Positions 1-64,000 of a DNA stretch of 64,000 nucleotides are shown here, piece by piece. Where the stretch lies: NCBI RefSeq assembly GCF_017356035.1, contig NZ_JAFIQX010000002.1, forward strand, positions 434,001-498,000, written 5' to 3'. The DNA is from Longitalea luteola. Lineage in GTDB: Bacteria > Bacteroidota > Bacteroidia > Chitinophagales > Chitinophagaceae. Under the pieces are notes generated by a model. The model worked only from the letters and a program-made list of their open reading frames with translations, was not told the origin of the DNA and ran no database searches. The position numbers and the translations under genes were made by a program. Every line of letters starts with the position of its first letter. The stretch's first letter is position 1.

Positions 1-54
1 TGTTTAGTGTTCTGATAACGGTTATCCTCAGCATCATTCGCCGGTTCTTTTAAA

Positions 55-860
55 GAAATTTCAAATCACAAATCGCAAAGACCCAAGGGAAAATCACAAA
101 TCACAAGACCCAAGGGAAAATCACAAATCACAAGACCCAGGGGAAAATCCCAAATCACAAATCACAAGACTCAAAGAAATCTCAAATCACAAATCGCAAG
201 AGCCAAAGAAATCACAAATCACAAATGGCAGGACTCAAAGAAATCACAAAATCACAAGACCCAGGGGAAAATCCCAAATCACAAATCACAAGACTCAAAG
301 AAATCACAAAATCACAAGACCCAGGGGAAAATCCCAAATCACAAATCGTAAGAGCCAAAGAAATCACAAAATTAAATTTGTTTGTGGTTTGGCCGCTTTT
401 CGGTTCCGGAATTGGGCTTTTGGGAATTTGGCTTTTGGATTTTTGGAGCTTTTTTGGTTCTTGTAAATTGGTTCTTGCAATTTGGTTCCTGGGATTTTGC
501 TTTGGAAATTGGGCTTTTGGCATTTGGAGCTTTTTTGGTTCTTGCAATTTGGTTCCTGGAATTTGGCTTTAGGAATTGGGCTTTTGGCTTTTGGAGCTTT
601 TTTGGTTCTTGTAATTTGGTTCTTGTAATTTGGTCCCTGGAATTGGGCTTTTGGCTTTTTGAGCTTTTTTGGTTCTTGCAAATTGGTTCTTGCAATTTGG
701 TCCCTGGGATTTGGTCCCTGGGATTTGGCTTTGGAAATTGGTCTTTTGGGTTTTGGAGCTTTTTTGGTTCTTGTAAATTGGTTCTTGCAATTTGGTCCCT
801 GGGATTTGGCTTTAGTGGTTCCTGAATTTCGGTTCCTGGGGGCTGTAACCTCGAATATAT
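55..860. repeat. Low-complexity inverted word-repeat cluster
   Basis: The stretch has two halves of opposite strand bias. From about 60 to 370 the plus strand is A/C-rich and built from words such as AAATCACAAATC, CAAGACCCAGGGGAAAATCC and CAAAGAAATC. A roughly 60-base block recurs in tandem near 246 and 306, and partly near 121. From about 370 to 835 it is G/T-rich, with words such as TTTTTTGGTTCTTG, CAATTTGGTTCCTGG and GGAGCTTTTTTGG. The reverse complement of the right half resembles the left half, so the region is an imperfect inverted repeat of about 800 bases. Overlapping frames stay open on both strands only because the words lack stop codons; their translations are repetitive Gln/Lys/Asn or Trp/Phe/Gly strings and are not credible proteins. 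The first 50 bases hold too little to assign to a gene. Confidence 0.9.
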
Positions 861-989
861 AATTCAGTGACTGCTATTCGGTTAGGTTTCAGTCATTTAC
901 ATCAGTTTCAAGACATCAGGGTTTATAAGTGTTATAAAGCCCATATAAACCATTATAAACGTTAATTAATTATACATAAAGTTTCTCCT

Positions 990-1025
990 TTTGCTTGCCC
1001 CGCCCATTGATTTAGCGTACCTTTG
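990..1025 (+). promoter_or_regulatory. Bacteroidota-type promoter of typA
   Basis: A TACCTTTG box at 1018-1025 matches the phylum's -7 consensus TAnnTTTG. A TTTG at 990-993 could serve as the -33 element, though the 24-base spacing is slightly long. Transcription would start near 1032, giving a leader of about 85 bases before the ATG at 1116. This argues against the in-frame start at 1023, which overlaps the -7 box. Confidence 0.6.
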
Positions 1026-1115
1026 CGCCTCGTTTGCCATTACTCTAAACAGAGCTTTTTAAGGCATTCATTATTAAGAATTTTAAAAACATTTCCTGTC
1101 AGGAAAAAGGAATTT

Positions 1116-2924
1116 ATGGATATCAGAAATATCGCCATTATTGCCCACGTAGACCACGGAAAAACTACCCTGGTAGACAAAATCTTACACGCTACCAAAG
1201 TGTTTCGTGACAACCAGGAAACTGGTGAGTTGATCATGGACAGTAATGACCTGGAAAGAGAGAGAGGTATCACCATATTCAGTAAGAACGCGGCAGTAAC
1301 GTACAAAGACGTAAAAATTAACGTAATTGATACGCCCGGCCACGCCGACTTTGGTGGTGAGGTAGAACGTGTATTGAAAATGGCGGATGGTGTGTGTTTG
1401 CTGGTTGACGCCTTTGAAGGGCCTATGCCACAAACCCGCTTTGTATTACAGAAGGCGCTGCAGTTAAACCTGCGCCCTATTGTGATCATCAACAAAGTTG
1501 ACAAACCCAACTGCCGTCCCGATGAAGTGCATGATGCTGTATTCGAATTATTCTTCAACCTCGATGCTACCGAAGAGCAGCTGAACTTCCCTACCTACTA
1601 CGGTAGCGGTAAGAACGGCTGGTTCAACGATTCATTAACTCCCTGCGAAGATATTACGCCATTGCTGGATGGTATCATTAAACACGTACCGCCACCAACC
1701 ACAAGCGAAGGTAACCTGCAAATGCAGATCACTTCCCTGGATTATTCCTCTTTCCTGGGGCGTATTGCCATTGGCAGAGTGTCACGCGGCATTATCAAAG
1801 AAAACCAGCCCATTTCATTGGTACAGGGCGATGGAAGCATAAAAAAGACACGTGTAAAGGAATTATATGTGTTTGAAGGTATGGGTAAGAAAAAGGTAAC
1901 GGAAGTAGTGGCCGGTGACCTGTGCGCTGTAGTAGGTATTGAAGGATTTAACATTGGCGATACCATTGCCGATTTCGATAATCCCGAAGCCTTACCGGTG
2001 ATCAGCGTTGACGAACCTACCATGAACATGACGTTCTCCATCAACAACTCACCTTTTTATGGTAGAGATGGAAAATTCGTTACCAGCCGTCACCTGCGCG
2101 ACCGCCTGATGAAAGAAACCGAAAAGAACCTGGCATTGAGAGTGGTGGATAGCGAAGGCGGCGATGCCTTCCTGGTATATGGACGTGGTATCCTGCACCT
2201 GGGCGTATTGATCGAGACCATGCGTCGGGAAGGGTACGAATTAACAGTAGGTCAGCCCCAGGTGATCGTAAAAGAGATCGATGGTAAAAAATGTGAACCA
2301 TATGAGGTACTGGTAGTAGACGTGCCTCAGGAATTTGCTTCAAAAGTAATTGACCTGGTAACCCGCCGTAAAGGGGAGATGCTGGTGATGGAAACCAAAG
2401 GTGACATGCAACACCTGGAGTTTGAAATTCCTTCACGTGGATTGATTGGTTTGCGTACACAAATGTTGACCAACACACAAGGAGAAGCTGTAATGGCCCA
2501 CCGCTTCAGTGAATATAAACCCTGGAAAGGCCCTATCCCCGGTCGTAACAACGGTGTGTTGCTGGCTAAAGAGAATGGAACGTCAACCGGTTACTCACTC
2601 GATAAACTGCAGGATAGAGGTTCATTTTTTATAGATCCAGGTGAAGAGATCTATGCCGGACAGATCATTGGTGAGCACATTAAACCAGGCGACCTGGTAG
2701 TGCAAATTACCGAAGGAAAAAAGCTCACCAACATGCGCGCCAGTGGCAGCGATGCTGCAACTAACATTGCACCGAAGATCCAGCTCACCCTCGAAGAATG
2801 TATGGAATATATTCAGCAGGATGAGTGTATTGAGGTAACGCCGAACTTCATTCGTATGCGTAAGACCATACTCAATGAAGAAGAAAGAAAGAAGCAGGCG
2901 AAGTCGATGAAAGCAGAAGCGTAA
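1116..2924 (+). CDS. typA: Translational GTPase TypA/BipA
   Basis: A 602-residue ribosome-binding GTPase of the EF-G/LepA superfamily, which in other bacteria helps 50S subunit assembly and growth under stress. Visible G motifs are AHVDHGKTT at residues 10-18 (P-loop), RGITI at 50-54 (switch I), DTPGH at 72-76 and NKVD at 126-129. The beta-barrel, EF-G III/V-like and C-terminal TypA-specific regions follow, and the length is normal for the family. I start at the ATG at 1116, which opens with MDIRNIAIIAHVDHG as in other TypA proteins and follows a purine-rich AGGAAAAAGG. The longer frame from 1023 adds 31 residues that do not look conserved. The gene stands alone with its own promoter and terminator. 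Confidence 0.97.
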   Translation: MDIRNIAIIAHVDHGKTTLVDKILHATKVFRDNQETGELIMDSNDLERERGITIFSKNAAVTYKDVKINVIDTPGHADFGGEVERVLKMADGVCLLVDAFEGPMPQTRFVLQKALQLNLRPIVIINKVDKPNCRPDEVHDAVFELFFNLDATEEQLNFPTYYGSGKNGWFNDSLTPCEDITPLLDGIIKHVPPPTTSEGNLQMQITSLDYSSFLGRIAIGRVSRGIIKENQPISLVQGDGSIKKTRVKELYVFEGMGKKKVTEVVAGDLCAVVGIEGFNIGDTIADFDNPEALPVISVDEPTMNMTFSINNSPFYGRDGKFVTSRHLRDRLMKETEKNLALRVVDSEGGDAFLVYGRGILHLGVLIETMRREGYELTVGQPQVIVKEIDGKKCEPYEVLVVDVPQEFASKVIDLVTRRKGEMLVMETKGDMQHLEFEIPSRGLIGLRTQMLTNTQGEAVMAHRFSEYKPWKGPIPGRNNGVLLAKENGTSTGYSLDKLQDRGSFFIDPGEEIYAGQIIGEHIKPGDLVVQITEGKKLTNMRASGSDAATNIAPKIQLTLEECMEYIQQDECIEVTPNFIRMRKTILNEEERKKQAKSMKAEA

Positions 2925-2950
2925 TTGATTTTTCAAGACCTTATATATCA

Positions 2951-2982
2951 GGGATCACCCGCCGGGTGGTCCCTTTTTTATT
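2951..2982 (+). terminator. Rho-independent terminator after typA
   Basis: GGGATCACCC and GGGTGGTCCC form a 10-pair stem with one G-T wobble around a GCC loop, followed directly by a run of six or more T. It lies 26 bases past the typA stop. Confidence 0.85.
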
Positions 2983-3033
2983 TGATACAGAAAATAAAAT
3001 TGCTATTTTGTAGACCACTGAACCGTTGATCTT

Positions 3034-3894
3034 ATGAAAAGAGCTACCCTCATAACTATATGGCTTACCCTTGCCATTATAGTGATCACCTTCATACAAA
3101 CAGTCCCTTACATCAAATTACTGGTAAAGAATGATGTTTCCGGCGATTACGCCACCCTATTCAATGTAACCAGGACAGCCCTGGCTGCTTTGATAGAACT
3201 GGCTATTTTCATTTTGGGTTTAATGGCCCTCACCAGCACAGACCCGGAATTACGTGATAGAACATATACGCTTTTCCGGTATATGTATGTGGCGGGAGCA
3301 GTGGCCAACTATCCATTGGTGATCTATTCGCGGATCACTTATGCCAAATATTTGTACACCGCCAGCTGGTACAGCTTTGTTACTGTGTTCGTTAATATTT
3401 TGAGCATCATTCTGCTGATCTTACTGATCAGTAACAAACCTCAAAAACAGGTAGAGCGGGTGAATTTGCAGGAGTACGATATGGTCGCATTCACCTCTAC
3501 AGGCCACCGGTTCTTACATTATATCCTCGATGCTCTTTTTTTACTTCCGTTAACACTGTTGGTGTTCCAATGGATGTATTCAGGGCATAACGATGCGTGG
3601 CTGATACAACTGATTTACGGTGGGAGTTATCTGTTGTATTGCTTTTTCTCGGAAGCCGTTTTCGGGCAAACCTTTGGAAAAATGATCACCAGGTCATGTG
3701 TGGTGAGTGACGGTGTGCCGCTAACGCCCGGCCGGGTTTTCCTGCGCACACTGGCCCGCCTCATTCCCTTTGACGGACTTTCCTTTTTATTTGGCGCCAA
3801 ATGGCACGACCGGGCTTCTTCCACGGCCGTGGTATACATCGATAGCTGGGAGAAAGCCTTTGACAATCCGGAAACGACAGAAGCGACTGCCTGA
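3034..3894 (+). CDS. RDD family membrane protein
   Basis: A 286-residue integral membrane protein. The N-terminal half (about residues 1-140) has four hydrophobic segments. From about residue 150 comes an RDD domain: a TGHRFLHYILDALFLLPL segment with the Arg and Asp of the family, then GQTFGKMITRSCVVSDG, RVFLRTLARLIPFD and a final WHDRASSTAVVY, which matches the usual 'R..HD..A.T.VV' ending. RDD proteins are poorly characterised; some are linked to transport or stress tolerance. The N-terminal extension is not part of the minimal RDD domain, and I do not recognise it. It lies between typA and a small membrane protein without clear operon partners. Confidence 0.85.
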   Translation: MKRATLITIWLTLAIIVITFIQTVPYIKLLVKNDVSGDYATLFNVTRTALAALIELAIFILGLMALTSTDPELRDRTYTLFRYMYVAGAVANYPLVIYSRITYAKYLYTASWYSFVTVFVNILSIILLILLISNKPQKQVERVNLQEYDMVAFTSTGHRFLHYILDALFLLPLTLLVFQWMYSGHNDAWLIQLIYGGSYLLYCFFSEAVFGQTFGKMITRSCVVSDGVPLTPGRVFLRTLARLIPFDGLSFLFGAKWHDRASSTAVVYIDSWEKAFDNPETTEATA

Positions 3895-4058
3895 TTGTTT
3901 TACGATGTCCGGTGGCAATTCATTCAGATAATTAAAGAATTTGAATGAATTGGCCCCGGCTGGCCTTTACCAATTTGCCGCTGTTCAGTGCTGACGGGTG
4001 TTGGTTGAGAAAGCCGGGTAGCTGTTTTGTAAGTGAACCACGGCATTGGTTTTCGTCG

Positions 4059-4066
4059 TATTTTTG
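4059..4066 (+). promoter_or_regulatory. -7 box TATTTTTG
   Basis: TATTTTTG fits TAnnTTTG and sits 19 bases before the ATG at 4085, so it probably drives the small gene there with a short leader. No clear -33 TTTG is seen. Confidence 0.45.
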
Positions 4067-4084
4067 CCAGGTAATTGAAATGCC

Positions 4085-4300
4085 ATGACAAGAGGATGCC
4101 TGATACTGTTCCTGTTTTTGATACTGCTAAGTATATTGCCCGCCGATCTGCAGGCGCAGTGCTCTATTTGCACGAAAACAGCCCAGCAACTGGGTGAAAA
4201 GCCTGCCAAAGCCCTGAATGCCGGCATCATTTACCTCGGCCTCACTCCGCTCCTGATCATGGGCTATATTGGGTACCGGTGGTGGAGGAACAATCAGTAA
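4085..4300 (+). CDS. Small conserved secreted/membrane protein
   Basis: A 71-residue protein. Residues 1-24 look like a signal peptide (hydrophobic LILFLFLILLSILP then LQAQ). The mature part begins with a CSIC pair of cysteines, then a lysine-rich amphipathic stretch (KTAQQLGEKPAKALN), a hydrophobic segment (GIIYLGLTPLLIMGYIGY) and a basic WWRNN tail. The arrangement of two exposed cysteines followed by a C-terminal membrane anchor resembles small Bacteroidota hypothetical proteins I recognise by pattern, but no function is known to me. Its own -7 box supports it being real. Confidence 0.75.
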   Translation: MTRGCLILFLFLILLSILPADLQAQCSICTKTAQQLGEKPAKALNAGIIYLGLTPLLIMGYIGYRWWRNNQ

Positions 4301-4367
4301 GACACGTATTTTGCTATTTTATTATTTGATGGTCTTTTCTGAGAAGGCTTGAGAAGCCCTTTCGGCC

Positions 4368-5246
4368 TTACATAGTACGCTTCACATATTTATGGTTAGT
4401 AGGCGGAAACAGCCAGTCAACGGCCCGGTGCCATTTTACAGCGGTGTATTTTCTTTTAATGATAACCGGAACCTGTCCCAGATCCAGCTGGGAGAAATTA
4501 AACAGCATTTCGTCGAAATTATAGCCTTTGAATTGTTGTTCGGCAATCCATTCCAGGATGAAGGGGTTCCAGTCTTCCTTGTTCCGCCAGTAGTGGGCGA
4601 TCCAGGGCGTGGCATCGCCCAGGGTATACGTATGGTGCAGGGCCAGAGACAGCGAGTATTGTTCAACCAGCCTGAAAGGCACGCCGCCGGCGCACATTTC
4701 GTCGCATATCTGCAACGCGAGGTCAATATCTTTTCCGCCCTTATTATTGGGGCTCGACACCACGCCGGCATTCCACATATGGTCAGTGGGCTTCATTACA
4801 ATATTGGCGAACGTTTTTCCTTTGAGCGCCCGCCAGGTTCTTTTACTGGTTTTATCGGTAAGCGTTGATAAAGCGCCTTCATCTTCGTGCATATACGCTT
4901 TTCCGCCCAGCAGTTCGGCTTTTAAAGTAGTGATATTGTTATATAGGAAAGTATCTGTATCGCAATACATGACCGGTTCGCCGGCATACATACTGGCAAT
5001 ATGTTGAATGGCCTTTATCTTAACCCGCCAGAAGAAATCGTGCGGTCCTTTCCATTCTTTTATTTTCTCCGGTGTAACCGGAATAATGTTCACATGATTC
5101 GCCAAATGTTTATAGAAGGGCGCCGCATCGGTGATAACGTTAATCGATTTTATTTCATTCGGCTGCTGTAAAAACGACATCGCTGAGAACGCAGCCTGTA
5201 AATGATTCTGGAAACGGTTACCAAAAGTGCAATACAAAATATGCAT
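4368..5246 (-). CDS. Glycosyltransferase-like protein (nucleotide-sugar transferase fold)
   Basis: A 292-residue cytoplasmic protein with no signal peptide. It starts MHILYCTFGN and has a YCDTDTFLY segment near residue 95, which is a DxD-type motif used to bind the metal and nucleotide sugar in GT-A enzymes. The overall layout recalls GT8-like transferases, but I cannot fix the donor or acceptor. It is the last gene of a minus-strand run of glycosyltransferases, 18 bases after the meaB stop, which supports a role in surface-glycan assembly. The family label is an inference from the DxD motif and context. Confidence 0.65.
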   Translation of the reverse strand: MHILYCTFGNRFQNHLQAAFSAMSFLQQPNEIKSINVITDAAPFYKHLANHVNIIPVTPEKIKEWKGPHDFFWRVKIKAIQHIASMYAGEPVMYCDTDTFLYNNITTLKAELLGGKAYMHEDEGALSTLTDKTSKRTWRALKGKTFANIVMKPTDHMWNAGVVSSPNNKGGKDIDLALQICDEMCAGGVPFRLVEQYSLSLALHHTYTLGDATPWIAHYWRNKEDWNPFILEWIAEQQFKGYNFDEMLFNFSQLDLGQVPVIIKRKYTAVKWHRAVDWLFPPTNHKYVKRTM

Positions 5247-5264
5247 AACTTGTTCGAACGGATT

Positions 5265-6179
5265 TTAATAGAACCTGGTTATAAACGAATAAACGTTGGT
5301 GATATTTTCTTTTTGAATAGCCGCCAGCAGCTCCTCTTTACGTATGTCCTTCATGCGGTGTTTCTGCAGCAGATAATAAGCTTTATCGGCCAGTAACCTG
5401 AATTTCTTTTCGGTTGTTTGCACATGCTTCAATCCGTTCAATATTGCTTCAAAAAGCTCATGAACGCCCTGTTTTTGCGAAGCGATGGTTTTTATGACCG
5501 GAATGTCCAGTGCTGCAGCATGAAATGCCGGCTGCAACATTAATTTCAGGTTTCGGTAAAACGTATCGGCATCGGGCCGGTCGGCTTTATTCACCACAAA
5601 AATATCGGCAATTTCCATAAGACCGGCTTTCATGGTTTGCACTTCGTCACCGGCTTCAGGCACCAGCACCACCACGGTAACATCAGCAAGGCCGGCAATT
5701 TCCACTTCGCTTTGTCCAACCCCAACGGTTTCAATGATTATATGGTCAAATGGCGCCGCTTTTAGTACTTCCGTGAGCTCAATGATTTTGGGATGCAATC
5801 CACCCAATGAACCCCTGGTAGCCAGCGAGCGGATGAACACATTCGGATGACTGTACCATTCGCTCATTCGGATGCGATCGCCCAGCAGGGCGCCCATATT
5901 GAAGGGAGAGGAGGGATCAACGCACAGCACCGCCACTTTCTTTTGTGCTGCTACCAGTTCACCTATGAGGGCATCGGTAAGGGTGCTTTTGCCTGCGCCC
6001 GGCGGGCCTGTAATACCAATGATCTGCGTATGCTGATGAACGGGCAAGGCGGCCAGGAAACGGTCAAATCCCGGCACTTCATTTTCTACCAGTGATATAC
6101 ACCGGGAAATGGCTTTCTGCGATCCTGTTTGTATTTGTTCCAGCAACTGCTGCCAGTTGACGGAGGCCTGGATATGCAT
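5265..6179 (-). CDS. meaB: MeaB/ArgK-type P-loop GTPase
   Basis: A 304-residue SIMIBI GTPase. A Walker A motif GPPGAGKS is at residues 58-65. It is followed by CVDPSSPFNMGALLGDR, ATRGSLGG and ETVGVGQSEVEIAGLAD, all typical of MeaB/ArgK, then the NKAD base-specificity motif. MeaB proteins protect and load adenosylcobalamin into methylmalonyl-CoA mutase. No mutase gene lies in this window; instead it sits between glycosyltransferase genes with gaps of 12 and 18 bases. The symbol follows the family; the partner mutase here is not shown. Confidence 0.92.
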   Translation of the reverse strand: MHIQASVNWQQLLEQIQTGSQKAISRCISLVENEVPGFDRFLAALPVHQHTQIIGITGPPGAGKSTLTDALIGELVAAQKKVAVLCVDPSSPFNMGALLGDRIRMSEWYSHPNVFIRSLATRGSLGGLHPKIIELTEVLKAAPFDHIIIETVGVGQSEVEIAGLADVTVVVLVPEAGDEVQTMKAGLMEIADIFVVNKADRPDADTFYRNLKLMLQPAFHAAALDIPVIKTIASQKQGVHELFEAILNGLKHVQTTEKKFRLLADKAYYLLQKHRMKDIRKEELLAAIQKENITNVYSFITRFY

Positions 6180-6191
6180 GTTCTATAGCTA

Positions 6192-6995
6192 TTACAAATA
6201 TTGAGCGATACCGGTATTACACCAGATCGAATTGCTTTCTATGGCCTGTTGTACCACCGTATCGTTTTTCAAAACACTGGTGCGGTCATACTCCTTATGA
6301 TAAAGATGGTATACAATTCCCTGCAATTTAAAATATACGCGTTTTATACCCCTGTTATATAACCGAATTACGAGTTCGGTATCTTCCCGCCCCCAGCCGG
6401 TGATCTCCTCGTTGTAGCCATTCACCAGGATAAGATCTTCCCGCCAGAACGACATATTACAACCCCGTAAATTATACAATCCCTTTTCTTTTTTGAACAA
6501 TTCAATAAAGCGGGCAAGCGCCGGCGCATGCAGGGCATTGAGCTTGTTGCGTACGCCTTTATGAAATAATGAGATCTGTTGATCATTGCTTTTCAACAGC
6601 TGTTTCGACAGTTCCTCACTGAGCAGCACACGGCTGCCACCAATAAAATGCCCCGGGCGTGCAGCTGTCAAGTGATCTTTCACAAATGATGGATGCAGGA
6701 TCAGATCACCGTCGATTTGAATGAGGTAATCGCGGGTGGCGCTTGCAATGGCTTTATTACGGATCTGGCCGAGCCTGAAACCATCATCGGGCTGCCATAC
6801 ATGATGTAACGGAACCGGAAAATTTTCCTGGAACCTGGTGATCAGCGCCCGTGTTTCATCCTTTGAACCATCGTCGGCAATAATTACTTCATCGGGAAGC
6901 AGCACCTGGCGTTGTACGCTCAGTAATGTTTGCTCCAATGCCTGGGGCCAGTTGTAAGTGGCTATGAGTAATGTGCTGGATGGTGTTGGTTTCAT
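6192..6995 (-). CDS. Family 2 glycosyltransferase with galactosyltransferase-like C-terminus
   Basis: A 267-residue GT-A fold enzyme. It opens with STLLIATYNWPQALEQTLLS and has IIADDGSKDET near residue 40, the usual nucleotide-binding DD/DGS of GT2. IDGDLI near 94 is the DxD metal site. GWGREDTELVIRL near 220 matches the C-terminal region shared with beta-1,4-galactosyltransferase and chondroitin-polymerase-like enzymes, where GWGxED contacts the acceptor. It probably adds a sugar to a lipopolysaccharide or other surface glycan. It is cotranscribed with the neighbouring minus-strand genes; the gap to meaB is 12 bases. Confidence 0.88.
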   Translation of the reverse strand: MKPTPSSTLLIATYNWPQALEQTLLSVQRQVLLPDEVIIADDGSKDETRALITRFQENFPVPLHHVWQPDDGFRLGQIRNKAIASATRDYLIQIDGDLILHPSFVKDHLTAARPGHFIGGSRVLLSEELSKQLLKSNDQQISLFHKGVRNKLNALHAPALARFIELFKKEKGLYNLRGCNMSFWREDLILVNGYNEEITGWGREDTELVIRLYNRGIKRVYFKLQGIVYHLYHKEYDRTSVLKNDTVVQQAIESNSIWCNTGIAQYL

Positions 6996-7028
6996 TTGCT
7001 TATCGGTTGTTTAAGGGTTGGGCGGCGG

Positions 7029-7787
7029 TTATTTCTTTTCATTATGCAGCTGCCATAGTTTGGTGTATTTCATAAAAGCGCCATAAGCGTGAAAAGCTGC
7101 TACAATAAATCCGTGTCCGCCATCTAAAAAGCCCAGCTTGAAGATATATGCCTGCAAAAAGGTGGCCAGTGGTCCGAATATGATCTTCCCCCAGCTTGCC
7201 TTTTTCCCTTTTTTATAATTTAATTCAGCGCCCAGGCTGGTGTATTTGTTTGCCTTGGCAACATGTTCCTGAATAGTGAAATAAGTGTAGTGCAACAGAT
7301 GCCCTTTTAACCGGTTTTGGGGTACGTCCGGCGGCAGCAGCAGGGTCTCATGCACCAGCTCATCATTCCACTGCACTTTGCTTTTAGGGAATAACCTGAT
7401 CTTATAATCGGGGTATTCAACGCCATGGCGCAGGAATTTGCCATAATAATAATTCAAGCGGGTAAAATCATACATGCCCCGCAGCCCCTGGTTCTTAGCG
7501 GCCAGGATAGCAGCCTGCAGCTCATCGTCCAGGGCTTCATCGGCATCAAGGGAAAGAATATATTCATGACTGGCCAATTGAATGCCCGCGTTCTTTTGTG
7601 GGCCGAAGCCGAGCCAGGCCTGTTGTTTTACAATAGCGCCTTCCTGTTGGCAAATAGCCACCGTACCATCTGTTGAAAAAGAATCAACCACGATTATCTC
7701 ATCGGCTACTGTTTTCAGTGATGCCAGGCATCGTTGAATATTCCGGGCTTCGTTATGTGTGATGATTACTGCTGTAATCGGACTCAT
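7029..7787 (-). CDS. Family 2 glycosyltransferase, WaaE/KdtX-like
   Basis: A GT2 enzyme of 252 residues from the chosen start, which gives MSPITAVIITHNEARNIQRC, the usual opening of this family. An in-frame ATG at 7817 adds ten polar residues that look unlike a GT2 N-terminus. Motifs: EIIVVDSFSTDGT near residue 35, FGPQKNAGI and LSLDADEALDDEL near 85 (DxD). The tyrosine-rich middle and the VHETLLLP segment resemble the WaaE/KdtX lipopolysaccharide-core glucosyltransferases. A hydrophobic stretch near the C-terminus may associate with the membrane. It is the second gene of the minus-strand glycan unit. Confidence 0.87.
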   Translation of the reverse strand: MSPITAVIITHNEARNIQRCLASLKTVADEIIVVDSFSTDGTVAICQQEGAIVKQQAWLGFGPQKNAGIQLASHEYILSLDADEALDDELQAAILAAKNQGLRGMYDFTRLNYYYGKFLRHGVEYPDYKIRLFPKSKVQWNDELVHETLLLPPDVPQNRLKGHLLHYTYFTIQEHVAKANKYTSLGAELNYKKGKKASWGKIIFGPLATFLQAYIFKLGFLDGGHGFIVAAFHAYGAFMKYTKLWQLHNEKK

Positions 7788-7828
7788 TGAATTTTTTTTA
7801 TTGTGGCGTTGGTTCAACCGGTACGGGA

Positions 7829-8704
7829 TTATCTTAATATTTTGTAATTCCTGTAATCGAACAGGCGTTTGCCGGTTGCTTTTTCTATGTAATACAGTAT
7901 ACGGTTCTTAAAGGAGAAGCGTTTGCGGCTGATATCCAACTCTATTTTCCAGTTCTGTTTAGTGATCCTGTCCTGCATTACTGCCGGATGCGTTTCGTTG
8001 AATTTCGCCAGCGAATCGAATTCATTGTTGAAATCCCAGAAATCAGATTCGGTGAGGAACTGTTCCCATTCTTCGTCGCTACGCCAGAATTTTCCAATGT
8101 TCTTTTGCTTCTGCAACATTTGCTTCGGGCTTTTCACCCAGCCGTAATGATAGATGTGGGCGTCTATCAATTTCACGTTCAGCTTGCGGCCATCTTTACG
8201 AAAGCCCTGTGCGTCTTTATAGGAACGAATGGTTTTATCGTTTCGAATTATGCGGATCTCGCGATTGTACCAGCGGCGGCTATCACCCACATAATTATAC
8301 GTACCGTAAAAATGGGTGTATTTGAACAGCAGGCCTTCTACTTCTTTTTGATCTTTGTATTTTCTGGCGGCTTCCAGAATGGCAGGGTAATATTTTTCAT
8401 GCACAACCTCATCGGCCTGAATGTAAAATGCCCAGTCGGCATCGGGCGAAACATGTGCAAACGCTTTATCGGTTTCAACCGCCAGTACCTGCCCGCCCTT
8501 ACGTAAGGCAGGGTCCCACACCGAGTGTACGATGCGGATCTTGTCAGAAGCAATAGCCCGGATCAATCCCACGGTATCATCTTCACTGTCACCGATACTC
8601 ACGATCATTTCATCAACCAGTGGTAGTACAGAACGTATAGCTTCTGTTACGGGATAATCATTAATTACAGCATTTCGTATAATAATAAATCCCGAAATTT
8701 TCAT
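7829..8704 (-). CDS. Family 2-like glycosyltransferase
   Basis: A 291-residue GT-A type protein starting MKISGFIIIRNAVINDYP. EMIVSIGDSEDDT near residue 35 replaces the usual DDGSxD motif, and FYIQADEVVHE near 95 occupies the DxD position. The C-terminal half is aromatic and basic (HIYHYGWVKSPKQM). Homologues with this layout are common in Bacteroidota glycan clusters; substrate unknown. It is the first gene of the five-gene minus-strand unit and has a -7 box 48 bases upstream. The gap to the next gene is 41 bases from its chosen start, or 11 if the longer start is used. Confidence 0.8.
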   Translation of the reverse strand: MKISGFIIIRNAVINDYPVTEAIRSVLPLVDEMIVSIGDSEDDTVGLIRAIASDKIRIVHSVWDPALRKGGQVLAVETDKAFAHVSPDADWAFYIQADEVVHEKYYPAILEAARKYKDQKEVEGLLFKYTHFYGTYNYVGDSRRWYNREIRIIRNDKTIRSYKDAQGFRKDGRKLNVKLIDAHIYHYGWVKSPKQMLQKQKNIGKFWRSDEEWEQFLTESDFWDFNNEFDSLAKFNETHPAVMQDRITKQNWKIELDISRKRFSFKNRILYYIEKATGKRLFDYRNYKILR

Positions 8705-8751
8705 AACTTTTATTTAGATACAGTGTTATTAAGTAATGCAATAATGCCCTG

Positions 8752-8759
8752 CAAATGTA
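8752..8759 (-). promoter_or_regulatory. -7 box for the glycosyltransferase unit
   Basis: On the minus strand the sequence reads TACATTTG, a full match to TAnnTTTG. It would give a leader of roughly 40 bases to the gene starting at 8704 and could drive all five minus-strand genes down to 4368. Confidence 0.5.
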
Positions 8760-8825
8760 GCTGAATGTGGAATATATTTTACAGGTTTAAAAACATTGTG
8801 TTAGATTGCAAAACGTGTATTTACT

Positions 8826-9473
8826 ATGACTAATTTTATTCCGATTTTCCCCCTGAGCATTGTCGTTTTCCCGGGTGAGAAGGTACATCTCCACATTTTT
8901 GAGCCACGCTATAAACAATTGATAACTGAATGTTTCGAAGGCAAAAAGTCTTTTGGCATTCCGTCTGTCGTAAACAACCGCCTGCAGGAACTGGGCACCC
9001 TGGTGGAGGTAAGCGACATTGTTCAAACGTATGAAAATGGCGAAATGGACATTAAAACCCGGGGATTGCGCATTTTTCGCATCCTGGAAGTGATAAAACA
9101 GGTGCCTGATAAATTGTACAGCGGCGCCATTGTGAATTATCCCGAGAACGATGATGCCGGCAACCGCGAACTGATGCAAAAAGTGGTGAGCGGGGTAAAA
9201 CAAATGCATCGCCTGCTGAATATCAGTAAAGATTTTAAGAAACCCGACGAAGAACTGAAGACCTATGATGTTGGGCATCATGCCGGCCTTTCGCTTGAGG
9301 AGGAATATGAGCTGTTGGGGCTTATGAAAGAGCTGCAACGGCAGGAATATATGAAAAGGCATTTGCAAAAAGTACTGCCCATGTTGCTGGAAATGGAACA
9401 ACTGAAAGAAAAGGTAAAACTGAACGGGCATTTCAGGAATTTATCAGCCTTCGATTTTGATATTGACAAGTAA
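8826..9473 (+). CDS. Lon N-terminal (substrate-binding) domain protein
   Basis: A 215-residue stand-alone Lon-N/PUA-like domain without the AAA+ ATPase or peptidase parts of Lon. It begins with NFIPIFPLSIVVFPGE and LHIFEPRYKQLI, the characteristic opening of this domain. It then has a basic, helix-rich C-terminus (QRQEYMKRHLQKVLPM). Stand-alone members are widespread and their role is unclear; substrate or chaperone binding is suggested by the parent enzyme. It diverges from the glycosyltransferase unit and is followed by a gap that contains a possible folded RNA. Confidence 0.88.
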   Translation: MTNFIPIFPLSIVVFPGEKVHLHIFEPRYKQLITECFEGKKSFGIPSVVNNRLQELGTLVEVSDIVQTYENGEMDIKTRGLRIFRILEVIKQVPDKLYSGAIVNYPENDDAGNRELMQKVVSGVKQMHRLLNISKDFKKPDEELKTYDVGHHAGLSLEEEYELLGLMKELQRQEYMKRHLQKVLPMLLEMEQLKEKVKLNGHFRNLSAFDFDIDK

Positions 9474-9482
9474 TTTTCAAGT

Positions 9483-9577
9483 GGACCGATGCCCTTAGCT
9501 GCGGAACCAGATGTGCCGCAGGTGCGTTGGCCGGGCAGGTCAGTATGGTACGCATTAGTCCTTCTACAATCTTTTTT
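9483..9577 (+). other. Candidate folded RNA element upstream of coaX
   Basis: GGACCGATGC (9483-9492) can pair with GCATTAGTCC (9552-9561) with one mismatch and one wobble. They enclose a perfect 6-pair hairpin CTGCGG/CCGCAG (9499-9504 with 9516-9521) and a second arm GCGT-TGGCC/GGTCA-ACGC (9524-9553). The layout is three-way-junction-like and is followed by a six-T run at 9572-9577. I do not recognise it as a known riboswitch or RNA family, and the fold could be chance. Confidence 0.25.
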
Positions 9578-9646
9578 GGCAGAAACAAAAAAATCGCATT
9601 TCTTCATCCGCTATTTTATCCAGGAAAACGTTAAAATACATTCAGT

Positions 9647-10375
9647 TTGGCAACAACGCTATGCTTTGATTTCGGCAATACCCGGTTGAAATGCGCCGTT
9701 TTTAAGAACAGGGAATTACAGGAAGTGCTGGTACTGGAAAATGATAGCAATGACACCATCAAACACCTGATAGAAAAATATAAACCTGCCAAATCAATTC
9801 TTTCTTCTGTTGTAAATCATAACCCCGACCTGGAGCAGTTGCTGGCTGCAGCTTCGCGATTCCATAAATTATCACATCAGTCAAAGATCCCCATCACAAC
9901 ACCGGTGGGTAAACCCCAGGATATCGGCGCCGATCGCCTGGCGCTCATGTCGGCCGCCGTTGATCTTTTTCCCGATCATAATAACCTCATCATCGGCCTG
10001 GGCAGCGCCATCACTTATAACTTCGTTAATAAATACAAAGAATTTCTGGGTGGGGGCATTTCCCCGGGCATGGAAATGCGGTTCAAATCGCTTAAGATGT
10101 TTACAGCCAAACTGCCGCTGGTTGAAAAAGACTGGAACCTGCCCCTGATAGGGTATGACACCCGTACCAATATACTCAGTGGTGTAATTTTAGGAATGGC
10201 CAAAGAGATCGATGGCATGATCGATGCCTATGCAGAACGGTATGGGAACTTTAACGTGGTGTTAACCGGGGGGGATGCGCCCTATTTTGTGTATCATTTG
10301 AAAAACAGGATATTTGCAGACCCTGACCTCATTTTCAAAGGTCTCTATGCTATCAGCGAACACAATAATGGGTGA
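9647..10375 (+). CDS. coaX: Type III pantothenate kinase
   Basis: A 242-residue ASKHA-fold kinase that phosphorylates pantothenate, the first step of coenzyme A synthesis. Motifs: FDFGNTRLK at residues 7-15 (phosphate-binding DxGN), PQDIGADRLA near 87 (GADR, substrate site), GLGSAITYNF near 118 (in place of the usual GTAxT) and GGGISPGMEMR near 135. The only start that keeps the first beta strand is a TTG at 9647, so this is probably a rare TTG-initiated gene. Its stop overlaps the first possible start of lptC by four bases. The coaX-lptC pairing is one I expect in Bacteroidota. Confidence 0.93.
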   Translation: MATTLCFDFGNTRLKCAVFKNRELQEVLVLENDSNDTIKHLIEKYKPAKSILSSVVNHNPDLEQLLAAASRFHKLSHQSKIPITTPVGKPQDIGADRLALMSAAVDLFPDHNNLIIGLGSAITYNFVNKYKEFLGGGISPGMEMRFKSLKMFTAKLPLVEKDWNLPLIGYDTRTNILSGVILGMAKEIDGMIDAYAERYGNFNVVLTGGDAPYFVYHLKNRIFADPDLIFKGLYAISEHNNG

Positions 10376-10401
10376 CAGAAGGAGTTGATAGCAGGTTATA
10401 T

Positions 10402-10983
10402 ATGCGAAGAAGCCGTAAGACATATCATTTTTTTGCCGTAGCCCTGTTGATGGGTTGTTTTTTTGTGCTTACTTCCTGTGAGAACGATCAGGCGGCAGTA
10501 GATGCCCTTTTTCAGAAGAAAAAAGCCATAGAAGAAGCTAAAAATGTGGAAAGCTACCTGAGCCAGTCGGGCATCACGAAGGCAAAACTTACTTCGCCGT
10601 ATATGCTAAGGGTGCTGGTGCCTGATTCTAATTATTTTGAATTTCCCCGCACGTTGCATGTTGATTTTTACGATGACAGTACCGTTATAGAAAGTACTGT
10701 AGACGCCCGCTATGCGAAGTATGTGGAGTATGATCACAAGGTGCTGCTGCGCGACAGTGTGCTGGTGCAAAGTCTCAAAAATGGGGATACACTGCGCACC
10801 CAGGAACTGTGGTGGGACCAGGATAAAAAGGAATTCTACACCGATAAACCGGCCCATGTATACCAGCGCGATAAGATAATATTTGCAAAAGACGGTCTAC
10901 GGGCCGCCCAGGATCTTACCTCATACACCTTCTATAAGAGCTCAGGGCCCATGCTGGTGCCCAGCAATGGTATGCCGCAGTAG
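10402..10983 (+). CDS. lptC: LPS export periplasmic protein LptC
   Basis: A 193-residue LptC-family lipoprotein-like protein that would link the inner-membrane LptBFG complex to the lipopolysaccharide bridge. A basic and hydrophobic N-terminus ends in a lipobox-like VLTSC at about residues 22-26. The rest is beta-strand-rich with motifs typical of the family (MLRVLVPDSNYFEFPRTLHV, and TQELWWDQDKKEFYTDKP near 135-150). I choose the ATG at 10402 because it gives a compact signal sequence. A GTG at 10372, overlapping the coaX stop, would add ten residues, and an AGGAG lies between the two. The gene is cotranscribed with coaX. Confidence 0.85.
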   Translation: MRRSRKTYHFFAVALLMGCFFVLTSCENDQAAVDALFQKKKAIEEAKNVESYLSQSGITKAKLTSPYMLRVLVPDSNYFEFPRTLHVDFYDDSTVIESTVDARYAKYVEYDHKVLLRDSVLVQSLKNGDTLRTQELWWDQDKKEFYTDKPAHVYQRDKIIFAKDGLRAAQDLTSYTFYKSSGPMLVPSNGMPQ

Positions 10984-10987
10984 CGTA

Positions 10988-11024
10988 CCGGCTGCCCATT
11001 GCCCACTGCCCACTGCCCATTTCT
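10988..11024. repeat. Short word repeat (GCCCAYTGCCCA)
   Basis: GCCCATTGCCCACTGCCCACTGCCCA is a three-to-four-fold repeat of a 7-base word in the lptC-AKR gap. The same vocabulary (CTGCCCAGCGCCCATTGCG) recurs near 25270. Confidence 0.7.
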
Positions 11025-11037
11025 GTGCTACATCCCT

Positions 11038-11045
11038 TACATTTG
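11038..11045 (+). promoter_or_regulatory. -7 box TACATTTG before the aldo/keto reductase
   Basis: A full TAnnTTTG match. Transcription would start near 11052, so the ATG at 11046 would lie upstream of the message and the ATG at 11064 is the likely start. Confidence 0.5.
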
Positions 11046-11063
11046 ATGTCTAAACAAAACTAT

Positions 11064-12053
11064 ATGGAATATAGAAGACTTGGACGATCAGGATTACAGT
11101 TGAGTGTTCTTTCCTTTGGCAGCTGGGTAACCTTTCACAAACAAATTGACGATAGTATAGCAGATGCATTGATGGGTATATCCTACGATGCGGGTATTAA
11201 TTTTTTTGATAATGCGGAAGGCTACGCCGGCGGCGAAAGTGAGAAAATGATGGGGCGGGTATTACAGAAAAAGAACTGGGACCGCAGTTCGTACGTCGTG
11301 TCATCGAAAGTGTTCTTTGGTACGCGCGGCAAGGCTGCCAAGCCCAATCAAACCGGGCTGAGCAGAAAACATATGGTAGAAGCCTGCCACGAGGCGCTGG
11401 AGCGGCTGCAGCTCGATTACCTGGACCTTTATTTCTGTCATAGGCCCGACCCATCCGTTCCTATTGAAGAAGTGGTTTGGACAATGCACAATCTTATACA
11501 ACAAGGCAAAATACTGTATTGGGGAACCAGTCAATGGAGTGGCGCCGAGATCATGGAAGCGCACCGGGTAGCGCAACAGTATTGCCTCATCGGGCCCACG
11601 ATGGAGCAGCCGCAGTACAATATGTTCGAGCGCTACAAGATGGAAATGGATTACCTGCCCGTGTTTCAGAACGTAGGGTTAGGTACAACCATCTGGAGCC
11701 CGCTGGCGGCCGGTTTCCTCACGGGTAAATACAACGAGGGTATTCCGGAGGAGTCGCGTTTGGCCATTGCCGGTTTCGGCTGGTTAAAGGACAGGTGGAT
11801 CCAGGAAGAAAAAATAAAAAAGGTAAAACAACTGGCGGCCCTGGCCGGGAAATTAGATGTTTCTTTAGCGGCCCTGGCCATTGCATGGACTATTAAAAAC
11901 CCGAATGTTACCACTGCCATACTGGGCGCTACTAAAACCGGGCAATTGCACGAAAACCTGAAAGCAACTGCTGTGCTGCCTTTATTAACGCCGGAAGTAC
12001 TGCAGGAGATAGAAAACATTCTGCAGAACAAACCTTACATGGACCTTGCCTAG
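11064..12053 (+). CDS. Aldo/keto reductase, potassium-channel beta-subunit-like
   Basis: A 329-residue NADPH-dependent TIM-barrel oxidoreductase. The catalytic tetrad is visible: Asp49 (FFDNAEGY), Tyr54, Lys82 (SSKVFFG) and His126 (YFCHRPDP). The Kv-beta/YghZ-like signature appears in WGTSQWSGAEIMEA and QPQYNMFER, and in SPLAAGFLTGKYN. The C-terminal TAILGATKTGQLHENLKA binds the cofactor's 2'-phosphate in relatives. The start at 11064 gives the standard MEYRRLGRSGL opening and fits the -7 box; upstream in-frame ATGs at 11046 and 11025 are less likely. Natural substrate unknown; small aldehydes are usual for the family. Confidence 0.92.
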   Translation: MEYRRLGRSGLQLSVLSFGSWVTFHKQIDDSIADALMGISYDAGINFFDNAEGYAGGESEKMMGRVLQKKNWDRSSYVVSSKVFFGTRGKAAKPNQTGLSRKHMVEACHEALERLQLDYLDLYFCHRPDPSVPIEEVVWTMHNLIQQGKILYWGTSQWSGAEIMEAHRVAQQYCLIGPTMEQPQYNMFERYKMEMDYLPVFQNVGLGTTIWSPLAAGFLTGKYNEGIPEESRLAIAGFGWLKDRWIQEEKIKKVKQLAALAGKLDVSLAALAIAWTIKNPNVTTAILGATKTGQLHENLKATAVLPLLTPEVLQEIENILQNKPYMDLA

Positions 12054-12142
12054 AGCAGTTATTAATATTTGTTAATAACTGTTATCGTAGTACAGCAGCA
12101 TGGCGAAGCGTCATGGCAACGATATATGTTATACGAACAATT

Positions 12143-12172
12143 AACCCGTCTGTTGAGCAGACGGGTTTTTTA
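12143..12172 (+). terminator. Terminator after the aldo/keto reductase
   Basis: AACCCGTCTG and CAGACGGGTT form a perfect stem around a short loop, followed by a run of T. It ends the transcript about 90 bases past the stop at 12053. Confidence 0.85.
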
Positions 12173-12465
12173 ATGACCCTTTAATATAGTGGATCATTAA
12201 ATACTATGCTTATTGTCGTTGGGATCTTTAACGGGAATGTTTATGGTTAAAAGGGATTATTCTTTAATACAAGTTTTATATGCAACGTTAATGCCTGGGC
12301 TAATTGCAATTACAGGTTTATTAAATGGGCCATTCAGGCAAATGGCCGCGGAGCTCGGGCTGTATCACGTGTTTGTACACACTGGTAAATTCATCAACTA
12401 ACGGTGACATGTACGTACGAATGGTCCTAAGTAATAATGCTATTGTGTTGTATTGGTTGGTTAAA

Positions 12466-12473
12466 TATCTTTG
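12466..12473 (+). promoter_or_regulatory. -7 box TATCTTTG of a possible small transcription unit
   Basis: A full TAnnTTTG match. It is followed 57 bases later by the ATG of a 54-residue frame and about 320 bases later by a strong terminator. No good -33 TTTG is visible. Confidence 0.35.
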
Positions 12474-12529
12474 AGCACATAAGGCAGCCATTGTTAACAC
12501 ATCGCTGCTGCTTACGAAATCCTTTGACT

Positions 12530-12694
12530 ATGAAAACGGCAACGAACCTGTTCCTGTTACCCGATTATACCCTGGCCAATTTCTTTTTGCTCTCTGCCCT
12601 TGAGACTTTCAAAATTTATTCCCCATTTATTAAGAAAATAAAAGCAGACGGTGTTATACAACAGGCTGCTCTTGCCAGGTATAATTTACTTTAA
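12530..12694 (+). CDS. Possible small protein of unknown function
   Basis: A 54-residue frame starting MKTATNLFLLPDYTLANFF, with a mostly hydrophobic first half and a basic KIKADG segment before an alanine-rich end. I do not recognise it. The case for it is context: a -7 box at 12466-12473 upstream and a terminator at 12791-12818 downstream, with nothing else between. The same unit could instead be a non-coding RNA of about 330 bases. Confidence 0.25.
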   Translation: MKTATNLFLLPDYTLANFFLLSALETFKIYSPFIKKIKADGVIQQAALARYNLL

Positions 12695-12790
12695 TAACTC
12701 AGTGAATATTTGCCAGCTGTTTTCAGCAGTCAATAAAGATATTTTTTCAAAAGTCTCTAATAGGGGTTAAATAGTGCATAGGGCAAAAAG

Positions 12791-12818
12791 GCCGCCCTTT
12801 TTCAAGGGCGGCAATTTT
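12791..12818 (+). terminator. Terminator of the small unit
   Basis: GCCGCCCTT and AAGGGCGGC form a perfect 9-pair stem around a short T/C loop, followed by a run of T. No confident gene ends nearby, which implies a small upstream transcript. Confidence 0.75.
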
Positions 12819-12879
12819 TTAAACCGGAGTGTTAGCAGCTGAATGACTTCCGCCCCTGAATGAGCTGAATGGTCAATAT

Positions 12880-12909
12880 AAAAAGAAAACCGGCTTAGAG
12901 AAGCCGGTT
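12880..12909 (-). terminator. Hairpin with minus-strand T run
   Basis: AACCGGCTT and AAGCCGGTT form a perfect stem around AGAG. On the minus strand it is followed by TTCTTTTT, so it would stop transcription arriving from the right. No minus-strand gene is recognised between it and 13500. Confidence 0.5.
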
Positions 12910-13523
12910 CATACCCTGATATTATTAAATGAGAACTAAGTGACTGAAATTATAACCTAAGTTCAGCTTCTTACATCCTTTCTTCCATATCGATCCCTGG
13001 AACCAGGTTATAGAAAATCGCATGCAGTCAACCGGAACTTGAATAAACATCATTGAAACGATAATACGTATTGTTTATTATGTGATTTACATTAAAATTT
13101 TTGAGGATTTTAAAACCAGGGGTAATAATGTTTCAGCACCGACCGGGCGGGCATTTCAGCAATGTTACCGAGTACCTTACGGTTGTTAGTTAGGCTGTTG
13201 CCAACTGCCGGCTACCAGTTTCCCGTTGCCGGGCTGACTGGCAATTTCGCTATGATGAGTGTCGTCTTTCTGCGTGCCGATGTTTTGAAATTTCTATCCA
13301 GAACAATGGTTAACCGGTTGAGGGCGATCTTTTTTTTGTTATTTAATTGTTATTGGAACCTTTTCTTTCGCTGTGCTTTTATCGACTGATCTTCCATGTT
13401 GTTTTTCAACTGATCTGCTTTGAAATCAATTCACTAACCGTGATTTGTCCTACCAACAGCACCTGGCTGATCGCACACCGTTTTACTGCCGCTGTAATAT
13501 TTTAGCTTCGCCGCAAATTACTT

Positions 13524-13559
13524 AAACGTTTGTTTAATTTAAACGTTTGTTTAATTTTG
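13524..13559 (+). promoter_or_regulatory. Duplicated operator overlapping the efflux-operon promoter
   Basis: The 17-base sequence AAACGTTTGTTTAATTT occurs twice in direct tandem, at 13524-13540 and 13541-13557. Each copy holds an imperfect palindrome (TTAAACGTTTGTTTAA type). The same bases form a promoter: TTTG at 13529-13532 as the -33 element and TAATTTTG at 13552-13559 as the -7 element, with 19 bases between. The TetR gene begins at 13583. Placement suggests autorepression by that regulator. Confidence 0.7.
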
Positions 13560-13582
13560 GGTCTCCAAAAGTAAGATCTTAT

Positions 13583-14224
13583 ATGTCACTCACGGAAAAA
13601 GTTGATAAAAGGACACACATCCTGTCAGTTGCCGAGCAACTGTTTGCCGAAAATGGATTTGATGGAACTTCTGTGCGGGATATTGCGCAACTCGCTAACG
13701 TTAATCTTGCCATGATCTCTTATTACTTCGGTTCAAAGGAAAAGCTACTGGAAGCATTGATCGAAGACAGGGCCGGCTATACCCTGGGTATATTGGAGGA
13801 ATTAAGCAAGGATCAAACCCTTACGCCCTGGGATAAAGTAGACCGTGTGGTTGACTTTTACGTAGAAAAGATAATGAACAATTACCGGTTCCATTGTATC
13901 ATGTCGCAACAATACAATCAAACCAGGTCAACCGAAATAAAGGAGCTTATCATCAATATCAAGCTGCGTAACCTGGAGCAGATAAAAAAGGTCATTACAG
14001 ACGGGCAGAAGAAGAAAGTTTTTCGCAAAGTGGATATTGAGTTTACCATGGCCAGCATGTTTGGCACGCTTACCCAGATAGTGAATTCAAAAAGTTTGTA
14101 TTGCCGTCTGCTGAAAGTAGACGAAACGGATGAACCTACTTTTCGTAAAAAGATCGCTCCCCGGTTAAAAACACATTTGAAACAAATGATGCGGGCGCAC
14201 CTGGATATCAAAAATGAAGAATAA
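13583..14224 (+). CDS. TetR family transcriptional regulator
   Basis: A 213-residue TetR-type repressor. The N-terminal helix-turn-helix is clear: ILSVAEQLFAENGFDGTSV, then IAQLANVNLAMISYYFGSKE at about residues 36-55, with the family's 'YYxFxSKExL' ending. The ligand-binding C-terminal half is not conserved enough to assign a ligand. I use the ATG at 13583 rather than the in-frame start at 13547, which lies inside the operator. It is the first gene of an operon with a TolC, HlyD and EmrB-type efflux system, with 19 bases to the next gene, and the duplicated site at 13524-13557 is its likely operator. Confidence 0.93.
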   Translation: MSLTEKVDKRTHILSVAEQLFAENGFDGTSVRDIAQLANVNLAMISYYFGSKEKLLEALIEDRAGYTLGILEELSKDQTLTPWDKVDRVVDFYVEKIMNNYRFHCIMSQQYNQTRSTEIKELIINIKLRNLEQIKKVITDGQKKKVFRKVDIEFTMASMFGTLTQIVNSKSLYCRLLKVDETDEPTFRKKIAPRLKTHLKQMMRAHLDIKNEE

Positions 14225-14243
14225 CATTTAATATATAGATCGC

Positions 14244-15575
14244 ATGAACCTGAAAAAGAAAATAATCTCGGGATTAGCCTTATTACTAACCATTTTTTCT
14301 GCGGAAGCACAGACCAGAACCATCAGTCTGGAAGAAGCCGTTAGCCTGGGCGTACAGAATAGCAAACAATTGCAGCTGTCACAGAATAAAATTGAACAGG
14401 CCGTATCACAACTGGAGCAGGCGAAAGATGAATCGCTGCCCACTGCGAAAGTGAGCGCAGGTTACAGCCATGCCCTGATGTTGCAGCGCAGCTTTGCCCT
14501 GCCTGCATCGGATGGTTCAGATCCGAAGAGCATGAAATTTCCTTTCGATAATACATTGTACCAGGCTACCCTGAGCATTAACCAGCCCATTATTGCAGGC
14601 CACCGCTACCGCTATGCAAGGGAGTCGGCCAACCTGCTGATCCAAAGCAGCAAGCTCGATGCGGAAGCCAACAAAGATGAAATTGTGTACAATGTCATCA
14701 ATGCTTACATCAACTTCTATAAAATTCAACAGAATCAAAAAATAGTAGCGCAGAACCTGCAGGATGTAGATCAGAAATTAACGGAGATCAAAAAGTTTGA
14801 AAGCCAGGGACTGGCAACAAAGAACGATGTATTGCGCTTTCAGCTGCAGCGTTCGAACATCCAACTGCAACAAATTGAATTAGAGAATAACCGCAAAGTG
14901 GTGAATTATAACCTGAATATCTTGCTGGGTCTGCCAGACAGTACAACCGTACAGGTACAGGACGTAGTTTATAAGCTGGATATGACTGAAAGACCGGAAG
15001 TGTATATGAAGCAGGCCCTGCAAGATAGAAAGGAATTCAGTTCGCTGAATTACCAGGATAAACTGGCCGATGTGAACATCAAAAAGGTGCATGATGAAAA
15101 ATTACCTACAGTAGGCGTTGGGGGCAACCTGTATTATATCAATCCCACAAAAGCCCTTTTCCCGAAAGGAGCTACTTATCTGGCGCCATTTGTAGTAGGA
15201 GTAAACGCAAGCTGGGACATTACCGGTTTTTTTAAGAACAGGAACAAATTAACAGAAGCAAATTTGCAAAAACAGGAAGTGGCGACAACGCGCGACCTGC
15301 TTACCGACCGCGTGAAAATGGATGTAAATAAAACCTACACCCAGTATCAGCAGGCTTTGGAAAAAATTAAAGTGCTGAACGATGCGGTGGTACAGGCAAC
15401 GGAAAATGAACGGATAACCGAATCTAAGTTCAGGAACAACCTGGCTACAACTACTGACCGGATAGATGCACAAACCCTGTTGTATGAATCTCGGTTGAAC
15501 CTGGAGCTGGCCAAAGCTGATGCTACCGCCGCTTATTATACCCTTTTGAAAACAACCGGACATATTCAACCCTAA
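14244..15575 (+). CDS. TolC family outer-membrane efflux protein
   Basis: A 443-residue outer-membrane channel subunit. Residues 1-22 form a signal peptide (ISGLALLLTIFSAEAQ). Two outer-membrane-efflux-protein repeats follow, beginning with TISLEEAVSLGVQNSKQLQL, with long coiled helices (QNKIEQAVSQLEQAKDE) and paired beta segments. It would trimerise to form the outer duct of the efflux pump made with the next two genes. The gap to the HlyD gene is 30 bases. Confidence 0.92.
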   Translation: MNLKKKIISGLALLLTIFSAEAQTRTISLEEAVSLGVQNSKQLQLSQNKIEQAVSQLEQAKDESLPTAKVSAGYSHALMLQRSFALPASDGSDPKSMKFPFDNTLYQATLSINQPIIAGHRYRYARESANLLIQSSKLDAEANKDEIVYNVINAYINFYKIQQNQKIVAQNLQDVDQKLTEIKKFESQGLATKNDVLRFQLQRSNIQLQQIELENNRKVVNYNLNILLGLPDSTTVQVQDVVYKLDMTERPEVYMKQALQDRKEFSSLNYQDKLADVNIKKVHDEKLPTVGVGGNLYYINPTKALFPKGATYLAPFVVGVNASWDITGFFKNRNKLTEANLQKQEVATTRDLLTDRVKMDVNKTYTQYQQALEKIKVLNDAVVQATENERITESKFRNNLATTTDRIDAQTLLYESRLNLELAKADATAAYYTLLKTTGHIQP

Positions 15576-15605
15576 CCATTTAAAAAAGCATTAAAGAGAT
15601 ATTGT

Positions 15606-16658
15606 ATGAGCGAAGCAAAAAAGAGTAAAGGAAAAAAGATCATTTTCCCGATCATCCTGGGGCTGGTATTAATAGGCGCCCTGGCATTCACTGCCAAAGA
15701 ATATATTTATGGTAAAAGCCATGAAGAAACAGACAATGCACAGATCGATGCCGATATTAGTCCGGTAGTAACACGAGTAAGCGGCTATATCAAAGAGATC
15801 CGATTTTCCGATAACCAGTTTGTAAAAGCGGGTGATACGCTGGTAGTGCTCGATGACCGCGATTTCCAGATCAAACTGAAACAGGCGGAAGCTGCCCTGG
15901 CTGTTGCGAAACAATCAGTGAATGTATCTCAGTATGCGGTAGCAGAAGCCAGAACCGGTATTGCTACGGCACAGGCGAATATTGAAACTGCCAAAGTACG
16001 CGTTTGGAAAGCGACCGAAGACTTCAAACGCTATGAAGCTTTGTATGAGGATCACGCCATCACCAAAGCGCAGTTCGATGCGGCCAAGGCAGAGAAAGAT
16101 GCGGCGGAAGCTGCATTGCGTGCTGCTGAAACGCAGGTTCCGGTCGTAACCGAGAAAGTAAGCACCAACCGGCAGCAGGTTCAGGCCACTGCTTCAAACA
16201 TCGGCTTGCGCCAGGCAGATATCGATTATGCCAAATTGCAGTTAAGCTATACTGTTATCACTGCTCCTACAGATGGTATTGTTTCAAAGAAAACCATTCA
16301 GCCCGGGCAACTGGTTCAGGCGGGTCAATCCCTTTTCTCTATTGTTAATGACAATGGATTGTATTTGACCGCCAATTTTAAAGAAACGCAGATTGAAAAT
16401 ATCAAAGTGGGCCAGGCTGTACATATTAATGTTGATGCATTTGCCGACCATCCGATAAACGGCACTGTAGAATCATTCGCTGGTGCTACCGGCGCCAGAT
16501 TTTCATTACTGCCGCCCGATAACGCTACCGGTAACTTCGTAAAAGTAGTGCAACGCATCCCGGTTCGTATTAAACTGGATAAAGCAGATACTGAATTTGT
16601 AAACCGGTTACGTCCGGGTATGAGTGCCAAAGTGGTAGTTGATACCAAAAAATCATAA
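15606..16658 (+). CDS. HlyD/EmrA family membrane-fusion protein
   Basis: A 350-residue periplasmic adaptor. One N-terminal membrane segment lies at about residues 10-30 (IIFPIILGLVLIGALAF). Then comes a biotinyl-lipoyl-like half motif (ISPVVTRVSGYIKEIRFSDN), a long coiled-coil hairpin rich in Ala, Glu and Lys (about 80-200), the second lipoyl half (YTVITAPTDGIVSKKTI) and a beta-barrel domain. It matches EmrA, which bridges an EmrB-type transporter to TolC. It is the third gene of the operon. Confidence 0.93.
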   Translation: MSEAKKSKGKKIIFPIILGLVLIGALAFTAKEYIYGKSHEETDNAQIDADISPVVTRVSGYIKEIRFSDNQFVKAGDTLVVLDDRDFQIKLKQAEAALAVAKQSVNVSQYAVAEARTGIATAQANIETAKVRVWKATEDFKRYEALYEDHAITKAQFDAAKAEKDAAEAALRAAETQVPVVTEKVSTNRQQVQATASNIGLRQADIDYAKLQLSYTVITAPTDGIVSKKTIQPGQLVQAGQSLFSIVNDNGLYLTANFKETQIENIKVGQAVHINVDAFADHPINGTVESFAGATGARFSLLPPDNATGNFVKVVQRIPVRIKLDKADTEFVNRLRPGMSAKVVVDTKKS

Positions 16659-16915
16659 AAGGGCTAAACGCTCAACGCAAAACGCGGAACGCTCAACGCA
16701 AAACGCAGAACCGCAAAACGCAGCATCTGCCTGCCGGCAGGCAGGCGCTGAATGCCAAAGGCTGAAGGCTCAAAGCCAAAGGCTGAAGGCTCAAACCCAT
16801 AGATGTTTGCCGGGTTGGAGGTTGCGTTAAGCATTTGGCGTTCAACATTCCGGCGAGCTAGTCGGCGCATAGCGCCTAAACGAAGCAAGCGTTCAGCGTT
16901 TAGCATAAAAATTTT
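16659..16915. repeat. Inverted word-repeat cluster inside the efflux operon
   Basis: The left part repeats AACGCTCAACGCAAAACGC-like words. The middle has a perfect short palindrome CTGCCTGCCGGCAGGCAG and repeats of GGCTGAAGGCTCAAAGCC. The right part carries the inverse words (GCGTTCAGCGTTTAGC). The whole gap can fold on itself. GGCTGAAGGC reappears inverted (GCCTTCAGCC) at 37560-37680. Confidence 0.8.
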
Positions 16916-16919
16916 AAGA

Positions 16920-18467
16920 ATGGCAGAACAAGGATTTAGGAAATGGATCATTACCATTACCGTGATCATGGCTTCTTTGCTGGAGTTGATCGATACGACC
17001 ATTGTGAACGTGGCCCTGCCCGAGATCATGGGTAACCTGGGTGCCACCCTGGAAGATGCGGGCTGGCTGGTAACAGGTTATGCGGTGGCCAACGTAATCA
17101 TATTGCCAATGTCGGGCTGGTTGGGCGATCGGTTTGGGAGAAAGAATTACTTTCTGGCTTCCATTCTCATCTTTACAGCTGCCTCGTATTTATGCGGACA
17201 GGCAAGTTCACTCACAGAGTTGATCCTATACCGGTTATTGCAGGGTTTGGCTGGCGGGGGTTTGTTGTCAACAGCCCAGGCCATTTTAATGGAAACCTGG
17301 CCGCGCGAAGAAATAGGCATGGCTACGGCCCTGTTTGGCTTGGGGGCGGTAGTTGGTCCTACACTCGGTCCTACCATCGGCGGTTACATTGTTGACAATA
17401 CCAACTGGAGATATATCTTCTATGTAAATATTCCTGTAGGCGCAATTGCCGCATTCCTGGTGTCGATGTTTGTGCGCGAGTCGCCGATGTTCGCCAAGGG
17501 AAAACCGATCGACTGGTGGGGGATCCTGTTACTGGCCATAGGCGTGGGCAGTTTGCAGGTGGTGTTGGAAAAAGGCGAAACAGAAGACTGGTTCGAGACT
17601 CCTTACATTACTGTACTTACCTTTACTACAATATTGGCTGTGGTCGGGTTTATATGGCGTGAACTGAGCATAGACCATCCGGTGGTTGATTTTCGGATCT
17701 TGAAAGACCGGAGCTTTGCCATTGGTATTATCACTTCGTTTGCGCTTGGCTTTGCTTTATACGGATCCGTATTTATTTTCCCGGTATTTTGTCAGAACCT
17801 GCTCCATTTTACCGCCCTGCAAACCGGGTTGATCTTGTTGCCTGGCGGCCTGGCAACCATTCTGATGATGCCGTTTGTGGGCGCCATGCTGAAGAAAGGA
17901 GTGCCTGCACAGTACATGGCAACCGGCGGATTCATCCTGTTCTTTGTATTCTGCTGGATGTTATCCAACAGCACGCTTGAATCAGGCACCGGCGATTTCT
18001 TCTGGCCGCTGATCATTCGCGGTATTGGTATGGCCATTTTATTTGTACCATTGACCACATTGGCGGTACAGGGGCTGCAGGGAAAACAGATTGGTCAGGG
18101 TACTGGCTTAAACAACATGATGCGGCAGTTAGGCGGTTCATTCGGCGTGGCCATTCTTACCACGCTTATACACGTAAAATCGGCCGAAGTACGCACTGCG
18201 CTGCTGGCAAATTTGAATCCCTATAACCCTGCCTATGTTCAACGTAATGAGGGACAGGTCCAAATGTTAATGGGTAAGGGCGCTACCCTCCTGGAGGCCC
18301 AGCAGAAAAGCAACCTGATGATGGAAGGAAATATTATCAGGCAAACCATGCTGGTAACATACGATCATATGTATATGCTGATCGGTCTGTTTGTACTGGC
18401 AGCTATTCCGGTGATCTATTTGCAGAAGTTCAAGAAGAAGCCGGTGATCGTAACCGACGCACATTAA
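16920..18467 (+). CDS. DHA2 family drug:proton antiporter, EmrB/QacA type
   Basis: A 515-residue major-facilitator transporter with about 14 hydrophobic segments. Motif D1 is near residue 25 (ELIDTTIVNVALP), motif A is GWLGDRFGRKN near 70 and motif C is the glycine/proline-rich GLGAVVGPTLGPTIGG near 140; all are typical of DHA2 drug exporters. I start at the ATG at 16920 (MAEQGFRKW); the open frame continues upstream into repeat sequence and is not coding. With the TolC and EmrA-like genes it should form a tripartite pump under TetR control. Unusually, a 261-base repeat cluster separates it from the HlyD gene. Confidence 0.94.
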   Translation: MAEQGFRKWIITITVIMASLLELIDTTIVNVALPEIMGNLGATLEDAGWLVTGYAVANVIILPMSGWLGDRFGRKNYFLASILIFTAASYLCGQASSLTELILYRLLQGLAGGGLLSTAQAILMETWPREEIGMATALFGLGAVVGPTLGPTIGGYIVDNTNWRYIFYVNIPVGAIAAFLVSMFVRESPMFAKGKPIDWWGILLLAIGVGSLQVVLEKGETEDWFETPYITVLTFTTILAVVGFIWRELSIDHPVVDFRILKDRSFAIGIITSFALGFALYGSVFIFPVFCQNLLHFTALQTGLILLPGGLATILMMPFVGAMLKKGVPAQYMATGGFILFFVFCWMLSNSTLESGTGDFFWPLIIRGIGMAILFVPLTTLAVQGLQGKQIGQGTGLNNMMRQLGGSFGVAILTTLIHVKSAEVRTALLANLNPYNPAYVQRNEGQVQMLMGKGATLLEAQQKSNLMMEGNIIRQTMLVTYDHMYMLIGLFVLAAIPVIYLQKFKKKPVIVTDAH

Positions 18468-18490
18468 GGTTAACAGTTAACAAGTTGATA

Positions 18491-18527
18491 AAGGTGGGTT
18501 CCGTTCCGGGGCTCACCTTCTTTTTTC
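18491..18527 (+). terminator. Terminator of the efflux operon
   Basis: AAGGTGGG pairs with CTCACCTT across a short GC-rich loop and is followed by a T run, 24 bases past the emrB-like stop. Confidence 0.7.
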
Positions 18528-18562
18528 GATGAGTCCCATTTGAAGCCAGGCGATGAGACATG

Positions 18563-18898
18563 TATAAAAAGAAACAATCCCGGAGGTATTCCGGGACTGT
18601 TTAAAAAGTTTGTACTAAACCTTACCAAGAAGGAACAGGGTTCATCAGGAGGTACAAATTTTAAATCATTTTCAAAGGATGCCTGGATTAAGCGGATCTG
18701 GATTTTTGTTTGTCTTGATTGAATGATTCAGGAACGATTACGGTTTTCAGGAACATTGGTTTTACCTGGTCTTTCTTTGGATCTTGGATATCCCGCCTGC
18801 AGCGGGTTGGTCTTTCAGGATCTTGGTTGATTTTTCTTGGATTGTTGGATCAGGTTTTCGTTTGGATATTGGTGTTCTTATGAATCAGTCAAACTTGA
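18563..18898 (-). ncRNA. Candidate minus-strand small RNA
   Basis: No protein gene is visible in 18530-19095, yet the minus strand has a full promoter-to-terminator layout. The -7 box TATGTTTG is at 18905-18912, with CTTG 20 bases further upstream as a near -33 box. A strong hairpin lies at 18572-18602 (AAACAGTCCCGGA pairing with TCCGGGATTGTTT, one wobble, only perfect on this strand), followed by TTCTTTTT. The body is A/C-rich with repeated words (AAGATCC, AAAGACCA) and a CCCGC-GCGGG hairpin, and has no open frame above about 22 codons. Function unknown. Confidence 0.3.
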
Positions 18899-19095
18899 CG
18901 ATTACAAACATATTGTTAAAATAGTTGAATTGCAAGCGAACAAACGCTTGATTTATACATTTCAGAAATTACCTGTGAAATAGTAAAACTACGTAATGTT
19001 CCAGGTGCTTATACTTTGAGTTTCTATTTGACGCTGAATTAGAATAACTTGTAAGTCACATCACAAATTGATTCACTCGAAAAAACGAAAATACT

Positions 19096-19917
19096 ATGCA
19101 GTTCAAGGGAAAGAAAGTACTCATTACAGGTGGTTCTCGGGGCATAGGAAAAGCGATTGCTATGCGTTTAGCAGCAGATGGCGCTGAAATTGCCATCGTT
19201 GGCAAAACGGCTGAACCTCATCCCAGGCTTGAAGGAACCATTTATACAGCAGCGGAAGAAATTACCAAAGCCGGTGCAGCCCGGGTGGTTCCGATTCAGG
19301 GCGATATTCGTTTTGAAGAAAGTATAGAGCAGATCGTAAAAACAACCGTGGAGCAATTGGGCGGCCTGGATATCCTCGTGAATAATGCCAGCGCCATTAA
19401 CCTGATGCCCACAGAACAAATGGAGCCTAAACGCTGGGACCTGATGCATGATATAAATGTCCGCGGTACCTTTTTTATGAGCAAAGCATGTTTACCGGCA
19501 TTAAAACAAAGTGGTAATGCCCATATTTTGAACTTGTCGCCACCGCTGAATTTAAATCCCGAATGGTTTGGCCGCTTCCTGGCTTACACGATCAGCAAGT
19601 TCGGCATGAGCATGATCGTGCTGGGACTGGCTGAAGAATTAAAACCACACCGGATAGGCGTAAATGCCCTCTGGCCCAAAACCACCATTGCCACTGCTGC
19701 CATTCAGAACATTGTAGGAGGCGATGTGATGGTGCAACGCAGCCGGAAGCCTGCAATAGTAGCTGATGCGGCCTATTATATTCTGCAGCGCCCCGCTTCG
19801 GAATGCACCGGCAATTTCTTTATTGATGAAGATATACTGGTGCAGCAGGGTATTACCGATCTTGATCATTATGCCGTGAACCCCGGTGGCAAACTTATGC
19901 CCGATCTCTTTTTGTAA
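19096..19917 (+). CDS. SDR family oxidoreductase, HSDL2-like
   Basis: A 273-residue classical short-chain dehydrogenase. The cofactor motif TGGSRGIGKA is at about residues 10-19, NNAS near 98, a catalytic Ser in LNLSPP near 150 and YTISKFG (YxxxK) near 163. The C-terminal part resembles the human HSDL2 SDR domain (ALWPKTTIATAAIQN). HSDL2-type enzymes act on unknown, probably lipid-derived, substrates with NADP. The gene stands alone, with a long upstream gap and a convergent T9SS cargo gene downstream. Confidence 0.9.
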   Translation: MQFKGKKVLITGGSRGIGKAIAMRLAADGAEIAIVGKTAEPHPRLEGTIYTAAEEITKAGAARVVPIQGDIRFEESIEQIVKTTVEQLGGLDILVNNASAINLMPTEQMEPKRWDLMHDINVRGTFFMSKACLPALKQSGNAHILNLSPPLNLNPEWFGRFLAYTISKFGMSMIVLGLAEELKPHRIGVNALWPKTTIATAAIQNIVGGDVMVQRSRKPAIVADAAYYILQRPASECTGNFFIDEDILVQQGITDLDHYAVNPGGKLMPDLFL

Positions 19918-19920
19918 AAG

Positions 19921-19953
19921 CAAAAAAGAACGTCCCGGCACATCGGGACGTTC
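19921..19953 (-). terminator. Terminator of the T9SS cargo gene
   Basis: GAACGTCCCG and CGGGACGTTC form a perfect 10-pair stem. On the minus strand it is followed by TTTTTTG, so it serves the minus-strand gene ending at 19984. It lies in a convergent gap and may also block plus-strand readthrough from the SDR gene. Confidence 0.8.
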
Positions 19954-19983
19954 CGGAGGTACTAGTCATGGCTAAAAAGCAGC

Positions 19984-21243
19984 TTACTGTTTTATGAGTT
20001 GTGTGGTTCCAATTTTTTTGCCTGTTGCGTCTTCTACGGTTATAATATAAGTACCGGAGGGCAGCGCCTGTATGCCAGGTACAGGAATATTATTTGAGCC
20101 TGCAATCAGCGGCCGCTGGAGATGCTGCAGCTGCAAACCGAACTGGTTGTATAGTTTTATATGTGCAGCCAGTTTGTTTTCACTGTTGATGGTAATGGTA
20201 GCTGTGTTGGCAGCAGGATTTGGATATGCCCTGATGGTTGATTTTTCGTTTGCGGTGCTTCTGATGCGGATGGTTTGCGAATAGGAATAATTGCCAGACA
20301 TATCCACTTGTTTCAGGCGGTAATAATTTACTGAAAATGCGTTGTCGTCAACAGCATTGTATTCCCTGGTGCTGTTGCTGTTGCCAGCAGCCTGCACGGT
20401 AGTAAGAGTTAACCAGTCGATCCCATTCACGCTTTTTTCTACAACAAATTGCCCGAGGTTCTCTTCCTGCGCTGTTGACCAGTTAAGCTTTACTGTATTA
20501 TTGTTAAGGGAGCCATTAAATGAAGTTAAGGTAAGTGGTAGAACGATGGCGGGTTGAAAACTAATATTACCCAGGACAATGTATTGAGCCGTGGGGTTAG
20601 ATATGGAAGCACTGTTGTTCCGGTAACGGATTCTTACCTGGTTCAACAGGGTATTGCCAAAATCAACTACCACTGTTCCATTTTGATCCGCTGCATTGGA
20701 AGCGCTGTTTCCGCCTCCCTGCAAAAGCGTGGCTGCATAGGCCCTGTTACCTGAGATCCTGACAATATCGGAGCTGGCTACCAGCTTTGTAATAGTTGGG
20801 TTGACGGTAGTATTGGTACTACTGGTGCCCGTTACAACGATCTCATCAACATTTAGATGAAAAACCAACCAGTCCATATCAATATCCGCCACATTAAACC
20901 GAACATTTGTTACCGGTGCATTGAAAGCAATGGTTATATCTGCATAGTCTGATTCGCTGTCCCAGTCAACACCCACAAACAGATTATCAGCATTGGAGCC
21001 CAATGCACTTACATATTCGTTGCTTACTTTGGGCGAGGAATAGGCATAAGAGCCTGCACGGCTGTTACTGATATTAATCTGCGCATTAACCAGTGAGCTT
21101 CCAATGTTATTGGCGGTACCAGTGGTTCCTCCGTTAAGCCAACCTGTTAAGAGGCTGGTTGCCCAGTCCAGTACGACGGATTGAGCTACCGTTTGTTGCA
21201 TACTTAGCACCAGACAAGTGCATAAGATGTAGAAGGTTTTCAT
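19984..21243 (-). CDS. Secreted protein with T9SS type A sorting domain
   Basis: A 419-residue secreted protein. A signal peptide (residues 1-20, LCTCLVLSMQQTVAQ) is followed by a Ser/Asn/Thr-rich beta domain of about 220 residues that I do not recognise. Next is a fibronectin-like module starting LPLTLTSFNGSLNNNTVKL with YYRLKQVDMSGNYSYSQ, and a C-terminal type A sorting domain of about 75 residues (AYPNPAANTATITI, then LPSGTYIITVE and a final TTQLIKQ). The sorting domain directs export through the type IX secretion system and attachment to the cell surface or release. Function of the N-terminal domain unknown. Transcribed alone. Confidence 0.9.
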   Translation of the reverse strand: MKTFYILCTCLVLSMQQTVAQSVVLDWATSLLTGWLNGGTTGTANNIGSSLVNAQINISNSRAGSYAYSSPKVSNEYVSALGSNADNLFVGVDWDSESDYADITIAFNAPVTNVRFNVADIDMDWLVFHLNVDEIVVTGTSSTNTTVNPTITKLVASSDIVRISGNRAYAATLLQGGGNSASNAADQNGTVVVDFGNTLLNQVRIRYRNNSASISNPTAQYIVLGNISFQPAIVLPLTLTSFNGSLNNNTVKLNWSTAQEENLGQFVVEKSVNGIDWLTLTTVQAAGNSNSTREYNAVDDNAFSVNYYRLKQVDMSGNYSYSQTIRIRSTANEKSTIRAYPNPAANTATITINSENKLAAHIKLYNQFGLQLQHLQRPLIAGSNNIPVPGIQALPSGTYIITVEDATGKKIGTTQLIKQ

Positions 21244-21403
21244 ATTTCGGATTTTTGCACAGCCAAATGGTCACAATTAAGTTGCCAACTAAGTGCAAGT
21301 ATGTAATAAGCTCTATAACAATAGTATTACTTATAAAGAAAAATGTAGTTGTATGGTAAGTATGTCCCGGTATGGGAAAGAATTGTCCATGGAAGGGAAA
21401 TAA

Positions 21404-21446
21404 AAAAAACCAAAATGATACATCACTGTATCGTTTTGGTTTTTTC
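21404..21446 (-). terminator. Terminator of lysS
   Basis: AAAACCAAAATGATACA and TGTATCGTTTTGGTTTT form a long stem with one wobble. On the minus strand it ends in eight T. It lies 29 bases beyond the lysS stop, and T runs on both sides make it potentially bidirectional. Confidence 0.85.
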
Positions 21447-21474
21447 AAATACTTATTATAAGAGAAATGAGTGT

Positions 21475-23001
21475 TTACTCAGCTGTTTTTTCAGGCCGCA
21501 TTTGCGGGAACAGCAATACATCCTGGATGCTGGGTTGATTGGTCATCAACATCACCAGGCGGTCTATACCGATCCCGATCCCTGATGTAGGCGGCATACC
21601 ATATTCGAGCGCACGCAGAAAATCGTTATCTATATACATGGCCTCATCATCACCGCGTTTCAGCAATTCAGCCTGTTCTTCAAAACGCTCGCGTTGATCG
21701 ATGGGGTCGTTCAATTCACTATAGGCATTGGCGATCTCTTTTCCGTTTACCATTAATTCAAAACGTTCTACCAATCCGGCTTTACTGCGATGCTTTTTGG
21801 TGAGCGGACTCATTTCGATGGGATAATCGATGATGAACGTCGGTTGCACATAGTGCGCTTCACATTTTGAACCGAACAGCTCATCGATCAGTTTTCCTTT
21901 ACCCATGCTGGCTTCAGTATGGATATGCAGCTTTTTACATACATCTCTTAATCCGGCTTCATCCAGGTTACTTACGTCGATGCCTGTATGTTCTTTAATG
22001 GCATCGTAGATGCTGATGCGCTTGAAGGGCGCTTTAAAATTAATTTCTTTATCACCTACCTGCACGGTTGTGGTGCCATGTAAAGCCACGGCTATTTTTT
22101 CGAACAATTGTTCGGTGATCTCCATCATCCAGAAATAATCCTTGTAGGCGGTGTACCATTCCAGCACGGTAAATTCAGGATTATGCGTGCGGTCCATACC
22201 TTCATTACGGAAGTTGCGGCTGAACTCATATACCCAGTCAAACCCGCCTACGATCAGGCGCTTCAGGTACAGCTCATTGGCAATACGTAAATAAAAAGGT
22301 ACATCCAGCGCATTGTGATGCGTCACGAACGGCCGCGCGGCGGCGCCACCGGGAATGGATTGCAATACCGGTGTATCTACCTCCAGAGCGCCCTGATCAT
22401 TCAGGAAATCTCGGATAGTATTGATCAGCTTGCTGCGTTTTGTAAACGTATCTTTCACCTGTGGGTTGATGATGAGGTCAACATAACGCTGGCGGTAGCG
22501 GAATTCGGGATCTGTTACGGCGTCGAAGGTCTCGCCTTCTTTTTCCTTTACGATCGGTAATGGTTTCAACGATTTGGTAAGGAAGGTGAGCTCAGTTACA
22601 TGCACAGATGTTTCACCGGTTTTGGTGGTGAAAACATAGCCTTTCACGCCAATAATGTCGCCAATATCGGTGAGGTGTTTCCAAACTTTGTCATACAGCA
22701 TTTTGTCTTCGCCGGGGCATATATCGTCGCGTTTTATGTATAACTGAATGCTGCCGGTGCTGTCCTGTAATTTGGCAAAGGAAGCTTTACCCATGTCACG
22801 GATGCTCATGATACGGCCGGCCAGGCATACATCGGCAAAATCGGCTTTATTTTCTTCACCCTTGTAATTTGACTTTATGTGGGCTGCAGTTATGTTAACG
22901 GGATACAATGGCGCAGGGTAAGGATCGATACCCAGCTTTTGTAATTCCTGTAATTTTTCGCGTCGGATGATTTCCTGTTCAGACAAATGTTGTGTGCTCA
23001 T
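21475..23001 (-). CDS. lysS: Lysyl-tRNA synthetase, class II
   Basis: A 508-residue class IIb aminoacyl-tRNA synthetase. An OB-fold anticodon-binding domain (about residues 50-150, ADVCLAGRIMSIRDMGKASF) precedes the catalytic core. Motif 1 lies around FLNDQGALEVDTPVLQ, motif 2 is FRNEGMDRTHNPEFTVLEWY and motif 3 is GIGIGIDRLVMLMT. The length is normal. I start at the ATG at 23001 (MSTQHLSEQEI); the in-frame ATG at 23043 overlaps the promoter. Single-gene unit with its own -7 box and terminator. Confidence 0.97.
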   Translation of the reverse strand: MSTQHLSEQEIIRREKLQELQKLGIDPYPAPLYPVNITAAHIKSNYKGEENKADFADVCLAGRIMSIRDMGKASFAKLQDSTGSIQLYIKRDDICPGEDKMLYDKVWKHLTDIGDIIGVKGYVFTTKTGETSVHVTELTFLTKSLKPLPIVKEKEGETFDAVTDPEFRYRQRYVDLIINPQVKDTFTKRSKLINTIRDFLNDQGALEVDTPVLQSIPGGAAARPFVTHHNALDVPFYLRIANELYLKRLIVGGFDWVYEFSRNFRNEGMDRTHNPEFTVLEWYTAYKDYFWMMEITEQLFEKIAVALHGTTTVQVGDKEINFKAPFKRISIYDAIKEHTGIDVSNLDEAGLRDVCKKLHIHTEASMGKGKLIDELFGSKCEAHYVQPTFIIDYPIEMSPLTKKHRSKAGLVERFELMVNGKEIANAYSELNDPIDQRERFEEQAELLKRGDDEAMYIDNDFLRALEYGMPPTSGIGIGIDRLVMLMTNQPSIQDVLLFPQMRPEKTAE

Positions 23002-23020
23002 ATAATTGCAAATGCGGCTG

Positions 23021-23028
23021 CAAAGGTA
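23021..23028 (-). promoter_or_regulatory. -7 box TACCTTTG of lysS
   Basis: A full TAnnTTTG match on the minus strand, 20 bases before the lysS ATG, giving a very short leader. It fixes the start at 23001. Confidence 0.6.
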
Positions 23029-23055
23029 CTTGTTACCCGGCACACAACCAACCGG

Positions 23056-23152
23056 GGTGGCAAGTTACAGGTTTCCGGTTTCAGATTCCCCGAAATGCAC
23101 AACCCGCCGAAAAAGCGGAGGCCCCTGAAACCTGAAACCTGTAACCTGTAAC
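23056..23152. repeat. Inverted word-repeat cluster
   Basis: GTTACAGGTTTCCGGTTTCAG on the left and CCTGAAACCTGAAACCTGTAAC on the right are inverses, with CCGCC-GGCGG-like bases between, so the gap between the flavin reductase and lysS can fold into one large hairpin. Related words recur at 47738-47835. Confidence 0.8.
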
Positions 23153-23153
23153 A

Positions 23154-24035
23154 TTAGTCCAGCGCCAGCAGCACCTGCCAGGCTTCCCGCACTTTGCCAT
23201 CGCTTAACAGCTTTTGAGCATACGTATGCAATTCGGTTTCCATATCGGCCGGGTTGAGCGAATAATATTGAAAGATGTTCTTTAGCTGTGCATCGTCGAA
23301 AGACGGATCAATAACCGGCATTTCATGCACATTGCCCAGCTGGGCCAGGTTATTGCCCGTAAGTATGCGGCTGTTCCTGATGGGCGCCGGAAGGGCGTCG
23401 ATACCAATTCCCAACTGAGTGTTGGGTTTTTCAACCTGGAAAAGATTGTTTTCATCCACCTTGCAATACCAGTCGCCACCCAGGCGGGCGACGTGGTGCA
23501 GTTTGCGCTGATCGATGAGCCTGTTTTCGTTCAGGATCTCATCGGCGATATGCATACGCAATACTTCACAAATGACCAGGTTGCCTGCGCCACCTTCTGT
23601 GCCCAGGGTTTTTATTTCAAGCACGCGGCACTCCATCTTCACCTTGCTCTCTTTTACCATTGGCGGTTGTACGAGGGTGGCTGGTTCGGCGGTGAACCCG
23701 GCCTTTACAAATTCATTCACTTCTTTGGGGAACTCACAGCTCGAGAGGCTGGCCTGGTACACCATATCGTAGTCCACAATATTGATCACCACCTCCGGCA
23801 CTTCTATCACATTTTGTAATGTATGTTTGGTGGTATTATCACGTACCCTGCGTGCAGGTGAAAAAATAACGATGGGCGGGTTGGAGGAAAAAAGATTAAA
23901 AAAACTGAATGGGCTCAGGTTCACCGCACCCGCTTTGTCAATGGTGCTGGCAAAACAAATGGGCCGCGGTGCAATGGCATGCTGCAGGTAGTTCTGACGC
24001 TGAACCGTTGTTATATCTTTTAAATCGATGATCAT
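23154..24035 (-). CDS. Flavin reductase family protein
   Basis: A 293-residue FMN-binding split-barrel protein of the DIM6/NTAB-like flavin reductase family. The N-terminal AIAPRPICFASTIDKAGAVNLSPFSFFN is the characteristic FMN-site segment (PRP, then N-L-A/S-P-F-S-F-F). NPPIVIFSPARR follows and a helical C-terminal extension of about 90 residues ends the protein. Such proteins reduce flavins or act as redox enzymes in aromatic-compound catabolism. It is followed upstream on the same strand by a fumarylacetoacetase-family gene, so a shared catabolic role is plausible. Confidence 0.85.
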   Translation of the reverse strand: MIIDLKDITTVQRQNYLQHAIAPRPICFASTIDKAGAVNLSPFSFFNLFSSNPPIVIFSPARRVRDNTTKHTLQNVIEVPEVVINIVDYDMVYQASLSSCEFPKEVNEFVKAGFTAEPATLVQPPMVKESKVKMECRVLEIKTLGTEGGAGNLVICEVLRMHIADEILNENRLIDQRKLHHVARLGGDWYCKVDENNLFQVEKPNTQLGIGIDALPAPIRNSRILTGNNLAQLGNVHEMPVIDPSFDDAQLKNIFQYYSLNPADMETELHTYAQKLLSDGKVREAWQVLLALD

Positions 24036-24039
24036 GGAA

Positions 24040-24105
24040 TACTAATCTGCTAATTTGCTAATGTGCTGATCCCGCAAAGCGGGACAGGTTGTGCTAATGG
24101 AAAAC
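24040..24105. repeat. CTAATxTGCTAAT word repeat
   Basis: CTAATCTGCTAATTTGCTAATGTGCT is a repeated 9-10-base word, followed by a small CCCGC-AAA-GCGGG hairpin and TGTGCTAATGG, filling most of the flavin reductase-FAH gap. Confidence 0.65.
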
Positions 24106-24117
24106 AATCATTTCCAC

Positions 24118-25128
24118 CTACACCGATTTCTTCCTGGCCAGGATGGAAAAATCGTCTTCCTCGGCAACGATCGTATTGCTTAAGATGCCCAATCCGTCAA
24201 TTTCCAATTCTACTACATCGCCAGGCTGCAGCCATTGTTCCTGGTAATTGGGATCATTCAGTTTACCGGTACCGTTCAATTCGAGGAAGCAACCGGTTCC
24301 TACAGTGCCGCTGCCTATTACATCGCCGGGATAAAGGTCAACGCCATACGATGCCCTTTCAATGATCTCGGCAAAGGTCCAGTTCATATCTTTCATATTA
24401 CCATCGCTCACCTGTTTACCATTCACCCGGCATTGCATCCGCAGATTAAAATTTTTACCGGTGTGGCCTTCCTGCGCGGGCACTTCAAACTGTTTTAATT
24501 CATCTAAGGTTACCAGCCACGGACCTATAACGGTAGAAAAATCTTTTCCCTTGGCAGGCCCCAGGTTCAGCAGCATTTCTTCCATTTGCAGGCGGCGTGC
24601 GCTCAGGTCGTTCATGATCATCAGTCCGCCGATATATTCATCGGCATCTTCGGCCCTGATGTTGCGGCCATGTTTGCAAACCACAATGGCCACTTCCAGC
24701 TCAAAATCGAGCTTTTCAAAATGATCCGGCATACATTGTACGTTGCCCGGTCCCTGGATGCTATGGTGATTGGTAAAATAAAATATGGGGTATTGATCAA
24801 ATTCCGGGATCATGGGTGCTTTCCGGTTGCGACGGGCCGCTTCCACATGTTGCCTGAATGCATAGCCATCGCGGCAGGAGCTGGGGAAAGGAACCGGGGC
24901 AAGGATCGTAGCGCTGTCGTACGCAAAGCCCTTGCTCTTAGGAATTTTGCCTTCCCTGATCATCATTTCTCCACCCAGCGCCATCGAATACGCATCTTCC
25001 CAGTAATTTAAAAACATACTCATATTCTGGGGCAGATCGGGATGTAGAACTTCGGCATCGTATAATAATCCGTCTACCAGTATGGCTACGCGGTCCTGGC
25101 TTTCGCTGAGATAAGAAACAAGTTTCAT
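24118..25128 (-). CDS. Fumarylacetoacetate hydrolase family protein
   Basis: A 336-residue FAH-fold hydrolase. Visible family segments are a YFTNHHSIQGPG stretch, a metal-binding Glu in FELEVAIVV, the glycine-rich GGLMIMNDLSARRLQ, GPAKGKDFSTVIGPW, and the C-terminal GDVIGSGTVGTGCF. FAH cleaves fumarylacetoacetate at the end of tyrosine/homogentisate breakdown; the family also includes acylpyruvases, so the exact substrate is not settled. It lies upstream of a flavin reductase gene on the same strand, separated by an 82-base gap with CTAAT-word repeats. No homogentisate dioxygenase is in the window. Confidence 0.9.
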   Translation of the reverse strand: MKLVSYLSESQDRVAILVDGLLYDAEVLHPDLPQNMSMFLNYWEDAYSMALGGEMMIREGKIPKSKGFAYDSATILAPVPFPSSCRDGYAFRQHVEAARRNRKAPMIPEFDQYPIFYFTNHHSIQGPGNVQCMPDHFEKLDFELEVAIVVCKHGRNIRAEDADEYIGGLMIMNDLSARRLQMEEMLLNLGPAKGKDFSTVIGPWLVTLDELKQFEVPAQEGHTGKNFNLRMQCRVNGKQVSDGNMKDMNWTFAEIIERASYGVDLYPGDVIGSGTVGTGCFLELNGTGKLNDPNYQEQWLQPGDVVELEIDGLGILSNTIVAEEDDFSILARKKSV

Positions 25129-25154
25129 GTATGGCAGTATTTTAGAGCATGCAA

Positions 25155-25300
25155 TGTAATTGAAAAGTTGATAGAGTTAACAAGGATGACAAAGTTGATA
25201 AGGTTGATAGGTCATAAGTGGATAAAGCGAGAAATAGAACGCAGGAAGACAGCTGGAAATTGGGGTGGCGCCAACTGCCCAGCGCCCATTGCGAATTGCC
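25155..25300. repeat. Short word repeats
   Basis: AGTTGATAGAGTTAACAAGG, AAAGTTGATAAGGTTGATAGG and then CTGCCCAGCGCCCATTGCG. The first vocabulary is shared with 18468-18490 and 31066-31110, the second with 10988-11024. Confidence 0.65.
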
Positions 25301-25356
25301 GTTTTTTGCGGTATAAAAAATTACTGTTCCGTGTTATTTGTTTGTAACTTTTGCCC

Positions 25357-26604
25357 ATGAAACAAGCTGTGTTATTAACGGTATTGTTGACAAGCATCTG
25401 TGTAGCATTGGCACAAAGCAAAACGGATAAATGGCTCGAACAGTTGATCCGGCAGCACGCCTCGCCCTTCTTAAAGGATATCCTGAACCAGCCGGATACC
25501 TTTCATTACCAGCTTATCTATACTAAGATCGACCGCGATAAAAAGAACAGGCCCCATTTTACCAATTATTATTTCCGGGTAAACCGCCATGAATACTTTA
25601 ACCCGGCTTCGATGGTCAAATTGCCGACCGCCTTATTGGCCCTGGAAAAAATAAATACCTTAGGTATTCCGGGGTTGAATAAATATACGGCTATGTTTAC
25701 CGACAGCGCTTACCGCCGGCAAACCAAAGTGCGGTACGACAGCACGGCCCAAAACTACCTGCCATCGGTAGCGCATTATGTGAAAAAGATCTTCCTGGTG
25801 AGTGATAACGATGCCTATAACCGCTTATACGAGTTTGTAGGCCAGCAACGATTGAATGAACGGTTGTGGGAGATGGGCTATCGCGATACACGCATCACCC
25901 GCCGGTTTGTGGCTATGAACGAAGATGAGAACCGCCATACCAACCCCATCCGCTTTATGCAGGGCGATAGTTTGGTGTATGCACAACTGCCTGCATTCAG
26001 CCCCGTGCCCTTCAACTTTAAGAAGAAAATAATGATCGGCAGGGCGCATTATAACCGGCAGGACAGTTTAATAAATGCTCCTTTTGATTTTACCACGCAT
26101 AACAATTTTCCACTGGAAGATATGCAGCAGGTACTGCTGGCGGCCCTGTTCCCGGATGCCGTGCCGGAAGCAAAACGTTTTCGGCTACAACCCGATGATT
26201 ATAAATTCCTGCACCGGTATATGAGCCAGTTACCTTCGGAAAGCGACTATCCACGTTACGACACAACCGAATTCTTCGACAGCTACACCAAGTTCTTTAT
26301 GTTCAAAGCGTGGCGAAGTAAAATCCCTCCTTACATCAGGGTGTTCAACAAAACCGGCTGGTCTTATGGCTTCCTTACCGATGTTGCTTACATCGTTGAC
26401 TTCAGGAATAAGGTCGAGTTCATGTTAAGCGGCAACATCTATGTAAACAGCGACGGCGTTTTGAACGACGACAAATACGAATATGAAGAAACCGGCTATC
26501 CTTTCTTCAAGGAGGTGGGTAATATTATTTATCAGTATGAGCTCGGCAGGAAAAGAAAACAGGCGCCTGATCTGAGCGCTTTTCAATTTGATTACAGGAA
26601 TTAA
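25357..26604 (+). CDS. Secreted serine hydrolase, class A beta-lactamase-like
   Basis: A 415-residue protein with a signal peptide (residues 1-20, VLLTSICVALAQ). The penicillin-binding fold motifs are present: S85-M-V-K88 (SxxK), S149-D-N (SxN) and K332-T-G (KTG). The protein is longer than a typical class A beta-lactamase (about 290), with extra tyrosine-rich segments between SxN and KTG, so a role on peptides or cell-wall material is as likely as drug hydrolysis. The true start is the ATG at 25357. It is followed after nine bases by the GH9-CE4 gene, so the two are probably cotranscribed. Confidence 0.85.
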   Translation: MKQAVLLTVLLTSICVALAQSKTDKWLEQLIRQHASPFLKDILNQPDTFHYQLIYTKIDRDKKNRPHFTNYYFRVNRHEYFNPASMVKLPTALLALEKINTLGIPGLNKYTAMFTDSAYRRQTKVRYDSTAQNYLPSVAHYVKKIFLVSDNDAYNRLYEFVGQQRLNERLWEMGYRDTRITRRFVAMNEDENRHTNPIRFMQGDSLVYAQLPAFSPVPFNFKKKIMIGRAHYNRQDSLINAPFDFTTHNNFPLEDMQQVLLAALFPDAVPEAKRFRLQPDDYKFLHRYMSQLPSESDYPRYDTTEFFDSYTKFFMFKAWRSKIPPYIRVFNKTGWSYGFLTDVAYIVDFRNKVEFMLSGNIYVNSDGVLNDDKYEYEETGYPFFKEVGNIIYQYELGRKRKQAPDLSAFQFDYRN

Positions 26605-26613
26605 AATAGTTGC

Positions 26614-29109
26614 GTGAAGAAGAATACATTTCCGTTGATCATTATTTTACTATTGAACATAACTGCATTTTACACGGCAGCGCAAACCGGGCAGAAGAGC
26701 TGGGTGCGCATTAATTTACTGGGCTATCAACCAGGCAGTCCTAAGGTAGCCGTATGGTGCAGTAAAGACAAGAACGCCATAACCGATTTTTCGGTAATTG
26801 ACATCACCAGCGGAAAAACAGTGTATACAGGCAGAGCCGGCAGGCCATTTGGAGTATACGGTCCATTTACAGCAACTTACCGGTTGAACTTTACGGCCTT
26901 TACCCGGCCGGGCCGGTATGTTATTAAAGCAGGTGACGTTTCTTCGCCGGAATTTACCATTGGCGCTGATGTATATAAGGGAACTGCTGATTTCTGTTTG
27001 CGGTATATGCGCCAGCAGCGCAGCGGATTCAATCCGTTTTTGAAAGACAGTTGCCATACCCATGACGGTTACACCCTGTACGGTCCCATGCCCGATAGCA
27101 CACGTATCGATGCCAGCGGAGGCTGGCACGATGCCTCCGATTACCTGCAATACGTAACAACTTCCGCCAATGCCACGTGGCATTTGCTGGCCGCCGGCCG
27201 CGATTTTCCCGGCGTCTTCGGCGATGCCCACCTCGCCAATGGGTTGCCTGGGCAAAATAAGCAAGCCGATGTGTTGGATGAAGCCCGGTGGGGATTGAAC
27301 TGGTTATTGAAAATGCATCCCCGCAAAGACTGGTTGTTTAATCAGATCGCCGATGACCGCGATCACCAGGGAATGCGTATACCCAAACAAGACAGCTTTT
27401 ATGGCCGGGGTTATGAACGGCCGGTATATTTCTGCACAGGGCAGCCGCAGGGTTTTGGCAGGTATAAGAACCGGTCGACCGGAGTAGCTTCCACGGCGGG
27501 AAAATTTGCCAGCGCATTTGCTCTGGGTGCTGTGCTTTTTCGGGATACCCTTTTACAAAGTAAGGCCCTTTCGGCCTGGGAACTGGGCGTGGCAAAGCCC
27601 GGTGTTTGTCAGACCGCCCCCGGCAGGTCGCCTTATTTTTATGAAGAAGATAACTGGACAGACGATATGGAGCTGGCTGGCGCTTCTATTTATTCAATGA
27701 ATACGGCTTATAAAAAGCAATTGTCAGCAGCCTATGCCTATGCACAACAGGAAACGGTTACACCCTGGCTGGGCAGGGATACGGCGAGGCATTACCAGTG
27801 GTACCCGTTTATCAATGCAGGACATTATGAACTGGCCAGGCAGGTTGGCAGAAAAGAGAAAAAACAATTAATGGGTTATTACAGGCAGGGCATTGAACGG
27901 GTATGGCAAAAGGCTAAAAAGAATGCTTTTTACCGGGGAATACCCTTTATCTGGTGCAGCAACAACTTAACCACCTCTTTTGCCATTCAATGTTATTGGT
28001 ACCGCCAGCTTACCGGAGAAACAGTTTACAGTGAACTGGAGCAGGCCAATTTTGACTGGCTCTTTGGCTGCAATCCCTGGGGTACAAGTATGGTGTATGG
28101 TTTACCCGCAGGGGGCGACACGCCCGCCGATCCGCATTCTGCTTTTACGCATTTGGGCCATTATCCCATAGACGGCGGATTGGTAGACGGGCCTGTTTAT
28201 GGAAATATTTACAAAAACCTCATAGGTATTACTTTGAATGAACCCGATGAATATGCCGATTTTCAAAGCGACCTGGTAGTGTATCATGATGATTATGGCG
28301 ACTATTCAACCAACGAGCCTACCATGGATGGCACCGCCTCGCTTATATATCTGCTGGCTGCAAAAGAAGCGGGCGGGCAACGAGGCCAGCATACAGCAGA
28401 GTCAAAGCAGTTAACCTATGAGCAGGGCGCTATCATCCGTGGCGACACGGGTAAAAAAAAACTGGCGCTGGTATTTACCGGCGATGAATATGGCGATGGT
28501 GCCGGTTATATTGCCCAATTGCTGCAACAGCAAAATATCAAAGCCTCGTTCTTCTTTACCGGCCGCTTTTACCGCAACCCGGCATTTAAACGAGTGATCA
28601 GGGAGTTGAAAAAGCAGGGTCATTACCTGGGACCTCACTCCGATGCACACCTGTTGTACTGCGACTGGAAAAAACGTGACAGTCTGCTTGTCACGAAAGA
28701 ACAATTCAACGACGATCTGAACCGTAATTACAAAGCCATGGAAGCCCATGGCATTAGCCGGAAAAATGCCTCCGTTTTTCTGCCACCCTTCGAATGGTAT
28801 AATGATACTATAGCTGCCTGGTCGAAACAACTGGGGATACAGCTTGTAAACTTCACACCCGGTACCTACAGCAATGCCGATTATACAACCCCTGATATGA
28901 AGAACTACCGCAGCAGCGCTTCCATATTAGATTCAATAATCAATTATGAGCAGCGAAATGCTGCCGGCTTAAACGGATTTATATTATTATTGCATTTAGG
29001 AACGCATCCTGCCCGTACCGATAAGTTCTATCACCAGTTACCCCTATTGATCGAGTACCTGCGAGAAAAAAGATATGTGTTGACTTACGTCAATGAGTTG
29101 ATAAAATAA
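26614..29109 (+). CDS. Bifunctional-looking GH9 glycosidase / CE4 deacetylase fusion
   Basis: An 831-residue secreted protein initiated at a GTG; the signal peptide ends near residue 24 (AAQ). Residues about 30-118 form the cellulase N-terminal Ig-like domain (VRINLLGYQPGSPKVAV). A GH9 (alpha/alpha)6 barrel follows, with the catalytic aspartates in GGWHDASDY (Asp173 and Asp176) and the acid Glu568 in STNEPTMDG. From about residue 610 there is a NodB-type deacetylase domain: VFTGDEYGDG (Asp624, with Glu625 in place of the second Asp), GPHSDAH (His675 and His679, the metal HxxxH) and a C-terminal LLLHLGTH. Likely targets are beta-1,4-glucans, chitosan-like or modified glycans; substrate not shown. 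Confidence 0.87.
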   Translation: MKKNTFPLIIILLLNITAFYTAAQTGQKSWVRINLLGYQPGSPKVAVWCSKDKNAITDFSVIDITSGKTVYTGRAGRPFGVYGPFTATYRLNFTAFTRPGRYVIKAGDVSSPEFTIGADVYKGTADFCLRYMRQQRSGFNPFLKDSCHTHDGYTLYGPMPDSTRIDASGGWHDASDYLQYVTTSANATWHLLAAGRDFPGVFGDAHLANGLPGQNKQADVLDEARWGLNWLLKMHPRKDWLFNQIADDRDHQGMRIPKQDSFYGRGYERPVYFCTGQPQGFGRYKNRSTGVASTAGKFASAFALGAVLFRDTLLQSKALSAWELGVAKPGVCQTAPGRSPYFYEEDNWTDDMELAGASIYSMNTAYKKQLSAAYAYAQQETVTPWLGRDTARHYQWYPFINAGHYELARQVGRKEKKQLMGYYRQGIERVWQKAKKNAFYRGIPFIWCSNNLTTSFAIQCYWYRQLTGETVYSELEQANFDWLFGCNPWGTSMVYGLPAGGDTPADPHSAFTHLGHYPIDGGLVDGPVYGNIYKNLIGITLNEPDEYADFQSDLVVYHDDYGDYSTNEPTMDGTASLIYLLAAKEAGGQRGQHTAESKQLTYEQGAIIRGDTGKKKLALVFTGDEYGDGAGYIAQLLQQQNIKASFFFTGRFYRNPAFKRVIRELKKQGHYLGPHSDAHLLYCDWKKRDSLLVTKEQFNDDLNRNYKAMEAHGISRKNASVFLPPFEWYNDTIAAWSKQLGIQLVNFTPGTYSNADYTTPDMKNYRSSASILDSIINYEQRNAAGLNGFILLLHLGTHPARTDKFYHQLPLLIEYLREKRYVLTYVNELIK

Positions 29110-29282
29110 GGGCTGTTTTGTTTCATTTATTAGAAAAATATTTATTCCACGGTTTTCTAGATTTTTATTGAACCTTTTTAAATCACAAAGGTTGTTATAA
29201 GCGATGCATCAACTTTTCCTACTAAACGGTACCCTCGGCAAGTAATTAATTAAGAAAGGATTTGATCTAAAAGCGATTACCA

Positions 29283-30380
29283 ATGGAAAAGGTAACCAAA
29301 CCACGCTATGCGAAAAGCGGCGATGAAGCCATTTTTCATCAATTGCGGCAGGATGTGAGTAACCTTGTGCAGCAATTGGAACCTCAACGACGGGGCAGTA
29401 TCATGCTTAAAGCTGTTTTGTTCCCCGCCCTGTATTTCCTAGTGTATATAGCTATACTGGCTTTCGGCAGCCAGCGTAGTATCTTTTTCACCGGCTATTT
29501 CTTACTAGGTGTTTTACTGGTCATGATATTTTTAAACATTATTCATGATGCAGTGCATGGCACCATCTTCCACAGCAAAAAATTGAATCAATGGTATGTG
29601 TACCTGTTCGATCTCATGGGCGCGAACAGTTATGTATGGCGGCAGCGGCATATCCGTTTCCATCATAATTATCCTAATGTGAACGGATGGGATACCGATA
29701 TTGAACAAAGTAAACTGGCGCGTATATTTCCTACGGGTAAAACCTTGCGTATTCACCGGTATCAACACATTTATTTGCCCGTGCTGTATCCGTTATACCT
29801 GTTTAACTGGCTGCTGGTACGGGATTTTAAGGACTTTTTCAATAAGAAAAAAACGATCTGGAAACTGGTGACCATACCGTCGGTTGAATATGTAAAGTTG
29901 TTTGCATTCAAAGCAGTTTTCCTGTTTTATTTAATTGTATTGCCCAAACTGGCATTACCTGTTTCCTGGTTGCAGGTAATAACCGGGTTTGCTTTAATGC
30001 TGTTAACAGCCAGTGTATTTTCACTGATGGTGTTGTTAAGTCCGCACGCCAACACCAGTTCTGAGTTCCCATTGCCCGATGGGAACAACAGCCTGCCGCA
30101 TAACTGGATGATGCATATGTTATATACCACCAACGATGTTTCAAATGACAGCTGGTTCATCCGGTTTTTCATGGGTTGCTTTAACTATCATGTGGCGCAT
30201 CATCTTTTCCCGAATGTGAATCATATATATTATCCTGAAGTAACCGGATTGTTAAAAAAATATGCAGAAAAATACGATCTGCCTTACCGCCAGTATTCGT
30301 TGCGGGTGTCATTGGGTAAACATTACCGGTTGTTGAAAGAGAATGGTGTAACGGACGATATTTTTGAAGAAACTATGTAA
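29283..30380 (+). CDS. Membrane fatty acid desaturase
   Basis: A 365-residue integral membrane di-iron desaturase. Three histidine boxes are visible: HDAVH at residues 88-92, HIRFHH at 123-128 and HVAHH at 303-307, with hydrophobic pairs at about 45-85 and 210-250. The pattern matches the acyl-CoA/linoleoyl desaturase group with an extended first box region. It would introduce double bonds into membrane acyl chains. A fatty acid hydroxylase gene follows after 22 bases, suggesting a joint lipid-tailoring function. Confidence 0.92.
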   Translation: MEKVTKPRYAKSGDEAIFHQLRQDVSNLVQQLEPQRRGSIMLKAVLFPALYFLVYIAILAFGSQRSIFFTGYFLLGVLLVMIFLNIIHDAVHGTIFHSKKLNQWYVYLFDLMGANSYVWRQRHIRFHHNYPNVNGWDTDIEQSKLARIFPTGKTLRIHRYQHIYLPVLYPLYLFNWLLVRDFKDFFNKKKTIWKLVTIPSVEYVKLFAFKAVFLFYLIVLPKLALPVSWLQVITGFALMLLTASVFSLMVLLSPHANTSSEFPLPDGNNSLPHNWMMHMLYTTNDVSNDSWFIRFFMGCFNYHVAHHLFPNVNHIYYPEVTGLLKKYAEKYDLPYRQYSLRVSLGKHYRLLKENGVTDDIFEETM

Positions 30381-30385
30381 TTTTG
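30378..30385 (+). promoter_or_regulatory. -7 box TAATTTTG overlapping the desaturase stop
   Basis: A full TAnnTTTG match that includes the desaturase stop codon and sits 18 bases before the hydroxylase ATG. It could give the hydroxylase its own short-leader transcript. Confidence 0.35.
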
Positions 30386-30402
30386 CCTTTAACTACTGGG
30401 TT

Positions 30403-31065
30403 ATGAAATTTGAGAAGATACATAATAAGGGACAAGCGAGGTTATTTCAGAACCAATATTTGGAAATGCTCACCAAGACACACCCGCTTGTTATTTGGGG
30501 TATGTATATTCCGGTGATCATTTACATGCTGTACTACAGCCGTAATACTTTAGGTTTTTCGCCTTTGCGTATTACCCTTACGTTTATTGGGGCGCTGCTC
30601 TTCTGGACTTTCTTTGAATATATAGCCCACCGCTTCCTGTATCATTGGGTAAGTGAAAATCCGCGGGTACAAAAGTTTGTGTACACCATGCATGGCAATC
30701 ACCACCATTATCCCCGTGACAAGCAACGGTTGTTCCTGCCGCCGGTACCCAGCATTATTATGGCTTCGGCCATATTTTTCCTGATGTACCTGGTTATGCG
30801 TGCAAACGTGTTTATGTTCTTTCCCGGTTTTATTCTCGGCTACTTACTCTACGGCAGCATGCATTACGCCATTCATGCCTGGAACCCGCCTTTTAAATGG
30901 ATGAAACCACTTTGGCGCAACCATCACCTCCATCACTATAAAGATGAGAATAAAGGGTATGGTGTAAGCACCACGATCTGGGACAGGGTCTTTGGAACCA
31001 TGTTCGATCTTAAAAAAGAAAAAGAAGACAAAGAGAAGGTGAAGGACCTTATGTTTAAAAGTTAA
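30403..31065 (+). CDS. Fatty acid 2-hydroxylase-like protein (sterol desaturase superfamily)
   Basis: A 220-residue membrane di-iron hydroxylase. Histidine motifs: HRFLYH at residues 76-81, HGNHHH at 97-102 followed by PRDKQRLFLPPVP, HYAIH at 154-158 and HHLHH at 174-178. The HGxHHxxPxDxxRLxxPP pattern is specific to the FA2H/Scs7 group, which 2-hydroxylates fatty acids of sphingolipids. Bacteroidota make sphingolipids with hydroxylated acyl chains, so this is the likely role here; the substrate is inferred. I use the ATG at 30403, not the in-frame one at 30364 inside the desaturase. Confidence 0.87.
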   Translation: MKFEKIHNKGQARLFQNQYLEMLTKTHPLVIWGMYIPVIIYMLYYSRNTLGFSPLRITLTFIGALLFWTFFEYIAHRFLYHWVSENPRVQKFVYTMHGNHHHYPRDKQRLFLPPVPSIIMASAIFFLMYLVMRANVFMFFPGFILGYLLYGSMHYAIHAWNPPFKWMKPLWRNHHLHHYKDENKGYGVSTTIWDRVFGTMFDLKKEKEDKEKVKDLMFKS

Positions 31066-31110
31066 CCAGTTGACGAGTTAACCAGTTGACAAGTTAACCA
31101 GTTAACTGAA
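31066..31110. repeat. AGTTAACCAGTTGACAAG word repeat
   Basis: GTTAACCAGTTGACGAGTTA-type words repeat about three times and run into the final codons of the minus-strand gene at 31102. Vocabulary shared with 18468-18490 and 25155-25210. Confidence 0.75.
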
Positions 31111-32226
31111 TATATACCTGTAAGTTCGGTGTATCTTGTCCTGCTTGGCGCCGGTGGCTTCATGCAGGGCAATCATTTTGTCGTTAAAGTCGCCCACCCA
31201 GGCCAGCTCCACGCCGGTGATTGTATTGCGGGGCAATACCTCCAGTTGTAAACAGCGAATGAGCGCCGATTCAATGCCATGGTTTTGAAATCTTTTCTTA
31301 CAGCCCATGATAATGATGCGGAGCCGGTCAACGGTCATTGTTTTTGAATACCAGAAGAATTTTAGCTTACCCCAAAGGTTTAGTTTGCCATGAACGTGTT
31401 TCAATACCTGGTTTACATCGGGCAAGCAAAGCACAACGGCAATAGGCTCGTTTTTATAATAGGCAAACCAGATGATCCTTTCATCCATAATGGCCTTCAT
31501 TTGCCGGAAAGATTCCTTAATGGTGCCCATTTCAATGGGGGTGAAGTTCTCGAAGTCGCTCCATGCATCGTTGTAGATCTCCCTGAAATCGGCTGCAAAC
31601 TGATCGAATTTTGATTTGTCAAAATGCCGGAACTCGTAGCCCGGTTTCTTCATAACCCAATCGGCGATCTTCGTGAACCGTTCGGGCAGCGGGGTGGTGG
31701 CGTCTAAAAAATTGGTAAACTGGTCGTATAGTTTGGTAAAACCGTAGGCTTCGAAAAAATCCTTGTAGTAAGGCGGGTTGTAGTTCATGCCCAGGCTTGG
31801 GGGTTTAAATCCATGGATCAGCAGCCCCCAGTATTTGTCATTTTCGCCAAAATTAATGGGGCCATCCATGGCTTCCATACCCTTGTTTTTCAGCCAGGAT
31901 TTGGCTGTATCGAACAACAAAAAAGCGGCTTTTTCGTCCTGAATACATTCAAAAAAGCCTACCCCGCCGGTTGGCTGCGGGTTCTTATGTGATTTTTCGT
32001 AATTTATGAAGGCGGCTATCCTGCCAATTATCTGGCCATTCTTATCGGTCAACAGCCAGCGGTTACAAATGCCATGCGAAAAAAAAACATTACGGGAAGG
32101 GTCGAATATTGCTTCCACATCACTATCCAATGGGCAAATCCAGTGCGGATCGTCTTTATATAGTCGTTTTGGCAGGTCAACAAACGCACGGGCCTGCTTC
32201 AAATTGGCTACCTCTATCAGGTTCAT
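31102..32226 (-). CDS. GNAT-like N-acetyltransferase family protein (YghO-like)
   Basis: A 374-residue cytoplasmic protein. It has the layout of a widespread Bacteroidota family related to E. coli YghO: an N-terminal LYKDDPHWICPLDSDVEAIFDP, a central GGVGFFECIQDEKAAFLLFD and MDGPINFGENDKYWGLLIHGF, and a C-terminal GNAT-like half with RLRIIIMGC and ALIRCLQLEVLPRN. Function is not established. The next gene upstream on the same strand (32247-32576) is 20 bases away, so they are probably cotranscribed. Confidence 0.8.
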   Translation of the reverse strand: MNLIEVANLKQARAFVDLPKRLYKDDPHWICPLDSDVEAIFDPSRNVFFSHGICNRWLLTDKNGQIIGRIAAFINYEKSHKNPQPTGGVGFFECIQDEKAAFLLFDTAKSWLKNKGMEAMDGPINFGENDKYWGLLIHGFKPPSLGMNYNPPYYKDFFEAYGFTKLYDQFTNFLDATTPLPERFTKIADWVMKKPGYEFRHFDKSKFDQFAADFREIYNDAWSDFENFTPIEMGTIKESFRQMKAIMDERIIWFAYYKNEPIAVVLCLPDVNQVLKHVHGKLNLWGKLKFFWYSKTMTVDRLRIIIMGCKKRFQNHGIESALIRCLQLEVLPRNTITGVELAWVGDFNDKMIALHEATGAKQDKIHRTYRYIFS

Positions 32227-32246
32227 GTAGCGAACTTAGGAATTAT

Positions 32247-32576
32247 TCACCATTTATCGTCATCCGGAATGTTCTGCGGCGGTTTGAATTGGGCCCTCAT
32301 TTTTAATTTTTGCAGCTGCCGCTCTATAATGAGGCGGGCAATTAACACCCCGGCATCCTCACCGGCGTGCTTTTCAAGGGTTTCTTTAAGGGTTTTTTCA
32401 GAAATATCTATCCGGTATAAGATGTTGATAAGCCGTGCAAAATCAGTTTGAATTAACTGGTTTACAGCCGCCGCGAGCGCATCGGTCAGCTGCTGTTCAT
32501 TATTTGTGACAGGAAGGTTAAAATCGCCACTCAATTGTTCCTGTACAAATGGAATATTTTCCGTGGATAATTGCAT
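32247..32576 (-). CDS. Conserved hypothetical protein
   Basis: A 109-residue soluble, mostly helical protein (VNQLIQTDFARLINILYRID, then IARLIIERQLQKLKMRAQF). The pattern is that of a small conserved Bacteroidota protein, but I know no function for it. It lies just upstream of the GNAT-like gene, 20 bases apart, and is probably in the same transcript. Confidence 0.7.
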   Translation of the reverse strand: MQLSTENIPFVQEQLSGDFNLPVTNNEQQLTDALAAAVNQLIQTDFARLINILYRIDISEKTLKETLEKHAGEDAGVLIARLIIERQLQKLKMRAQFKPPQNIPDDDKW

Positions 32577-32778
32577 AACTATGTAAATAAATTCATTGCA
32601 TATTAAAAAAGATCCAGCTGTTCATTTCCTTCAAAAGTCACCCGAATAAATATTTAACGGCCGCTAATTCATGTGGCCTCAATTGATTACTTTTACAATG
32701 GAATGCACCAGGAGCGAATGGTGTATTTTAGCAACAATGACCCTCACTTCACAAACATTTTAACCTTATTCTCCGGAT

Positions 32779-35490
32779 ATGCGTTGGAGTGCTGGGATAA
32801 CTGTATGCTTACTGTTGATAAGTACCTGTGTTCAGGCACAGCGTACACGTTATGGTACTGTTAAAGGTACGGTTATAGACTCATTAACCCGCCGTTCACT
32901 TGAATCTACTTCAGTGGCCGTTTATCTTAGTTCCGATTCCTCTTTGGTGAATTATGCTTTAACTACCCGCAAGGGCGATTTTACCGTTACAAATGTTCCG
33001 TTAAATACCCATTGTACCATCGTTATTACACACAGGGGCTATGAAGTTGTTTCCCGGTTAATAACCCTGGCTGGGGATAAAAAGGAATTGCTGCTGGATA
33101 CCATCAAAATGGTGGAAGCATACAATGAATTGAAAGCGGTGACTGTTACCGCGCTGCGGCCGCCCGTTTCGGTAAAACCCGATACCCTCGAGTTCAATGT
33201 CTCTTCCTTTAAGACCATACCCAATGCGATGGTTGAAGACCTGCTGAAGCAATTGCCGGGAGTGGACGTTGATAAGGATGGCAACGTCACCATCAATGGA
33301 AAAAAAGTGTCGAAGATTATGGTAGACGGAAGGGAGTTCTTTGGCGGCGATCCCAAAGTTGCGCTCAAGAACCTGCCTAAAGATGTTATTGATAAACTGC
33401 AGGTGGTAGACAATAAAAGCCGCGAGGCCCGTTTCAACAAGACCTCTAATGGTAATGAAGACCTGGCTATAAATCTTACGTTGCGGAAAGAGGCGCAAAG
33501 AGGTTGGTTTGGCCGGCTGAGTGCCGGTTATGGCACCAATGAACGGTATGAGGGATCGGCCATGGTGAATTTTTTCAATGGCGCCAAACAATTCAGTCTT
33601 ATCGGTAATGCCAATAATACCAACAGAGGGAGTATTTCAGGCGGCGACTTTGATATTTCCAACAGCCGCAGTACGCTCGACGGAGGTGGGGGCGGCCTTA
33701 CGCGGGCTGCTTCCGGAGGTTTAAACTTCAGCGAGAATATCGGGCGGCAGCTTAAACTGAACGGCAGTTATTTTTATAACAACAGCCATACTGATAACGT
33801 TTCAAAAAGCCAACGGGAGAACAGGTTGCCTGATACTACTTTCTTTTACAATGCCGATAATAACAGCGTTAACGACTATGACAATCACCGGCTTTCGCTC
33901 AACGCCAATTATACCATTGATACGCTTACGGAAATTCATATTAACTCATACGTTAACACGAACACGAGTAATGCCATTAACAGCAAGCTGGCCGAGTCGA
34001 TCGGAAAGAGCGGCCAGCTGATCAATACCAGTGGCAACACCTACAGCACAAAAGGCGATGGCAAAAATATCAGCACCGAGTTTTTCTTTAGTCATCGTTT
34101 CAGGAAACAGGGCCGCGGATTAACACTTGGTGTAACCTACAACTACAGTGATCAGGCATCGCTTAACGATAATATAGGCCAGAATGATTTTTACAAAAAT
34201 GGCATACCCGATAGCATAGATGTGGTTAATCAACGGAGTAATACCACCAACTGGGGCAAGGGATTAACACTGACGGCAACCTATGCAGAGCCGCTGAACC
34301 AATATCTCAATGCTATTTTCAGGTATAATTATGCCCGCAACAACAGCTTTTCTGATAAGATCACCCACCGGTTCAACGCTACAACAGGTAAATACGACCT
34401 CGAAGACACGGCCTTTACCAATGCCTTCCGTAACTTAAATGAAACCCACACGCCTGATGTGAGCATTACGTTCAATAAAAACCAGTACCGGGCGTCCATA
34501 GGAACAGGCATCCAGTTCTTAAGGCAGGATAATTACACGATTACAACCGGAGAATTATTGCAACAGCAATACGTGAACATAACGCCCTCTGCAAACATCG
34601 GTTACAACTTCAGCAAGACCGGCAATGTAGCCATTTTTTATAATGGCCGCAGCCAGCAGCCATCCATTCAACAATTGCAACCGGTACCCGATAACAGCAA
34701 TCCGCTATATGTACAATTGGGGAATCCTGATCTGCGCCCTTCGTTCTACCATAACGTAAATGTGCAGGTGCGCGAATCGAAAGGCAATAACTACTGGTTT
34801 ACAGGTTTGAGTTTGAACACCACCCAAAACCAGATCATTTATGAGAACTGGTTCGATGATGTGGGTAAACAGTTCAGCCAGCCGGTGAATGTAAATGGAA
34901 ATATTGGTATGTCGGGCAACCTGCAGTACAGCCTTACTTTGAAGAGAAGGGATATGCTGCTGCGGGTGAACCTGGGCAGCAATGGCTACTATAACCGGAA
35001 TAATACTTTCGTCAACAGGGTGAGTGTTACTTCCAATGCGTATAGTTTATCGCAGTCAGTCGGGTTGAATTTTATGTATAAACAACACTTAAGCATTATG
35101 CCTTCGTTCAATATCCGGTTCAATAAAACGAGTTATTCGTCAGAATCGGTACAGGCTGCTTCGTTCAATACAAAGACCTTTGGGTTAAGTGCTTTCTGGA
35201 ATAAACCGCAATGGCTGATCCTGGAGAATAACCTGCAATACAGTTATAACAGCCAGATTGCGCCGGGATTCAACAAAAGTGTTACGATGTGGAGTGCTGC
35301 GGCGAATTGCCAGTTATTTAAGAAGCAGCAGGCGATATTACGGCTGGCGGTGTACGATATCCTGCGCCAGAATGCAGGCGTATCGCGCAGTATTACGCAA
35401 ACTTATATCGAAGACCGGCAAACAGAGGTGTTGCAGCAATATTTCCTGCTGTCCTTTATTTACAATTTGCGCAAGTTCAATAAGAAATGA
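32779..35490 (+). CDS. TonB-receptor-like outer-membrane beta-barrel protein
   Basis: A 903-residue outer-membrane protein. A signal peptide (residues 1-20, VCLLLISTCVQAQ) is followed by a carboxypeptidase-regulatory-like beta domain (YGTVKGTVIDSLTRRSLEST, about 25-110). A plug domain comes next (LLKQLPGVDVDKDGNVTING, VDGREFFGGDPKVALKNLP), then a long beta-barrel rich in Asn, Tyr and Thr ending in an aromatic strand. This is the OMP_b-brl_3 type common in Bacteroidota; it may import a ligand or work in surface assembly. No SusD partner is adjacent. It converges with the next gene, and the two stop codons abut with no spacer. Confidence 0.9.
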   Translation: MRWSAGITVCLLLISTCVQAQRTRYGTVKGTVIDSLTRRSLESTSVAVYLSSDSSLVNYALTTRKGDFTVTNVPLNTHCTIVITHRGYEVVSRLITLAGDKKELLLDTIKMVEAYNELKAVTVTALRPPVSVKPDTLEFNVSSFKTIPNAMVEDLLKQLPGVDVDKDGNVTINGKKVSKIMVDGREFFGGDPKVALKNLPKDVIDKLQVVDNKSREARFNKTSNGNEDLAINLTLRKEAQRGWFGRLSAGYGTNERYEGSAMVNFFNGAKQFSLIGNANNTNRGSISGGDFDISNSRSTLDGGGGGLTRAASGGLNFSENIGRQLKLNGSYFYNNSHTDNVSKSQRENRLPDTTFFYNADNNSVNDYDNHRLSLNANYTIDTLTEIHINSYVNTNTSNAINSKLAESIGKSGQLINTSGNTYSTKGDGKNISTEFFFSHRFRKQGRGLTLGVTYNYSDQASLNDNIGQNDFYKNGIPDSIDVVNQRSNTTNWGKGLTLTATYAEPLNQYLNAIFRYNYARNNSFSDKITHRFNATTGKYDLEDTAFTNAFRNLNETHTPDVSITFNKNQYRASIGTGIQFLRQDNYTITTGELLQQQYVNITPSANIGYNFSKTGNVAIFYNGRSQQPSIQQLQPVPDNSNPLYVQLGNPDLRPSFYHNVNVQVRESKGNNYWFTGLSLNTTQNQIIYENWFDDVGKQFSQPVNVNGNIGMSGNLQYSLTLKRRDMLLRVNLGSNGYYNRNNTFVNRVSVTSNAYSLSQSVGLNFMYKQHLSIMPSFNIRFNKTSYSSESVQAASFNTKTFGLSAFWNKPQWLILENNLQYSYNSQIAPGFNKSVTMWSAAANCQLFKKQQAILRLAVYDILRQNAGVSRSITQTYIEDRQTEVLQQYFLLSFIYNLRKFNKK

Positions 35491-36264
35491 TCAGAATTTC
35501 TCTACCACCCCCAGTCCGAACAAGGCAAAATCATATTTAACGGGATCGTCAGGATCCAGCTTGCGCAGGTGAATTGTAAGCTCAACGGCTGCCTGCCAGT
35601 CGATCTGTTTTCTGGGCAAGAGGTTAAAGCGTTTGGCAACGCGGGCTACGTGTAAGTCGATGGGGCAGATAAGCTGTGCGGGCGCGATCGTTTTCCAGAT
35701 GCCAAAATCAACACCATTATTATCACGGCGCACCATCCAGCGTAAGAACATATTCAGCCGTTTGCAGGTTGAGTTCTTTTCAGGCGTTGCAATATGCTTG
35801 CGGGTACGCGCCGGTACATCTTCCAAGGAAAAAAAGTAATGGTGAAAGCGGGCTAACCCGTTTTCTATGGTCGCATCGTTTTTTTCCATGCCAAGGGTAA
35901 ACGCGGTTTCCAGGCTGGCGTGTTTTGTATAATGGGATCTTAAGAATTCGATAAAATAAAGCAGATCGGTTGTATTGAAAGTGCGGTGTTTGAACGACAG
36001 CAGTTTTTTCAGGTCGTTATCATTGTGTTGCAATACGAACTGATGCGGCGCCATGTCCATCGCCTGCATCAGTTCGTTCGACTTTTTAATTATTATGGTG
36101 CGGTTACCCCAGGCAAAAACTGCGGCAAAGAAACCGGCGATCTCAATGTCCTGCTGTTTTGAAAATAAATGGGGTATTGAAACAGGATCATCTTTTATGA
36201 ACGAAGGCTGGTTATATTCCTCCGTTTTGCGGTTCAAAAAATCCTTTAAAGATGGCTGCTTCAT
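35491..36264 (-). CDS. TIGR02757/DUF2400 family protein
   Basis: A 257-residue soluble protein of a conserved but uncharacterised family. Typical segments are FSKQQDIEIAGFFAAVFAWG near residue 35, a CKRLNMFLRWMVRRD stretch and PAQLICPIDLHVARVAKRF near 200. The alternating helices recall DNA-glycosylase-like folds (inference). It is cotranscribed at most with the PLP gene upstream (28-base gap). Its stop touches the stop of the convergent outer-membrane gene within a TGATCA palindrome. Confidence 0.87.
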   Translation of the reverse strand: MKQPSLKDFLNRKTEEYNQPSFIKDDPVSIPHLFSKQQDIEIAGFFAAVFAWGNRTIIIKKSNELMQAMDMAPHQFVLQHNDNDLKKLLSFKHRTFNTTDLLYFIEFLRSHYTKHASLETAFTLGMEKNDATIENGLARFHHYFFSLEDVPARTRKHIATPEKNSTCKRLNMFLRWMVRRDNNGVDFGIWKTIAPAQLICPIDLHVARVAKRFNLLPRKQIDWQAAVELTIHLRKLDPDDPVKYDFALFGLGVVEKF

Positions 36265-36292
36265 TGTTAGATCAACGTTTAAAAATATTCCA

Positions 36293-37432
36293 TTATCCGA
36301 TTGCTGCTTTCAGATCATCTATGAGATCCTCCGCATCTTCGATACCTACGCTCAGACGGATCAGCGAATCGCTCAAACCGTTCCGGATGCGTTCTTCCCG
36401 CGGTATGGAAGCATGTGTCATGGTTGCCGGGTGATTGATCAGCGATTCCACCCCGCCGAGGCTTTCCGCCAGGGAAAACACTTTGGTGGAGGATAATAAT
36501 TTCATCGCCGTTTCAACACTATCGTCTTTTAATGTAAAGCTGATCATGCCGCCAAAGCCCCGCATTTGTTTTTTGGCAACGGTATAACCCGGATGGTCAT
36601 TGAATCCGCACCAGTAAACATGTCCTACTTTAGGATGATTGCGCAGGAAATGCGCTATCTGTTCGCCGTTCTCACAATGCCTTTGCATGCGAACATGCAA
36701 AGTCTTTATACCACGCAATACGAGGAAGCAATCCATGGGACCGGGTACTGCACCGCAGCTTTTTTGAATAAAGTATAACTGGTCGCGGAGGGCCTGGTCG
36801 TTCATAACAAGCGCACCCTGGATAACATCGCTGTGGCCGCCCAGGTATTTCGTCGCCGAATGCATTACGATATCAGCGCCGAGGTCGAGTGGGTTTTGCA
36901 GGTAAGGAGAAGCGAAAGTGTTATCGACACACAGTAGTATGTTATTTGCTTTGGCAATGGCTGCTACGGCCGCAATATCTACGATATTGATCAGGGGGTT
37001 GGTAGGCGTTTCAGTCCAGATAAGTTTTGTTTGCTTATTGACATAAGACTGTATGTTTTCGGCCTGCTGCATGTTTATATAATGAAAGCGGATGCCGAAC
37101 TTTTCGAACACTTTGGTGAAGAGCCGGTAGGTGCCGCCATACATATCGTTGGCTGCAATAACCTCATCACCAGGCTGTAATAATTTGAGAACGGCGTCGG
37201 TGGCGGCCACGCCACTGCTGAAGGCGAGCCCGTATTTTCCATTTTCAATTACAGCCAGGGCTTCTTCAAGCGCAAACCGTGTCGGGTTCTGCGAGCGGGC
37301 ATATTCAAATCCTTTATGTTTACCGGGTGCAGCTTGCACAAAAGTGGAAGTCTGGTAAATGGGTGTCATAATTGCTCCGGTGGATGGATCAGGTTCAGCG
37401 CCGGCATGAATGCATTTGGTTCCTGGTTTCAT
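36293..37432 (-). CDS. Cys/Met-metabolism PLP enzyme (cystathionine gamma-synthase/lyase type)
   Basis: A 379-residue fold-type I PLP enzyme. It has the usual QTSTFVQ and YARSQNPTR N-terminal motifs, a cofactor-stacking Tyr in DMYGGTYRLF, the Asp in CVDNTFASPYLQNP and the Schiff-base Lys in HSATKYLGGHSD. The C-terminal FSLAESLGGVESLINHPATM completes the family signature. It could be cystathionine gamma-synthase, gamma-lyase or beta-lyase; the sequence alone does not decide, so I give no symbol. Confidence 0.92.
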   Translation of the reverse strand: MKPGTKCIHAGAEPDPSTGAIMTPIYQTSTFVQAAPGKHKGFEYARSQNPTRFALEEALAVIENGKYGLAFSSGVAATDAVLKLLQPGDEVIAANDMYGGTYRLFTKVFEKFGIRFHYINMQQAENIQSYVNKQTKLIWTETPTNPLINIVDIAAVAAIAKANNILLCVDNTFASPYLQNPLDLGADIVMHSATKYLGGHSDVIQGALVMNDQALRDQLYFIQKSCGAVPGPMDCFLVLRGIKTLHVRMQRHCENGEQIAHFLRNHPKVGHVYWCGFNDHPGYTVAKKQMRGFGGMISFTLKDDSVETAMKLLSSTKVFSLAESLGGVESLINHPATMTHASIPREERIRNGLSDSLIRLSVGIEDAEDLIDDLKAAIG

Positions 37433-37873
37433 CTGTAGTTTGTTTAATTGTTATTTGGCCGAAGTGGATCTCTAACTTGCGTGCTTTGATGTATGGCCAT
37501 TGATATGTGCAAATATGCGTAAAATGAAGGCACAATTTACAAGCTTTTAAGGGCACGAGGCCCAAATTCCTCACCCTTGTGCCTTCAGCCCTCAGCCTTT
37601 TGCCTTCAGCGTTCAGCCTTGAGCCTTCAGCCTTCGCCTTCAGCGTTTCGCCTTTTGCCTTTCGCCTTAAGCCTTTCCTCCTTATTTCCAGTTTAACAGA
37701 AGCTTAACCCACAACTTGAAATTAAGTGAAACATTCTGCAAACGCTGTACTGGCCTGCTTTTGCTTGCATGGAGCCAAATGCTGATCTGCCATAAATGTG
37801 CGAAAATGTTCGTAGTTCTTGTCATGAGCTCTCCGCCGGTACTAATTATCTTGACTTGACCTCTTATCCGCTA
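37433..37873. other. Intergenic stretch with a word-repeat core
   Basis: Divergent gap between the PLP gene and the PepSY-like gene. The middle (37555-37680) is GCCTTCAGCC/GCCTTTCGCC word repeat; the rest shows no gene or riboswitch that I recognise. Confidence 0.6.
37555..37680. repeat. GCCTTCAGCCTT word-repeat cluster
   Basis: About ten head-to-tail variants of a GCCTTCAGCCTT-like word (GCCCTCAGCC, GCGTTCAGCC, GAGCCTTCAGCC, GCGTTTCGCC). It is one-directional here, and its inverse, GGCTGAAGGC, appears at 16659-16915. Confidence 0.8.
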
Positions 37874-37881
37874 TACTTTTG
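37874..37881 (+). promoter_or_regulatory. -7 box TACTTTTG of the PepSY-like gene
   Basis: A full TAnnTTTG match 33 bases before the ATG. The leader that follows (GCATTAAAAAGTA...AGCCATGAAAAA) is almost the same as that of the decayed copy at 42848. Confidence 0.6.
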
Positions 37882-37913
37882 GTTCATCAATCACGCATTA
37901 AAAAGTAAAAGCC

Positions 37914-38354
37914 ATGAAAAAAGTGATAGCCATTGTATTCGCCGCGCTGGTTACAGGAAGCGCCTTTGCATTCGATCCTTTTAATCCGAACGAGAAAGTC
38001 TTAAAAGCATTCAATGAAACTTTTAACGGCGTACAGGAAGTGCGCTGGGAAGAATTTCCCAAGTATTATGCAGTTAGCTTTGTAAGCGGCGGCATCAGGG
38101 CAAAAGTAAATTACGACAAGGAGGGGAACATGATCAGCTCCATTCGCTACTACAACCCGCAATTACTCCCATTATATATCCTGAATAAGATCAATAAAGA
38201 AAATCCCCGTAAAAAATTATTCGGTGTAACTGAAGTGAGCCACGGTGGTTTGATCGCTTATTATATTAAGCTGGAGGATAACACTCATTGGTACACGCTG
38301 AAGGTAGATACCGATGGCAACAGCCAGTTGACTGAAAAATACAGAAAAGTATAA
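37914..38354 (+). CDS. Secreted PepSY-like protein, paralogue 1
   Basis: A 146-residue exported protein. The signal peptide is residues 1-19 (IAIVFAALVTGSAFA). The mature part repeats the pattern 'VLKAFNETFNGVQEVRW ... YYAVSFVSGG ... AKVNYDKEGNMI', typical of the PepSY-like/BLIP-type small periplasmic proteins of Bacteroidota, whose roles are unknown. It is paralogous to the protein at 43096-43551. It has its own -7 box and terminator. Confidence 0.82.
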   Translation: MKKVIAIVFAALVTGSAFAFDPFNPNEKVLKAFNETFNGVQEVRWEEFPKYYAVSFVSGGIRAKVNYDKEGNMISSIRYYNPQLLPLYILNKINKENPRKKLFGVTEVSHGGLIAYYIKLEDNTHWYTLKVDTDGNSQLTEKYRKV

Positions 38355-38369
38355 GCTAAGGTAGTTAAG

Positions 38370-38425
38370 CCACCTCGAGGGCCTTGCCGGGGTCAGACAA
38401 GGCAAAGCTCCCGAGGTGTTTTTAT
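38370..38425 (+). terminator. Terminator after the PepSY-like gene
   Basis: A two-tier hairpin: outer CACCTCG/CGAGGTG, inner GCCTTG/CAAGGC, followed by TTTTT. It ends close to the convergent asnB stop at 38431. Confidence 0.8.
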
Positions 38426-38430
38426 AAGTT

Positions 38431-40272
38431 TCAGCACAGTAACTGTCCGGCTACAAGGTAGCGCCAGTCATAATTGTCAGCCGCATGGGCCTCAAGCGGC
38501 TGAATTTTTTTATGCAGGGCCTGTTCTTTCAGTATACCCTGCTTACAAAGTTTTCGCTTCGATTCAATGATGTATTCCTGCAACCGCGCATCGTGCATCC
38601 ATTGCTGCTGTGGTGGTTCAAATCCTATCTTATCGGTTCGCCATGCCAGGCTGGCCGGCAGTTTTTCTTCCATGCTTTTTCGCAATAACCACTTTGTATA
38701 ACCATCCCTTATTTTGAGACCGGCAGGTAAGGAAAACAGGAGTTGTACCAGCTCATGTTGCAAAAAGGGCAGCCGCACTTCAATGCCGAAGGCCATGGCA
38801 TTCCTGTCGGCATAACGCAACAGCTCTTCAAGTCCGTTCACAAAAGTGTTGTAATAAAGTATATTGTTCAGGTCATCAAAATGGGCAATATCGTAATACG
38901 ATTCCCCATGTTCATGAATAAATGCGGGATCAAGATCGGCTACCTGCAATTGCTGACGGGCTCTTTGCTTTCGCAGGAACCAGCCGGCATAAGCGGGCAA
39001 AGCTGCTGCTAGTTTGTTTTTTAAACTCCAGGGTGCGGTTATACCATGCTGACGGGCATTACGTAATTCATGCTGCAGGCTTTTCTTGTTTTCCCTGAAC
39101 AATTGTTGCCAGTACCAGTGATAGTATTTATGATAACCGGCCAGTATTTCATCGGCGCCCTGGCCATCAAGTAATACGGTAACCTGCTGTTGACGGGCCA
39201 GTTCATAAACATGGAATTGTGCTGCCACACTGGCCGACTGAAATGGTTCTTCCTGGTGATAACATATTTTTTCAAAATCACCGATCACCCGGTCGGCATC
39301 GGGTTGAACTGTAAAATTGGGTGCGTTGTAATGACCGGCTACTTTTTTGATCCAGGTTGATTCATCCTGTTTGAACCCGGGAAATACAGCTGAAAATGTT
39401 TTGTAAGGCCGGGGGGCCAGCGATTGAATGGCGGCCAGCACACACGAACTATCCAGGCCTCCGCTCAACGAAGTGCCAACAGGAACATCGCTTCGCAACC
39501 TCCTTTTTACCGATTCGCCGAACAGTTCATTGAACCGGGCTATTGCCTGCTGGTCGGTAATTGTTTCATCTCTGAAATCAACGTCGATGTTCCAATACAA
39601 CGATCTTGTTAACCGGCCTTCCCGTAAATGATACTGGATATAGGAGCGGGCAGGCAATTTATTGATGCCGTTGTAAAATGTTTCTTCCCCGTTGGCAGGG
39701 TTCTGCGTATAACCGAGGGTGAAATAATTAAAAAGCATTTTTTCATTGAGCTGCTTTTCAATACCTATGGCCCAAAGGGCTTTCATTTCACTGGCGAATA
39801 CAAACTGATCGCCGTCGAAGTAATAATAAAAAGGCTTTTCCCCAAACCGGTCCCGGGCCGCGAACAGGGTTTGTTCCTGTTCGTCCCAAATGGCAAAAGC
39901 GAACATGCCATCGAAATACTGCAGGCAGTTGGCTTTATAGCAATCATAAGCCGCCAGGATCACTTCGGTATCTGACTGGCTGTGAAAAACATATCCCTTT
40001 TGCTGCAGGGATGCTTTTATTTCCGGGTAATTGTAAATTTCTCCGTTGTGGATGATCGTATACCGGTTGAGATAATGCATGGGCTGGGCGCCGGCAGGGC
40101 CAAGATCAATGATGGACAAACGGCGGTGGCCAAAGCCGGTGGTGTGGTTGGTATTGATCCAGGTGGCCTCTCCGTCGGGACCCCGATGGGCGAGCGCCCC
40201 GGTCATTTTCTTCAGGTGTTGAACGGATAACAGCGCTGTCTGATTGGTTATAATACCAGCAATACCACACAT
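38431..40272 (-). CDS. asnB: Asparagine synthase (glutamine-hydrolysing)
   Basis: A 613-residue two-domain enzyme. The N-terminal class II glutaminase starts at MCGIAG, so Cys2 becomes the nucleophile after Met removal; RRLSIIDLG, NGEIYN and SDTEVI follow. The synthetase domain has the PP-loop SGGLDSS near residue 258 that activates aspartate with ATP. I start at 40272, because a longer in-frame start at 40290 would bury the catalytic cysteine. Bacteroidota often carry several AsnB-like enzymes, some for glycan or other amidations, so true asparagine synthesis is likely but not proven. Confidence 0.92.
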   Translation of the reverse strand: MCGIAGIITNQTALLSVQHLKKMTGALAHRGPDGEATWINTNHTTGFGHRRLSIIDLGPAGAQPMHYLNRYTIIHNGEIYNYPEIKASLQQKGYVFHSQSDTEVILAAYDCYKANCLQYFDGMFAFAIWDEQEQTLFAARDRFGEKPFYYYFDGDQFVFASEMKALWAIGIEKQLNEKMLFNYFTLGYTQNPANGEETFYNGINKLPARSYIQYHLREGRLTRSLYWNIDVDFRDETITDQQAIARFNELFGESVKRRLRSDVPVGTSLSGGLDSSCVLAAIQSLAPRPYKTFSAVFPGFKQDESTWIKKVAGHYNAPNFTVQPDADRVIGDFEKICYHQEEPFQSASVAAQFHVYELARQQQVTVLLDGQGADEILAGYHKYYHWYWQQLFRENKKSLQHELRNARQHGITAPWSLKNKLAAALPAYAGWFLRKQRARQQLQVADLDPAFIHEHGESYYDIAHFDDLNNILYYNTFVNGLEELLRYADRNAMAFGIEVRLPFLQHELVQLLFSLPAGLKIRDGYTKWLLRKSMEEKLPASLAWRTDKIGFEPPQQQWMHDARLQEYIIESKRKLCKQGILKEQALHKKIQPLEAHAADNYDWRYLVAGQLLC

Positions 40273-40284
40273 ACCAACAAGATA

Positions 40285-40480
40285 AAACAATTTCTGATTT
40301 CGAGATTGCGGGATTTTGAGATTTGCTCAGGTTTGAGCTTCCCGATAAACATCAACATTTCGGAGATTTTGAGATTTCGGGATTGCAGGATGTTAAGATT
40401 TGCCGGGATTTGAACCCTCCGAATCGCGAAATCGGGAAATCCAAATATCAGAAATCCAGAAATCAGAAATCCCGAATTTT
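40285..40480. repeat. Inverted word-repeat cluster
   Basis: The left side repeats GATTTCGAGATTGCGGGATTT-like words and the right side the inverse (CGGGAAATCCAAATATCAGAAATC). The basic word, GAAATCnnGAAATC, is the same as in the clusters at 49974-50280 and 52420-52832, but the 36-base hairpin core found there is absent. Confidence 0.8.
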
Positions 40481-41122
40481 TTACCAGGTGATTGGTAAGG
40501 TTGCCTTGATACTGTCCCATTCCATGACCAGCTGCATGCCTTTACCGGCCTTTTCAAATTCCATGGTGAACAGCTCGTAAGGGAAACGGGTCTTTTCTAT
40601 GGGGATGGTGAATTTATATTCGTCTTTTGTAGTATCGATCTTCAGGCCCCAGGTGTACAGATCGCTGTTCAATACAACCGTCCAGGTATTTTCCTGGGGA
40701 ATGCAGTAAATAACGTAACGGCCTTTTTGTACTTTCTTCTCTGTGATGATCACGTCCCTGAAGAATTCGATCTCCGACGCTTCATTTGCGCCCAGGCGCC
40801 ATTGGGAACCATACTTTATTATGTCACCAAAAATTGAACGATGATTTTTTTGCGGCCTGCTGTATACGACGCGGGCTACAGGCGGCTCGTTCACACTGCC
40901 CGACATTTTCAATTTAGGATAATCGACCGGATAATAGGCCATATCCATTGGTGATTTATCCAGGCCAGGCTGCGGATCCTTTTCAGTAGGTTTGGTGGTA
41001 GTTACGTTGGGATTAATTGTTACGGTGTTACTTCCAGAAGTAGCATTGTGATCACAACCCGTTACAATGGCTAAAATCCAAACTAAACAGCAAAGCTTAA
41101 TAAACGGCCTGGTTTGAAACAT
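40481..41122 (-). CDS. DUF2911 lipoprotein, paralogue B
   Basis: A 213-residue exported protein. The N-terminus has a lipobox-like IVTGC at about 19-23, so a lipoprotein is likely. A Thr/Asn/Pro-rich linker leads to the DUF2911 domain (LDKSPMDMAYYPVDYPKLKM, VVYSRPQKNHRSIFGDIIKYG, WRLGANEASEIEFF, KGRYVIYCIP). Function unknown. It is the downstream member of a tandem pair, four bases from its paralogue, which lacks the linker and lipobox. Confidence 0.88.
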   Translation of the reverse strand: MFQTRPFIKLCCLVWILAIVTGCDHNATSGSNTVTINPNVTTTKPTEKDPQPGLDKSPMDMAYYPVDYPKLKMSGSVNEPPVARVVYSRPQKNHRSIFGDIIKYGSQWRLGANEASEIEFFRDVIITEKKVQKGRYVIYCIPQENTWTVVLNSDLYTWGLKIDTTKDEYKFTIPIEKTRFPYELFTMEFEKAGKGMQLVMEWDSIKATLPITW

Positions 41123-41126
41123 GATG

Positions 41127-41696
41127 TTATTTTATAAAGGTGATCGGCAATGTGGCTTTTACATTGTCCCAGGCCATGATCATATTGGCGCCGGAATCTG
41201 TTTTATCGAAAAGCAGGGTAAAAGCCTCGATTGGTTCCTGTTGTTTTTCCAGTTTCACATCTGTACGCAACACGTCCTTTTTATCGTCGTATTGAAAAGC
41301 GCCCCAAATATCGGTTTCTCTGTTAAAGATCAGCGTCCATTTATCCTGATAAGGAATGGCGTAGATGCTGTAACGGCCCTTTTTCAGGCGCGCATTATCA
41401 ATTTTTACATCTTTATACAATTCAATCTCAGTGCATTCGTTGGCGCCCAGCCGCCAGATCTGTCCATATTCGATCAGGTCGCCAAATACAGTCCGGCCAT
41501 TTTTTTGTGGCCTGCTGTACAATACCCGGGCCAACAGGGGTTCGGTGGCTTTGTTCTGGATCTTCAGAACGGGAAAATTGGCCGGAAAATAACTGAGGTC
41601 CATCGGTGATTTATCCAGGGCCGGCGCTTTAAACTGAGCATCTACGGTCGCACAAAACACGGTTAATCCAACAATTAAAACCACCAACTGCTTCAT
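41127..41696 (-). CDS. DUF2911 secreted protein, paralogue A
   Basis: A 189-residue exported protein with a cleavable signal peptide (residues 1-20, VLIVGLTVFCATVDAQ) and a full DUF2911 domain (LDKSPMDLSYFPANFPVLKI, VLYSRPQKNGRTVFGDLIEYG, WRLGANECTEIELYKDVKI). It is clearly homologous to the next gene and arose by tandem duplication. A -7 box at 41806-41813 gives a leader of about 100 bases. Confidence 0.88.
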   Translation of the reverse strand: MKQLVVLIVGLTVFCATVDAQFKAPALDKSPMDLSYFPANFPVLKIQNKATEPLLARVLYSRPQKNGRTVFGDLIEYGQIWRLGANECTEIELYKDVKIDNARLKKGRYSIYAIPYQDKWTLIFNRETDIWGAFQYDDKKDVLRTDVKLEKQQEPIEAFTLLFDKTDSGANMIMAWDNVKATLPITFIK

Positions 41697-41805
41697 CTTC
41701 GTAATATTTAGGTTTTAAGACGGCTTAATGCAGGTAATGCGTTGTATTGCCCGGTGTATTCCATGGGAAAACGATGCTGCATTCCCTGCATTCGTAAATA
41801 ATCGG

Positions 41806-41813
41806 CAAAAATA
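41806..41813 (-). promoter_or_regulatory. -7 box TATTTTTG for the DUF2911 pair
   Basis: A full TAnnTTTG match on the minus strand, 110 bases before the ATG at 41696. The leader is long and could hold regulation, but no structure stands out. Confidence 0.4.
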
Positions 41814-41917
41814 AAAGTTAACAGGATTCCCTGCTAACACTTTGTATTCATTAAACGATTGGGAAAGAAAAATTCCTGCGGCGTGAATAACTTTTTAAAA
41901 AGATTTTAACCCCTCGC

Positions 41918-42502
41918 TTACATTCTTTCTAATGTAGTGCGGGTGAACTTATGCAGTGCAGGGAAGAAATCTGCATAGTACTGCTCCAGCTTATGATAAT
42001 TGTCTTCAAACAATTTAAAAGCTGTTTGGCTGTCTGTTAAATACTGCGACCGGTGCACGACGCCTGCAAAGCTGCGCTCAATGCCCGACCTGTTGCGATA
42101 ATTGTACAGCCAGTTGTATTGTTTCATGTAAGGGAACAGCTGCCTGAACGGTTCGGGAAAAACATCCAGGTATTTGTCCAGCGAAACATATACCTGTTGT
42201 GAGAATTCCTGTAAGGAGTCGTCGGTAAATTGCTGCCAGTCGTTAGCCAGAAAATGATCATAGCTTACATCAATAAAAGCAGCGCTGTATAAACGGTAAT
42301 AAGGCTTGAAGATGATCTTGGCTTCCCGCGTAGCAGGATGTTCATCGGTGAAGGAATCAATGGCTCGGTGCAGCAAAATGCCCTTCCGTATCTCTTCAGG
42401 ATACTGATTCACCTGCTTCCCCTTCACAAAATCACTGAAGAGGTTTCCGGCCAGAACAGCCGGTTGATTAAAGGATAAATATGCGTGCGCCAGGTAATTC
42501 AA
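41918..42502 (-). CDS. acpH: ACP phosphodiesterase-like protein (DUF479)
   Basis: A 194-residue protein of the AcpH/DUF479 family. It starts MNYLAHAYLSFNQPAVLAGNL and has SDFVKGK, GILLHRAIDSFTDEHP and VSYDHFLANDW, the conserved acidic and His residues of the family. E. coli AcpH removes 4'-phosphopantetheine from acyl carrier protein; in organisms outside enterobacteria the role is assumed. Single gene, no clear operon. Confidence 0.88.
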   Translation of the reverse strand: MNYLAHAYLSFNQPAVLAGNLFSDFVKGKQVNQYPEEIRKGILLHRAIDSFTDEHPATREAKIIFKPYYRLYSAAFIDVSYDHFLANDWQQFTDDSLQEFSQQVYVSLDKYLDVFPEPFRQLFPYMKQYNWLYNYRNRSGIERSFAGVVHRSQYLTDSQTAFKLFEDNYHKLEQYYADFFPALHKFTRTTLERM

Positions 42503-42847
42503 GAATGTTGATTGTTATAATGACAATATAATGTTTTATGGCCGGTTTGCGTAATAAAACAGCAAAAAAGAATGAATAAAATACAATCCTGTTCGTCCAT
42601 TAATTTCCACAATTCCTTTTTAACGATCAGTTAACCTTGTTTTAGGAAATATTTAAAGAATTGACTGCAACCCTTTACCAGAGTGCATTTCGCTGATATC
42701 TGTAACAATCGGAATGGCGTTTTGTTTAACCTCGTTTAACGTAATGTACCATTAATCATAATTTTCGTGATACCTGTGTAACCTCTTTTACTTTTGTGTC
42801 GACTAATCAATAAAGCAACGGGTCAGTCAGCATTAAAAAGTATAGCC
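42503..42847. other. Intergenic stretch with a promoter and leader copy
   Basis: Divergent gap downstream of acpH's start. It contains the -7 box TACTTTTG at 42789-42796 and the GCATTAAAAAGTATAGCCATG leader of the decayed PepSY-like copy; otherwise nothing that I can assign. Confidence 0.5.
42789..42796 (+). promoter_or_regulatory. -7 box TACTTTTG before the decayed copy
   Basis: Same -7 box and preceding ACCTCTT-like sequence as the intact gene at 37914, 52 bases before the ATG at 42848. It may still drive transcription through to 43096. Confidence 0.5.
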
Positions 42848-42922
42848 ATGAAAAAGTATTTTGCTTCGTTTATTGCATTGTGTAACCAGGGGTGCACAAT
42901 GCCTAAGACCGGGGAAACTTAA
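42848..42922 (+). pseudogene. Decayed PepSY-like gene remnant
   Basis: An ATG preceded by the same leader as the intact PepSY-like gene starts MKKYFASFIALC, the beginning of a signal peptide. The frame then shifts into unrelated residues and ends after 24 codons. The following 170 bases show no continuation. The intact paralogue at 43096 lies just downstream, so this looks like a copy that lost its body, leaving its promoter and leader in front of the next gene. Confidence 0.55.
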
Positions 42923-43095
42923 GCTCCCAAAAAGATCCTTCCGGTACCTGTAATAATTTCCCGAAAGCAGCTACCTATAATTCATACCTCTTAGAAAGAT
43001 AATTTAAAAATAACATCAACCAGGCTGGCATCCATATAGCCAGGGTGCATCATATTGCCTGGTATTAATTGAAATCAAAAGCAAAAATTAGCATC

Positions 43096-43551
43096 ATGAA
43101 AAACAAAATTCTCCTTGGCGTGTTTATTCTTATAACCGCCATCAGCAGTGCATTTGCCAACGGTAATGAAGAAGTAAGTGACAAGATCATTAAGTCTTTC
43201 CAAAAAGATTTTACTGGCGCACAGCATGTGCAATGGGTTCGTTCAAAAGAATTCGTAAAAGCGAGTTTTACCTTGAATGAACAGGTGGTACATGCGTATT
43301 ATTCGCTTGACGGAACGCTGTTGGGTGTAACGCGTAATATTGTATCGGGCCAGCTGCCCATGAACCTGCTCACCGACGTAAAGAAAAATTACAGTAAATA
43401 CTGGATCACTGATCTCTTTGAAATAGCCAATCATAACGAGAATGTGTATTACCTGACTTTAGAGGACAGCGATCATAAGATCATCCTGAAGTCGAATGGG
43501 AATTATGGCTGGGACACATTTAAAAAAGAGAAGAAACAAATCGATAATTAA
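43096..43551 (+). CDS. Secreted PepSY-like protein, paralogue 2
   Basis: A 151-residue exported protein with a signal peptide (residues 1-20, LLGVFILITAISSAFA). The mature part follows the same plan as the protein at 37914-38354: 'IIKSFQKDFTGAQHVQW ... FVKASFTLNEQ ... AYYSLDGTLLGV' and a late 'YYLTLEDSDHKIILK'. I use the ATG at 43096, since the in-frame ATG at 43069 adds nine residues before the signal peptide. Function unknown; extracytoplasmic. Confidence 0.8.
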   Translation: MKNKILLGVFILITAISSAFANGNEEVSDKIIKSFQKDFTGAQHVQWVRSKEFVKASFTLNEQVVHAYYSLDGTLLGVTRNIVSGQLPMNLLTDVKKNYSKYWITDLFEIANHNENVYYLTLEDSDHKIILKSNGNYGWDTFKKEKKQIDN

Positions 43552-43586
43552 GTTTTTTTCTTATAGTTGGTTTTAGTTGGAAAGAA

Positions 43587-43613
43587 AAGGCTCCCGATTT
43601 TTCGGGGGCCTTC
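43587..43613 (+). terminator. Hairpin after PepSY-like paralogue 2
   Basis: AAGGCTCCCGA and TCGGGGGCCTT form an 11-pair stem with one wobble, but the following T content is weak, so termination is less certain than elsewhere. Confidence 0.5.
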
Positions 43614-43614
43614 A

Positions 43615-43805
43615 TTGTTGGTAACGGTTGCCGGTTACCGGGTTTTGACTCAGGCCTCGCGAAGTGAAGTTCCAGGTGCCATGGTTTGAGGCACTTTGAT
43701 CTTTGTCCTTAGGTTTGAAATATACACCAGTAAGCTGAACCTTATAACCTGTAAGTGTTTCAGGTTGGCATTTTGCCAATTGTCCATTGTCTATTGCCAA
43801 TTGAT
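43615..43805. repeat. Short word repeats before the DHS-like gene
   Basis: GGTAACGGTTGCCGGTTACCGGG near 43619 and ATTGTCCATTGTCTATTGCC near 43788. The second vocabulary recurs inverted as AATAGACAATAG at 62185. Confidence 0.6.
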
Positions 43806-43809
43806 TCCC

Positions 43810-43817
43810 TACCTTTG
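43810..43817 (+). promoter_or_regulatory. -7 box TACCTTTG of the DHS-like gene
   Basis: A full TAnnTTTG match 20 bases before the ATG, with TTTG at 43782-43785 as a possible -33 element. Confidence 0.6.
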
Positions 43818-43837
43818 CCGCCACATAAAAAACTATC

Positions 43838-44812
43838 ATGAGTAAAGGTCCCATTTCGCAATTTATACAGCATCATTACCGGCATTTCAATGCAGCTGCG
43901 CTGGTAGATGCCGCCAAAGGATATGAAACCCATTTACTGGAAGGTGGAAAGATGATGGTTACGCTGGCAGGTGCTATGAGTACTGCCGAACTGGGTGTGT
44001 CACTGGCCGAAATGATCCGTCAGGACAAAGTGCATATTATCAGCTGCACCGGCGCCAATCTCGAAGAAGATATCATGAACCTCGTGGCTCATGATCACTA
44101 TAAACGTATTCCCAACTACCGTGATCTTACCCCTCAACAGGAATGGGAGTTGCTGGAGCAGGGGCTGAACCGCGTTACCGATACCTGCATTCCGGAAGAA
44201 GAGGCTTTTCGCAGCATTCAGCATAACATTGTAAAACTGTGGAAAGATGCCGATGCCAAAGGCGAGCGGTATTTTCCGCATGAGTTTATGTATAAGCTGT
44301 TACTGAGTAAGGTAATGGAAAAGAATTACCAGATCAATACCAAAGACAGCTGGATGATCGCTGCTGCTGAAAAGAACCTGCCCATTGTTGTAGGTGGCTG
44401 GGAAGACAGCACACTCGGCAACATCTTCGCTTCTTATGTAATTAAAAATGAGATCAAGGCTACTACCATGAAGAGCGGTATCGAGTACATGGTATGGCTG
44501 GCCGACTGGTACCGTAACAACAGTGCGGGCAAAGGCGTTGGCTTCTTCCAGATCGGTGGCGGTATCGCCGGTGATTTCCCCATTTGCGTGGTGCCCATGA
44601 TGTACCAGGACCTGGAATGGCATGATGTTCCTTTCTGGAATTATTTCTGCCAGATCTCTGATTCTACGACTTCTTACGGTTCTTATTCCGGCGCTGTTCC
44701 CAACGAGAAGATCACCTGGGGCAAACTGGATATCAATACGCCAAAATACATTGTTGAAAGTGATGCTACCATTGTAGCGCCGCTCATTTTTGCTTATGTA
44801 TTAGGTTGGTAA
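43838..44812 (+). CDS. Deoxyhypusine synthase-like aminobutyltransferase
   Basis: A 324-residue NAD-dependent enzyme of the deoxyhypusine synthase family. Family segments are MMVTLAGAMSTAELG near residue 40, ISCTGANLEEDIMN near 68, GGGIAGDFP near 240 and SGAVPNEKITWGKLD, where Lys296 occupies the position of the catalytic lysine that carries the aminobutyl group. Bacteria lack the eIF5A substrate, so members in bacteria are thought to act on polyamines, for example in homospermidine or spermidine formation. The acceptor here is unknown. Single-gene unit with a good promoter and terminator. Confidence 0.92.
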   Translation: MSKGPISQFIQHHYRHFNAAALVDAAKGYETHLLEGGKMMVTLAGAMSTAELGVSLAEMIRQDKVHIISCTGANLEEDIMNLVAHDHYKRIPNYRDLTPQQEWELLEQGLNRVTDTCIPEEEAFRSIQHNIVKLWKDADAKGERYFPHEFMYKLLLSKVMEKNYQINTKDSWMIAAAEKNLPIVVGGWEDSTLGNIFASYVIKNEIKATTMKSGIEYMVWLADWYRNNSAGKGVGFFQIGGGIAGDFPICVVPMMYQDLEWHDVPFWNYFCQISDSTTSYGSYSGAVPNEKITWGKLDINTPKYIVESDATIVAPLIFAYVLGW

Positions 44813-44833
44813 CTTATTTAATTGCTGTAACAG

Positions 44834-44862
44834 ACCCCGGCAATACTGTCGGGGTTTTTTTA
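44834..44862 (+). terminator. Terminator of the DHS-like gene
   Basis: ACCCCGG and TCGGGGT form a stem around CAATACTG, followed by at least six T, 22 bases past the stop. Confidence 0.85.
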
Positions 44863-44879
44863 TGCACAGCACTTTCGGT

Positions 44880-44910
44880 AAACAAGACGGCCCCGTTGTT
44901 GCGGGGCCGT
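44880..44910 (-). terminator. Terminator of rpiB
   Basis: ACGGCCCCG and CGGGGCCGT form a perfect stem around TTGTTG; on the minus strand it is followed by CTTGTTT. It lies 12 bases past the rpiB stop in a convergent gap. Confidence 0.7.
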
Positions 44911-44921
44911 TATATGATGCA

Positions 44922-45368
44922 TTAATTGCAGGAGATCTTATTTACTCTCGTCTGGTGACGCCCACCTTCGAATGGCGTGGTTATAAAGATGTCGAGCATT
45001 TGTTTGGCATATTCCAGCGACACAAAGCGGGCGGGAATACAAATGACATTGGCGTCATTATGCTGGCGGATCAACCTGGCCACTTCCGTTTCAAATGACA
45101 AACCGGCCCGAATGCCCTGGTGTTTATTGGCGGTAATGCAAACACCGTTGGCGCTTCCGCATAATAAAATACCAAAAGCGGCTTCGCCTTTTTCTACTGA
45201 TTCGGCAACGGGATGGGCGTAATCGGGATAGTCAACCGATTTATTGGCGTCAACGCCTTTGTCGCTAACCTGGTAGCCTTTTTCCGTTAACCATTTTACA
45301 ATAGCCTCTTTATACTCAAACCCGGCGTGATCGCTGCCGATGGCTATTGGTCTTGAGAGATCGAACAT
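44922..45368 (-). CDS. rpiB: Ribose 5-phosphate isomerase B
   Basis: A 148-residue RpiB-type sugar isomerase of the pentose phosphate pathway. It has GSDHAGFEYK at residues 11-20 (phosphate and base residues Asp13, His14), the catalytic Cys70 in LLCGSANG and RAGLS near 98. LacA/RpiB relatives act on other sugar phosphates, but the short form with this CGS motif supports RpiB. It is followed by tatC upstream on the same strand (41-base gap). Confidence 0.95.
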   Translation of the reverse strand: MFDLSRPIAIGSDHAGFEYKEAIVKWLTEKGYQVSDKGVDANKSVDYPDYAHPVAESVEKGEAAFGILLCGSANGVCITANKHQGIRAGLSFETEVARLIRQHNDANVICIPARFVSLEYAKQMLDIFITTPFEGGRHQTRVNKISCN

Positions 45369-45409
45369 ATATTGATTATATTAACTATTTATACGATTGT
45401 TCCGGATTC

Positions 45410-46267
45410 TTATTGCCAGTTATCCTCTTCTTCCTGTTCTTTTTTAAATACACGTTTTGAAACGATGATGCTTAACTCATACAGGAAGACCAGCGGCAGG
45501 AATACGATCATCTGGCTGGTCCAGTCGGGCGAGGGAGTAATAATGGCCGCCACCATCAGGATGGCCACATAAGCGTATTTGCGATAAGTGGTCAGGAATT
45601 GCGGTGTAATTAAACCCACCTTGGTAAGCACGTATGACAGAACAGGCAGTTCAAAGGCGATACCGCAGCCTAAAATGATATTTACCAGGTTATCGATATA
45701 GTCGCCCAGGGCCGGCTTGTATTCATACAACTGCGATTTGCCCAAGGTAAAGTTGGCCAGGAAGTTAAAAGTAAAAGGACCGAGCACAAAATAGCCGAAG
45801 GCAGCCCCCAGGAAAAAGCATAGTGAAACAAAGAATATGGCGTTCCGGGAATACTTTAACTCCTTGGGCGATAAAGCCGGTTTCACGAATTTCCAGAATT
45901 CCCAGAAGATGTAAGGAAAGGCAAATATAAAACCGCCGATGATGCCGATCTGAATGGCCGACATAAACGGACCGCTAACCGTATTACCCAGCAGTTTATA
46001 GCCCGGGGGAATTGGCGGCATACAAAGCGCATCGCCAATATGCAGGAAATGACTAAAATCACACAGCAGCCGGTACGAAACAAAATTATTGCGCACAGGC
46101 CCCATTACAACATTATCAAATACCCAGTCGATATTGATAAAAATAACTATCGCCGCTATCAAAATCGCCAGCACAGAACGCATTATATGCCAGCGTAGTT
46201 CCTCAAGATGATCGATAAAGGTCATCTCGCTGTCATTACTCCTTCTTTCTAAAAAGGTCATCGCCAT
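45410..46267 (-). CDS. tatC: Sec-independent protein translocase TatC
   Basis: A 285-residue, six-membrane-segment translocase subunit that recognises twin-arginine signal peptides. The N-terminal FIDHLEELRWHIMRS is the conserved cytoplasmic motif that binds the signal peptide; PYIFWEFWKFVKPALSPKE and FELPVLSYVLTKVGLITP are also characteristic. A long periplasmic loop of about 50 residues with two cysteines (LLCDF and ALCMPP) lies between segments 1 and 2 and is larger than in E. coli. No tatA is nearby. A -7 box at 46305-46312 gives a leader of about 30 bases. Confidence 0.95.
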   Translation of the reverse strand: MAMTFLERRSNDSEMTFIDHLEELRWHIMRSVLAILIAAIVIFINIDWVFDNVVMGPVRNNFVSYRLLCDFSHFLHIGDALCMPPIPPGYKLLGNTVSGPFMSAIQIGIIGGFIFAFPYIFWEFWKFVKPALSPKELKYSRNAIFFVSLCFFLGAAFGYFVLGPFTFNFLANFTLGKSQLYEYKPALGDYIDNLVNIILGCGIAFELPVLSYVLTKVGLITPQFLTTYRKYAYVAILMVAAIITPSPDWTSQMIVFLPLVFLYELSIIVSKRVFKKEQEEEDNWQ

Positions 46268-46304
46268 AGGATCGCATAAAGTCTGAAAAATAGTAAAAGC
46301 GGGG

Positions 46305-46312
46305 CAAATTTA
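46305..46312 (-). promoter_or_regulatory. -7 box TAAATTTG of tatC
   Basis: A full TAnnTTTG match on the minus strand, 38 bases before the tatC ATG. Confidence 0.5.
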
Positions 46313-46411
46313 AGGCTTATCAGATTGGAATTCACAGAAAGCTTGTTAAGGGTTTGAAATCGAAAGCGGGCAGCAGGTGATTGAGAATGATTTATTTGCG
46401 GAATTTTATTG

Positions 46412-47695
46412 CTATTTCAGGATTTTGAGCCGCACCATTTCAATGCGGGTATCGCTCACATTCAGGATCTCGAATTCATAATTACCAATGATAATACGTT
46501 CCTTCAGGCGGGGTATGGTTTCGTGCTGGTGAATGATAAAGCCTGAGAGGGTCTCCGAGTCGTTCTCGGGAAACTCCAGTTTGTATTTTTCTATCAAATA
46601 ATCCAGCTCGAGGCGGCCCGATAAAATGTACTCGTCTTCAGAGATCATTTTCTCTTCAAACTCTTCCACGTCGTACTCGTCCTTAATTTCCCCGAAGATC
46701 TCTTCCAGCAGGTCTTCCATGGTAACAACGCCGGCTGTGCCGCCAAATTCATCTACTACCCAGGCAATACTTTTGCGTTCGCGGGTGAATTTATTGATGA
46801 GGTCGGTGGCGCTCATACTTTCGGGGATGGCGGGAATGGGCAGCAGGATCTCCTTGATATGGTCCGGCTGTTTAAACAGATCGAGCTGGTGAATATAACC
46901 GAGGATCTGGTCGATATTGCCACCATATACAATGAGTTTGCTCAACTTGGTTGAAATAAACTTTTTGCGGGCGTCCTCTACCGTGGTATTCAACTCAATA
47001 GCTTCAATTTCCTTACGGGGCACCAGGCATTCACGTACCTTGATCTTGGGTAACGACAGGGCGTTTTCGAACAGCTCCGTATTCATGTCGGCGCCGTCGC
47101 TGTCGTACTCGCTGGTCTGCTGAAAGAAATGATCGAGGTCGCTGCGTGAAAAAGGTTCCTTGCGCTTGTCGATGCGCATATCAAAGATCACATTCAGAAT
47201 AAAGATCGACAGCTTTACGAAGGCGGCGGCTATCCAGTAAAATAACGAGTCGAAGAAACCCAGCAGGCCTACACGGGCCGAAAAGGAAAGCAGGGAATCG
47301 CTTTTAGCCTTGAAAATGGCTTTTGGGATACACTCGCCCAGCAGGATGATGATGAGCCAAGAAAGAATAATTTCTATGATCAGCCGGAAAAAGGTGATGA
47401 ATGAACGACTGGAAAAGTCCATCTTGTACCAGTTCAGCACCTCATTCCAGAACTCAGACCCTAATAATATGACGATGGTGAGAAAAAAGCTGAAACCTAC
47501 TACATTGGTGCCTATGAAACGCGAGGGATTGTCGAACAGGTTTGATAACAGTATACCACTGCTGGCGCCCTGCTTCTTTTTCAATTCGATATTCAGCCGG
47601 TTAGCTGAGGTAAAAGCTACCTCGATACCAGCGAAATAGGCGACCAACAAAAAGGCTATGCCAATGCAAATGCCTATAATGGTAAGAAAATCCAT
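46412..47695 (-). CDS. CNNM/CorC (hemolysin-like) transmembrane protein
   Basis: A 427-residue protein. The N-terminal DUF21/CNNM region (about residues 1-190) has four hydrophobic segments and the FAGIEVAFTSANRLNIE and LLGECIPKAIF motifs. Two CBS domains follow (about 205-330, MTELF..ECLVPRKEIEAI, VVDEFGGTAGVVTMEDLLEEIFG), and a CorC/HlyC C-terminal domain ends the protein. The family is linked to magnesium or cobalt efflux. Gliding proteins of the GldE type share this layout, but the usual GldE neighbours are absent, so I do not use that name. Start at 47695; the in-frame start at 47728 adds 11 residues before the membrane segment. Confidence 0.9.
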   Translation of the reverse strand: MDFLTIIGICIGIAFLLVAYFAGIEVAFTSANRLNIELKKKQGASSGILLSNLFDNPSRFIGTNVVGFSFFLTIVILLGSEFWNEVLNWYKMDFSSRSFITFFRLIIEIILSWLIIILLGECIPKAIFKAKSDSLLSFSARVGLLGFFDSLFYWIAAAFVKLSIFILNVIFDMRIDKRKEPFSRSDLDHFFQQTSEYDSDGADMNTELFENALSLPKIKVRECLVPRKEIEAIELNTTVEDARKKFISTKLSKLIVYGGNIDQILGYIHQLDLFKQPDHIKEILLPIPAIPESMSATDLINKFTRERKSIAWVVDEFGGTAGVVTMEDLLEEIFGEIKDEYDVEEFEEKMISEDEYILSGRLELDYLIEKYKLEFPENDSETLSGFIIHQHETIPRLKERIIIGNYEFEILNVSDTRIEMVRLKILK

Positions 47696-47737
47696 AGTTC
47701 GGGTTACGAAAATATAAAAAAAGCGCAAGAATCAATG

Positions 47738-47835
47738 CCTGTTACCGGTTTCAGGGTTCCGGATACCAGGTACGGTAACACCATTGCAGGTTCCAGGTTT
47801 CCGGCCTGCCAGGGCCGGAGCAGGCACTCAGGAAC
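47738..47835. repeat. CAGGTTCCAGGTTTCCGG word repeats
   Basis: CTGTTACCGGTTTCAGGGTT, GATACCAGGTACGGTAAC and GCAGGTTCCAGGTTTCCGG, with a CCGGCC-TGCC-AGGGCCGG-like hairpin. Vocabulary shared with 23056-23152. Confidence 0.65.
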
Positions 47836-47871
47836 TTATCTGTCTTTTAAGGGAATTGTGTGTTTGCCGGT

Positions 47872-48450
47872 TCATGACTCCAGGAACTGTTGAACTACCT
47901 GCTGGGCATGTTGGCAGGCCCGCTCGAGGTTGTCGTTCAGGATTATTGCCGTAAAGTGGTGTTTGAACGATATTTCGTAGGAGGCCTTGTTGATCCTTTG
48001 CTGCAGGCTTTCCTCGGTTTCGGTGCCCCTGGAACTTAAACGGCGTTTTAATTCGTCTACAGAAGGCGGATCAACAAATATCGACAGGGTAGTGCCGGGG
48101 TATTGCTGCTGTACGTGAATCGCGCCTTTTACATCAATATCCAGTACGGGTACCTGCTGGTTGTTCCAGATGCGTTCGAGTTCCGATTTGAGCGTACCAT
48201 ATTTTTTGCCTTCATACACCATTTCCCATTCTACAAACTCATTGTGCTGGATCTTCTGGTTAAATTCTTCTTCAGCCATAAAATAATAATCTTTCCCTTC
48301 TGTTTCATTCTCCCTTCTTTTACGGGTGGCTGCAGATATGGAAAAAGACAACTGGGGAAACTTCTTCAACAGGAAATGGGTAATAGAGGTTTTACCGGCG
48401 CCTGAGGGAGCGGTTATAATGATGATCTTGTTGTTGGGTTGAAAGGGCAT
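47872..48450 (-). CDS. gmk: Guanylate kinase
   Basis: A 192-residue nucleotide kinase that converts GMP to GDP. P-loop APSGAGKT at residues 14-21, the GMP-binding region SISAATRKRRENETEGKDYYF near 38, and LDIDVKGAIHV near 100. Length normal for the family. It follows murA on the same strand after 71 bases, so the two may share a transcript from the murA promoter. Confidence 0.96.
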   Translation of the reverse strand: MPFQPNNKIIIITAPSGAGKTSITHFLLKKFPQLSFSISAATRKRRENETEGKDYYFMAEEEFNQKIQHNEFVEWEMVYEGKKYGTLKSELERIWNNQQVPVLDIDVKGAIHVQQQYPGTTLSIFVDPPSVDELKRRLSSRGTETEESLQQRINKASYEISFKHHFTAIILNDNLERACQHAQQVVQQFLES

Positions 48451-48521
48451 GTACGAATTTATAGTTTATTATTTTGTTACAGGTTACGCATCGAGGCAAG
48501 CTGCAACCTGCTAACCAATTC

Positions 48522-49826
48522 TTATATCCGTTTTATATCTGCGCCCAGCTGTTGCAGGCGTTTATCAATATACTGGTAACCGCGGTCTATCTGCTCAATA
48601 TTCTGGATCACGCTTTTACCATCGGCGCTCAGGGCTGCGATCAGCAGCGATACACCGGCCCTGATATCGGGGCTGCTCATCTGTATTCCCCGCAGTTTTT
48701 GCTCGCGGCCGAGGCCAATTACAGCGGCGCGATGGGGGTCGCACAAAATGATCTGCGCACCCATATCAAGCAGCTTATCTACAAAGAACAAACGGCTTTC
48801 GAACATCTTTTGATGGATGAGCACACTGCCACGCGCCTGGGTAGCTACTACCAGCACAATACTCAGCAGGTCGGGGGTAAAACCCGGCCAGGGGTGATCG
48901 TAAATAGTGAGCACCGAGCCATCGAGGAAAGTCTGAATTTCGTATACTTCCTGCGCCGGCACATGAATATCGTCGCCTTCAAATTGTAACTGAATGCCCA
49001 ACTGCCTGAATTTATCGGGAATAATGCCCAGGTGTTCAATGCCGGCATTTTTAATGGTGATGTCGCTTTGCGTCATGGCGGCCAGTCCGATAAAAGAACC
49101 GATCTCTATCATATCAGGTAACATCCGGTGTTCGGTGCCCTGTAAAGCGGGTACGCCTTCAATCGTGAGCAGGTTGCTGCCAATACCGCTGATCCTGGCG
49201 CCCATGCGGTTGAGCATTTTGCACAACTGCTGGATATACGGTTCGCAGGCGGCGTTATAAATGGTGGTAACACCTTCGGCCATAACCGCTGCCATAACGA
49301 TGTTGGCGGTTCCGGTAACGGAAGGTTCATCGAGCATGAGGTAAGTGCCTTTCAGGTTGGGAGCCTGAAGTTCAAAAAAGCCATCTTCGGGCAGGTAGTT
49401 AAAGGAGGCGCCCAGTTTTTCGAACCCTATGATATGGGTATCGAGCCGGCGGCGGCCAATTTTATCGCCACCGGGTTTGGGAATATAGGCTTTTCTGAAC
49501 CGGGCCAGCATGGGGCCGGCCAGCATAACGGAGCCCCGCAGGCGACCGCTTTTTTGTTTATAGGCGTCACTGCGCAGGTAATCTACATTTACATCATCGG
49601 CCTGAAAGATGCAGGTATCGCGTTGCGGGCGTTCGATCTTTACATTCATTTCGCCCAGCAGTTCAATGAGCAGGTTTACATCTAAAATGTCGGGAATATT
49701 GGTGATGGTGATCTTCTGGGGCGTAAGTAATACGGCACTGATGATCTGCAATGCTTCGTTCTTGGCGCCCTGCGGAACTATTTCACCTTTTAATTTTTTA
49801 CCGCCGATGACTTCAAAGGAATTCAT
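48522..49826 (-). CDS. murA: UDP-N-acetylglucosamine 1-carboxyvinyltransferase, Cys-to-Asp variant
   Basis: A 434-residue EPSP-synthase-fold enzyme that adds enolpyruvate to UDP-GlcNAc, the first committed step of peptidoglycan synthesis. GAKNEAL at residues 21-27 holds the conserved Lys22. The catalytic loop reads PKPGGDKIGRRRLD, so the usual cysteine (E. coli Cys115) is Asp121. In other bacteria this replacement keeps activity but blocks alkylation by fosfomycin. The rest is canonical (DMIEIGSFIGLAAMTQSDI, TIYDHPWPGFTPDLLS). A -7 box at 49881-49888 starts the murA-gmk transcript. Confidence 0.95.
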   Translation of the reverse strand: MNSFEVIGGKKLKGEIVPQGAKNEALQIISAVLLTPQKITITNIPDILDVNLLIELLGEMNVKIERPQRDTCIFQADDVNVDYLRSDAYKQKSGRLRGSVMLAGPMLARFRKAYIPKPGGDKIGRRRLDTHIIGFEKLGASFNYLPEDGFFELQAPNLKGTYLMLDEPSVTGTANIVMAAVMAEGVTTIYNAACEPYIQQLCKMLNRMGARISGIGSNLLTIEGVPALQGTEHRMLPDMIEIGSFIGLAAMTQSDITIKNAGIEHLGIIPDKFRQLGIQLQFEGDDIHVPAQEVYEIQTFLDGSVLTIYDHPWPGFTPDLLSIVLVVATQARGSVLIHQKMFESRLFFVDKLLDMGAQIILCDPHRAAVIGLGREQKLRGIQMSSPDIRAGVSLLIAALSADGKSVIQNIEQIDRGYQYIDKRLQQLGADIKRI

Positions 49827-49880
49827 AGATACTTGTGCTGGTTTTTATGACCCTCGATGGGTAGCCCGTTATTTAAGGTG

Positions 49881-49888
49881 CAAATATA
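49881..49888 (-). promoter_or_regulatory. -7 box TATATTTG of murA
   Basis: A full TAnnTTTG match on the minus strand, 55 bases before the murA ATG. Confidence 0.5.
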
Positions 49889-49973
49889 AAACCCCGACAA
49901 TAGGTTTTACTGTCAGGGTTTTATTTATTCTTTATTCTTTTATCCTTAGGCCCGATCGCTGGGCTTTTGAAAT

Positions 49974-50280
49974 CAATTTCTGATTTCGGGATTTTGAGAT
50001 TTTCCTATGTGCAGCATGCACTAAAAATGTCAAGAAGCCCTCTCCGATATTCGATTTCTGATTTAGGGATTTCGGGATTTTGAGATTTTCCTATGTGCAG
50101 CATGCACTAAAAATGTCAAGAAGCCCTCTCCGATATTCGATTTCTGATTTCGGGATTTCGGGATTTTGAGATTTTCCTATGTGCGGCACGCACCAAAAAT
50201 CTCAAGAAGCCCTCTCCGATATTCGATTTCTGATTTCGGTATTTCAGATTTCCGACTTCAGGCCTCGGACCTCCGACTTC
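49974..50280 (-). repeat. Hairpin-bearing repeat array, left cluster (three copies)
   Basis: Three copies of an 86-base unit. Each holds a 36-base core at 49996-50031, 50082-50117 and 50168-50203 that, read on the minus strand, is built from GAGATTTT...GTGCR-TGC-YGCAC...AAAATCTC, preceded by AGAGGGCTTCTTGA and followed by GAAATCCCGAAATC words. The first two cores have GTGCA/TGCAC as inner stem, the third GTGCG/CGCAC. The opposite-orientation partner cluster is at 52420-52832. The array ends at the DUF4290 stop. Confidence 0.9.
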
Positions 50281-51005
50281 TATTTATAGCGCTTCTTAAA
50301 CTTGCCGCCGCGGTCGTTGCGATTATCGCGTCCGCCGCCGCCATCGCGGTTATCACGTCCGCCACGGCCCTGGAATTTCTGGCCGCGTTTATTCCGGTAA
50401 TCGCCATAGCCTCCGCGGTCACGCTCACGTTCGCGGCTCTCGTTGGGGCGATGCTGCCGCACATACGGTGTATTGGTGAAGGTGAGCTGGCCATCGGTAA
50501 TATTGGTCAGTTCGCCCTGGATGGCATCGTCGTGTACGGTTTCTTTATGCCAGTTATTGTAAGCCAGCTTCATATAATAGGCAATGGCATTGGCAAAACC
50601 CTGTCTTTTTTCGCTCACTTCTTCTTTCAGGGCTTTATTTATAACCAGCTCCAGGTTTTTACCCAGGTGCGAAAATTTGGGATAGCGCTTGGGATAGGGC
50701 AGTGGTCCAGGCCTTGATTTTAACGTTTCCCGGGTAGGAATGGGGTAGGGCGAATCCACCGCCAGTTTAAAATCAGAGATCAGGAACAGGTGATCCCACA
50801 GTTTATGTCTGAAATCTTCTACATTTTTTAAATGGGGGTTCAGAAAGCCCATCAGTTCAATCACAGCATAAGCATTGCGTTGGCGGGTTTCCTGATCTTC
50901 GATCGTCACCAGGTATTCAATCATTTTTTGAATATGCCTTCCATATTCACGCATTACCAGATGGTTTCTGGTAGTATTATATTCCATTTCTTTAGTACTA
51001 TTCAT
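50280..51005 (-). CDS. DUF4290 protein with RGG-rich tail
   Basis: A 241-residue protein. Residues about 1-180 form the helical DUF4290 domain (RNHLVMREYGRHIQKMIEYL, NAYAVIELMGFLNPHL, DHLFLISDFKLAVDSPYP), a Bacteroidota family of unknown function. From about residue 190 it becomes a low-complexity basic tail (RDRGGYGDYRNKRGQKFQG, then RGGRDN and GGGGRDN repeats ending KFKKRYK), a pattern associated with RNA binding. It lies upstream of murA-gmk on the same strand, but a repeat array separates them. A -7 box at 51025-51032 is close to its start. Confidence 0.88.
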   Translation of the reverse strand: MNSTKEMEYNTTRNHLVMREYGRHIQKMIEYLVTIEDQETRQRNAYAVIELMGFLNPHLKNVEDFRHKLWDHLFLISDFKLAVDSPYPIPTRETLKSRPGPLPYPKRYPKFSHLGKNLELVINKALKEEVSEKRQGFANAIAYYMKLAYNNWHKETVHDDAIQGELTNITDGQLTFTNTPYVRQHRPNESRERERDRGGYGDYRNKRGQKFQGRGGRDNRDGGGGRDNRNDRGGKFKKRYK

Positions 51006-51024
51006 TCTATAAATATAAAGTAAA

Positions 51025-51032
51025 CAAAAGTA
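51025..51032 (-). promoter_or_regulatory. -7 box TACTTTTG of the DUF4290 gene
   Basis: A full TAnnTTTG match on the minus strand, 20 bases before the ATG at 51005. Confidence 0.5.
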
Positions 51033-51044
51033 ACAAAGTAAGTT

Positions 51045-51078
51045 AACAAAAAGAAAAGGCCTTTGTTAAAGGCCTTAT
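51045..51078 (-). terminator. Minus-strand terminator upstream of DUF4290
   Basis: AAGGCCTTT and AAAGGCCTT form a perfect stem; on the minus strand it is followed by TTCTTTTTG. It lies just upstream of the DUF4290 promoter, so it must end some separate upstream transcript. Confidence 0.7.
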
Positions 51079-51196
51079 CTATAAAGGATTGGTTTTTCCA
51101 CAGGTTAATTATTTTGGCCATGCCTCCAACGGTGCAACAGGTTGGAAAGGCACGGATTGATAATAGAAGAAATAATTTATCCGGTCTAGGAGATAA
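51050..51196 (-). ncRNA. Candidate small RNA between gldC and DUF4290
   Basis: The minus strand has a near -7 box (TACATTTTG, one extra base) at 51203-51211. A 10-pair hairpin with a two-base bulge lies at 51121-51152 (TGCCT-CCAAC pairing with GTTGG-AA-AGGCA), and the terminator at 51045-51078 follows. Together they outline a transcript of about 150 bases. A 39-codon frame (start MAKIINLWKNQSF, preceded by GGAGG) runs through the terminator stem and is less likely to be the product. No known RNA family recognised. Confidence 0.3.
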
Positions 51197-51211
51197 GCCA
51201 CTCAAAATGTA

Positions 51212-51553
51212 ACGGTGAAGAGGTAACCACACAACTTCCTTCTGTGCTTTTCAGGCTGCAAATAAACCTTAATAGATAGATTAGCGTTGATCGAAAGTCA
51301 ATTCATGGATACAGGAAAACAAATAAGGTAAAGGTTTTTTAAAATTGGAAGATTTTGAAGCGATTTCACCAAATTATCAAATAAACTTGTATTTACCAAC
51401 GGGTTGGCCCTTTTTTTAGTCCGGGGAACTAATAAACACCTGTATTGTGAAAAACGTTTATATGATTTAACATTCGACGGCCCCAACCGGTTTAATTTTC
51501 AATTACCCGATGCTAACCACTATACAGGTACAAAAAACTATTAAAAATCGGTG
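51212..51553. other. Intergenic stretch
   Basis: A/T-rich divergent gap between the candidate small RNA and the gldC promoter. Apart from a weak CCAAC-GGG-TTGG stem followed by seven T near 51404-51420, I see nothing in it. Confidence 0.5.
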
Positions 51554-51561
51554 TACTTTTG
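51554..51561 (+). promoter_or_regulatory. -7 box TACTTTTG of gldC
   Basis: A full TAnnTTTG match 38 bases before the gldC ATG. Confidence 0.6.
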
Positions 51562-51598
51562 CGGTTCCAAAATATAAAAAACTGATAATCAAAATAAA

Positions 51599-51946
51599 AT
51601 GAGGCAATCTACTATAACTATTGAGGTAGCGCTGGACGAAAAAAATATTCCCAACCAAATATTATGGAAAGCTACCGACAGCACCGCCGACCAGGCCCAG
51701 AAGGCCAGGGCCATGATGCTGGCTTTTTGGGACGCCGCGGATAAATCGGCCCTGCGTATGGACCTGTGGACCAAGGACATGATGGTAGATGAAATGGCTG
51801 ACTTTTATTATCAAACCATGATGACCATGGCCGATAGCTTTAACCGGGCTACGCACCAGACAGAACTGGTGGATATGATGAAGAATTTTGCCAAGGATTT
51901 TTATAACCGTTTCCGTGACATTCAATTGAAGGAAAATAAATTATAA
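51599..51946 (+). CDS. gldC: Gliding motility protein GldC
   Basis: A 115-residue cytoplasmic protein matching GldC: 'STITIEVALDEKNIPNQILW', an AMMLAFWDAADKSALRMDLW core, and MVDEMADFYYQTMMTMADSF. GldC is associated with Bacteroidota gliding and the type IX secretion machinery, though its exact job is unclear. It is followed after 17 bases by a YqeY-like gene, a plausible two-gene operon. The presence of GldC, a T9SS cargo protein and a PorG-like protein supports a gliding or T9SS-competent host. Confidence 0.9.
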   Translation: MRQSTITIEVALDEKNIPNQILWKATDSTADQAQKARAMMLAFWDAADKSALRMDLWTKDMMVDEMADFYYQTMMTMADSFNRATHQTELVDMMKNFAKDFYNRFRDIQLKENKL

Positions 51947-51963
51947 TCCAAAATAGCCGCTGT

Positions 51964-52416
51964 ATGAGTTTAGAACAAAAGATCACGGCCGAGCTGAAAA
52001 CAGCCATGCTGGCCAAAGATGAAAAAGCGTTACGTAGTTTGCGTGCCATCAAAGCCGCTATCCTACTGGCCAAAACATCGGAAGGAGCAGCCGGCGAGAT
52101 CAAAGAAGAAGACGAGATTAAATTATTGCAAAAGCTGGTAAAACAGCGTAAGGATTCACTCGAGATCTACCAGCAGCAGAACCGCGCCGACCTGGCACAA
52201 AAAGAGCAGGAAGAAATTGAGGTGATCGAGAAATTTCTGCCCAAGCAGTTAAGCGGGGAAGAGTTGAAGGCGGTTATTGCCGGCATTATAACGCAAACCG
52301 GCGCCAGTTCACCCGCCGATATGGGTAAGGTAATGGGCGTAGCCACCAAACAACTGGCAGGCCAAGCCGATGGGAAGGCTATTAGCGCTGTAGTGAAAGA
52401 GTTGCTGGCTAAATAA
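51964..52416 (+). CDS. GatB/YqeY domain protein
   Basis: A 150-residue helical protein of the YqeY family (SLEQKITAELKTAMLAKDEK, LRAIKAAILLAKTSE, KQRKDSLEIYQQQNRADLAQ, LPKQLSGEELKAVI). It corresponds to the tRNA-binding tail domain of the GatB amidotransferase subunit but stands alone; its function is not established. Cotranscribed with gldC. The right-hand hairpin array begins three bases after its stop. Confidence 0.92.
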   Translation: MSLEQKITAELKTAMLAKDEKALRSLRAIKAAILLAKTSEGAAGEIKEEDEIKLLQKLVKQRKDSLEIYQQQNRADLAQKEQEEIEVIEKFLPKQLSGEELKAVIAGIITQTGASSPADMGKVMGVATKQLAGQADGKAISAVVKELLAK

Positions 52417-52419
52417 AAA

Positions 52420-52832
52420 TCAGAAATCGGAAGTCGGAGGTCTGAAGTCAGAAATCAGAGAGGGCTTCTTGAGATTTTTAGTGCGTGCCGCACATAGGAA
52501 AATCTCGAAATCCCGAAATCCCGAAATCTCGAAATCAGAAATCAGAAATCAGAAATCGGAAGTGGGAGGTCTGAAGTCTGAAATCCGAAGTAGGAGAGGG
52601 CGTCTTGATCTTTAGTGCATGCCGCACATAGGAAAGTCTCGAAATCCCGAATTCCCGAAATCCCGAAATCTCGAAATCAGAAATCAGAAGTCGGAGGTCT
52701 GAAGTCAGAAATGAGAGAGGGCTTCTTGAGATTTTTAGTGCGTGCCGCACATAGGAAAATCTCGAAATCTCTAAATCTCGAAATCCCGAAATCAGAAATC
52801 AGACCTCAGGCTTCAGGCTTCCGACCTCAGCA
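52420..52832 (+). repeat. Hairpin-bearing repeat array, right cluster (three copies)
   Basis: Three copies in the plus orientation with cores at 52471-52506, 52607-52640 and 52728-52763. Cores 1 and 3 are identical: GAGATTTT, inner stem GTGCG-TGC-CGCAC, then ATAGG and AAAATCTC. The second is degenerate (two bases shorter, GTGCA with CGCAC, AAAGTCTC). Each is preceded by GGTCTGAAGTCAGAAATC and AGAGGGCTTCTTGA, and followed by GAAATCCCGAAATC words. Inverted relative to 49974-50280. Confidence 0.9.
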
Positions 52833-52834
52833 TT

Positions 52835-53371
52835 ATGATCATAGATATATTAGTTCTAATATTTCTGGTTATGGCCGTTATCAAAGGATTACGGCGTGGA
52901 CTTATTGTTGCAGTATTCTCCATTTTTGCGTTTATTGCAGGCATAGCGGCTGCAATGAAATTATCGGTTGTTGTAGCAGATTATTTAAAAGATTCCGTTA
53001 ATATATCTGCGAAGTGGTTGCCATTCATTTCATTTGCAGTGGTTTTTATAGGCGTAGTGATATTGGTGCGATGGGCAGCCAGCTTACTGGAATCAACGGT
53101 TGAAATGGCTATGATGGGGTGGGCAAACAAAATAGGGGGGATTATTTTGTACACTATTTTGTATATGTTTACACTCAGTGTAGTCCTGTTCTTTGTACAA
53201 AAAGTTAAGCTGATCAGCGATGAGTCCCTTGCCAATTCGGTTACCTGGCCCTGGTTACAGCCCTTAGGCCCCTGGGTAATAGATGGCTTCGGCAAACTGA
53301 TCCCGGCTTTTAAGAATATGTTTACAGAGCTAAGCAATTTTTTTGACCGGTTAGCCACACCAAAGGGGTGA
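52835..53371 (+). CDS. CvpA family membrane protein
   Basis: A 178-residue protein with four membrane segments. The start (MIIDILVLIFLVMAVIKGLRRGLI) matches the CvpA motif, where a charged KGxRRG follows the first segment. In E. coli CvpA is needed for colicin V production and for resistance to bile-like stress; the role here is unknown. A short C-terminal amphipathic tail is present. It is preceded directly by the repeat array. Confidence 0.88.
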   Translation: MIIDILVLIFLVMAVIKGLRRGLIVAVFSIFAFIAGIAAAMKLSVVVADYLKDSVNISAKWLPFISFAVVFIGVVILVRWAASLLESTVEMAMMGWANKIGGIILYTILYMFTLSVVLFFVQKVKLISDESLANSVTWPWLQPLGPWVIDGFGKLIPAFKNMFTELSNFFDRLATPKG

Positions 53372-53498
53372 TATGCAAAACCGTGAAAAAATCAGTAGCT
53401 TACATTAAAATTGAATGTGGAAAAACTGCAAGGATGTATTATTTGCAGTAAAACGTTTATTTTAGCGATTAATTGACTGACTTGAACAGACATAGCTG

Positions 53499-54275
53499 AT
53501 GAATTATACGATCAAACAAGTGGATAAATTCAAGTATATTGAAGAAGGCGAAGGCGAACCGCTGATACTTCTGCATGGGTTATTCGGCGCCCTCAGCAAC
53601 TTTGGTGATTTGATCAATTACTTCAAGAACCATAATAAAGTAGTGGTTCCCATTCTCCCATTGCTTGATATGGACCTCTTGCATACATCAGTAGGAGGCC
53701 TGCAGAAGTTCGTACATAAATTTATTGAGTTCCACGATTTCCAGAATGTACATCTGCTGGGTAATTCGCTGGGCGGACACGTAGCCATTTTACATGTGCT
53801 GAAACAACCCGAGCGCATTAAATCGCTCATTTTAACCGGCAGCTCGGGTTTATTTGAGAACGGTATGGGCGACACTTATCCCAAGCGAGGAGATTACGAC
53901 TATATAAAGAAGAAAACGGAGTTAACCTTTTACGACCCCAAGATCGCTACCAAAGAACTGGTAGATGAGGTGTACGAAATCGTAAATAACCGTCTGAAAG
54001 CCATAAAAATAATTGCACTGGCGAAAAGCGCCATCCGCAATAATCTGGGCGAAGATATCAATCAAATCAAACAACCCACGTTATTGATCTGGGGTAATAA
54101 TGATGCCATTACCCCGCCGTTTGTAGGCCGGGAGTTTCATCGGTTAATTCCAAACAGCGAGCTGCATTTTATCGATAAATGCGGCCATGCGCCAATGATG
54201 GAAGTACCTGATGAGTTCAATCGGATACTCCATAAATTTTTGACAAAATTGAATGAGCCTGCAGCGGTTGCCTGA
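53499..54275 (+). CDS. Alpha/beta hydrolase
   Basis: A 258-residue alpha/beta-hydrolase with the nucleophile elbow GNSLGG (Ser90), oxyanion-hole HGLFG near residue 26, an acidic residue in WGNNDAITPP near 200 and His in DKCGHAPMMEVP near 230. The lid is short. Substrate unknown; esterase or C-C hydrolase roles fit equally well. Confidence 0.9.
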   Translation: MNYTIKQVDKFKYIEEGEGEPLILLHGLFGALSNFGDLINYFKNHNKVVVPILPLLDMDLLHTSVGGLQKFVHKFIEFHDFQNVHLLGNSLGGHVAILHVLKQPERIKSLILTGSSGLFENGMGDTYPKRGDYDYIKKKTELTFYDPKIATKELVDEVYEIVNNRLKAIKIIALAKSAIRNNLGEDINQIKQPTLLIWGNNDAITPPFVGREFHRLIPNSELHFIDKCGHAPMMEVPDEFNRILHKFLTKLNEPAAVA

Positions 54276-54431
54276 ATGCAGTCGTCATAAATTATTATAT
54301 TTGGTTAGGTAATTACCTGGAAAATTTAATAAGGTTTATACCTATTGAATTATTTATTTGGTTTGGTTTTGGTACAAACCGGGCACAGGTTTTTTACGTA
54401 TAACACTATATAATAGGTAAACTCTGATCAG

Positions 54432-55091
54432 TTGCTGAACAAACTTTTAATATCAGGTTCGATTCCCAAACTCAATTTGAGCGATACGGTTATTCAGGCG
54501 ATGGACCTGATGTCGGAGTTCCATGTTATGCAACTGCCAGTGGTAAAAGAAGATAAATACCTTGGCCTGGTATTTGAAGACGACCTGATGAACAGCGACG
54601 AACGCGCAACACTCCAATCTCTTGATACTCACTTTTCAAAGGTAGCTGTACACGCCAACACCCATTTTATTGAGGCGGTACAAATGTTGAATGATTATAA
54701 TCTTTCCCTCGTACCGGTTGTAGACAAGGAAAATGAATTTGTCGGCTGTATTGCCGCCATCGACCTGTTAAAAGAACTGGGTAAAACCACAGGGGCCAGC
54801 GAGCCCGGCGGGTTGATCGTGCTGGAAATGGAGCAACGCAATTTCTCATTCTCCGAACTAAGCAAACTGGTAGAGACCAATGATGCCCAAATAACCCAGT
54901 TAAACAGTTATTGGGATAATAACACCAGTTCCTTTTTTGTAGCCATAAAAATCAATAAATTCGAGATTTCTGATATTGTTGCCACGTTTCAGCGATACGA
55001 ATACAACGTGAAATATTATTTTGGCGAAGAACTATACGAGAACGAGCTGCGGAACAATTACGACCATTTGATGAATTATCTGAATATCTAG
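54432..55091 (+). CDS. CBS domain protein
   Basis: A 219-residue protein with a CBS pair in its first 125 residues (SDTVIQAMDLMSEFHVMQLPVV and HFIEAVQMLNDYNLSLVPVVD) and a C-terminal domain with ACT-like alternation (EQRNFSFSELSKLVETN, ATFQRYEYNVKYYF). The frame opens with a TTG at 54432, right after an in-frame TGA, so TTG initiation is likely. It heads the envelope block. CBS pairs bind adenine nucleotides; the target here is unknown. Confidence 0.85.
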   Translation: MLNKLLISGSIPKLNLSDTVIQAMDLMSEFHVMQLPVVKEDKYLGLVFEDDLMNSDERATLQSLDTHFSKVAVHANTHFIEAVQMLNDYNLSLVPVVDKENEFVGCIAAIDLLKELGKTTGASEPGGLIVLEMEQRNFSFSELSKLVETNDAQITQLNSYWDNNTSSFFVAIKINKFEISDIVATFQRYEYNVKYYFGEELYENELRNNYDHLMNYLNI

Positions 55092-55165
55092 CACAACATC
55101 AGGATATCGGCCAGTTTTATTTTTAAAATTTGTAAACACAAGCAACTGCTTGCCGGGGCATGTGA

Positions 55166-56602
55166 ATGGGAAAGAAATTTTACTGCATACTAGCGAATTT
55201 GTTGTGTTGCGTGGCACTTGCGTATGCCCAACCCTCCCCTGTGGATTCTTTGCAATCCACCAGTTTTGTCGCATCTGAATATAGTAACAACTACTCTACG
55301 CCTTTTGTTGTAGGCGAAATCATCATCGAAGGAAATAAAAGGACCAAACCTTACATTATTACCCGCGAGCTGCCCTTTAAACCGGGTGACTCCATTTACC
55401 TTCCCGACCTGGTAAAAGCATTTGAGATCTCCCGCCAGCAGTTGATGAACACCACGCTGTTCAATGAGGTGATCGTATCCCTTAAATCCTTTCGGGGATA
55501 TATAGTTGATATTAACATCCAGGTGAAAGAAAGGTGGTATATTTTCCCCATCCCTTACCTGAAACCGGTTGACCGCAATTTGAATGAGTGGGCCAAGCAG
55601 GGTTATGGGCTCGATCGCGTGAACTATGGTTTTAAGTTCACCTACAACAATTTCACCGGCCGCAACGACAAGCTGAAACTCTGGCTGATCACCGGTTATA
55701 CGCAGCAAATACAATTTCAGTACGATCAACCCTATGCCGATAAAACCCTTAAACATGGTTACCGCGTAGGTTTTTCGTATTCGTTCAACCGTGAGATCAA
55801 TTATGCAACCATCGACAATCAGCAACGCTTTGTCGATTCGCTGAACGAGGGCATTAAACAATGGTCGGGCCATATTGATTATACTTACCGCCCGGGCTTG
55901 CGAACCGTGCATTCCGTTTCATTGTCGTATACCCACCAGTCGGTTGACCCGCGCATTAACGAGCTGAACCCGAAATACTACGGTTATCAACGCAATCGTA
56001 TCAGTTTTCCCGAATTAACCTATAACGTAAGCTATGTGAATGTTGATTACAAACCTTTCCCGCTTACCGGTGTGCTGGCGGAAGGAAGCATTACGAAAAG
56101 AGGATTCAACAAGGAAATGAACATGTGGCAGGTAGTGGGAAAAGCTACCAAGGGTTTTCAGCTAAGTAAGAAAGATTTTTTCAGCTGGCAGTTGCTGGGT
56201 ACTCTGCGGTTCCCCTTCAGTCAGCCTTATATTAACCAGCGGATGTTTGGTTACGGCGATATGTACCTGCGCGGACTGGAAGATTATGTAATTGACGGGG
56301 CGGCAGGATTTTTATCCCGTCATAGTTTCCGGCATCAGTTCCTGAAGTTTAGCGTTCCCACATATATTAAATCGAAATCGCATGACCGGATACCATTCCG
56401 CATTTACGCCCGGGTGTTTGGCGATGCAGGGTATTCCTATAATAAGAACTTTACCAACAATTCCCTCACGAACCGCATCTTGTATACTTATGGCGCTGGG
56501 GTAGATATTGTAACATTCTATGACTTCATTCTGCGGCTCGATTACAGCTTCAACCAATTAGGACAAAACGGATTATTTTTACACATTAAGAACGATTTTT
56601 AA
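55166..56602 (+). CDS. BamA/TamA-like outer-membrane protein
   Basis: A 478-residue outer-membrane protein. A signal peptide (residues 1-21, NLLCCVALAYAQ) is followed by a POTRA-like domain (VVGEIIIEGNKRTKPYIITREL, about 48-125) and a 16-strand-type beta-barrel ending LFLHIKNDF, an aromatic C-terminus recognised by the Bam machinery. It is smaller than true BamA (see 59453-62182), with one POTRA rather than five, so it may be an auxiliary assembly factor. It is 74 bases after the CBS gene and 27 before nadK. Confidence 0.87.
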   Translation: MGKKFYCILANLLCCVALAYAQPSPVDSLQSTSFVASEYSNNYSTPFVVGEIIIEGNKRTKPYIITRELPFKPGDSIYLPDLVKAFEISRQQLMNTTLFNEVIVSLKSFRGYIVDINIQVKERWYIFPIPYLKPVDRNLNEWAKQGYGLDRVNYGFKFTYNNFTGRNDKLKLWLITGYTQQIQFQYDQPYADKTLKHGYRVGFSYSFNREINYATIDNQQRFVDSLNEGIKQWSGHIDYTYRPGLRTVHSVSLSYTHQSVDPRINELNPKYYGYQRNRISFPELTYNVSYVNVDYKPFPLTGVLAEGSITKRGFNKEMNMWQVVGKATKGFQLSKKDFFSWQLLGTLRFPFSQPYINQRMFGYGDMYLRGLEDYVIDGAAGFLSRHSFRHQFLKFSVPTYIKSKSHDRIPFRIYARVFGDAGYSYNKNFTNNSLTNRILYTYGAGVDIVTFYDFILRLDYSFNQLGQNGLFLHIKNDF

Positions 56603-56629
56603 CCGACAGGTAAATTTTAACCGCATAGT

Positions 56630-57508
56630 ATGAAGGTAGCTATTTATAGCCGGGTTATAGATGATGACCAGTATGGTAAAGTGCAGCAATTGCTCGATGA
56701 GCTGGCCAGGGAAAACATTCAGCCGGTTATATACAAACCTTTCTTTGAGATGATCCAGAGCTCGGTTCGTTTCTCCGAGAAAACCACCGTTTTCACCGAC
56801 TCAAGCGACCTCACAGAATCGATCGATTTTTTAATAAGCCTGGGTGGCGATGGCACCCTGCTGGATACCGTTACCCTGGTTCGCAATAAGAATATCCCAA
56901 TATTAGGCATCAATTTTGGCCGTTTAGGTTTTCTGGCCAGCATAGGCAGTAAAGAATTGCACATTGCGGTACAATCACTGGTGAAGCGCACAATACTAAT
57001 CGACAAGCGATCGTTAATTCATCTGGATGCCAGTAAACCATTATTCGGCGATGTTCCGTACGGATTAAATGAATTTGCTATCCATAAAACGGATACGTCA
57101 CCCATGATAAAGATTCACACATACCTCAATGGTGAATTTTTAAATACATATTGGGCTGATGGCGTGATCGTAGCAACACCAACCGGTTCAACCGGTTATT
57201 CGTTAAGCTGTAATGGTCCTGTGGTTTTTCCTGAATCTTCCAGTTTCGTTATTACCCCCGTAGCCCCGCATAACCTGAACGTTCGGCCCATTATAGTGCC
57301 AGATGATAATATTATTTCATTTGAAATAGAAGGGCGAACCGATCATTTTATTTGCGCGCTCGATTCGCGCAAAGAACTCGTAGATAAAAAAGTACAACTG
57401 GCAGTGCGTCGCGAATCCTTTACCCTGAGCCTGGTACGGTTGAATGAAAATAATTTCCTGCAAACCCTGCGTAACAAATTATCATGGGGCTTGGATACCA
57501 GGAATTAA
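56630..57508 (+). CDS. nadK: NAD kinase
   Basis: A 292-residue ATP-NAD kinase. The GGDGT motif occurs in SLGGDGTLLDTV near residue 71, NFGRLGFLA near 100, NE in YGLNEFAIH and the ATPTGSTGYSLS segment near 185; all are canonical. It makes NADP. Cotranscribed with the BamA-like gene upstream; DUF6089 follows after 60 bases. Confidence 0.96.
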   Translation: MKVAIYSRVIDDDQYGKVQQLLDELARENIQPVIYKPFFEMIQSSVRFSEKTTVFTDSSDLTESIDFLISLGGDGTLLDTVTLVRNKNIPILGINFGRLGFLASIGSKELHIAVQSLVKRTILIDKRSLIHLDASKPLFGDVPYGLNEFAIHKTDTSPMIKIHTYLNGEFLNTYWADGVIVATPTGSTGYSLSCNGPVVFPESSSFVITPVAPHNLNVRPIIVPDDNIISFEIEGRTDHFICALDSRKELVDKKVQLAVRRESFTLSLVRLNENNFLQTLRNKLSWGLDTRN

Positions 57509-57568
57509 CATTTTAATACAAAAGAAAATAACCGGCTATTCCGGTTCTTAATGTTTAAATTGCGAATT

Positions 57569-58426
57569 ATGAAGAAATTGGTTGTAACAGCACTCCTGTT
57601 TATTTCCGTACTAAGTGTGCAAAAGGTTACCGCCCAATATGAAAGTATTGTTCAGCAAGGTGAGTTCGGGATATCGGCCGGGGCAGGACATTATTTTGGC
57701 GACCTGAACACAAGATCAAAGCTCAACAGGCCCAAGCCCGCATTCGGAGTATTCTTTCGTAAACAATTCGGTAATTATACAGCCTTGCGAGTAGCAGCGC
57801 ATTATGCCCGCCTGGGTTATTCAGATGTATACAATACCCAGAACGAATACCAACGCAGACGCAACCTGAGCTTCAATTCCAATATATTCGAGCTCACCCT
57901 GCAAGGTGATTTCAACTTCTTTAAATTTGTTCCTGCCGATCCATATTACAACTGGACCCCATATGTAACCGTGGGCGCCGGCATTTTCAGCTACGATCCC
58001 TTCGCCTATCTGAATGGCGATAAATATTTTCTGCGCCCACTCGGTACCGAGGGCCAGGGCACGGCGGCTTATCCCGACCGGAAACCTTATAACACCATGG
58101 CCTTTTGCATTCCAATTGGCGTAGGGGTTAAATATGCGCTGAACGAACGCATGAACCTGGGCTTTGAAGTGGTGTACCGCTATACCACTACCGATTATCT
58201 CGATGACGTGAGCAAAACCTATGTGGGCTCCGATAAATTTCCGCCCTTACCCGATGGTACGCCATCTGCGGCCCAGTTATTACAGGACCGCTCCTATGAA
58301 ACAGGTGATATCATTGGCATTGAAGGCCGGCAGCGCGGTTACTCGAAACAAAAGGATGCCTATGTGTTAGCCGAAATTACTTTGTCATTTAACCTTACTT
58401 CCTATCGTTGTCCTTCTGCGAACTAA
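57569..58426 (+). CDS. DUF6089/PorG-like outer-membrane protein
   Basis: A 285-residue beta-barrel-type protein with a signal peptide (residues 1-22, VVTALLFISVLSVQKVTAQ). It has the DUF6089 layout (GEFGISAGAGHYFGDLN, ALRVAAHYARLGYSD, PYVTVGAGIFSYDP, GVGVKYALNERMNLGFEVVYR). Relatives include PorG, an outer-membrane part of the type IX secretion system. I use the ATG at 57569; the in-frame ATG at 57551 adds six residues. Function as T9SS component is inferred. Confidence 0.83.
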   Translation: MKKLVVTALLFISVLSVQKVTAQYESIVQQGEFGISAGAGHYFGDLNTRSKLNRPKPAFGVFFRKQFGNYTALRVAAHYARLGYSDVYNTQNEYQRRRNLSFNSNIFELTLQGDFNFFKFVPADPYYNWTPYVTVGAGIFSYDPFAYLNGDKYFLRPLGTEGQGTAAYPDRKPYNTMAFCIPIGVGVKYALNERMNLGFEVVYRYTTTDYLDDVSKTYVGSDKFPPLPDGTPSAAQLLQDRSYETGDIIGIEGRQRGYSKQKDAYVLAEITLSFNLTSYRCPSAN

Positions 58427-58472
58427 ATTCGTTACTGATTAACAGCTAATTATAAAACATACTATTTAGATG

Positions 58473-58505
58473 GCAAACGGCCCGAATAGCATTCGGGCCG
58501 TTTGC
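58473..58505. other. Perfect 15-pair hairpin between porG-like and uppS
   Basis: GCAAACGGCCCGAAT and ATTCGGGCCGTTTGC form a perfect 15-pair stem with a three-base AGC loop. No T run follows on either side, so it is not a standard terminator. It may serve RNA stability, processing or partial termination ahead of the uppS promoter. Confidence 0.6.
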
Positions 58506-58558
58506 ATTCCGGAATTTAACGGCAAACCATAAACCACCAACCATAAACTTGTTTTTAG

Positions 58559-58566
58559 TACCTTTG
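58559..58566 (+). promoter_or_regulatory. -7 box TACCTTTG of uppS
   Basis: A full TAnnTTTG match 19 bases before the uppS ATG. Confidence 0.55.
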
Positions 58567-58585
58567 TGCCCTTCAAAAAAAGGGT

Positions 58586-59347
58586 ATGCAGAGCCTACGG
58601 GAGCAAATTGACCTTCAACGACTACCTCGCCATATAGCAATTATTATGGACGGGAATGGCCGCTGGGCTAAAGAAAAGGGGCAGGATCGCCTCTACGGCC
58701 ATTTTCATGGCGTGGAAAGTGTGCGCAACATTGTAGAAGGCTGCGCCGAGCTGGGCGTTGAATACCTTACCCTGTATGCGTTCTCTACCGAAAACTGGGA
58801 TCGTCCGCAATACGAAGTCACCGGCCTCATAGAGCTGTTGGTAGAAACCATTCGCAAGGAAACAGAAACACTCAATAAGAACAACATTAAACTGCATGTG
58901 ATAGGCGACGTAAAAATGTTGCCCGAATATGCACAAAAGGAACTGAACGAATCACTGCAGATAACCAGCCAGAATACCGGTTTGAACCTGGTAATGGCCC
59001 TCAGTTACAGCAGCCGTTGGGAACTGGTACAGGCCGTTCAGCTTATTGCCGAAGATGTAAAAGCCGGCAAAATTGATCCTGCGGCCATCACCCAAAACAC
59101 CCTGCAGCAATACCTGGCTACCAGTAATTTTCCCGATCCGGAATTAATGATTCGCACCAGCGGTGAGTACCGCATCAGTAACTTTTTATTATACCAATTA
59201 GCTTATGCAGAATTGTATTTCACCAATGTTCGTTGGCCCGATTTCCGGAAGGAGAACCTGTATGAAGCCATCCTCGACTTTCAAAGGCGCGAAAGACGGT
59301 TTGGAAAGACCGGTGAGCAGGTACAAAAGGAACAGATAAACGGATAA
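58586..59347 (+). CDS. uppS: Undecaprenyl diphosphate synthase
   Basis: A 253-residue cis-prenyltransferase that makes the lipid carrier for peptidoglycan and glycan synthesis. The signature MDGNGRWAKEKG is at about residues 22-33, followed by RLYGHFHGVESVRNIV, YAFSTENWDRP and the C-terminal RTSGEYRISNFLLYQLAYAE and RWPDF motifs. Canonical length. It is followed by bamA after a 105-base gap. Confidence 0.96.
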   Translation: MQSLREQIDLQRLPRHIAIIMDGNGRWAKEKGQDRLYGHFHGVESVRNIVEGCAELGVEYLTLYAFSTENWDRPQYEVTGLIELLVETIRKETETLNKNNIKLHVIGDVKMLPEYAQKELNESLQITSQNTGLNLVMALSYSSRWELVQAVQLIAEDVKAGKIDPAAITQNTLQQYLATSNFPDPELMIRTSGEYRISNFLLYQLAYAELYFTNVRWPDFRKENLYEAILDFQRRERRFGKTGEQVQKEQING

Positions 59348-59452
59348 TTACGAATTGTTCATGAAGATTTTATGAATCCGTCGATTCGTGTCCTTTTTAA
59401 CAAACCCTTTTAACAAATCCCCCTTAATTTGCTCCACTTTAAACTCCCCGGA

Positions 59453-62182
59453 ATGCAGCGTTCGCGTACTTTAAGTATTTTTTTACTGGTATTTGCATGT
59501 TTAACAGTCGGCTCACTCCATGCCCAGGTAGTTTCCGACACAGTTCCTACGTCTATCGATCCGGAATTAGAGAACATCCTCAACTCAAAATCACCCAGAG
59601 AATATATTATCGGCGGTATCACTGTTACCGGTACTAAACGGTACGATCAGCAGCTGCTTGTTTCCATCGCGGGCATAAATGTGGGCGATAAAGTAATGAT
59701 ACCGGGGGGCGATAATTTTAGTAAGGCGCTTACCAACCTGTGGAACCAGCGCCTGTTTTCAAACGCACAGATCTACTTTACCAAACTTGAAGGCAATAAA
59801 CTATTTATTGAGATACAGGTTTTTGAAAGACCTGCTCTTTCCAAATACAATATCATAGGGGTACGTAAAGCCGACCAGGACGAACTGAAGCCAAAAACAG
59901 GGCTGGTGATCGGCCGGGTGGTAACCGAGAACACCAAACGAACTGCAGAAGAAGCCATTAAAAAATATTATACCGAAAAAGGTTTTCAAAGCGCACAGGT
60001 TCAGATAGACGAGATCCAGGATCCGGCTTTGCCGAATTCGGTTATCCTGAACCTGCGTGTGGAAAAAGGCCATAAAGTACGTATTGATAACGTAAGCTTT
60101 TTTGGTAATAACGAGGTGAGAGAACAACGATTGAAAAAGCAATTGAAGGGTACCAAGGAGATGACCAAGATCACGTTGTTTCCTACCAGGGATTCAAGTT
60201 CATATGGTGAAACAAAACAGCCTTCTTTCAAAGAGTATCTGAGCCAGGCCGGCTTTTTGTCGCTTACCCGTACGAAGGAATTCCTCGATCCTTACTTCCG
60301 TTTTAAATTGTTCAGCTCGGCCAAATTCAACGCCAAGAAATACGAAGAAGATAAAGAGAAAGTACTGGAATATTATAACTCGCTAGGTTACCGCGATGCG
60401 GCCATTGTCAGCGATACCCAGTATTATAACAAGAAAGGAAACCTGAAACTGGATATTAAAGTAGATGAAGGTCATCGCTACTATTTTGGTAACGTTACCT
60501 GGAAAGGAAATACCAAATACTCAGATTCGGTGCTTACCATGTTATTAGGTATTGCAAAAGGGGATGTGTATAACCTGGAGATCCTGAACAAGAAACTGGG
60601 TAAACAAATGTCACAGGAAGGTGGCGATATCAGCAGCCTGTACATGGATGATGGTTACCTGTTCTTCCGAATTGAACCGGTAGAAACGGCGGTATATAAT
60701 GATACCATCGATTTTGAGATCCGTTTAACAGAGGGTCCGCAGGCTACTATCAAGAACGTAACCATTTCCGGTAACGAAAAAACGAAAGAGCACGTTATCC
60801 GTCGCGAGCTGCGTACACTGCCCGGCGAAAAATTCAGCCGTCAGGACTTGATCCGTTCTCAGCGTGAAATTGCGCAGCTGAATTTCTTTAACCAGGAAAA
60901 GATCGGCATTAACCCTGTTCCCAATCCGGAAGATGGAACAGTGGATATACATTATACCGTTGAAGAAAAATCTTCAGACCAGCTGGAGCTTAGCGCCGGT
61001 TGGGGTGGTGGTATCGGTTTAACCGGTACGCTCGGCGTTTCGTTCAACAACTTCTCTATTAAAAATATTTTCAACAAAAAGGCATGGGATCCTTTACCTA
61101 CCGGTGACGGACAAAAGCTGAGCATGCGCGTGCAATCGAACGGCCGTGCGTATCAGTCATACAACTTCTCATTTACCGAGCCCTGGTTAGGTGGTAAGAA
61201 AAGGAACTCATTGACCTTTAGCTTATACAAGAGCGTATTCCGTACCGGCGGTATCGATGCCAGCGGAAGATATTTCTTCAGCGATAGCAACAGGCTGAAA
61301 AACTTCGGCGCCAGCATTTCAATGGGTAAACAGTTGAAATGGCCCGATGACTTCTTTACCCTGGTGTATTCACTCAGTTATACGCAGTATAAACTGACGA
61401 ATTATCGTTTGTTCACTGCTGACTTCAACAATGGTACTTCCAACAACCTGAGTGTGAAGATTGCGTTGAACCGTAATTCTGCTGGTCCGAACCCTATATT
61501 CCCCACCAGCGGTTCTAACTTTTTACTGAGCGGACAGTTCACACCACCTTATTCATTATTCAGGAACAATACTACCGACCTGGATAGTTATAAATTACCT
61601 GAATTCCATAAATGGCGAATGAATGCCGAGTGGTTCATTCCTATCGGCCGTGCTATGGGCGCCGACAGAAGCCGCCAGTTTGTATTGCGGGCTGCAGCCA
61701 AGTATGGTTTTATGGGCCGGTATAACAACAAACTGAATTATTCACCATTCGAACGTTTTCAGGTGGGTGACGCCGGTTTGGCAAACGGTAGCTTTATCCT
61801 GGGTTACGATATCATTGCGCATCGCGGTTACCCCGTGTATGAGTACTCTGATCCCAAGATCAATCCCGATCAGCAGAATGCCAGCCAGTTCTTTACCATT
61901 TTCAATAAGTACACCCTTGAATTGCGGTATCCTTTCACAACCAACCCAAGCAGCACCATTTTTGGTATGGTTTGGTTTGAAGCCGCCAACGGATGGTACG
62001 ATTATAAAACATACGATCCTTTCCGCCTGCGTAGAAGTGCCGGTGTAGGTATGCGTTTCTTCCTGCCGATGTTCGGTTTGCTTGGGTTTGACTACGGTGT
62101 GGGCTTTGACCGGATCACCCAGGGTGGCCGGTTACGCGATGCAACCCGCTTTACCTTTATGTTAGGTTACGAACCTGAATAA
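59453..62182 (+). CDS. bamA: Outer membrane protein assembly factor BamA
   Basis: A 909-residue Omp85-family protein. The signal peptide (residues 1-24, FLLVFACLTVGSLHAQ) precedes several POTRA domains (starting IIGGITVTGTKRYDQQLL; later YYFGNVTWKGNTKYSDSVL and IKNVTISGNEKTKEHVIRR). A membrane beta-barrel begins near residue 500 (LELSAGWGGGIGLTGTLGVS). The late DYGVGFDRI region and aromatic end are typical. I use the ATG at 59453; an in-frame TTG at 59429 adds eight residues before the signal peptide. Core factor for outer-membrane protein insertion, next to the Skp chaperones. Confidence 0.95.
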   Translation: MQRSRTLSIFLLVFACLTVGSLHAQVVSDTVPTSIDPELENILNSKSPREYIIGGITVTGTKRYDQQLLVSIAGINVGDKVMIPGGDNFSKALTNLWNQRLFSNAQIYFTKLEGNKLFIEIQVFERPALSKYNIIGVRKADQDELKPKTGLVIGRVVTENTKRTAEEAIKKYYTEKGFQSAQVQIDEIQDPALPNSVILNLRVEKGHKVRIDNVSFFGNNEVREQRLKKQLKGTKEMTKITLFPTRDSSSYGETKQPSFKEYLSQAGFLSLTRTKEFLDPYFRFKLFSSAKFNAKKYEEDKEKVLEYYNSLGYRDAAIVSDTQYYNKKGNLKLDIKVDEGHRYYFGNVTWKGNTKYSDSVLTMLLGIAKGDVYNLEILNKKLGKQMSQEGGDISSLYMDDGYLFFRIEPVETAVYNDTIDFEIRLTEGPQATIKNVTISGNEKTKEHVIRRELRTLPGEKFSRQDLIRSQREIAQLNFFNQEKIGINPVPNPEDGTVDIHYTVEEKSSDQLELSAGWGGGIGLTGTLGVSFNNFSIKNIFNKKAWDPLPTGDGQKLSMRVQSNGRAYQSYNFSFTEPWLGGKKRNSLTFSLYKSVFRTGGIDASGRYFFSDSNRLKNFGASISMGKQLKWPDDFFTLVYSLSYTQYKLTNYRLFTADFNNGTSNNLSVKIALNRNSAGPNPIFPTSGSNFLLSGQFTPPYSLFRNNTTDLDSYKLPEFHKWRMNAEWFIPIGRAMGADRSRQFVLRAAAKYGFMGRYNNKLNYSPFERFQVGDAGLANGSFILGYDIIAHRGYPVYEYSDPKINPDQQNASQFFTIFNKYTLELRYPFTTNPSSTIFGMVWFEAANGWYDYKTYDPFRLRRSAGVGMRFFLPMFGLLGFDYGVGFDRITQGGRLRDATRFTFMLGYEPE

Positions 62183-62184
62183 AC

Positions 62185-62355
62185 CAATAGACAATAGAAA
62201 AAGACAATAGACAAAAGGCAAAAAGGTAACGAGGCAAAAAGGCAGAAAGATCAGGAGGCGTAAGTGTGGGACATTAGCTTTAACGATCCGGTTATTGACT
62301 ATTCACCATTGACCATTGACTATGACGATTGGCCATTGACCATTCACGATAAAAC
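62185..62355. repeat. Inverted word-repeat cluster bamA-skp
   Basis: AATAGACAATAGAAAAAGAC on the left and words ATTGACCATTGACTAT and GGCCATTGACCATTC on the right (their inverses, GTCAATGGTCAAT, resemble the left words). The same vocabulary occurs near 43788 (CCATTGTCTATTGCC). A strong TTAGGAGGAATT ribosome-binding site for the next gene follows at about 62357. Confidence 0.75.
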
Positions 62356-62373
62356 CTTAGGAGGAATTTTACC

Positions 62374-62883
62374 ATGAAAAAGATACTAGTTATTGCCTGT
62401 CTGATGGTGCTGGCGGTTGCTTCACAGGCCCAGCGGTATGCCATTGTTGACACCAAATACATTCTGGATAAATTACCGGAGTATAAAGAAGCGCAGAAGA
62501 AGCTGGATCAGTTCAGCGAACAGTGGCAAAAAGAAGTTGACAGCAAGCAGAGTGCCCTGGATAAAATGTATAAGGATTTTGAGGCAGAACAGGTAATGCT
62601 GAGCCCCGAATTAAAGAAAAAAAGAGAAGACGAACTGTTTGTAAGAGAGAAGGAAGTACGTGACCTGCAGCGCAAACGCTTTGGTTTTGAAGGTGATCTG
62701 TTTAAAAAGCGGCAGGAGCTGGTAAAACCCATACAGGACAAGGTTTACAACGCCATTCAAAAGCTGGCAGTTAACCGTTCACTGGATTTTATTTTGGATA
62801 AAAGTGAAGGAATTACCGTTATCTTTGCCGACCCTAAACTGGATCGTAGTGAGGATATTTTAAAAGAATTAGGCGTTAAATAA
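62374..62883 (+). CDS. Periplasmic chaperone, OmpH/Skp family (copy 1)
   Basis: A 169-residue exported chaperone. The signal peptide is residues 1-20 (LVIACLMVLAVASQAQ). Mature YAIVDTKYILDKLPEYKEAQ is the conserved Skp start, followed by a long coiled coil (KEVDSKQSALDKMYKDFEAE) and a final DFILDKSEGITVIFADP. It prevents aggregation of outer-membrane proteins on the way to BamA. An unusually clear AGGAGG ribosome-binding site precedes it. Confidence 0.93.
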   Translation: MKKILVIACLMVLAVASQAQRYAIVDTKYILDKLPEYKEAQKKLDQFSEQWQKEVDSKQSALDKMYKDFEAEQVMLSPELKKKREDELFVREKEVRDLQRKRFGFEGDLFKKRQELVKPIQDKVYNAIQKLAVNRSLDFILDKSEGITVIFADPKLDRSEDILKELGVK

Positions 62884-63007
62884 AACATAAGACCAAAAGA
62901 AGAAAGCAACCAGTAGCAGGTTTTTTTCAACTTAAAAACAAAAATAACCGTCCACCCTAAAGCAACCGATCAAGGGCTCAGGGTGTGCCAAACAAAATTG
63001 AAATTCA

Positions 63008-63565
63008 ATGAAAAAGTTTTTTTCCGTAACGTTGTTCGCCCTGTGCCTGGTAGCGGCTGGTGAAGTAAATGCACAATCTAAAATAGGGTATATCAGCTCT
63101 CAGGAGCTGGTGAGCGTAATGCCCGAAACAAGGAAAGCCGACTCTTCCCTGCAGGAATTGCGCAATGCGTTAATTCAAAGCGCTACTGAAAAACAAAACG
63201 CATTTTACGCCGCTTACGAAAAATTTAACAAAGATTCTAGCACTTACTCAGCTTCTGTTAAAACCGTAAAGAAAAACGAGTTGACCAAGATGAGTCAGGA
63301 ATTAAGCGGTGAAGAAGAGCGCATTCAACAACAATTACAGCAACGTCAGCAGGAATTGCTGGGCCCTATCAACAAGAAGGCTTATGATGCTGTACAGGCT
63401 GTAGCCAAAGAAAATGGTTATGGTTATATCTTTGAAAAAGAAGCCCTGTTGGTAGCTCCTCCGGGTGATGATATTCTGCCGATGGTTGCCAAAAAGCTGA
63501 ATATCAAATTGCCAACACCTGGTACTGCCCCTGCGGCCGCACCTAAAACTGGCGCAAAACCGTAA
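63008..63565 (+). CDS. Periplasmic chaperone, OmpH/Skp family (copy 2)
   Basis: A 185-residue paralogue of the preceding protein. The signal peptide is residues 1-22 (VTLFALCLVAAGEVNAQ). Then IGYISSQELVSVMPETRKAD, a Gln-rich coiled coil (EERIQQQLQQRQQELLGPIN) and a C-terminal Ala/Pro extension (LPTPGTAPAAAPKTGAKP) not present in copy 1. Tandem Skp genes behind bamA are typical of Bacteroidota. Confidence 0.93.
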   Translation: MKKFFSVTLFALCLVAAGEVNAQSKIGYISSQELVSVMPETRKADSSLQELRNALIQSATEKQNAFYAAYEKFNKDSSTYSASVKTVKKNELTKMSQELSGEEERIQQQLQQRQQELLGPINKKAYDAVQAVAKENGYGYIFEKEALLVAPPGDDILPMVAKKLNIKLPTPGTAPAAAPKTGAKP

Positions 63566-63608
63566 ACGCCTCAGCCCCTGAACGGGGTGTAACAGTTATA
63601 AATTATTA

Positions 63609-63641
63609 GCCGTTCCGTCTAACGCGGGACGGCTTTTTTTT
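63609..63641 (+). terminator. Terminator of the bamA-skp block
   Basis: GCCGTTCCG and CGGGACGGC form a stem with one wobble, followed by eight T, 43 bases past the second skp stop. Confidence 0.85.
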
Positions 63642-63870
63642 GCCCCCATCCCTTAATGGGGGTAAGCCGCTGGGGCGGCTACGGGAAATTCTTGTTCCAC
63701 CTTCAGGTGGCCGGTGGTTTTAATCCCCTTCAGCGGGTTAGGGGAGTTCACGGGTGGTTCAGGGGGTTAGCCGTATTAGTTCCCGTGTTAGCGGGCGACG
63801 GGCATGTCTGCCTCAGGATGCAACGGGAGTTCATTGTTCCCCCTTCAGGGGGTTAGGGGGTTTTTAGTGA
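63642..63870. repeat. CCCCTTCAGGGGGTTAGGGG word cluster
   Basis: Self-complementary words built from CCCCTTCAGCGGGTTAGGGG and CCCCCTTCAGGGGGTTAGGG, alternating with GGGCGACGGGCATG-like and CCACCTTCAGGTGG hairpins. The gap is GC-rich and contains several small palindromes. An open frame here (63656-63856) is not credible as a gene. Confidence 0.75.
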
Positions 63871-63879
63871 CTTAGTGGG

Positions 63880-63887
63880 TATATTTG
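63880..63887 (+). promoter_or_regulatory. -7 box TATATTTG of murI
   Basis: A full TAnnTTTG match only four bases before the murI ATG. Given the usual spacing to the start of transcription, the message would be leaderless or nearly so. Confidence 0.5.
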
Positions 63888-63891
63888 TATT

Positions 63892-64000
63892 ATGGTTACT
63901 ACGCAGCCAATTGGCATATTCGATTCAGGCTATGGTGGATTAACGGTAATGAAGGAGATCGTAAAAAAGTTACCCCGGTACGATTATATTTACCTGGGCG
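63892..64000 (+). CDS. murI: Glutamate racemase, N-terminal fragment cut by the window end
   Basis: The first 36 codons read [19 protein letters not shown], then [17 protein letters not shown], the canonical N-terminus of glutamate racemase, with the catalytic-site Asp and Ser of FDSGxGG. It would supply D-glutamate for peptidoglycan. The remainder lies beyond the window. Confidence 0.92.

What the first reader, a model, noticed from the sequence alone, without database searches (positions are those of the whole stretch)
49996..52763. Two opposed three-copy hairpin arrays bracket DUF4290-gldC-yqeY, with a compensatory base-pair change
Six copies of a 34-36-base element occur in two clusters, three in minus and three in plus orientation, about 2.1 kb apart. 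Each can form an outer stem GAGATTTT/AAAATCTC and an inner stem of five pairs with a TGC loop. The inner stem is GTGCG/CGCAC in three copies and GTGCA/TGCAC in two, a paired change that keeps the stem. The sixth, degenerate, copy (52607-52640) mixes GTGCA with CGCAC, which is an intermediate that pairs only as a wobble on the opposite strand. Covariation implies that folding itself is under selection. The element is preceded by a fixed AGAGGGCTTCTTGA and embedded in GAAATC words. It could be a REP/MITE-like mobile hairpin or an RNA element; the inverted arrangement could also let the segment between flip.
Basis: partly seen in the sequence, partly recalled or inferred. Interest (0 to 1): 0.78.

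Follow-up and report, generated by a model that had tools for sequence, protein, structure and literature searches.

The report
Genus-wide palindromic repeat, locally multiplied
The six hairpins are local copies of a short, near-palindromic repeat that sits between genes at some eighty or more places in this bacterium and also occurs in its relatives; the reported sign that folding is selected does not hold up when more copies are compared.

Summary
The six copies are real and far beyond chance. The reported core is nearly private: 6 exact copies here and 1 diverged copy elsewhere in the 7.3-Mb genome; 195 other genomes give no match with fewer than 2 mismatches. But the copies belong to a larger family: about 90 nt, two inverted arms of 7/8-nt words (GATTT.. 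/ AAATC..) around a 21-22-nt core. Core length is conserved (73 of 92 innermost cores, tandem copies included, are 21, 22, 29 or 30 nt), core sequence diverged but related (11.4 bits versus 3.7 in shuffles). The own genome's 150 listed matches cluster into about 102 elements at 81 places. All 9 sampled congeners match; 20 of 186 other genomes do. Most arrays lie just after stop codons. Covariation vanishes family-wide: 0 of 13 arm pairs change on both sides, cores fold no better than shuffled, and 166 of 500 shuffles reach the six-copy score. RAYT origin and segment flipping are not supported. Best reading: an ERIC/MITE-like dispersed repeat, duplicated in tandem and ectopically here.

The parts
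49982..50245 (-). minus cluster: three tandem 86-bp units, each one element (word arm, 22-nt core, remnant of the other arm)
   Evidence: family-model matches 49975-50033 (28.7 bits), 50054-50119 (41.3), 50140-50205 (45.9)
50003..50024 (-). 22-nt core of copy 1 (GTGCA/TGCAC form)
   Evidence: read
50089..50110 (-). 22-nt core of copy 2 (GTGCA/TGCAC form)
   Evidence: read
50175..50196 (-). 22-nt core of copy 3 (GTGCG/CGCAC form)
   Evidence: read
52417..52830 (+). plus cluster: three elements with interposed GAAATC/GAAGTC words, starting directly after the yqeY stop codon
   Evidence: family-model matches 52469-52530 (30.5 bits) and 52726-52798 (40.3 bits)
52478..52499 (+). 22-nt core of copy 4 (GTGCG/CGCAC form)
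   Evidence: read
52612..52633 (+). 22-nt core of copy 5 (degenerate, GTGCA/CGCAC)
   Evidence: read
52735..52756 (+). 22-nt core of copy 6 (GTGCG/CGCAC form)
   Evidence: read
40290..40448 (+). two further family members in the window, the first well preserved (core like the family consensus)
   Evidence: 53.5 bits (40290-40360) and 35.7 bits (40368-40448); the L. arenae gap looks like a decayed counterpart and gives no model match
50280..51005 (-). DUF4290 protein gene whose 3' end the minus cluster follows
   Evidence: Pfam PF14123
51599..51946 (+). gldC
   Evidence: Pfam PF19937, NCBIfam TIGR03515
51964..52416 (+). yqeY, whose 3' end the plus cluster follows
   Evidence: Pfam PF09424

Best explanation
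The six hairpins are degenerate, locally multiplied members of a family of dispersed intergenic repeats shared by the genus to which this genome belongs (Niastella/Longitalea, family Chitinophagaceae). A complete element is about 90 nt: an arm of GATTT words every 7-8 nt, a 21-22-nt core, and a mirror arm of AAATC words. SHOWN: the architecture, the conserved core length, the related cores, the occurrence in all nine sampled congeners, the place just after stop codons in most cases, presence/absence between relatives, and the lack of covariation. INFERRED: elements arose by rare copying into intergenic DNA by an unidentified means, are largely inherited vertically, and their word arms grow and shrink by slippage or unequal recombination between words. 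Here one element behind DUF4290 (a gap also occupied in three congeners) was tripled in tandem (86-bp units) and a copy reached the gap behind yqeY in inverted orientation, probably by ectopic template switching or gene conversion through shared words. The paired change in the inner stem is most simply one template-switch (quasipalindrome-type) event shared by two near-identical tandem copies, not repeated selection for folding. If the element has a role it is more likely at gene 3' ends or as a DNA site than as a conserved RNA fold.
For: Arms and order: 49 GATTT-to-AAATC transitions against 5 of the reverse within 100 nt in 53 own-genome stretches. Core length: 49 of 62 own and 24 of 30 L. 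arenae innermost cores, tandem copies included, are 21, 22, 29 or 30 nt in a 10-35 scan; the window cores are 22. Related cores: 45 cores, 11.4 bits versus 3.7 +/- 0.15 in 30 shuffled sets (20 random starts for the real set, 6 for each shuffled one). Whole element: 40-member alignment. The sequence-only model finds the window copies, which were not in its training set, at up to 45.9, 41.3 and 40.3 bits (E 2e-13 to 1e-11). Copy number: 184 matches in the own genome over both strands; the 150 listed fall on about 102 elements at 81 places by a simple clustering of starts. Genus: own and 9 of 9 congeners match, 8 of these 10 at or above the 22 candidates scored; outside, 20 of 186 genomes match. 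Orthologous gaps: 15 of 28 fetched L. arenae loci share an occupied gap with a fetched own-genome locus. DUF4290 gap occupied in own, G002, G006, G007 and empty in G001, G003, G004, G005, G009; yqeY gap occupied only in own, of 10. Context: 24 of 29 tandem arrays begin within 25 nt of the preceding stop (my count); in tandem gaps 22 of 27 cores lie nearer the stop than the next start. Template switching can create paired changes (PMC8794818, abstract) and invert spacers between inverted repeats (PMC8604942, passages).
Against: The window core is only weakly like the family cores: p = 0.03 for one form, 0.22 and 0.92 for the two others, uncorrected; its membership rests on arms, core length and place. 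The model score of the window copies comes mostly from the word arms, which are common in this genome. The core pattern has 80 matches at 2-3 mismatches in the 195 other genomes against 40 for the reversed pattern (my count's table), so faint relatives of the core elsewhere are not excluded. No target-site duplication, autonomous partner or mobilising enzyme was found, so mobility is inferred from distribution only. Some elements share a gap with distant congeners (4 of 20 fetched congener loci), which could mean selection for keeping them rather than neutral inheritance. How the copy behind yqeY arose (transposition, conversion or template switch) was not tested directly.
Confidence: 0.75

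Rival explanations
1. A functional RNA or terminator-like hairpin at gene 3' ends, kept by selection for folding (mRNA stabiliser or bidirectional terminator, REP/BIME-like in role).
For: 24 of 29 tandem arrays begin within 25 nt of a stop, and convergent gaps outnumber divergent ones (14 against 3 of 45 cores; 15 against 7 of 57 arrays, where the window's minus cluster is counted as convergent because of a spurious ORF and is really tandem). Words of the two arms are complementary and nearly invariant. Some elements share a gap between distant congeners.
Against: 0 of 13 pairs with a two-sided change, covariation term +0.08; arms' spacers pair less than permuted arms; core MFE -1.89 versus -1.71 +/- 0.19 shuffled; 3 of the 6 window copies have a damaged outer stem. 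Avoidance of promoters alone could explain the position.
Confidence: 0.15
2. A DNA-binding platform: the GATTT/AAATC words at 7-8-nt spacing in two inverted blocks about 22 nt apart are sites of a multimeric protein, and sequence rather than pairing is conserved.
For: Words are near invariant while spacers drift without compensation; core length is kept while core sequence diverges; some gaps are occupied across the genus.
Against: Patchy presence at the DUF4290 gap (4 of 9 determinable genomes) and the yqeY gap (1 of 10); word number varies strongly; common descent also explains conserved words. No candidate protein was sought.
Confidence: 0.2
3. A RAYT-mobilised REP family.
For: Palindromic, intergenic, multicopy; one Y1_Tnp gene in the genome.
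Against: GTAG within 12 nt of an end in 1 of 40 and CGTC in 0 of 40 aligned members; the Y1_Tnp protein is nearer IS200 (54.8 bits, cut-off 55) than REP transposase (23.1 bits, cut-off 80); no element in the 4 kb fetched around it; Y1_Tnp is in 148 of 196 genomes while the element is in 30.
Confidence: 0.04
4. An invertible switch: the two opposed arrays let the DUF4290-gldC-yqeY segment flip.
For: Inverted repeats of 80-101 nt, 83-91% complementary, 2.2-2.6 kb apart.
Against: Same gene order and strands in the 8 of 9 congeners where all four genes could be placed; L. arenae is colinear across the aligned parts of the window. No recombinase was sought and no reads were available. Occasional homologous inversion is possible but nothing suggests a switch.
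Confidence: 0.03

Closest known systems
ERIC / enterobacterial RU-1 (127-bp intergenic repeat, MITE-like)
   Same: Size class, palindromic form, intergenic place, multicopy, limited host range
   Different: Different design: arms are arrays of 7/8-nt words with variable word number around a 21-22-nt diverged core; host is Chitinophagaceae. RU-1 was seen only in a search listing with the start of the abstract (PMC2759123) and ERIC in a passage of PMC3751351; other ERIC traits are recalled
BrickBuilt MITE of Porphyromonas gingivalis (PMC4596501, abstract read)
   Same: Bacteroidetes host; MITE that contains a short tandem repeat and has small inverted-repeat ends; intergenic; multicopy
   Different: BrickBuilt has a 23-nt minisatellite between leader and tail; here the repeated words form the two inverted arms and the centre is a fixed-length core
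GTAG/CGTC-tagged REPs (PMC3733652, passages read)
   Same: Short intergenic palindromes in high copy, able to form stem-loops
   Different: No GTAG or CGTC tag (1 and 0 of 40), no RAYT link, longer (about 90 against 20-40 nt), 21-22-nt centre (CGTC loops measure 4-5)
Intergenic heptamer repeats (TAACTGA in Beggiatoaceae, PMC4679880; search listing with start of abstract only)
   Same: 7-nt words repeated between genes
   Different: Here words form inverted blocks around a core and are spaced by 8 more often than by 7 nt

Membership tests
MITE / ERIC-like dispersed intergenic palindrome | multicopy, short, non-coding, near-palindromic, dispersed between genes | tested here: met
   about 102 elements at 81 places among 150 listed of 184 matches; 40-member alignment; intergenic by simple ORF calling in 51 of 57 arrays, 4 inside ORFs of 81-135 codons that are probably spurious, 2 at edges
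MITE / ERIC-like dispersed intergenic palindrome | presence/absence between relatives at orthologous sites | tested here: met
   DUF4290 gap 4 of 9 determinable genomes, yqeY gap 1 of 10; one further gap with a model match only in L. arenae
MITE | target-site duplication and ends shared with an autonomous transposon | tested here: inconclusive
   flanks of 20 congener elements looked at by eye, no consistent duplication noticed; no search for an autonomous partner was made
REP (GTAG or CGTC superfamily) | GTAG or CGTC tag at one end | tested here: not met
   1 of 40 and 0 of 40 within 12 nt of an end
REP mobilised by RAYT | RAYT gene flanked by the repeat | tested here: not met
   single Y1_Tnp, below the REP-transposase cut-off, no element within the fetched 4 kb
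Structured RNA family | covarying base pairs across independent copies | tested here: not met
   no Rfam family reaches its gathering score in 49800-53000
Structured RNA family | expression as a defined transcript | not testable with these tools
   no RNA-seq on hand
Invertible switch | both orientations found | tested here: not met
   one orientation in the 8 congeners where it could be judged; populations could not be examined

The most novel reading that the evidence does not exclude
A genus-wide 3'-end element in which two word-built inverted arms are conserved while the 21-22-nt centre keeps its length but diversifies and at times flips, through repeated template switching between the arms; the arms serve a DNA-binding protein and the centre is free to drift. 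This would be a self-maintaining 'conserved frame, evolving core' site, kept by selection at some genes for the age of the genus.
Probability: 0.17. Interest if true: 0.62.

Novelty: new member of a known kind. Interest (0 to 1): 0.4.

Why it matters
It turns an isolated curiosity into a countable family (about 102 elements listed for this genome, and matches in all nine sampled congeners) with two testable properties: a core whose length is fixed while its sequence drifts, and arms made of words that are most numerous in one lineage (GAAATC word pairs: own 248 and L. arenae 177, reversed-pattern controls 16 and 0, against 2-42 in the eight other congeners). It also gives a warning: a paired base change seen in near-identical tandem copies is one event and not evidence of selected folding. 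No description of this family was found in the held library, which misses most subscription papers.

Tried and rejected
RAYT/REP origin: rejected. Known RNA family: rejected (one sub-threshold BTnc005 hit, 22.7 against a gathering score of 174.8). Viral source of the core: 0 exact matches in viral contigs. Selection on folding: rejected at family level. An apparent avoidance of pairing between arms (68 of 140 spacer positions paired against 82.9 expected) is best explained by the two arms differing by descent, visible once elements are oriented by their core; this was judged from the oriented listing, not by a further test. A rule that the core points along the upstream gene: rejected, 15 same and 12 opposite. 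The private core in relatives: (196 genomes, up to 3 mismatches) has 80 matches in 62 other genomes, none with fewer than 2 mismatches, against 40 for the reversed pattern (my counts). RNAalifold on core plus one word (65 sequences) gave no structure (one search had fed T instead of U; one search repeated it with U, same result).

Limits and dropped rows: one search scored 22 candidates per genome, so counts at or near 22 are lower bounds; one search scored 150 of 2669 candidates and listed 150 of 184 matches; one search merges starts within 40 nt, and at least three of the listed matches cover one arm only. Searches used 52 own-genome loci plus the window, chosen because they carry GAAATC words, so they are not a random sample. 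A2 used 40 of the 43 cores scoring at least 9, out of 65 collected; the three left out by me were L034, the first L177 core and L218. EM used one core per locus unless clearly different; the mirror test used one element per locus (43), that used 59. Of 16 own/L. arenae flank matches I count 15, because in L192/L222 the arrays lie in different gaps; L161/L227 is a match between arrays only. The tree has weak inner support (28, 52, 57).
Full report
What is there. The window holds six copies of the reported core, three on the minus strand at 50001, 50087 and 50173 and three on the plus strand at 52481, 52615 and 52738; none of 100 shuffles gave six. The minus copies are an 86-bp tandem repeat. 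The flanking genes are a DUF4290 protein, gldC, yqeY and a gene of the Colicin V production (CvpA-like) family, with an EPSP-synthase-family gene on the left that I call murA from recall.

The core is nearly private, the architecture is not. In the 7.3-Mb genome the core pattern has six exact matches and one with three mismatches on contig C5 (84% over 44 nt). In 195 other genomes there are 80 matches, all with two or three mismatches, against 40 for the reversed pattern (my counts). The flanking words, however, hit dozens of other places. Reading 52 own-genome stretches plus the window, picked for carrying such words, showed the same plan repeatedly: a block of GATTT words, a core, a block of AAATC words. 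Of adjacent opposite blocks within 100 nt, 49 run GATTT to AAATC and 5 the other way. A first count of core lengths peaked at 21-22 (15 of 49), with further peaks at 29-30 (9) and 37-38 (5), that is, plus one or two decayed words. A more tolerant scan of lengths 10-35 in own and L. arenae loci put 73 of 92 innermost cores at 21, 22, 29 or 30 (49 of 62 and 24 of 30; tandem copies counted). The window cores are 22.

The cores are related. Aligning 45 cores of 21-23 nt with free choice of orientation gave 11.4 bits of information against 3.7 +/- 0.15 (maximum 3.92) for 30 sets of shuffled cores (the real set had 20 random starts, the shuffled sets 6). With 20 more cores from three other congeners the consensus is about CTTTAAGTTTCAACCTTCTGAC. 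Oriented by the core, the whole element is asymmetric and about 90 nt: AATTTCTGATTTTGAGATTTnGAGATTTTGAGATTT, core, AAATCTCAAAATCCCnAAATCTCnAAATC. The window core itself is only weakly similar to family cores (p = 0.03 for the copy-1 form, 0.92 and 0.22 for the two others, uncorrected).

Distribution. A sequence-only model of 40 elements, none from the target arrays, finds the window copies at up to 45.9 bits and a better member at 40290-40360 with 53.5 bits. In the own genome it gives 184 matches, counting both strands; the 150 listed form about 102 elements at 81 places. Of 196 genomes, own and all nine congeners match (8 of these 10 with 22 or more, 22 being the number of candidates scored; G008, 61% complete, 4; G009, 2); 20 of the other 186 have matches, 1-4 each except G038 with 20 and G072 with 9, best E-value 4.4e-11. 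The stricter pattern GAGATTTN{20,23}AAATCTC gives 14 in own, then 13, 15, 8, 1, 3, 13, 7, 0 and 0 in G001 to G009, and 0 or 1 in the other genomes except G034 with 3; reversed-pattern controls are 0-2. GAAATC word pairs are most numerous in own and G007 (248 and 177, controls 16 and 0) against 2-42 in the other congeners (in G005 the control, 14, exceeds the count, 4).

Place. By simple ORF calling, 57 arrays lie in 29 tandem, 15 convergent and 7 divergent gaps, 4 inside short ORFs that are probably spurious, and 2 at edges; the window's minus cluster is counted as convergent there because of a spurious ORF and is really tandem (DUF4290 to murA). Of the 29 tandem arrays 24 begin within 25 nt of the preceding stop (my count). 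In a partly different set, tandem cores are nearer the preceding stop than the following start in 22 of 27, and 14 cores are in convergent, 3 in divergent gaps. Convergent gaps should equal divergent ones in number on a circular chromosome (general knowledge), so there is an excess at 3' ends, but avoidance of promoters could suffice.

History of this locus. L. arenae is colinear over most of the window at 82-91% identity by aligned block. In the gap behind DUF4290 a single element with a 22-nt core is present in L. arenae, G006 and G002; the own genome has three; G001, G003, G004, G005 and G009 have none, and G008 could not be judged. The core in G002 is turned round relative to G006 and L. 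arenae, by a modest margin (75.5 against 70.0 bits for G002), although G002 and G006 are sisters (98% support); this is either a second insertion or a flip. The gap behind yqeY has an element only in the own genome, of ten. One gap near 44.8 kb has a model match only in L. arenae. So elements come and go, yet 15 of 28 fetched L. arenae loci share an occupied gap with a fetched own-genome locus, and 4 of 20 fetched congener loci do so too.

Folding. RNAalifold on 40 elements predicts 13 pairs, all within the words; none has a change on both sides and the covariation term is +0.08. Cores fold no better than shuffled ones (-1.89 against -1.71 +/- 0.19 kcal/mol). Spacers of the two arms match less often than in permuted arms (7.7% against 14.1%; 9.7% against 14.6%; 68 of 140 positions against 82.9), which I ascribe to the asymmetry of the arms seen once elements are oriented. 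On the window copies with the C5 copy (5 distinct rows), one pair shows a two-sided change, and 166 of 500 shuffles reach the observed covariation score. The C5 copy, and three of the six window copies, have damaged stems. In the literature a single template-switch event can produce a paired change (PMC8794818, abstract read), and template switching between inverted repeats is reported to homogenise arms and invert the spacer (PMC8604942, passages read; yeast).

What it is. The best-supported reading is a dispersed, largely vertically inherited, ERIC/MITE-like intergenic repeat, not found described in the library searched, that has been multiplied locally. The arrays are opposed because the genes they follow are divergent; both clusters have the same sense after their gene, though no such rule holds for the family (15 same, 12 opposite). 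How elements spread is not known: no RAYT link, no consistent target duplication noticed by eye, and no search for an autonomous partner was made. A role at gene 3' ends or as a protein-binding site remains open.

Literature. Searches for heptamer or palindromic intergenic repeats with Chitinophaga, Niastella or Bacteroidetes gave no description of this family. PMC3751351 mentions N. koreensis only as a genome-size standard in the passages read. BrickBuilt of P. gingivalis (PMC4596501, abstract) is the nearest analogue in the phylum that I found.

Noticed in passing
window 16727-16744; also L174, L034, L183 (own genome), with near copies in L177, L016, L028: A palindrome CCTGCCTGCCGGCAGGCAGG or a near copy recurs, several times inside the core or arm of the repeat elements.
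   Followed up: no
window 1-815: Two large word arrays of other dialects (AAATCAC/AAGACCC words, then TTTGGTTCTTGCAA words) fill one stretch.
   Followed up: no
window 62185-62344 and L158 (C39, before the Y1_Tnp gene): ATTGACC-type 7-nt words occur here and, in inverted blocks, just before the one Y1_Tnp gene found, which sits between a DAHP-synthase-like and an aroB-like gene (names by inspection).
   Followed up: partly
window 19980-21469: About 1.4 kb more here than in L. arenae; it holds a minus-strand frame of 428 codons between stops that seems to start with a signal peptide (by eye).
   Followed up: no
window 49893-49926: A GC-rich hairpin (CCCCGACA...TGTCGGGG) with T runs on both sides, between the minus cluster and murA, seen with small changes in own and in the eight congener gaps printed.
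   Followed up: no
L267 (G002) versus L262 (G006), gap behind DUF4290: Sister genomes carry the element with the core apparently in opposite orientations at the same gap, a possible loop flip.
   Followed up: partly
L022 (C6), L190 (C33), L160 (C2), L227 (L. arenae C36): Other loci show the same local tandem multiplication of a locus-private core as the window clusters.
   Followed up: partly
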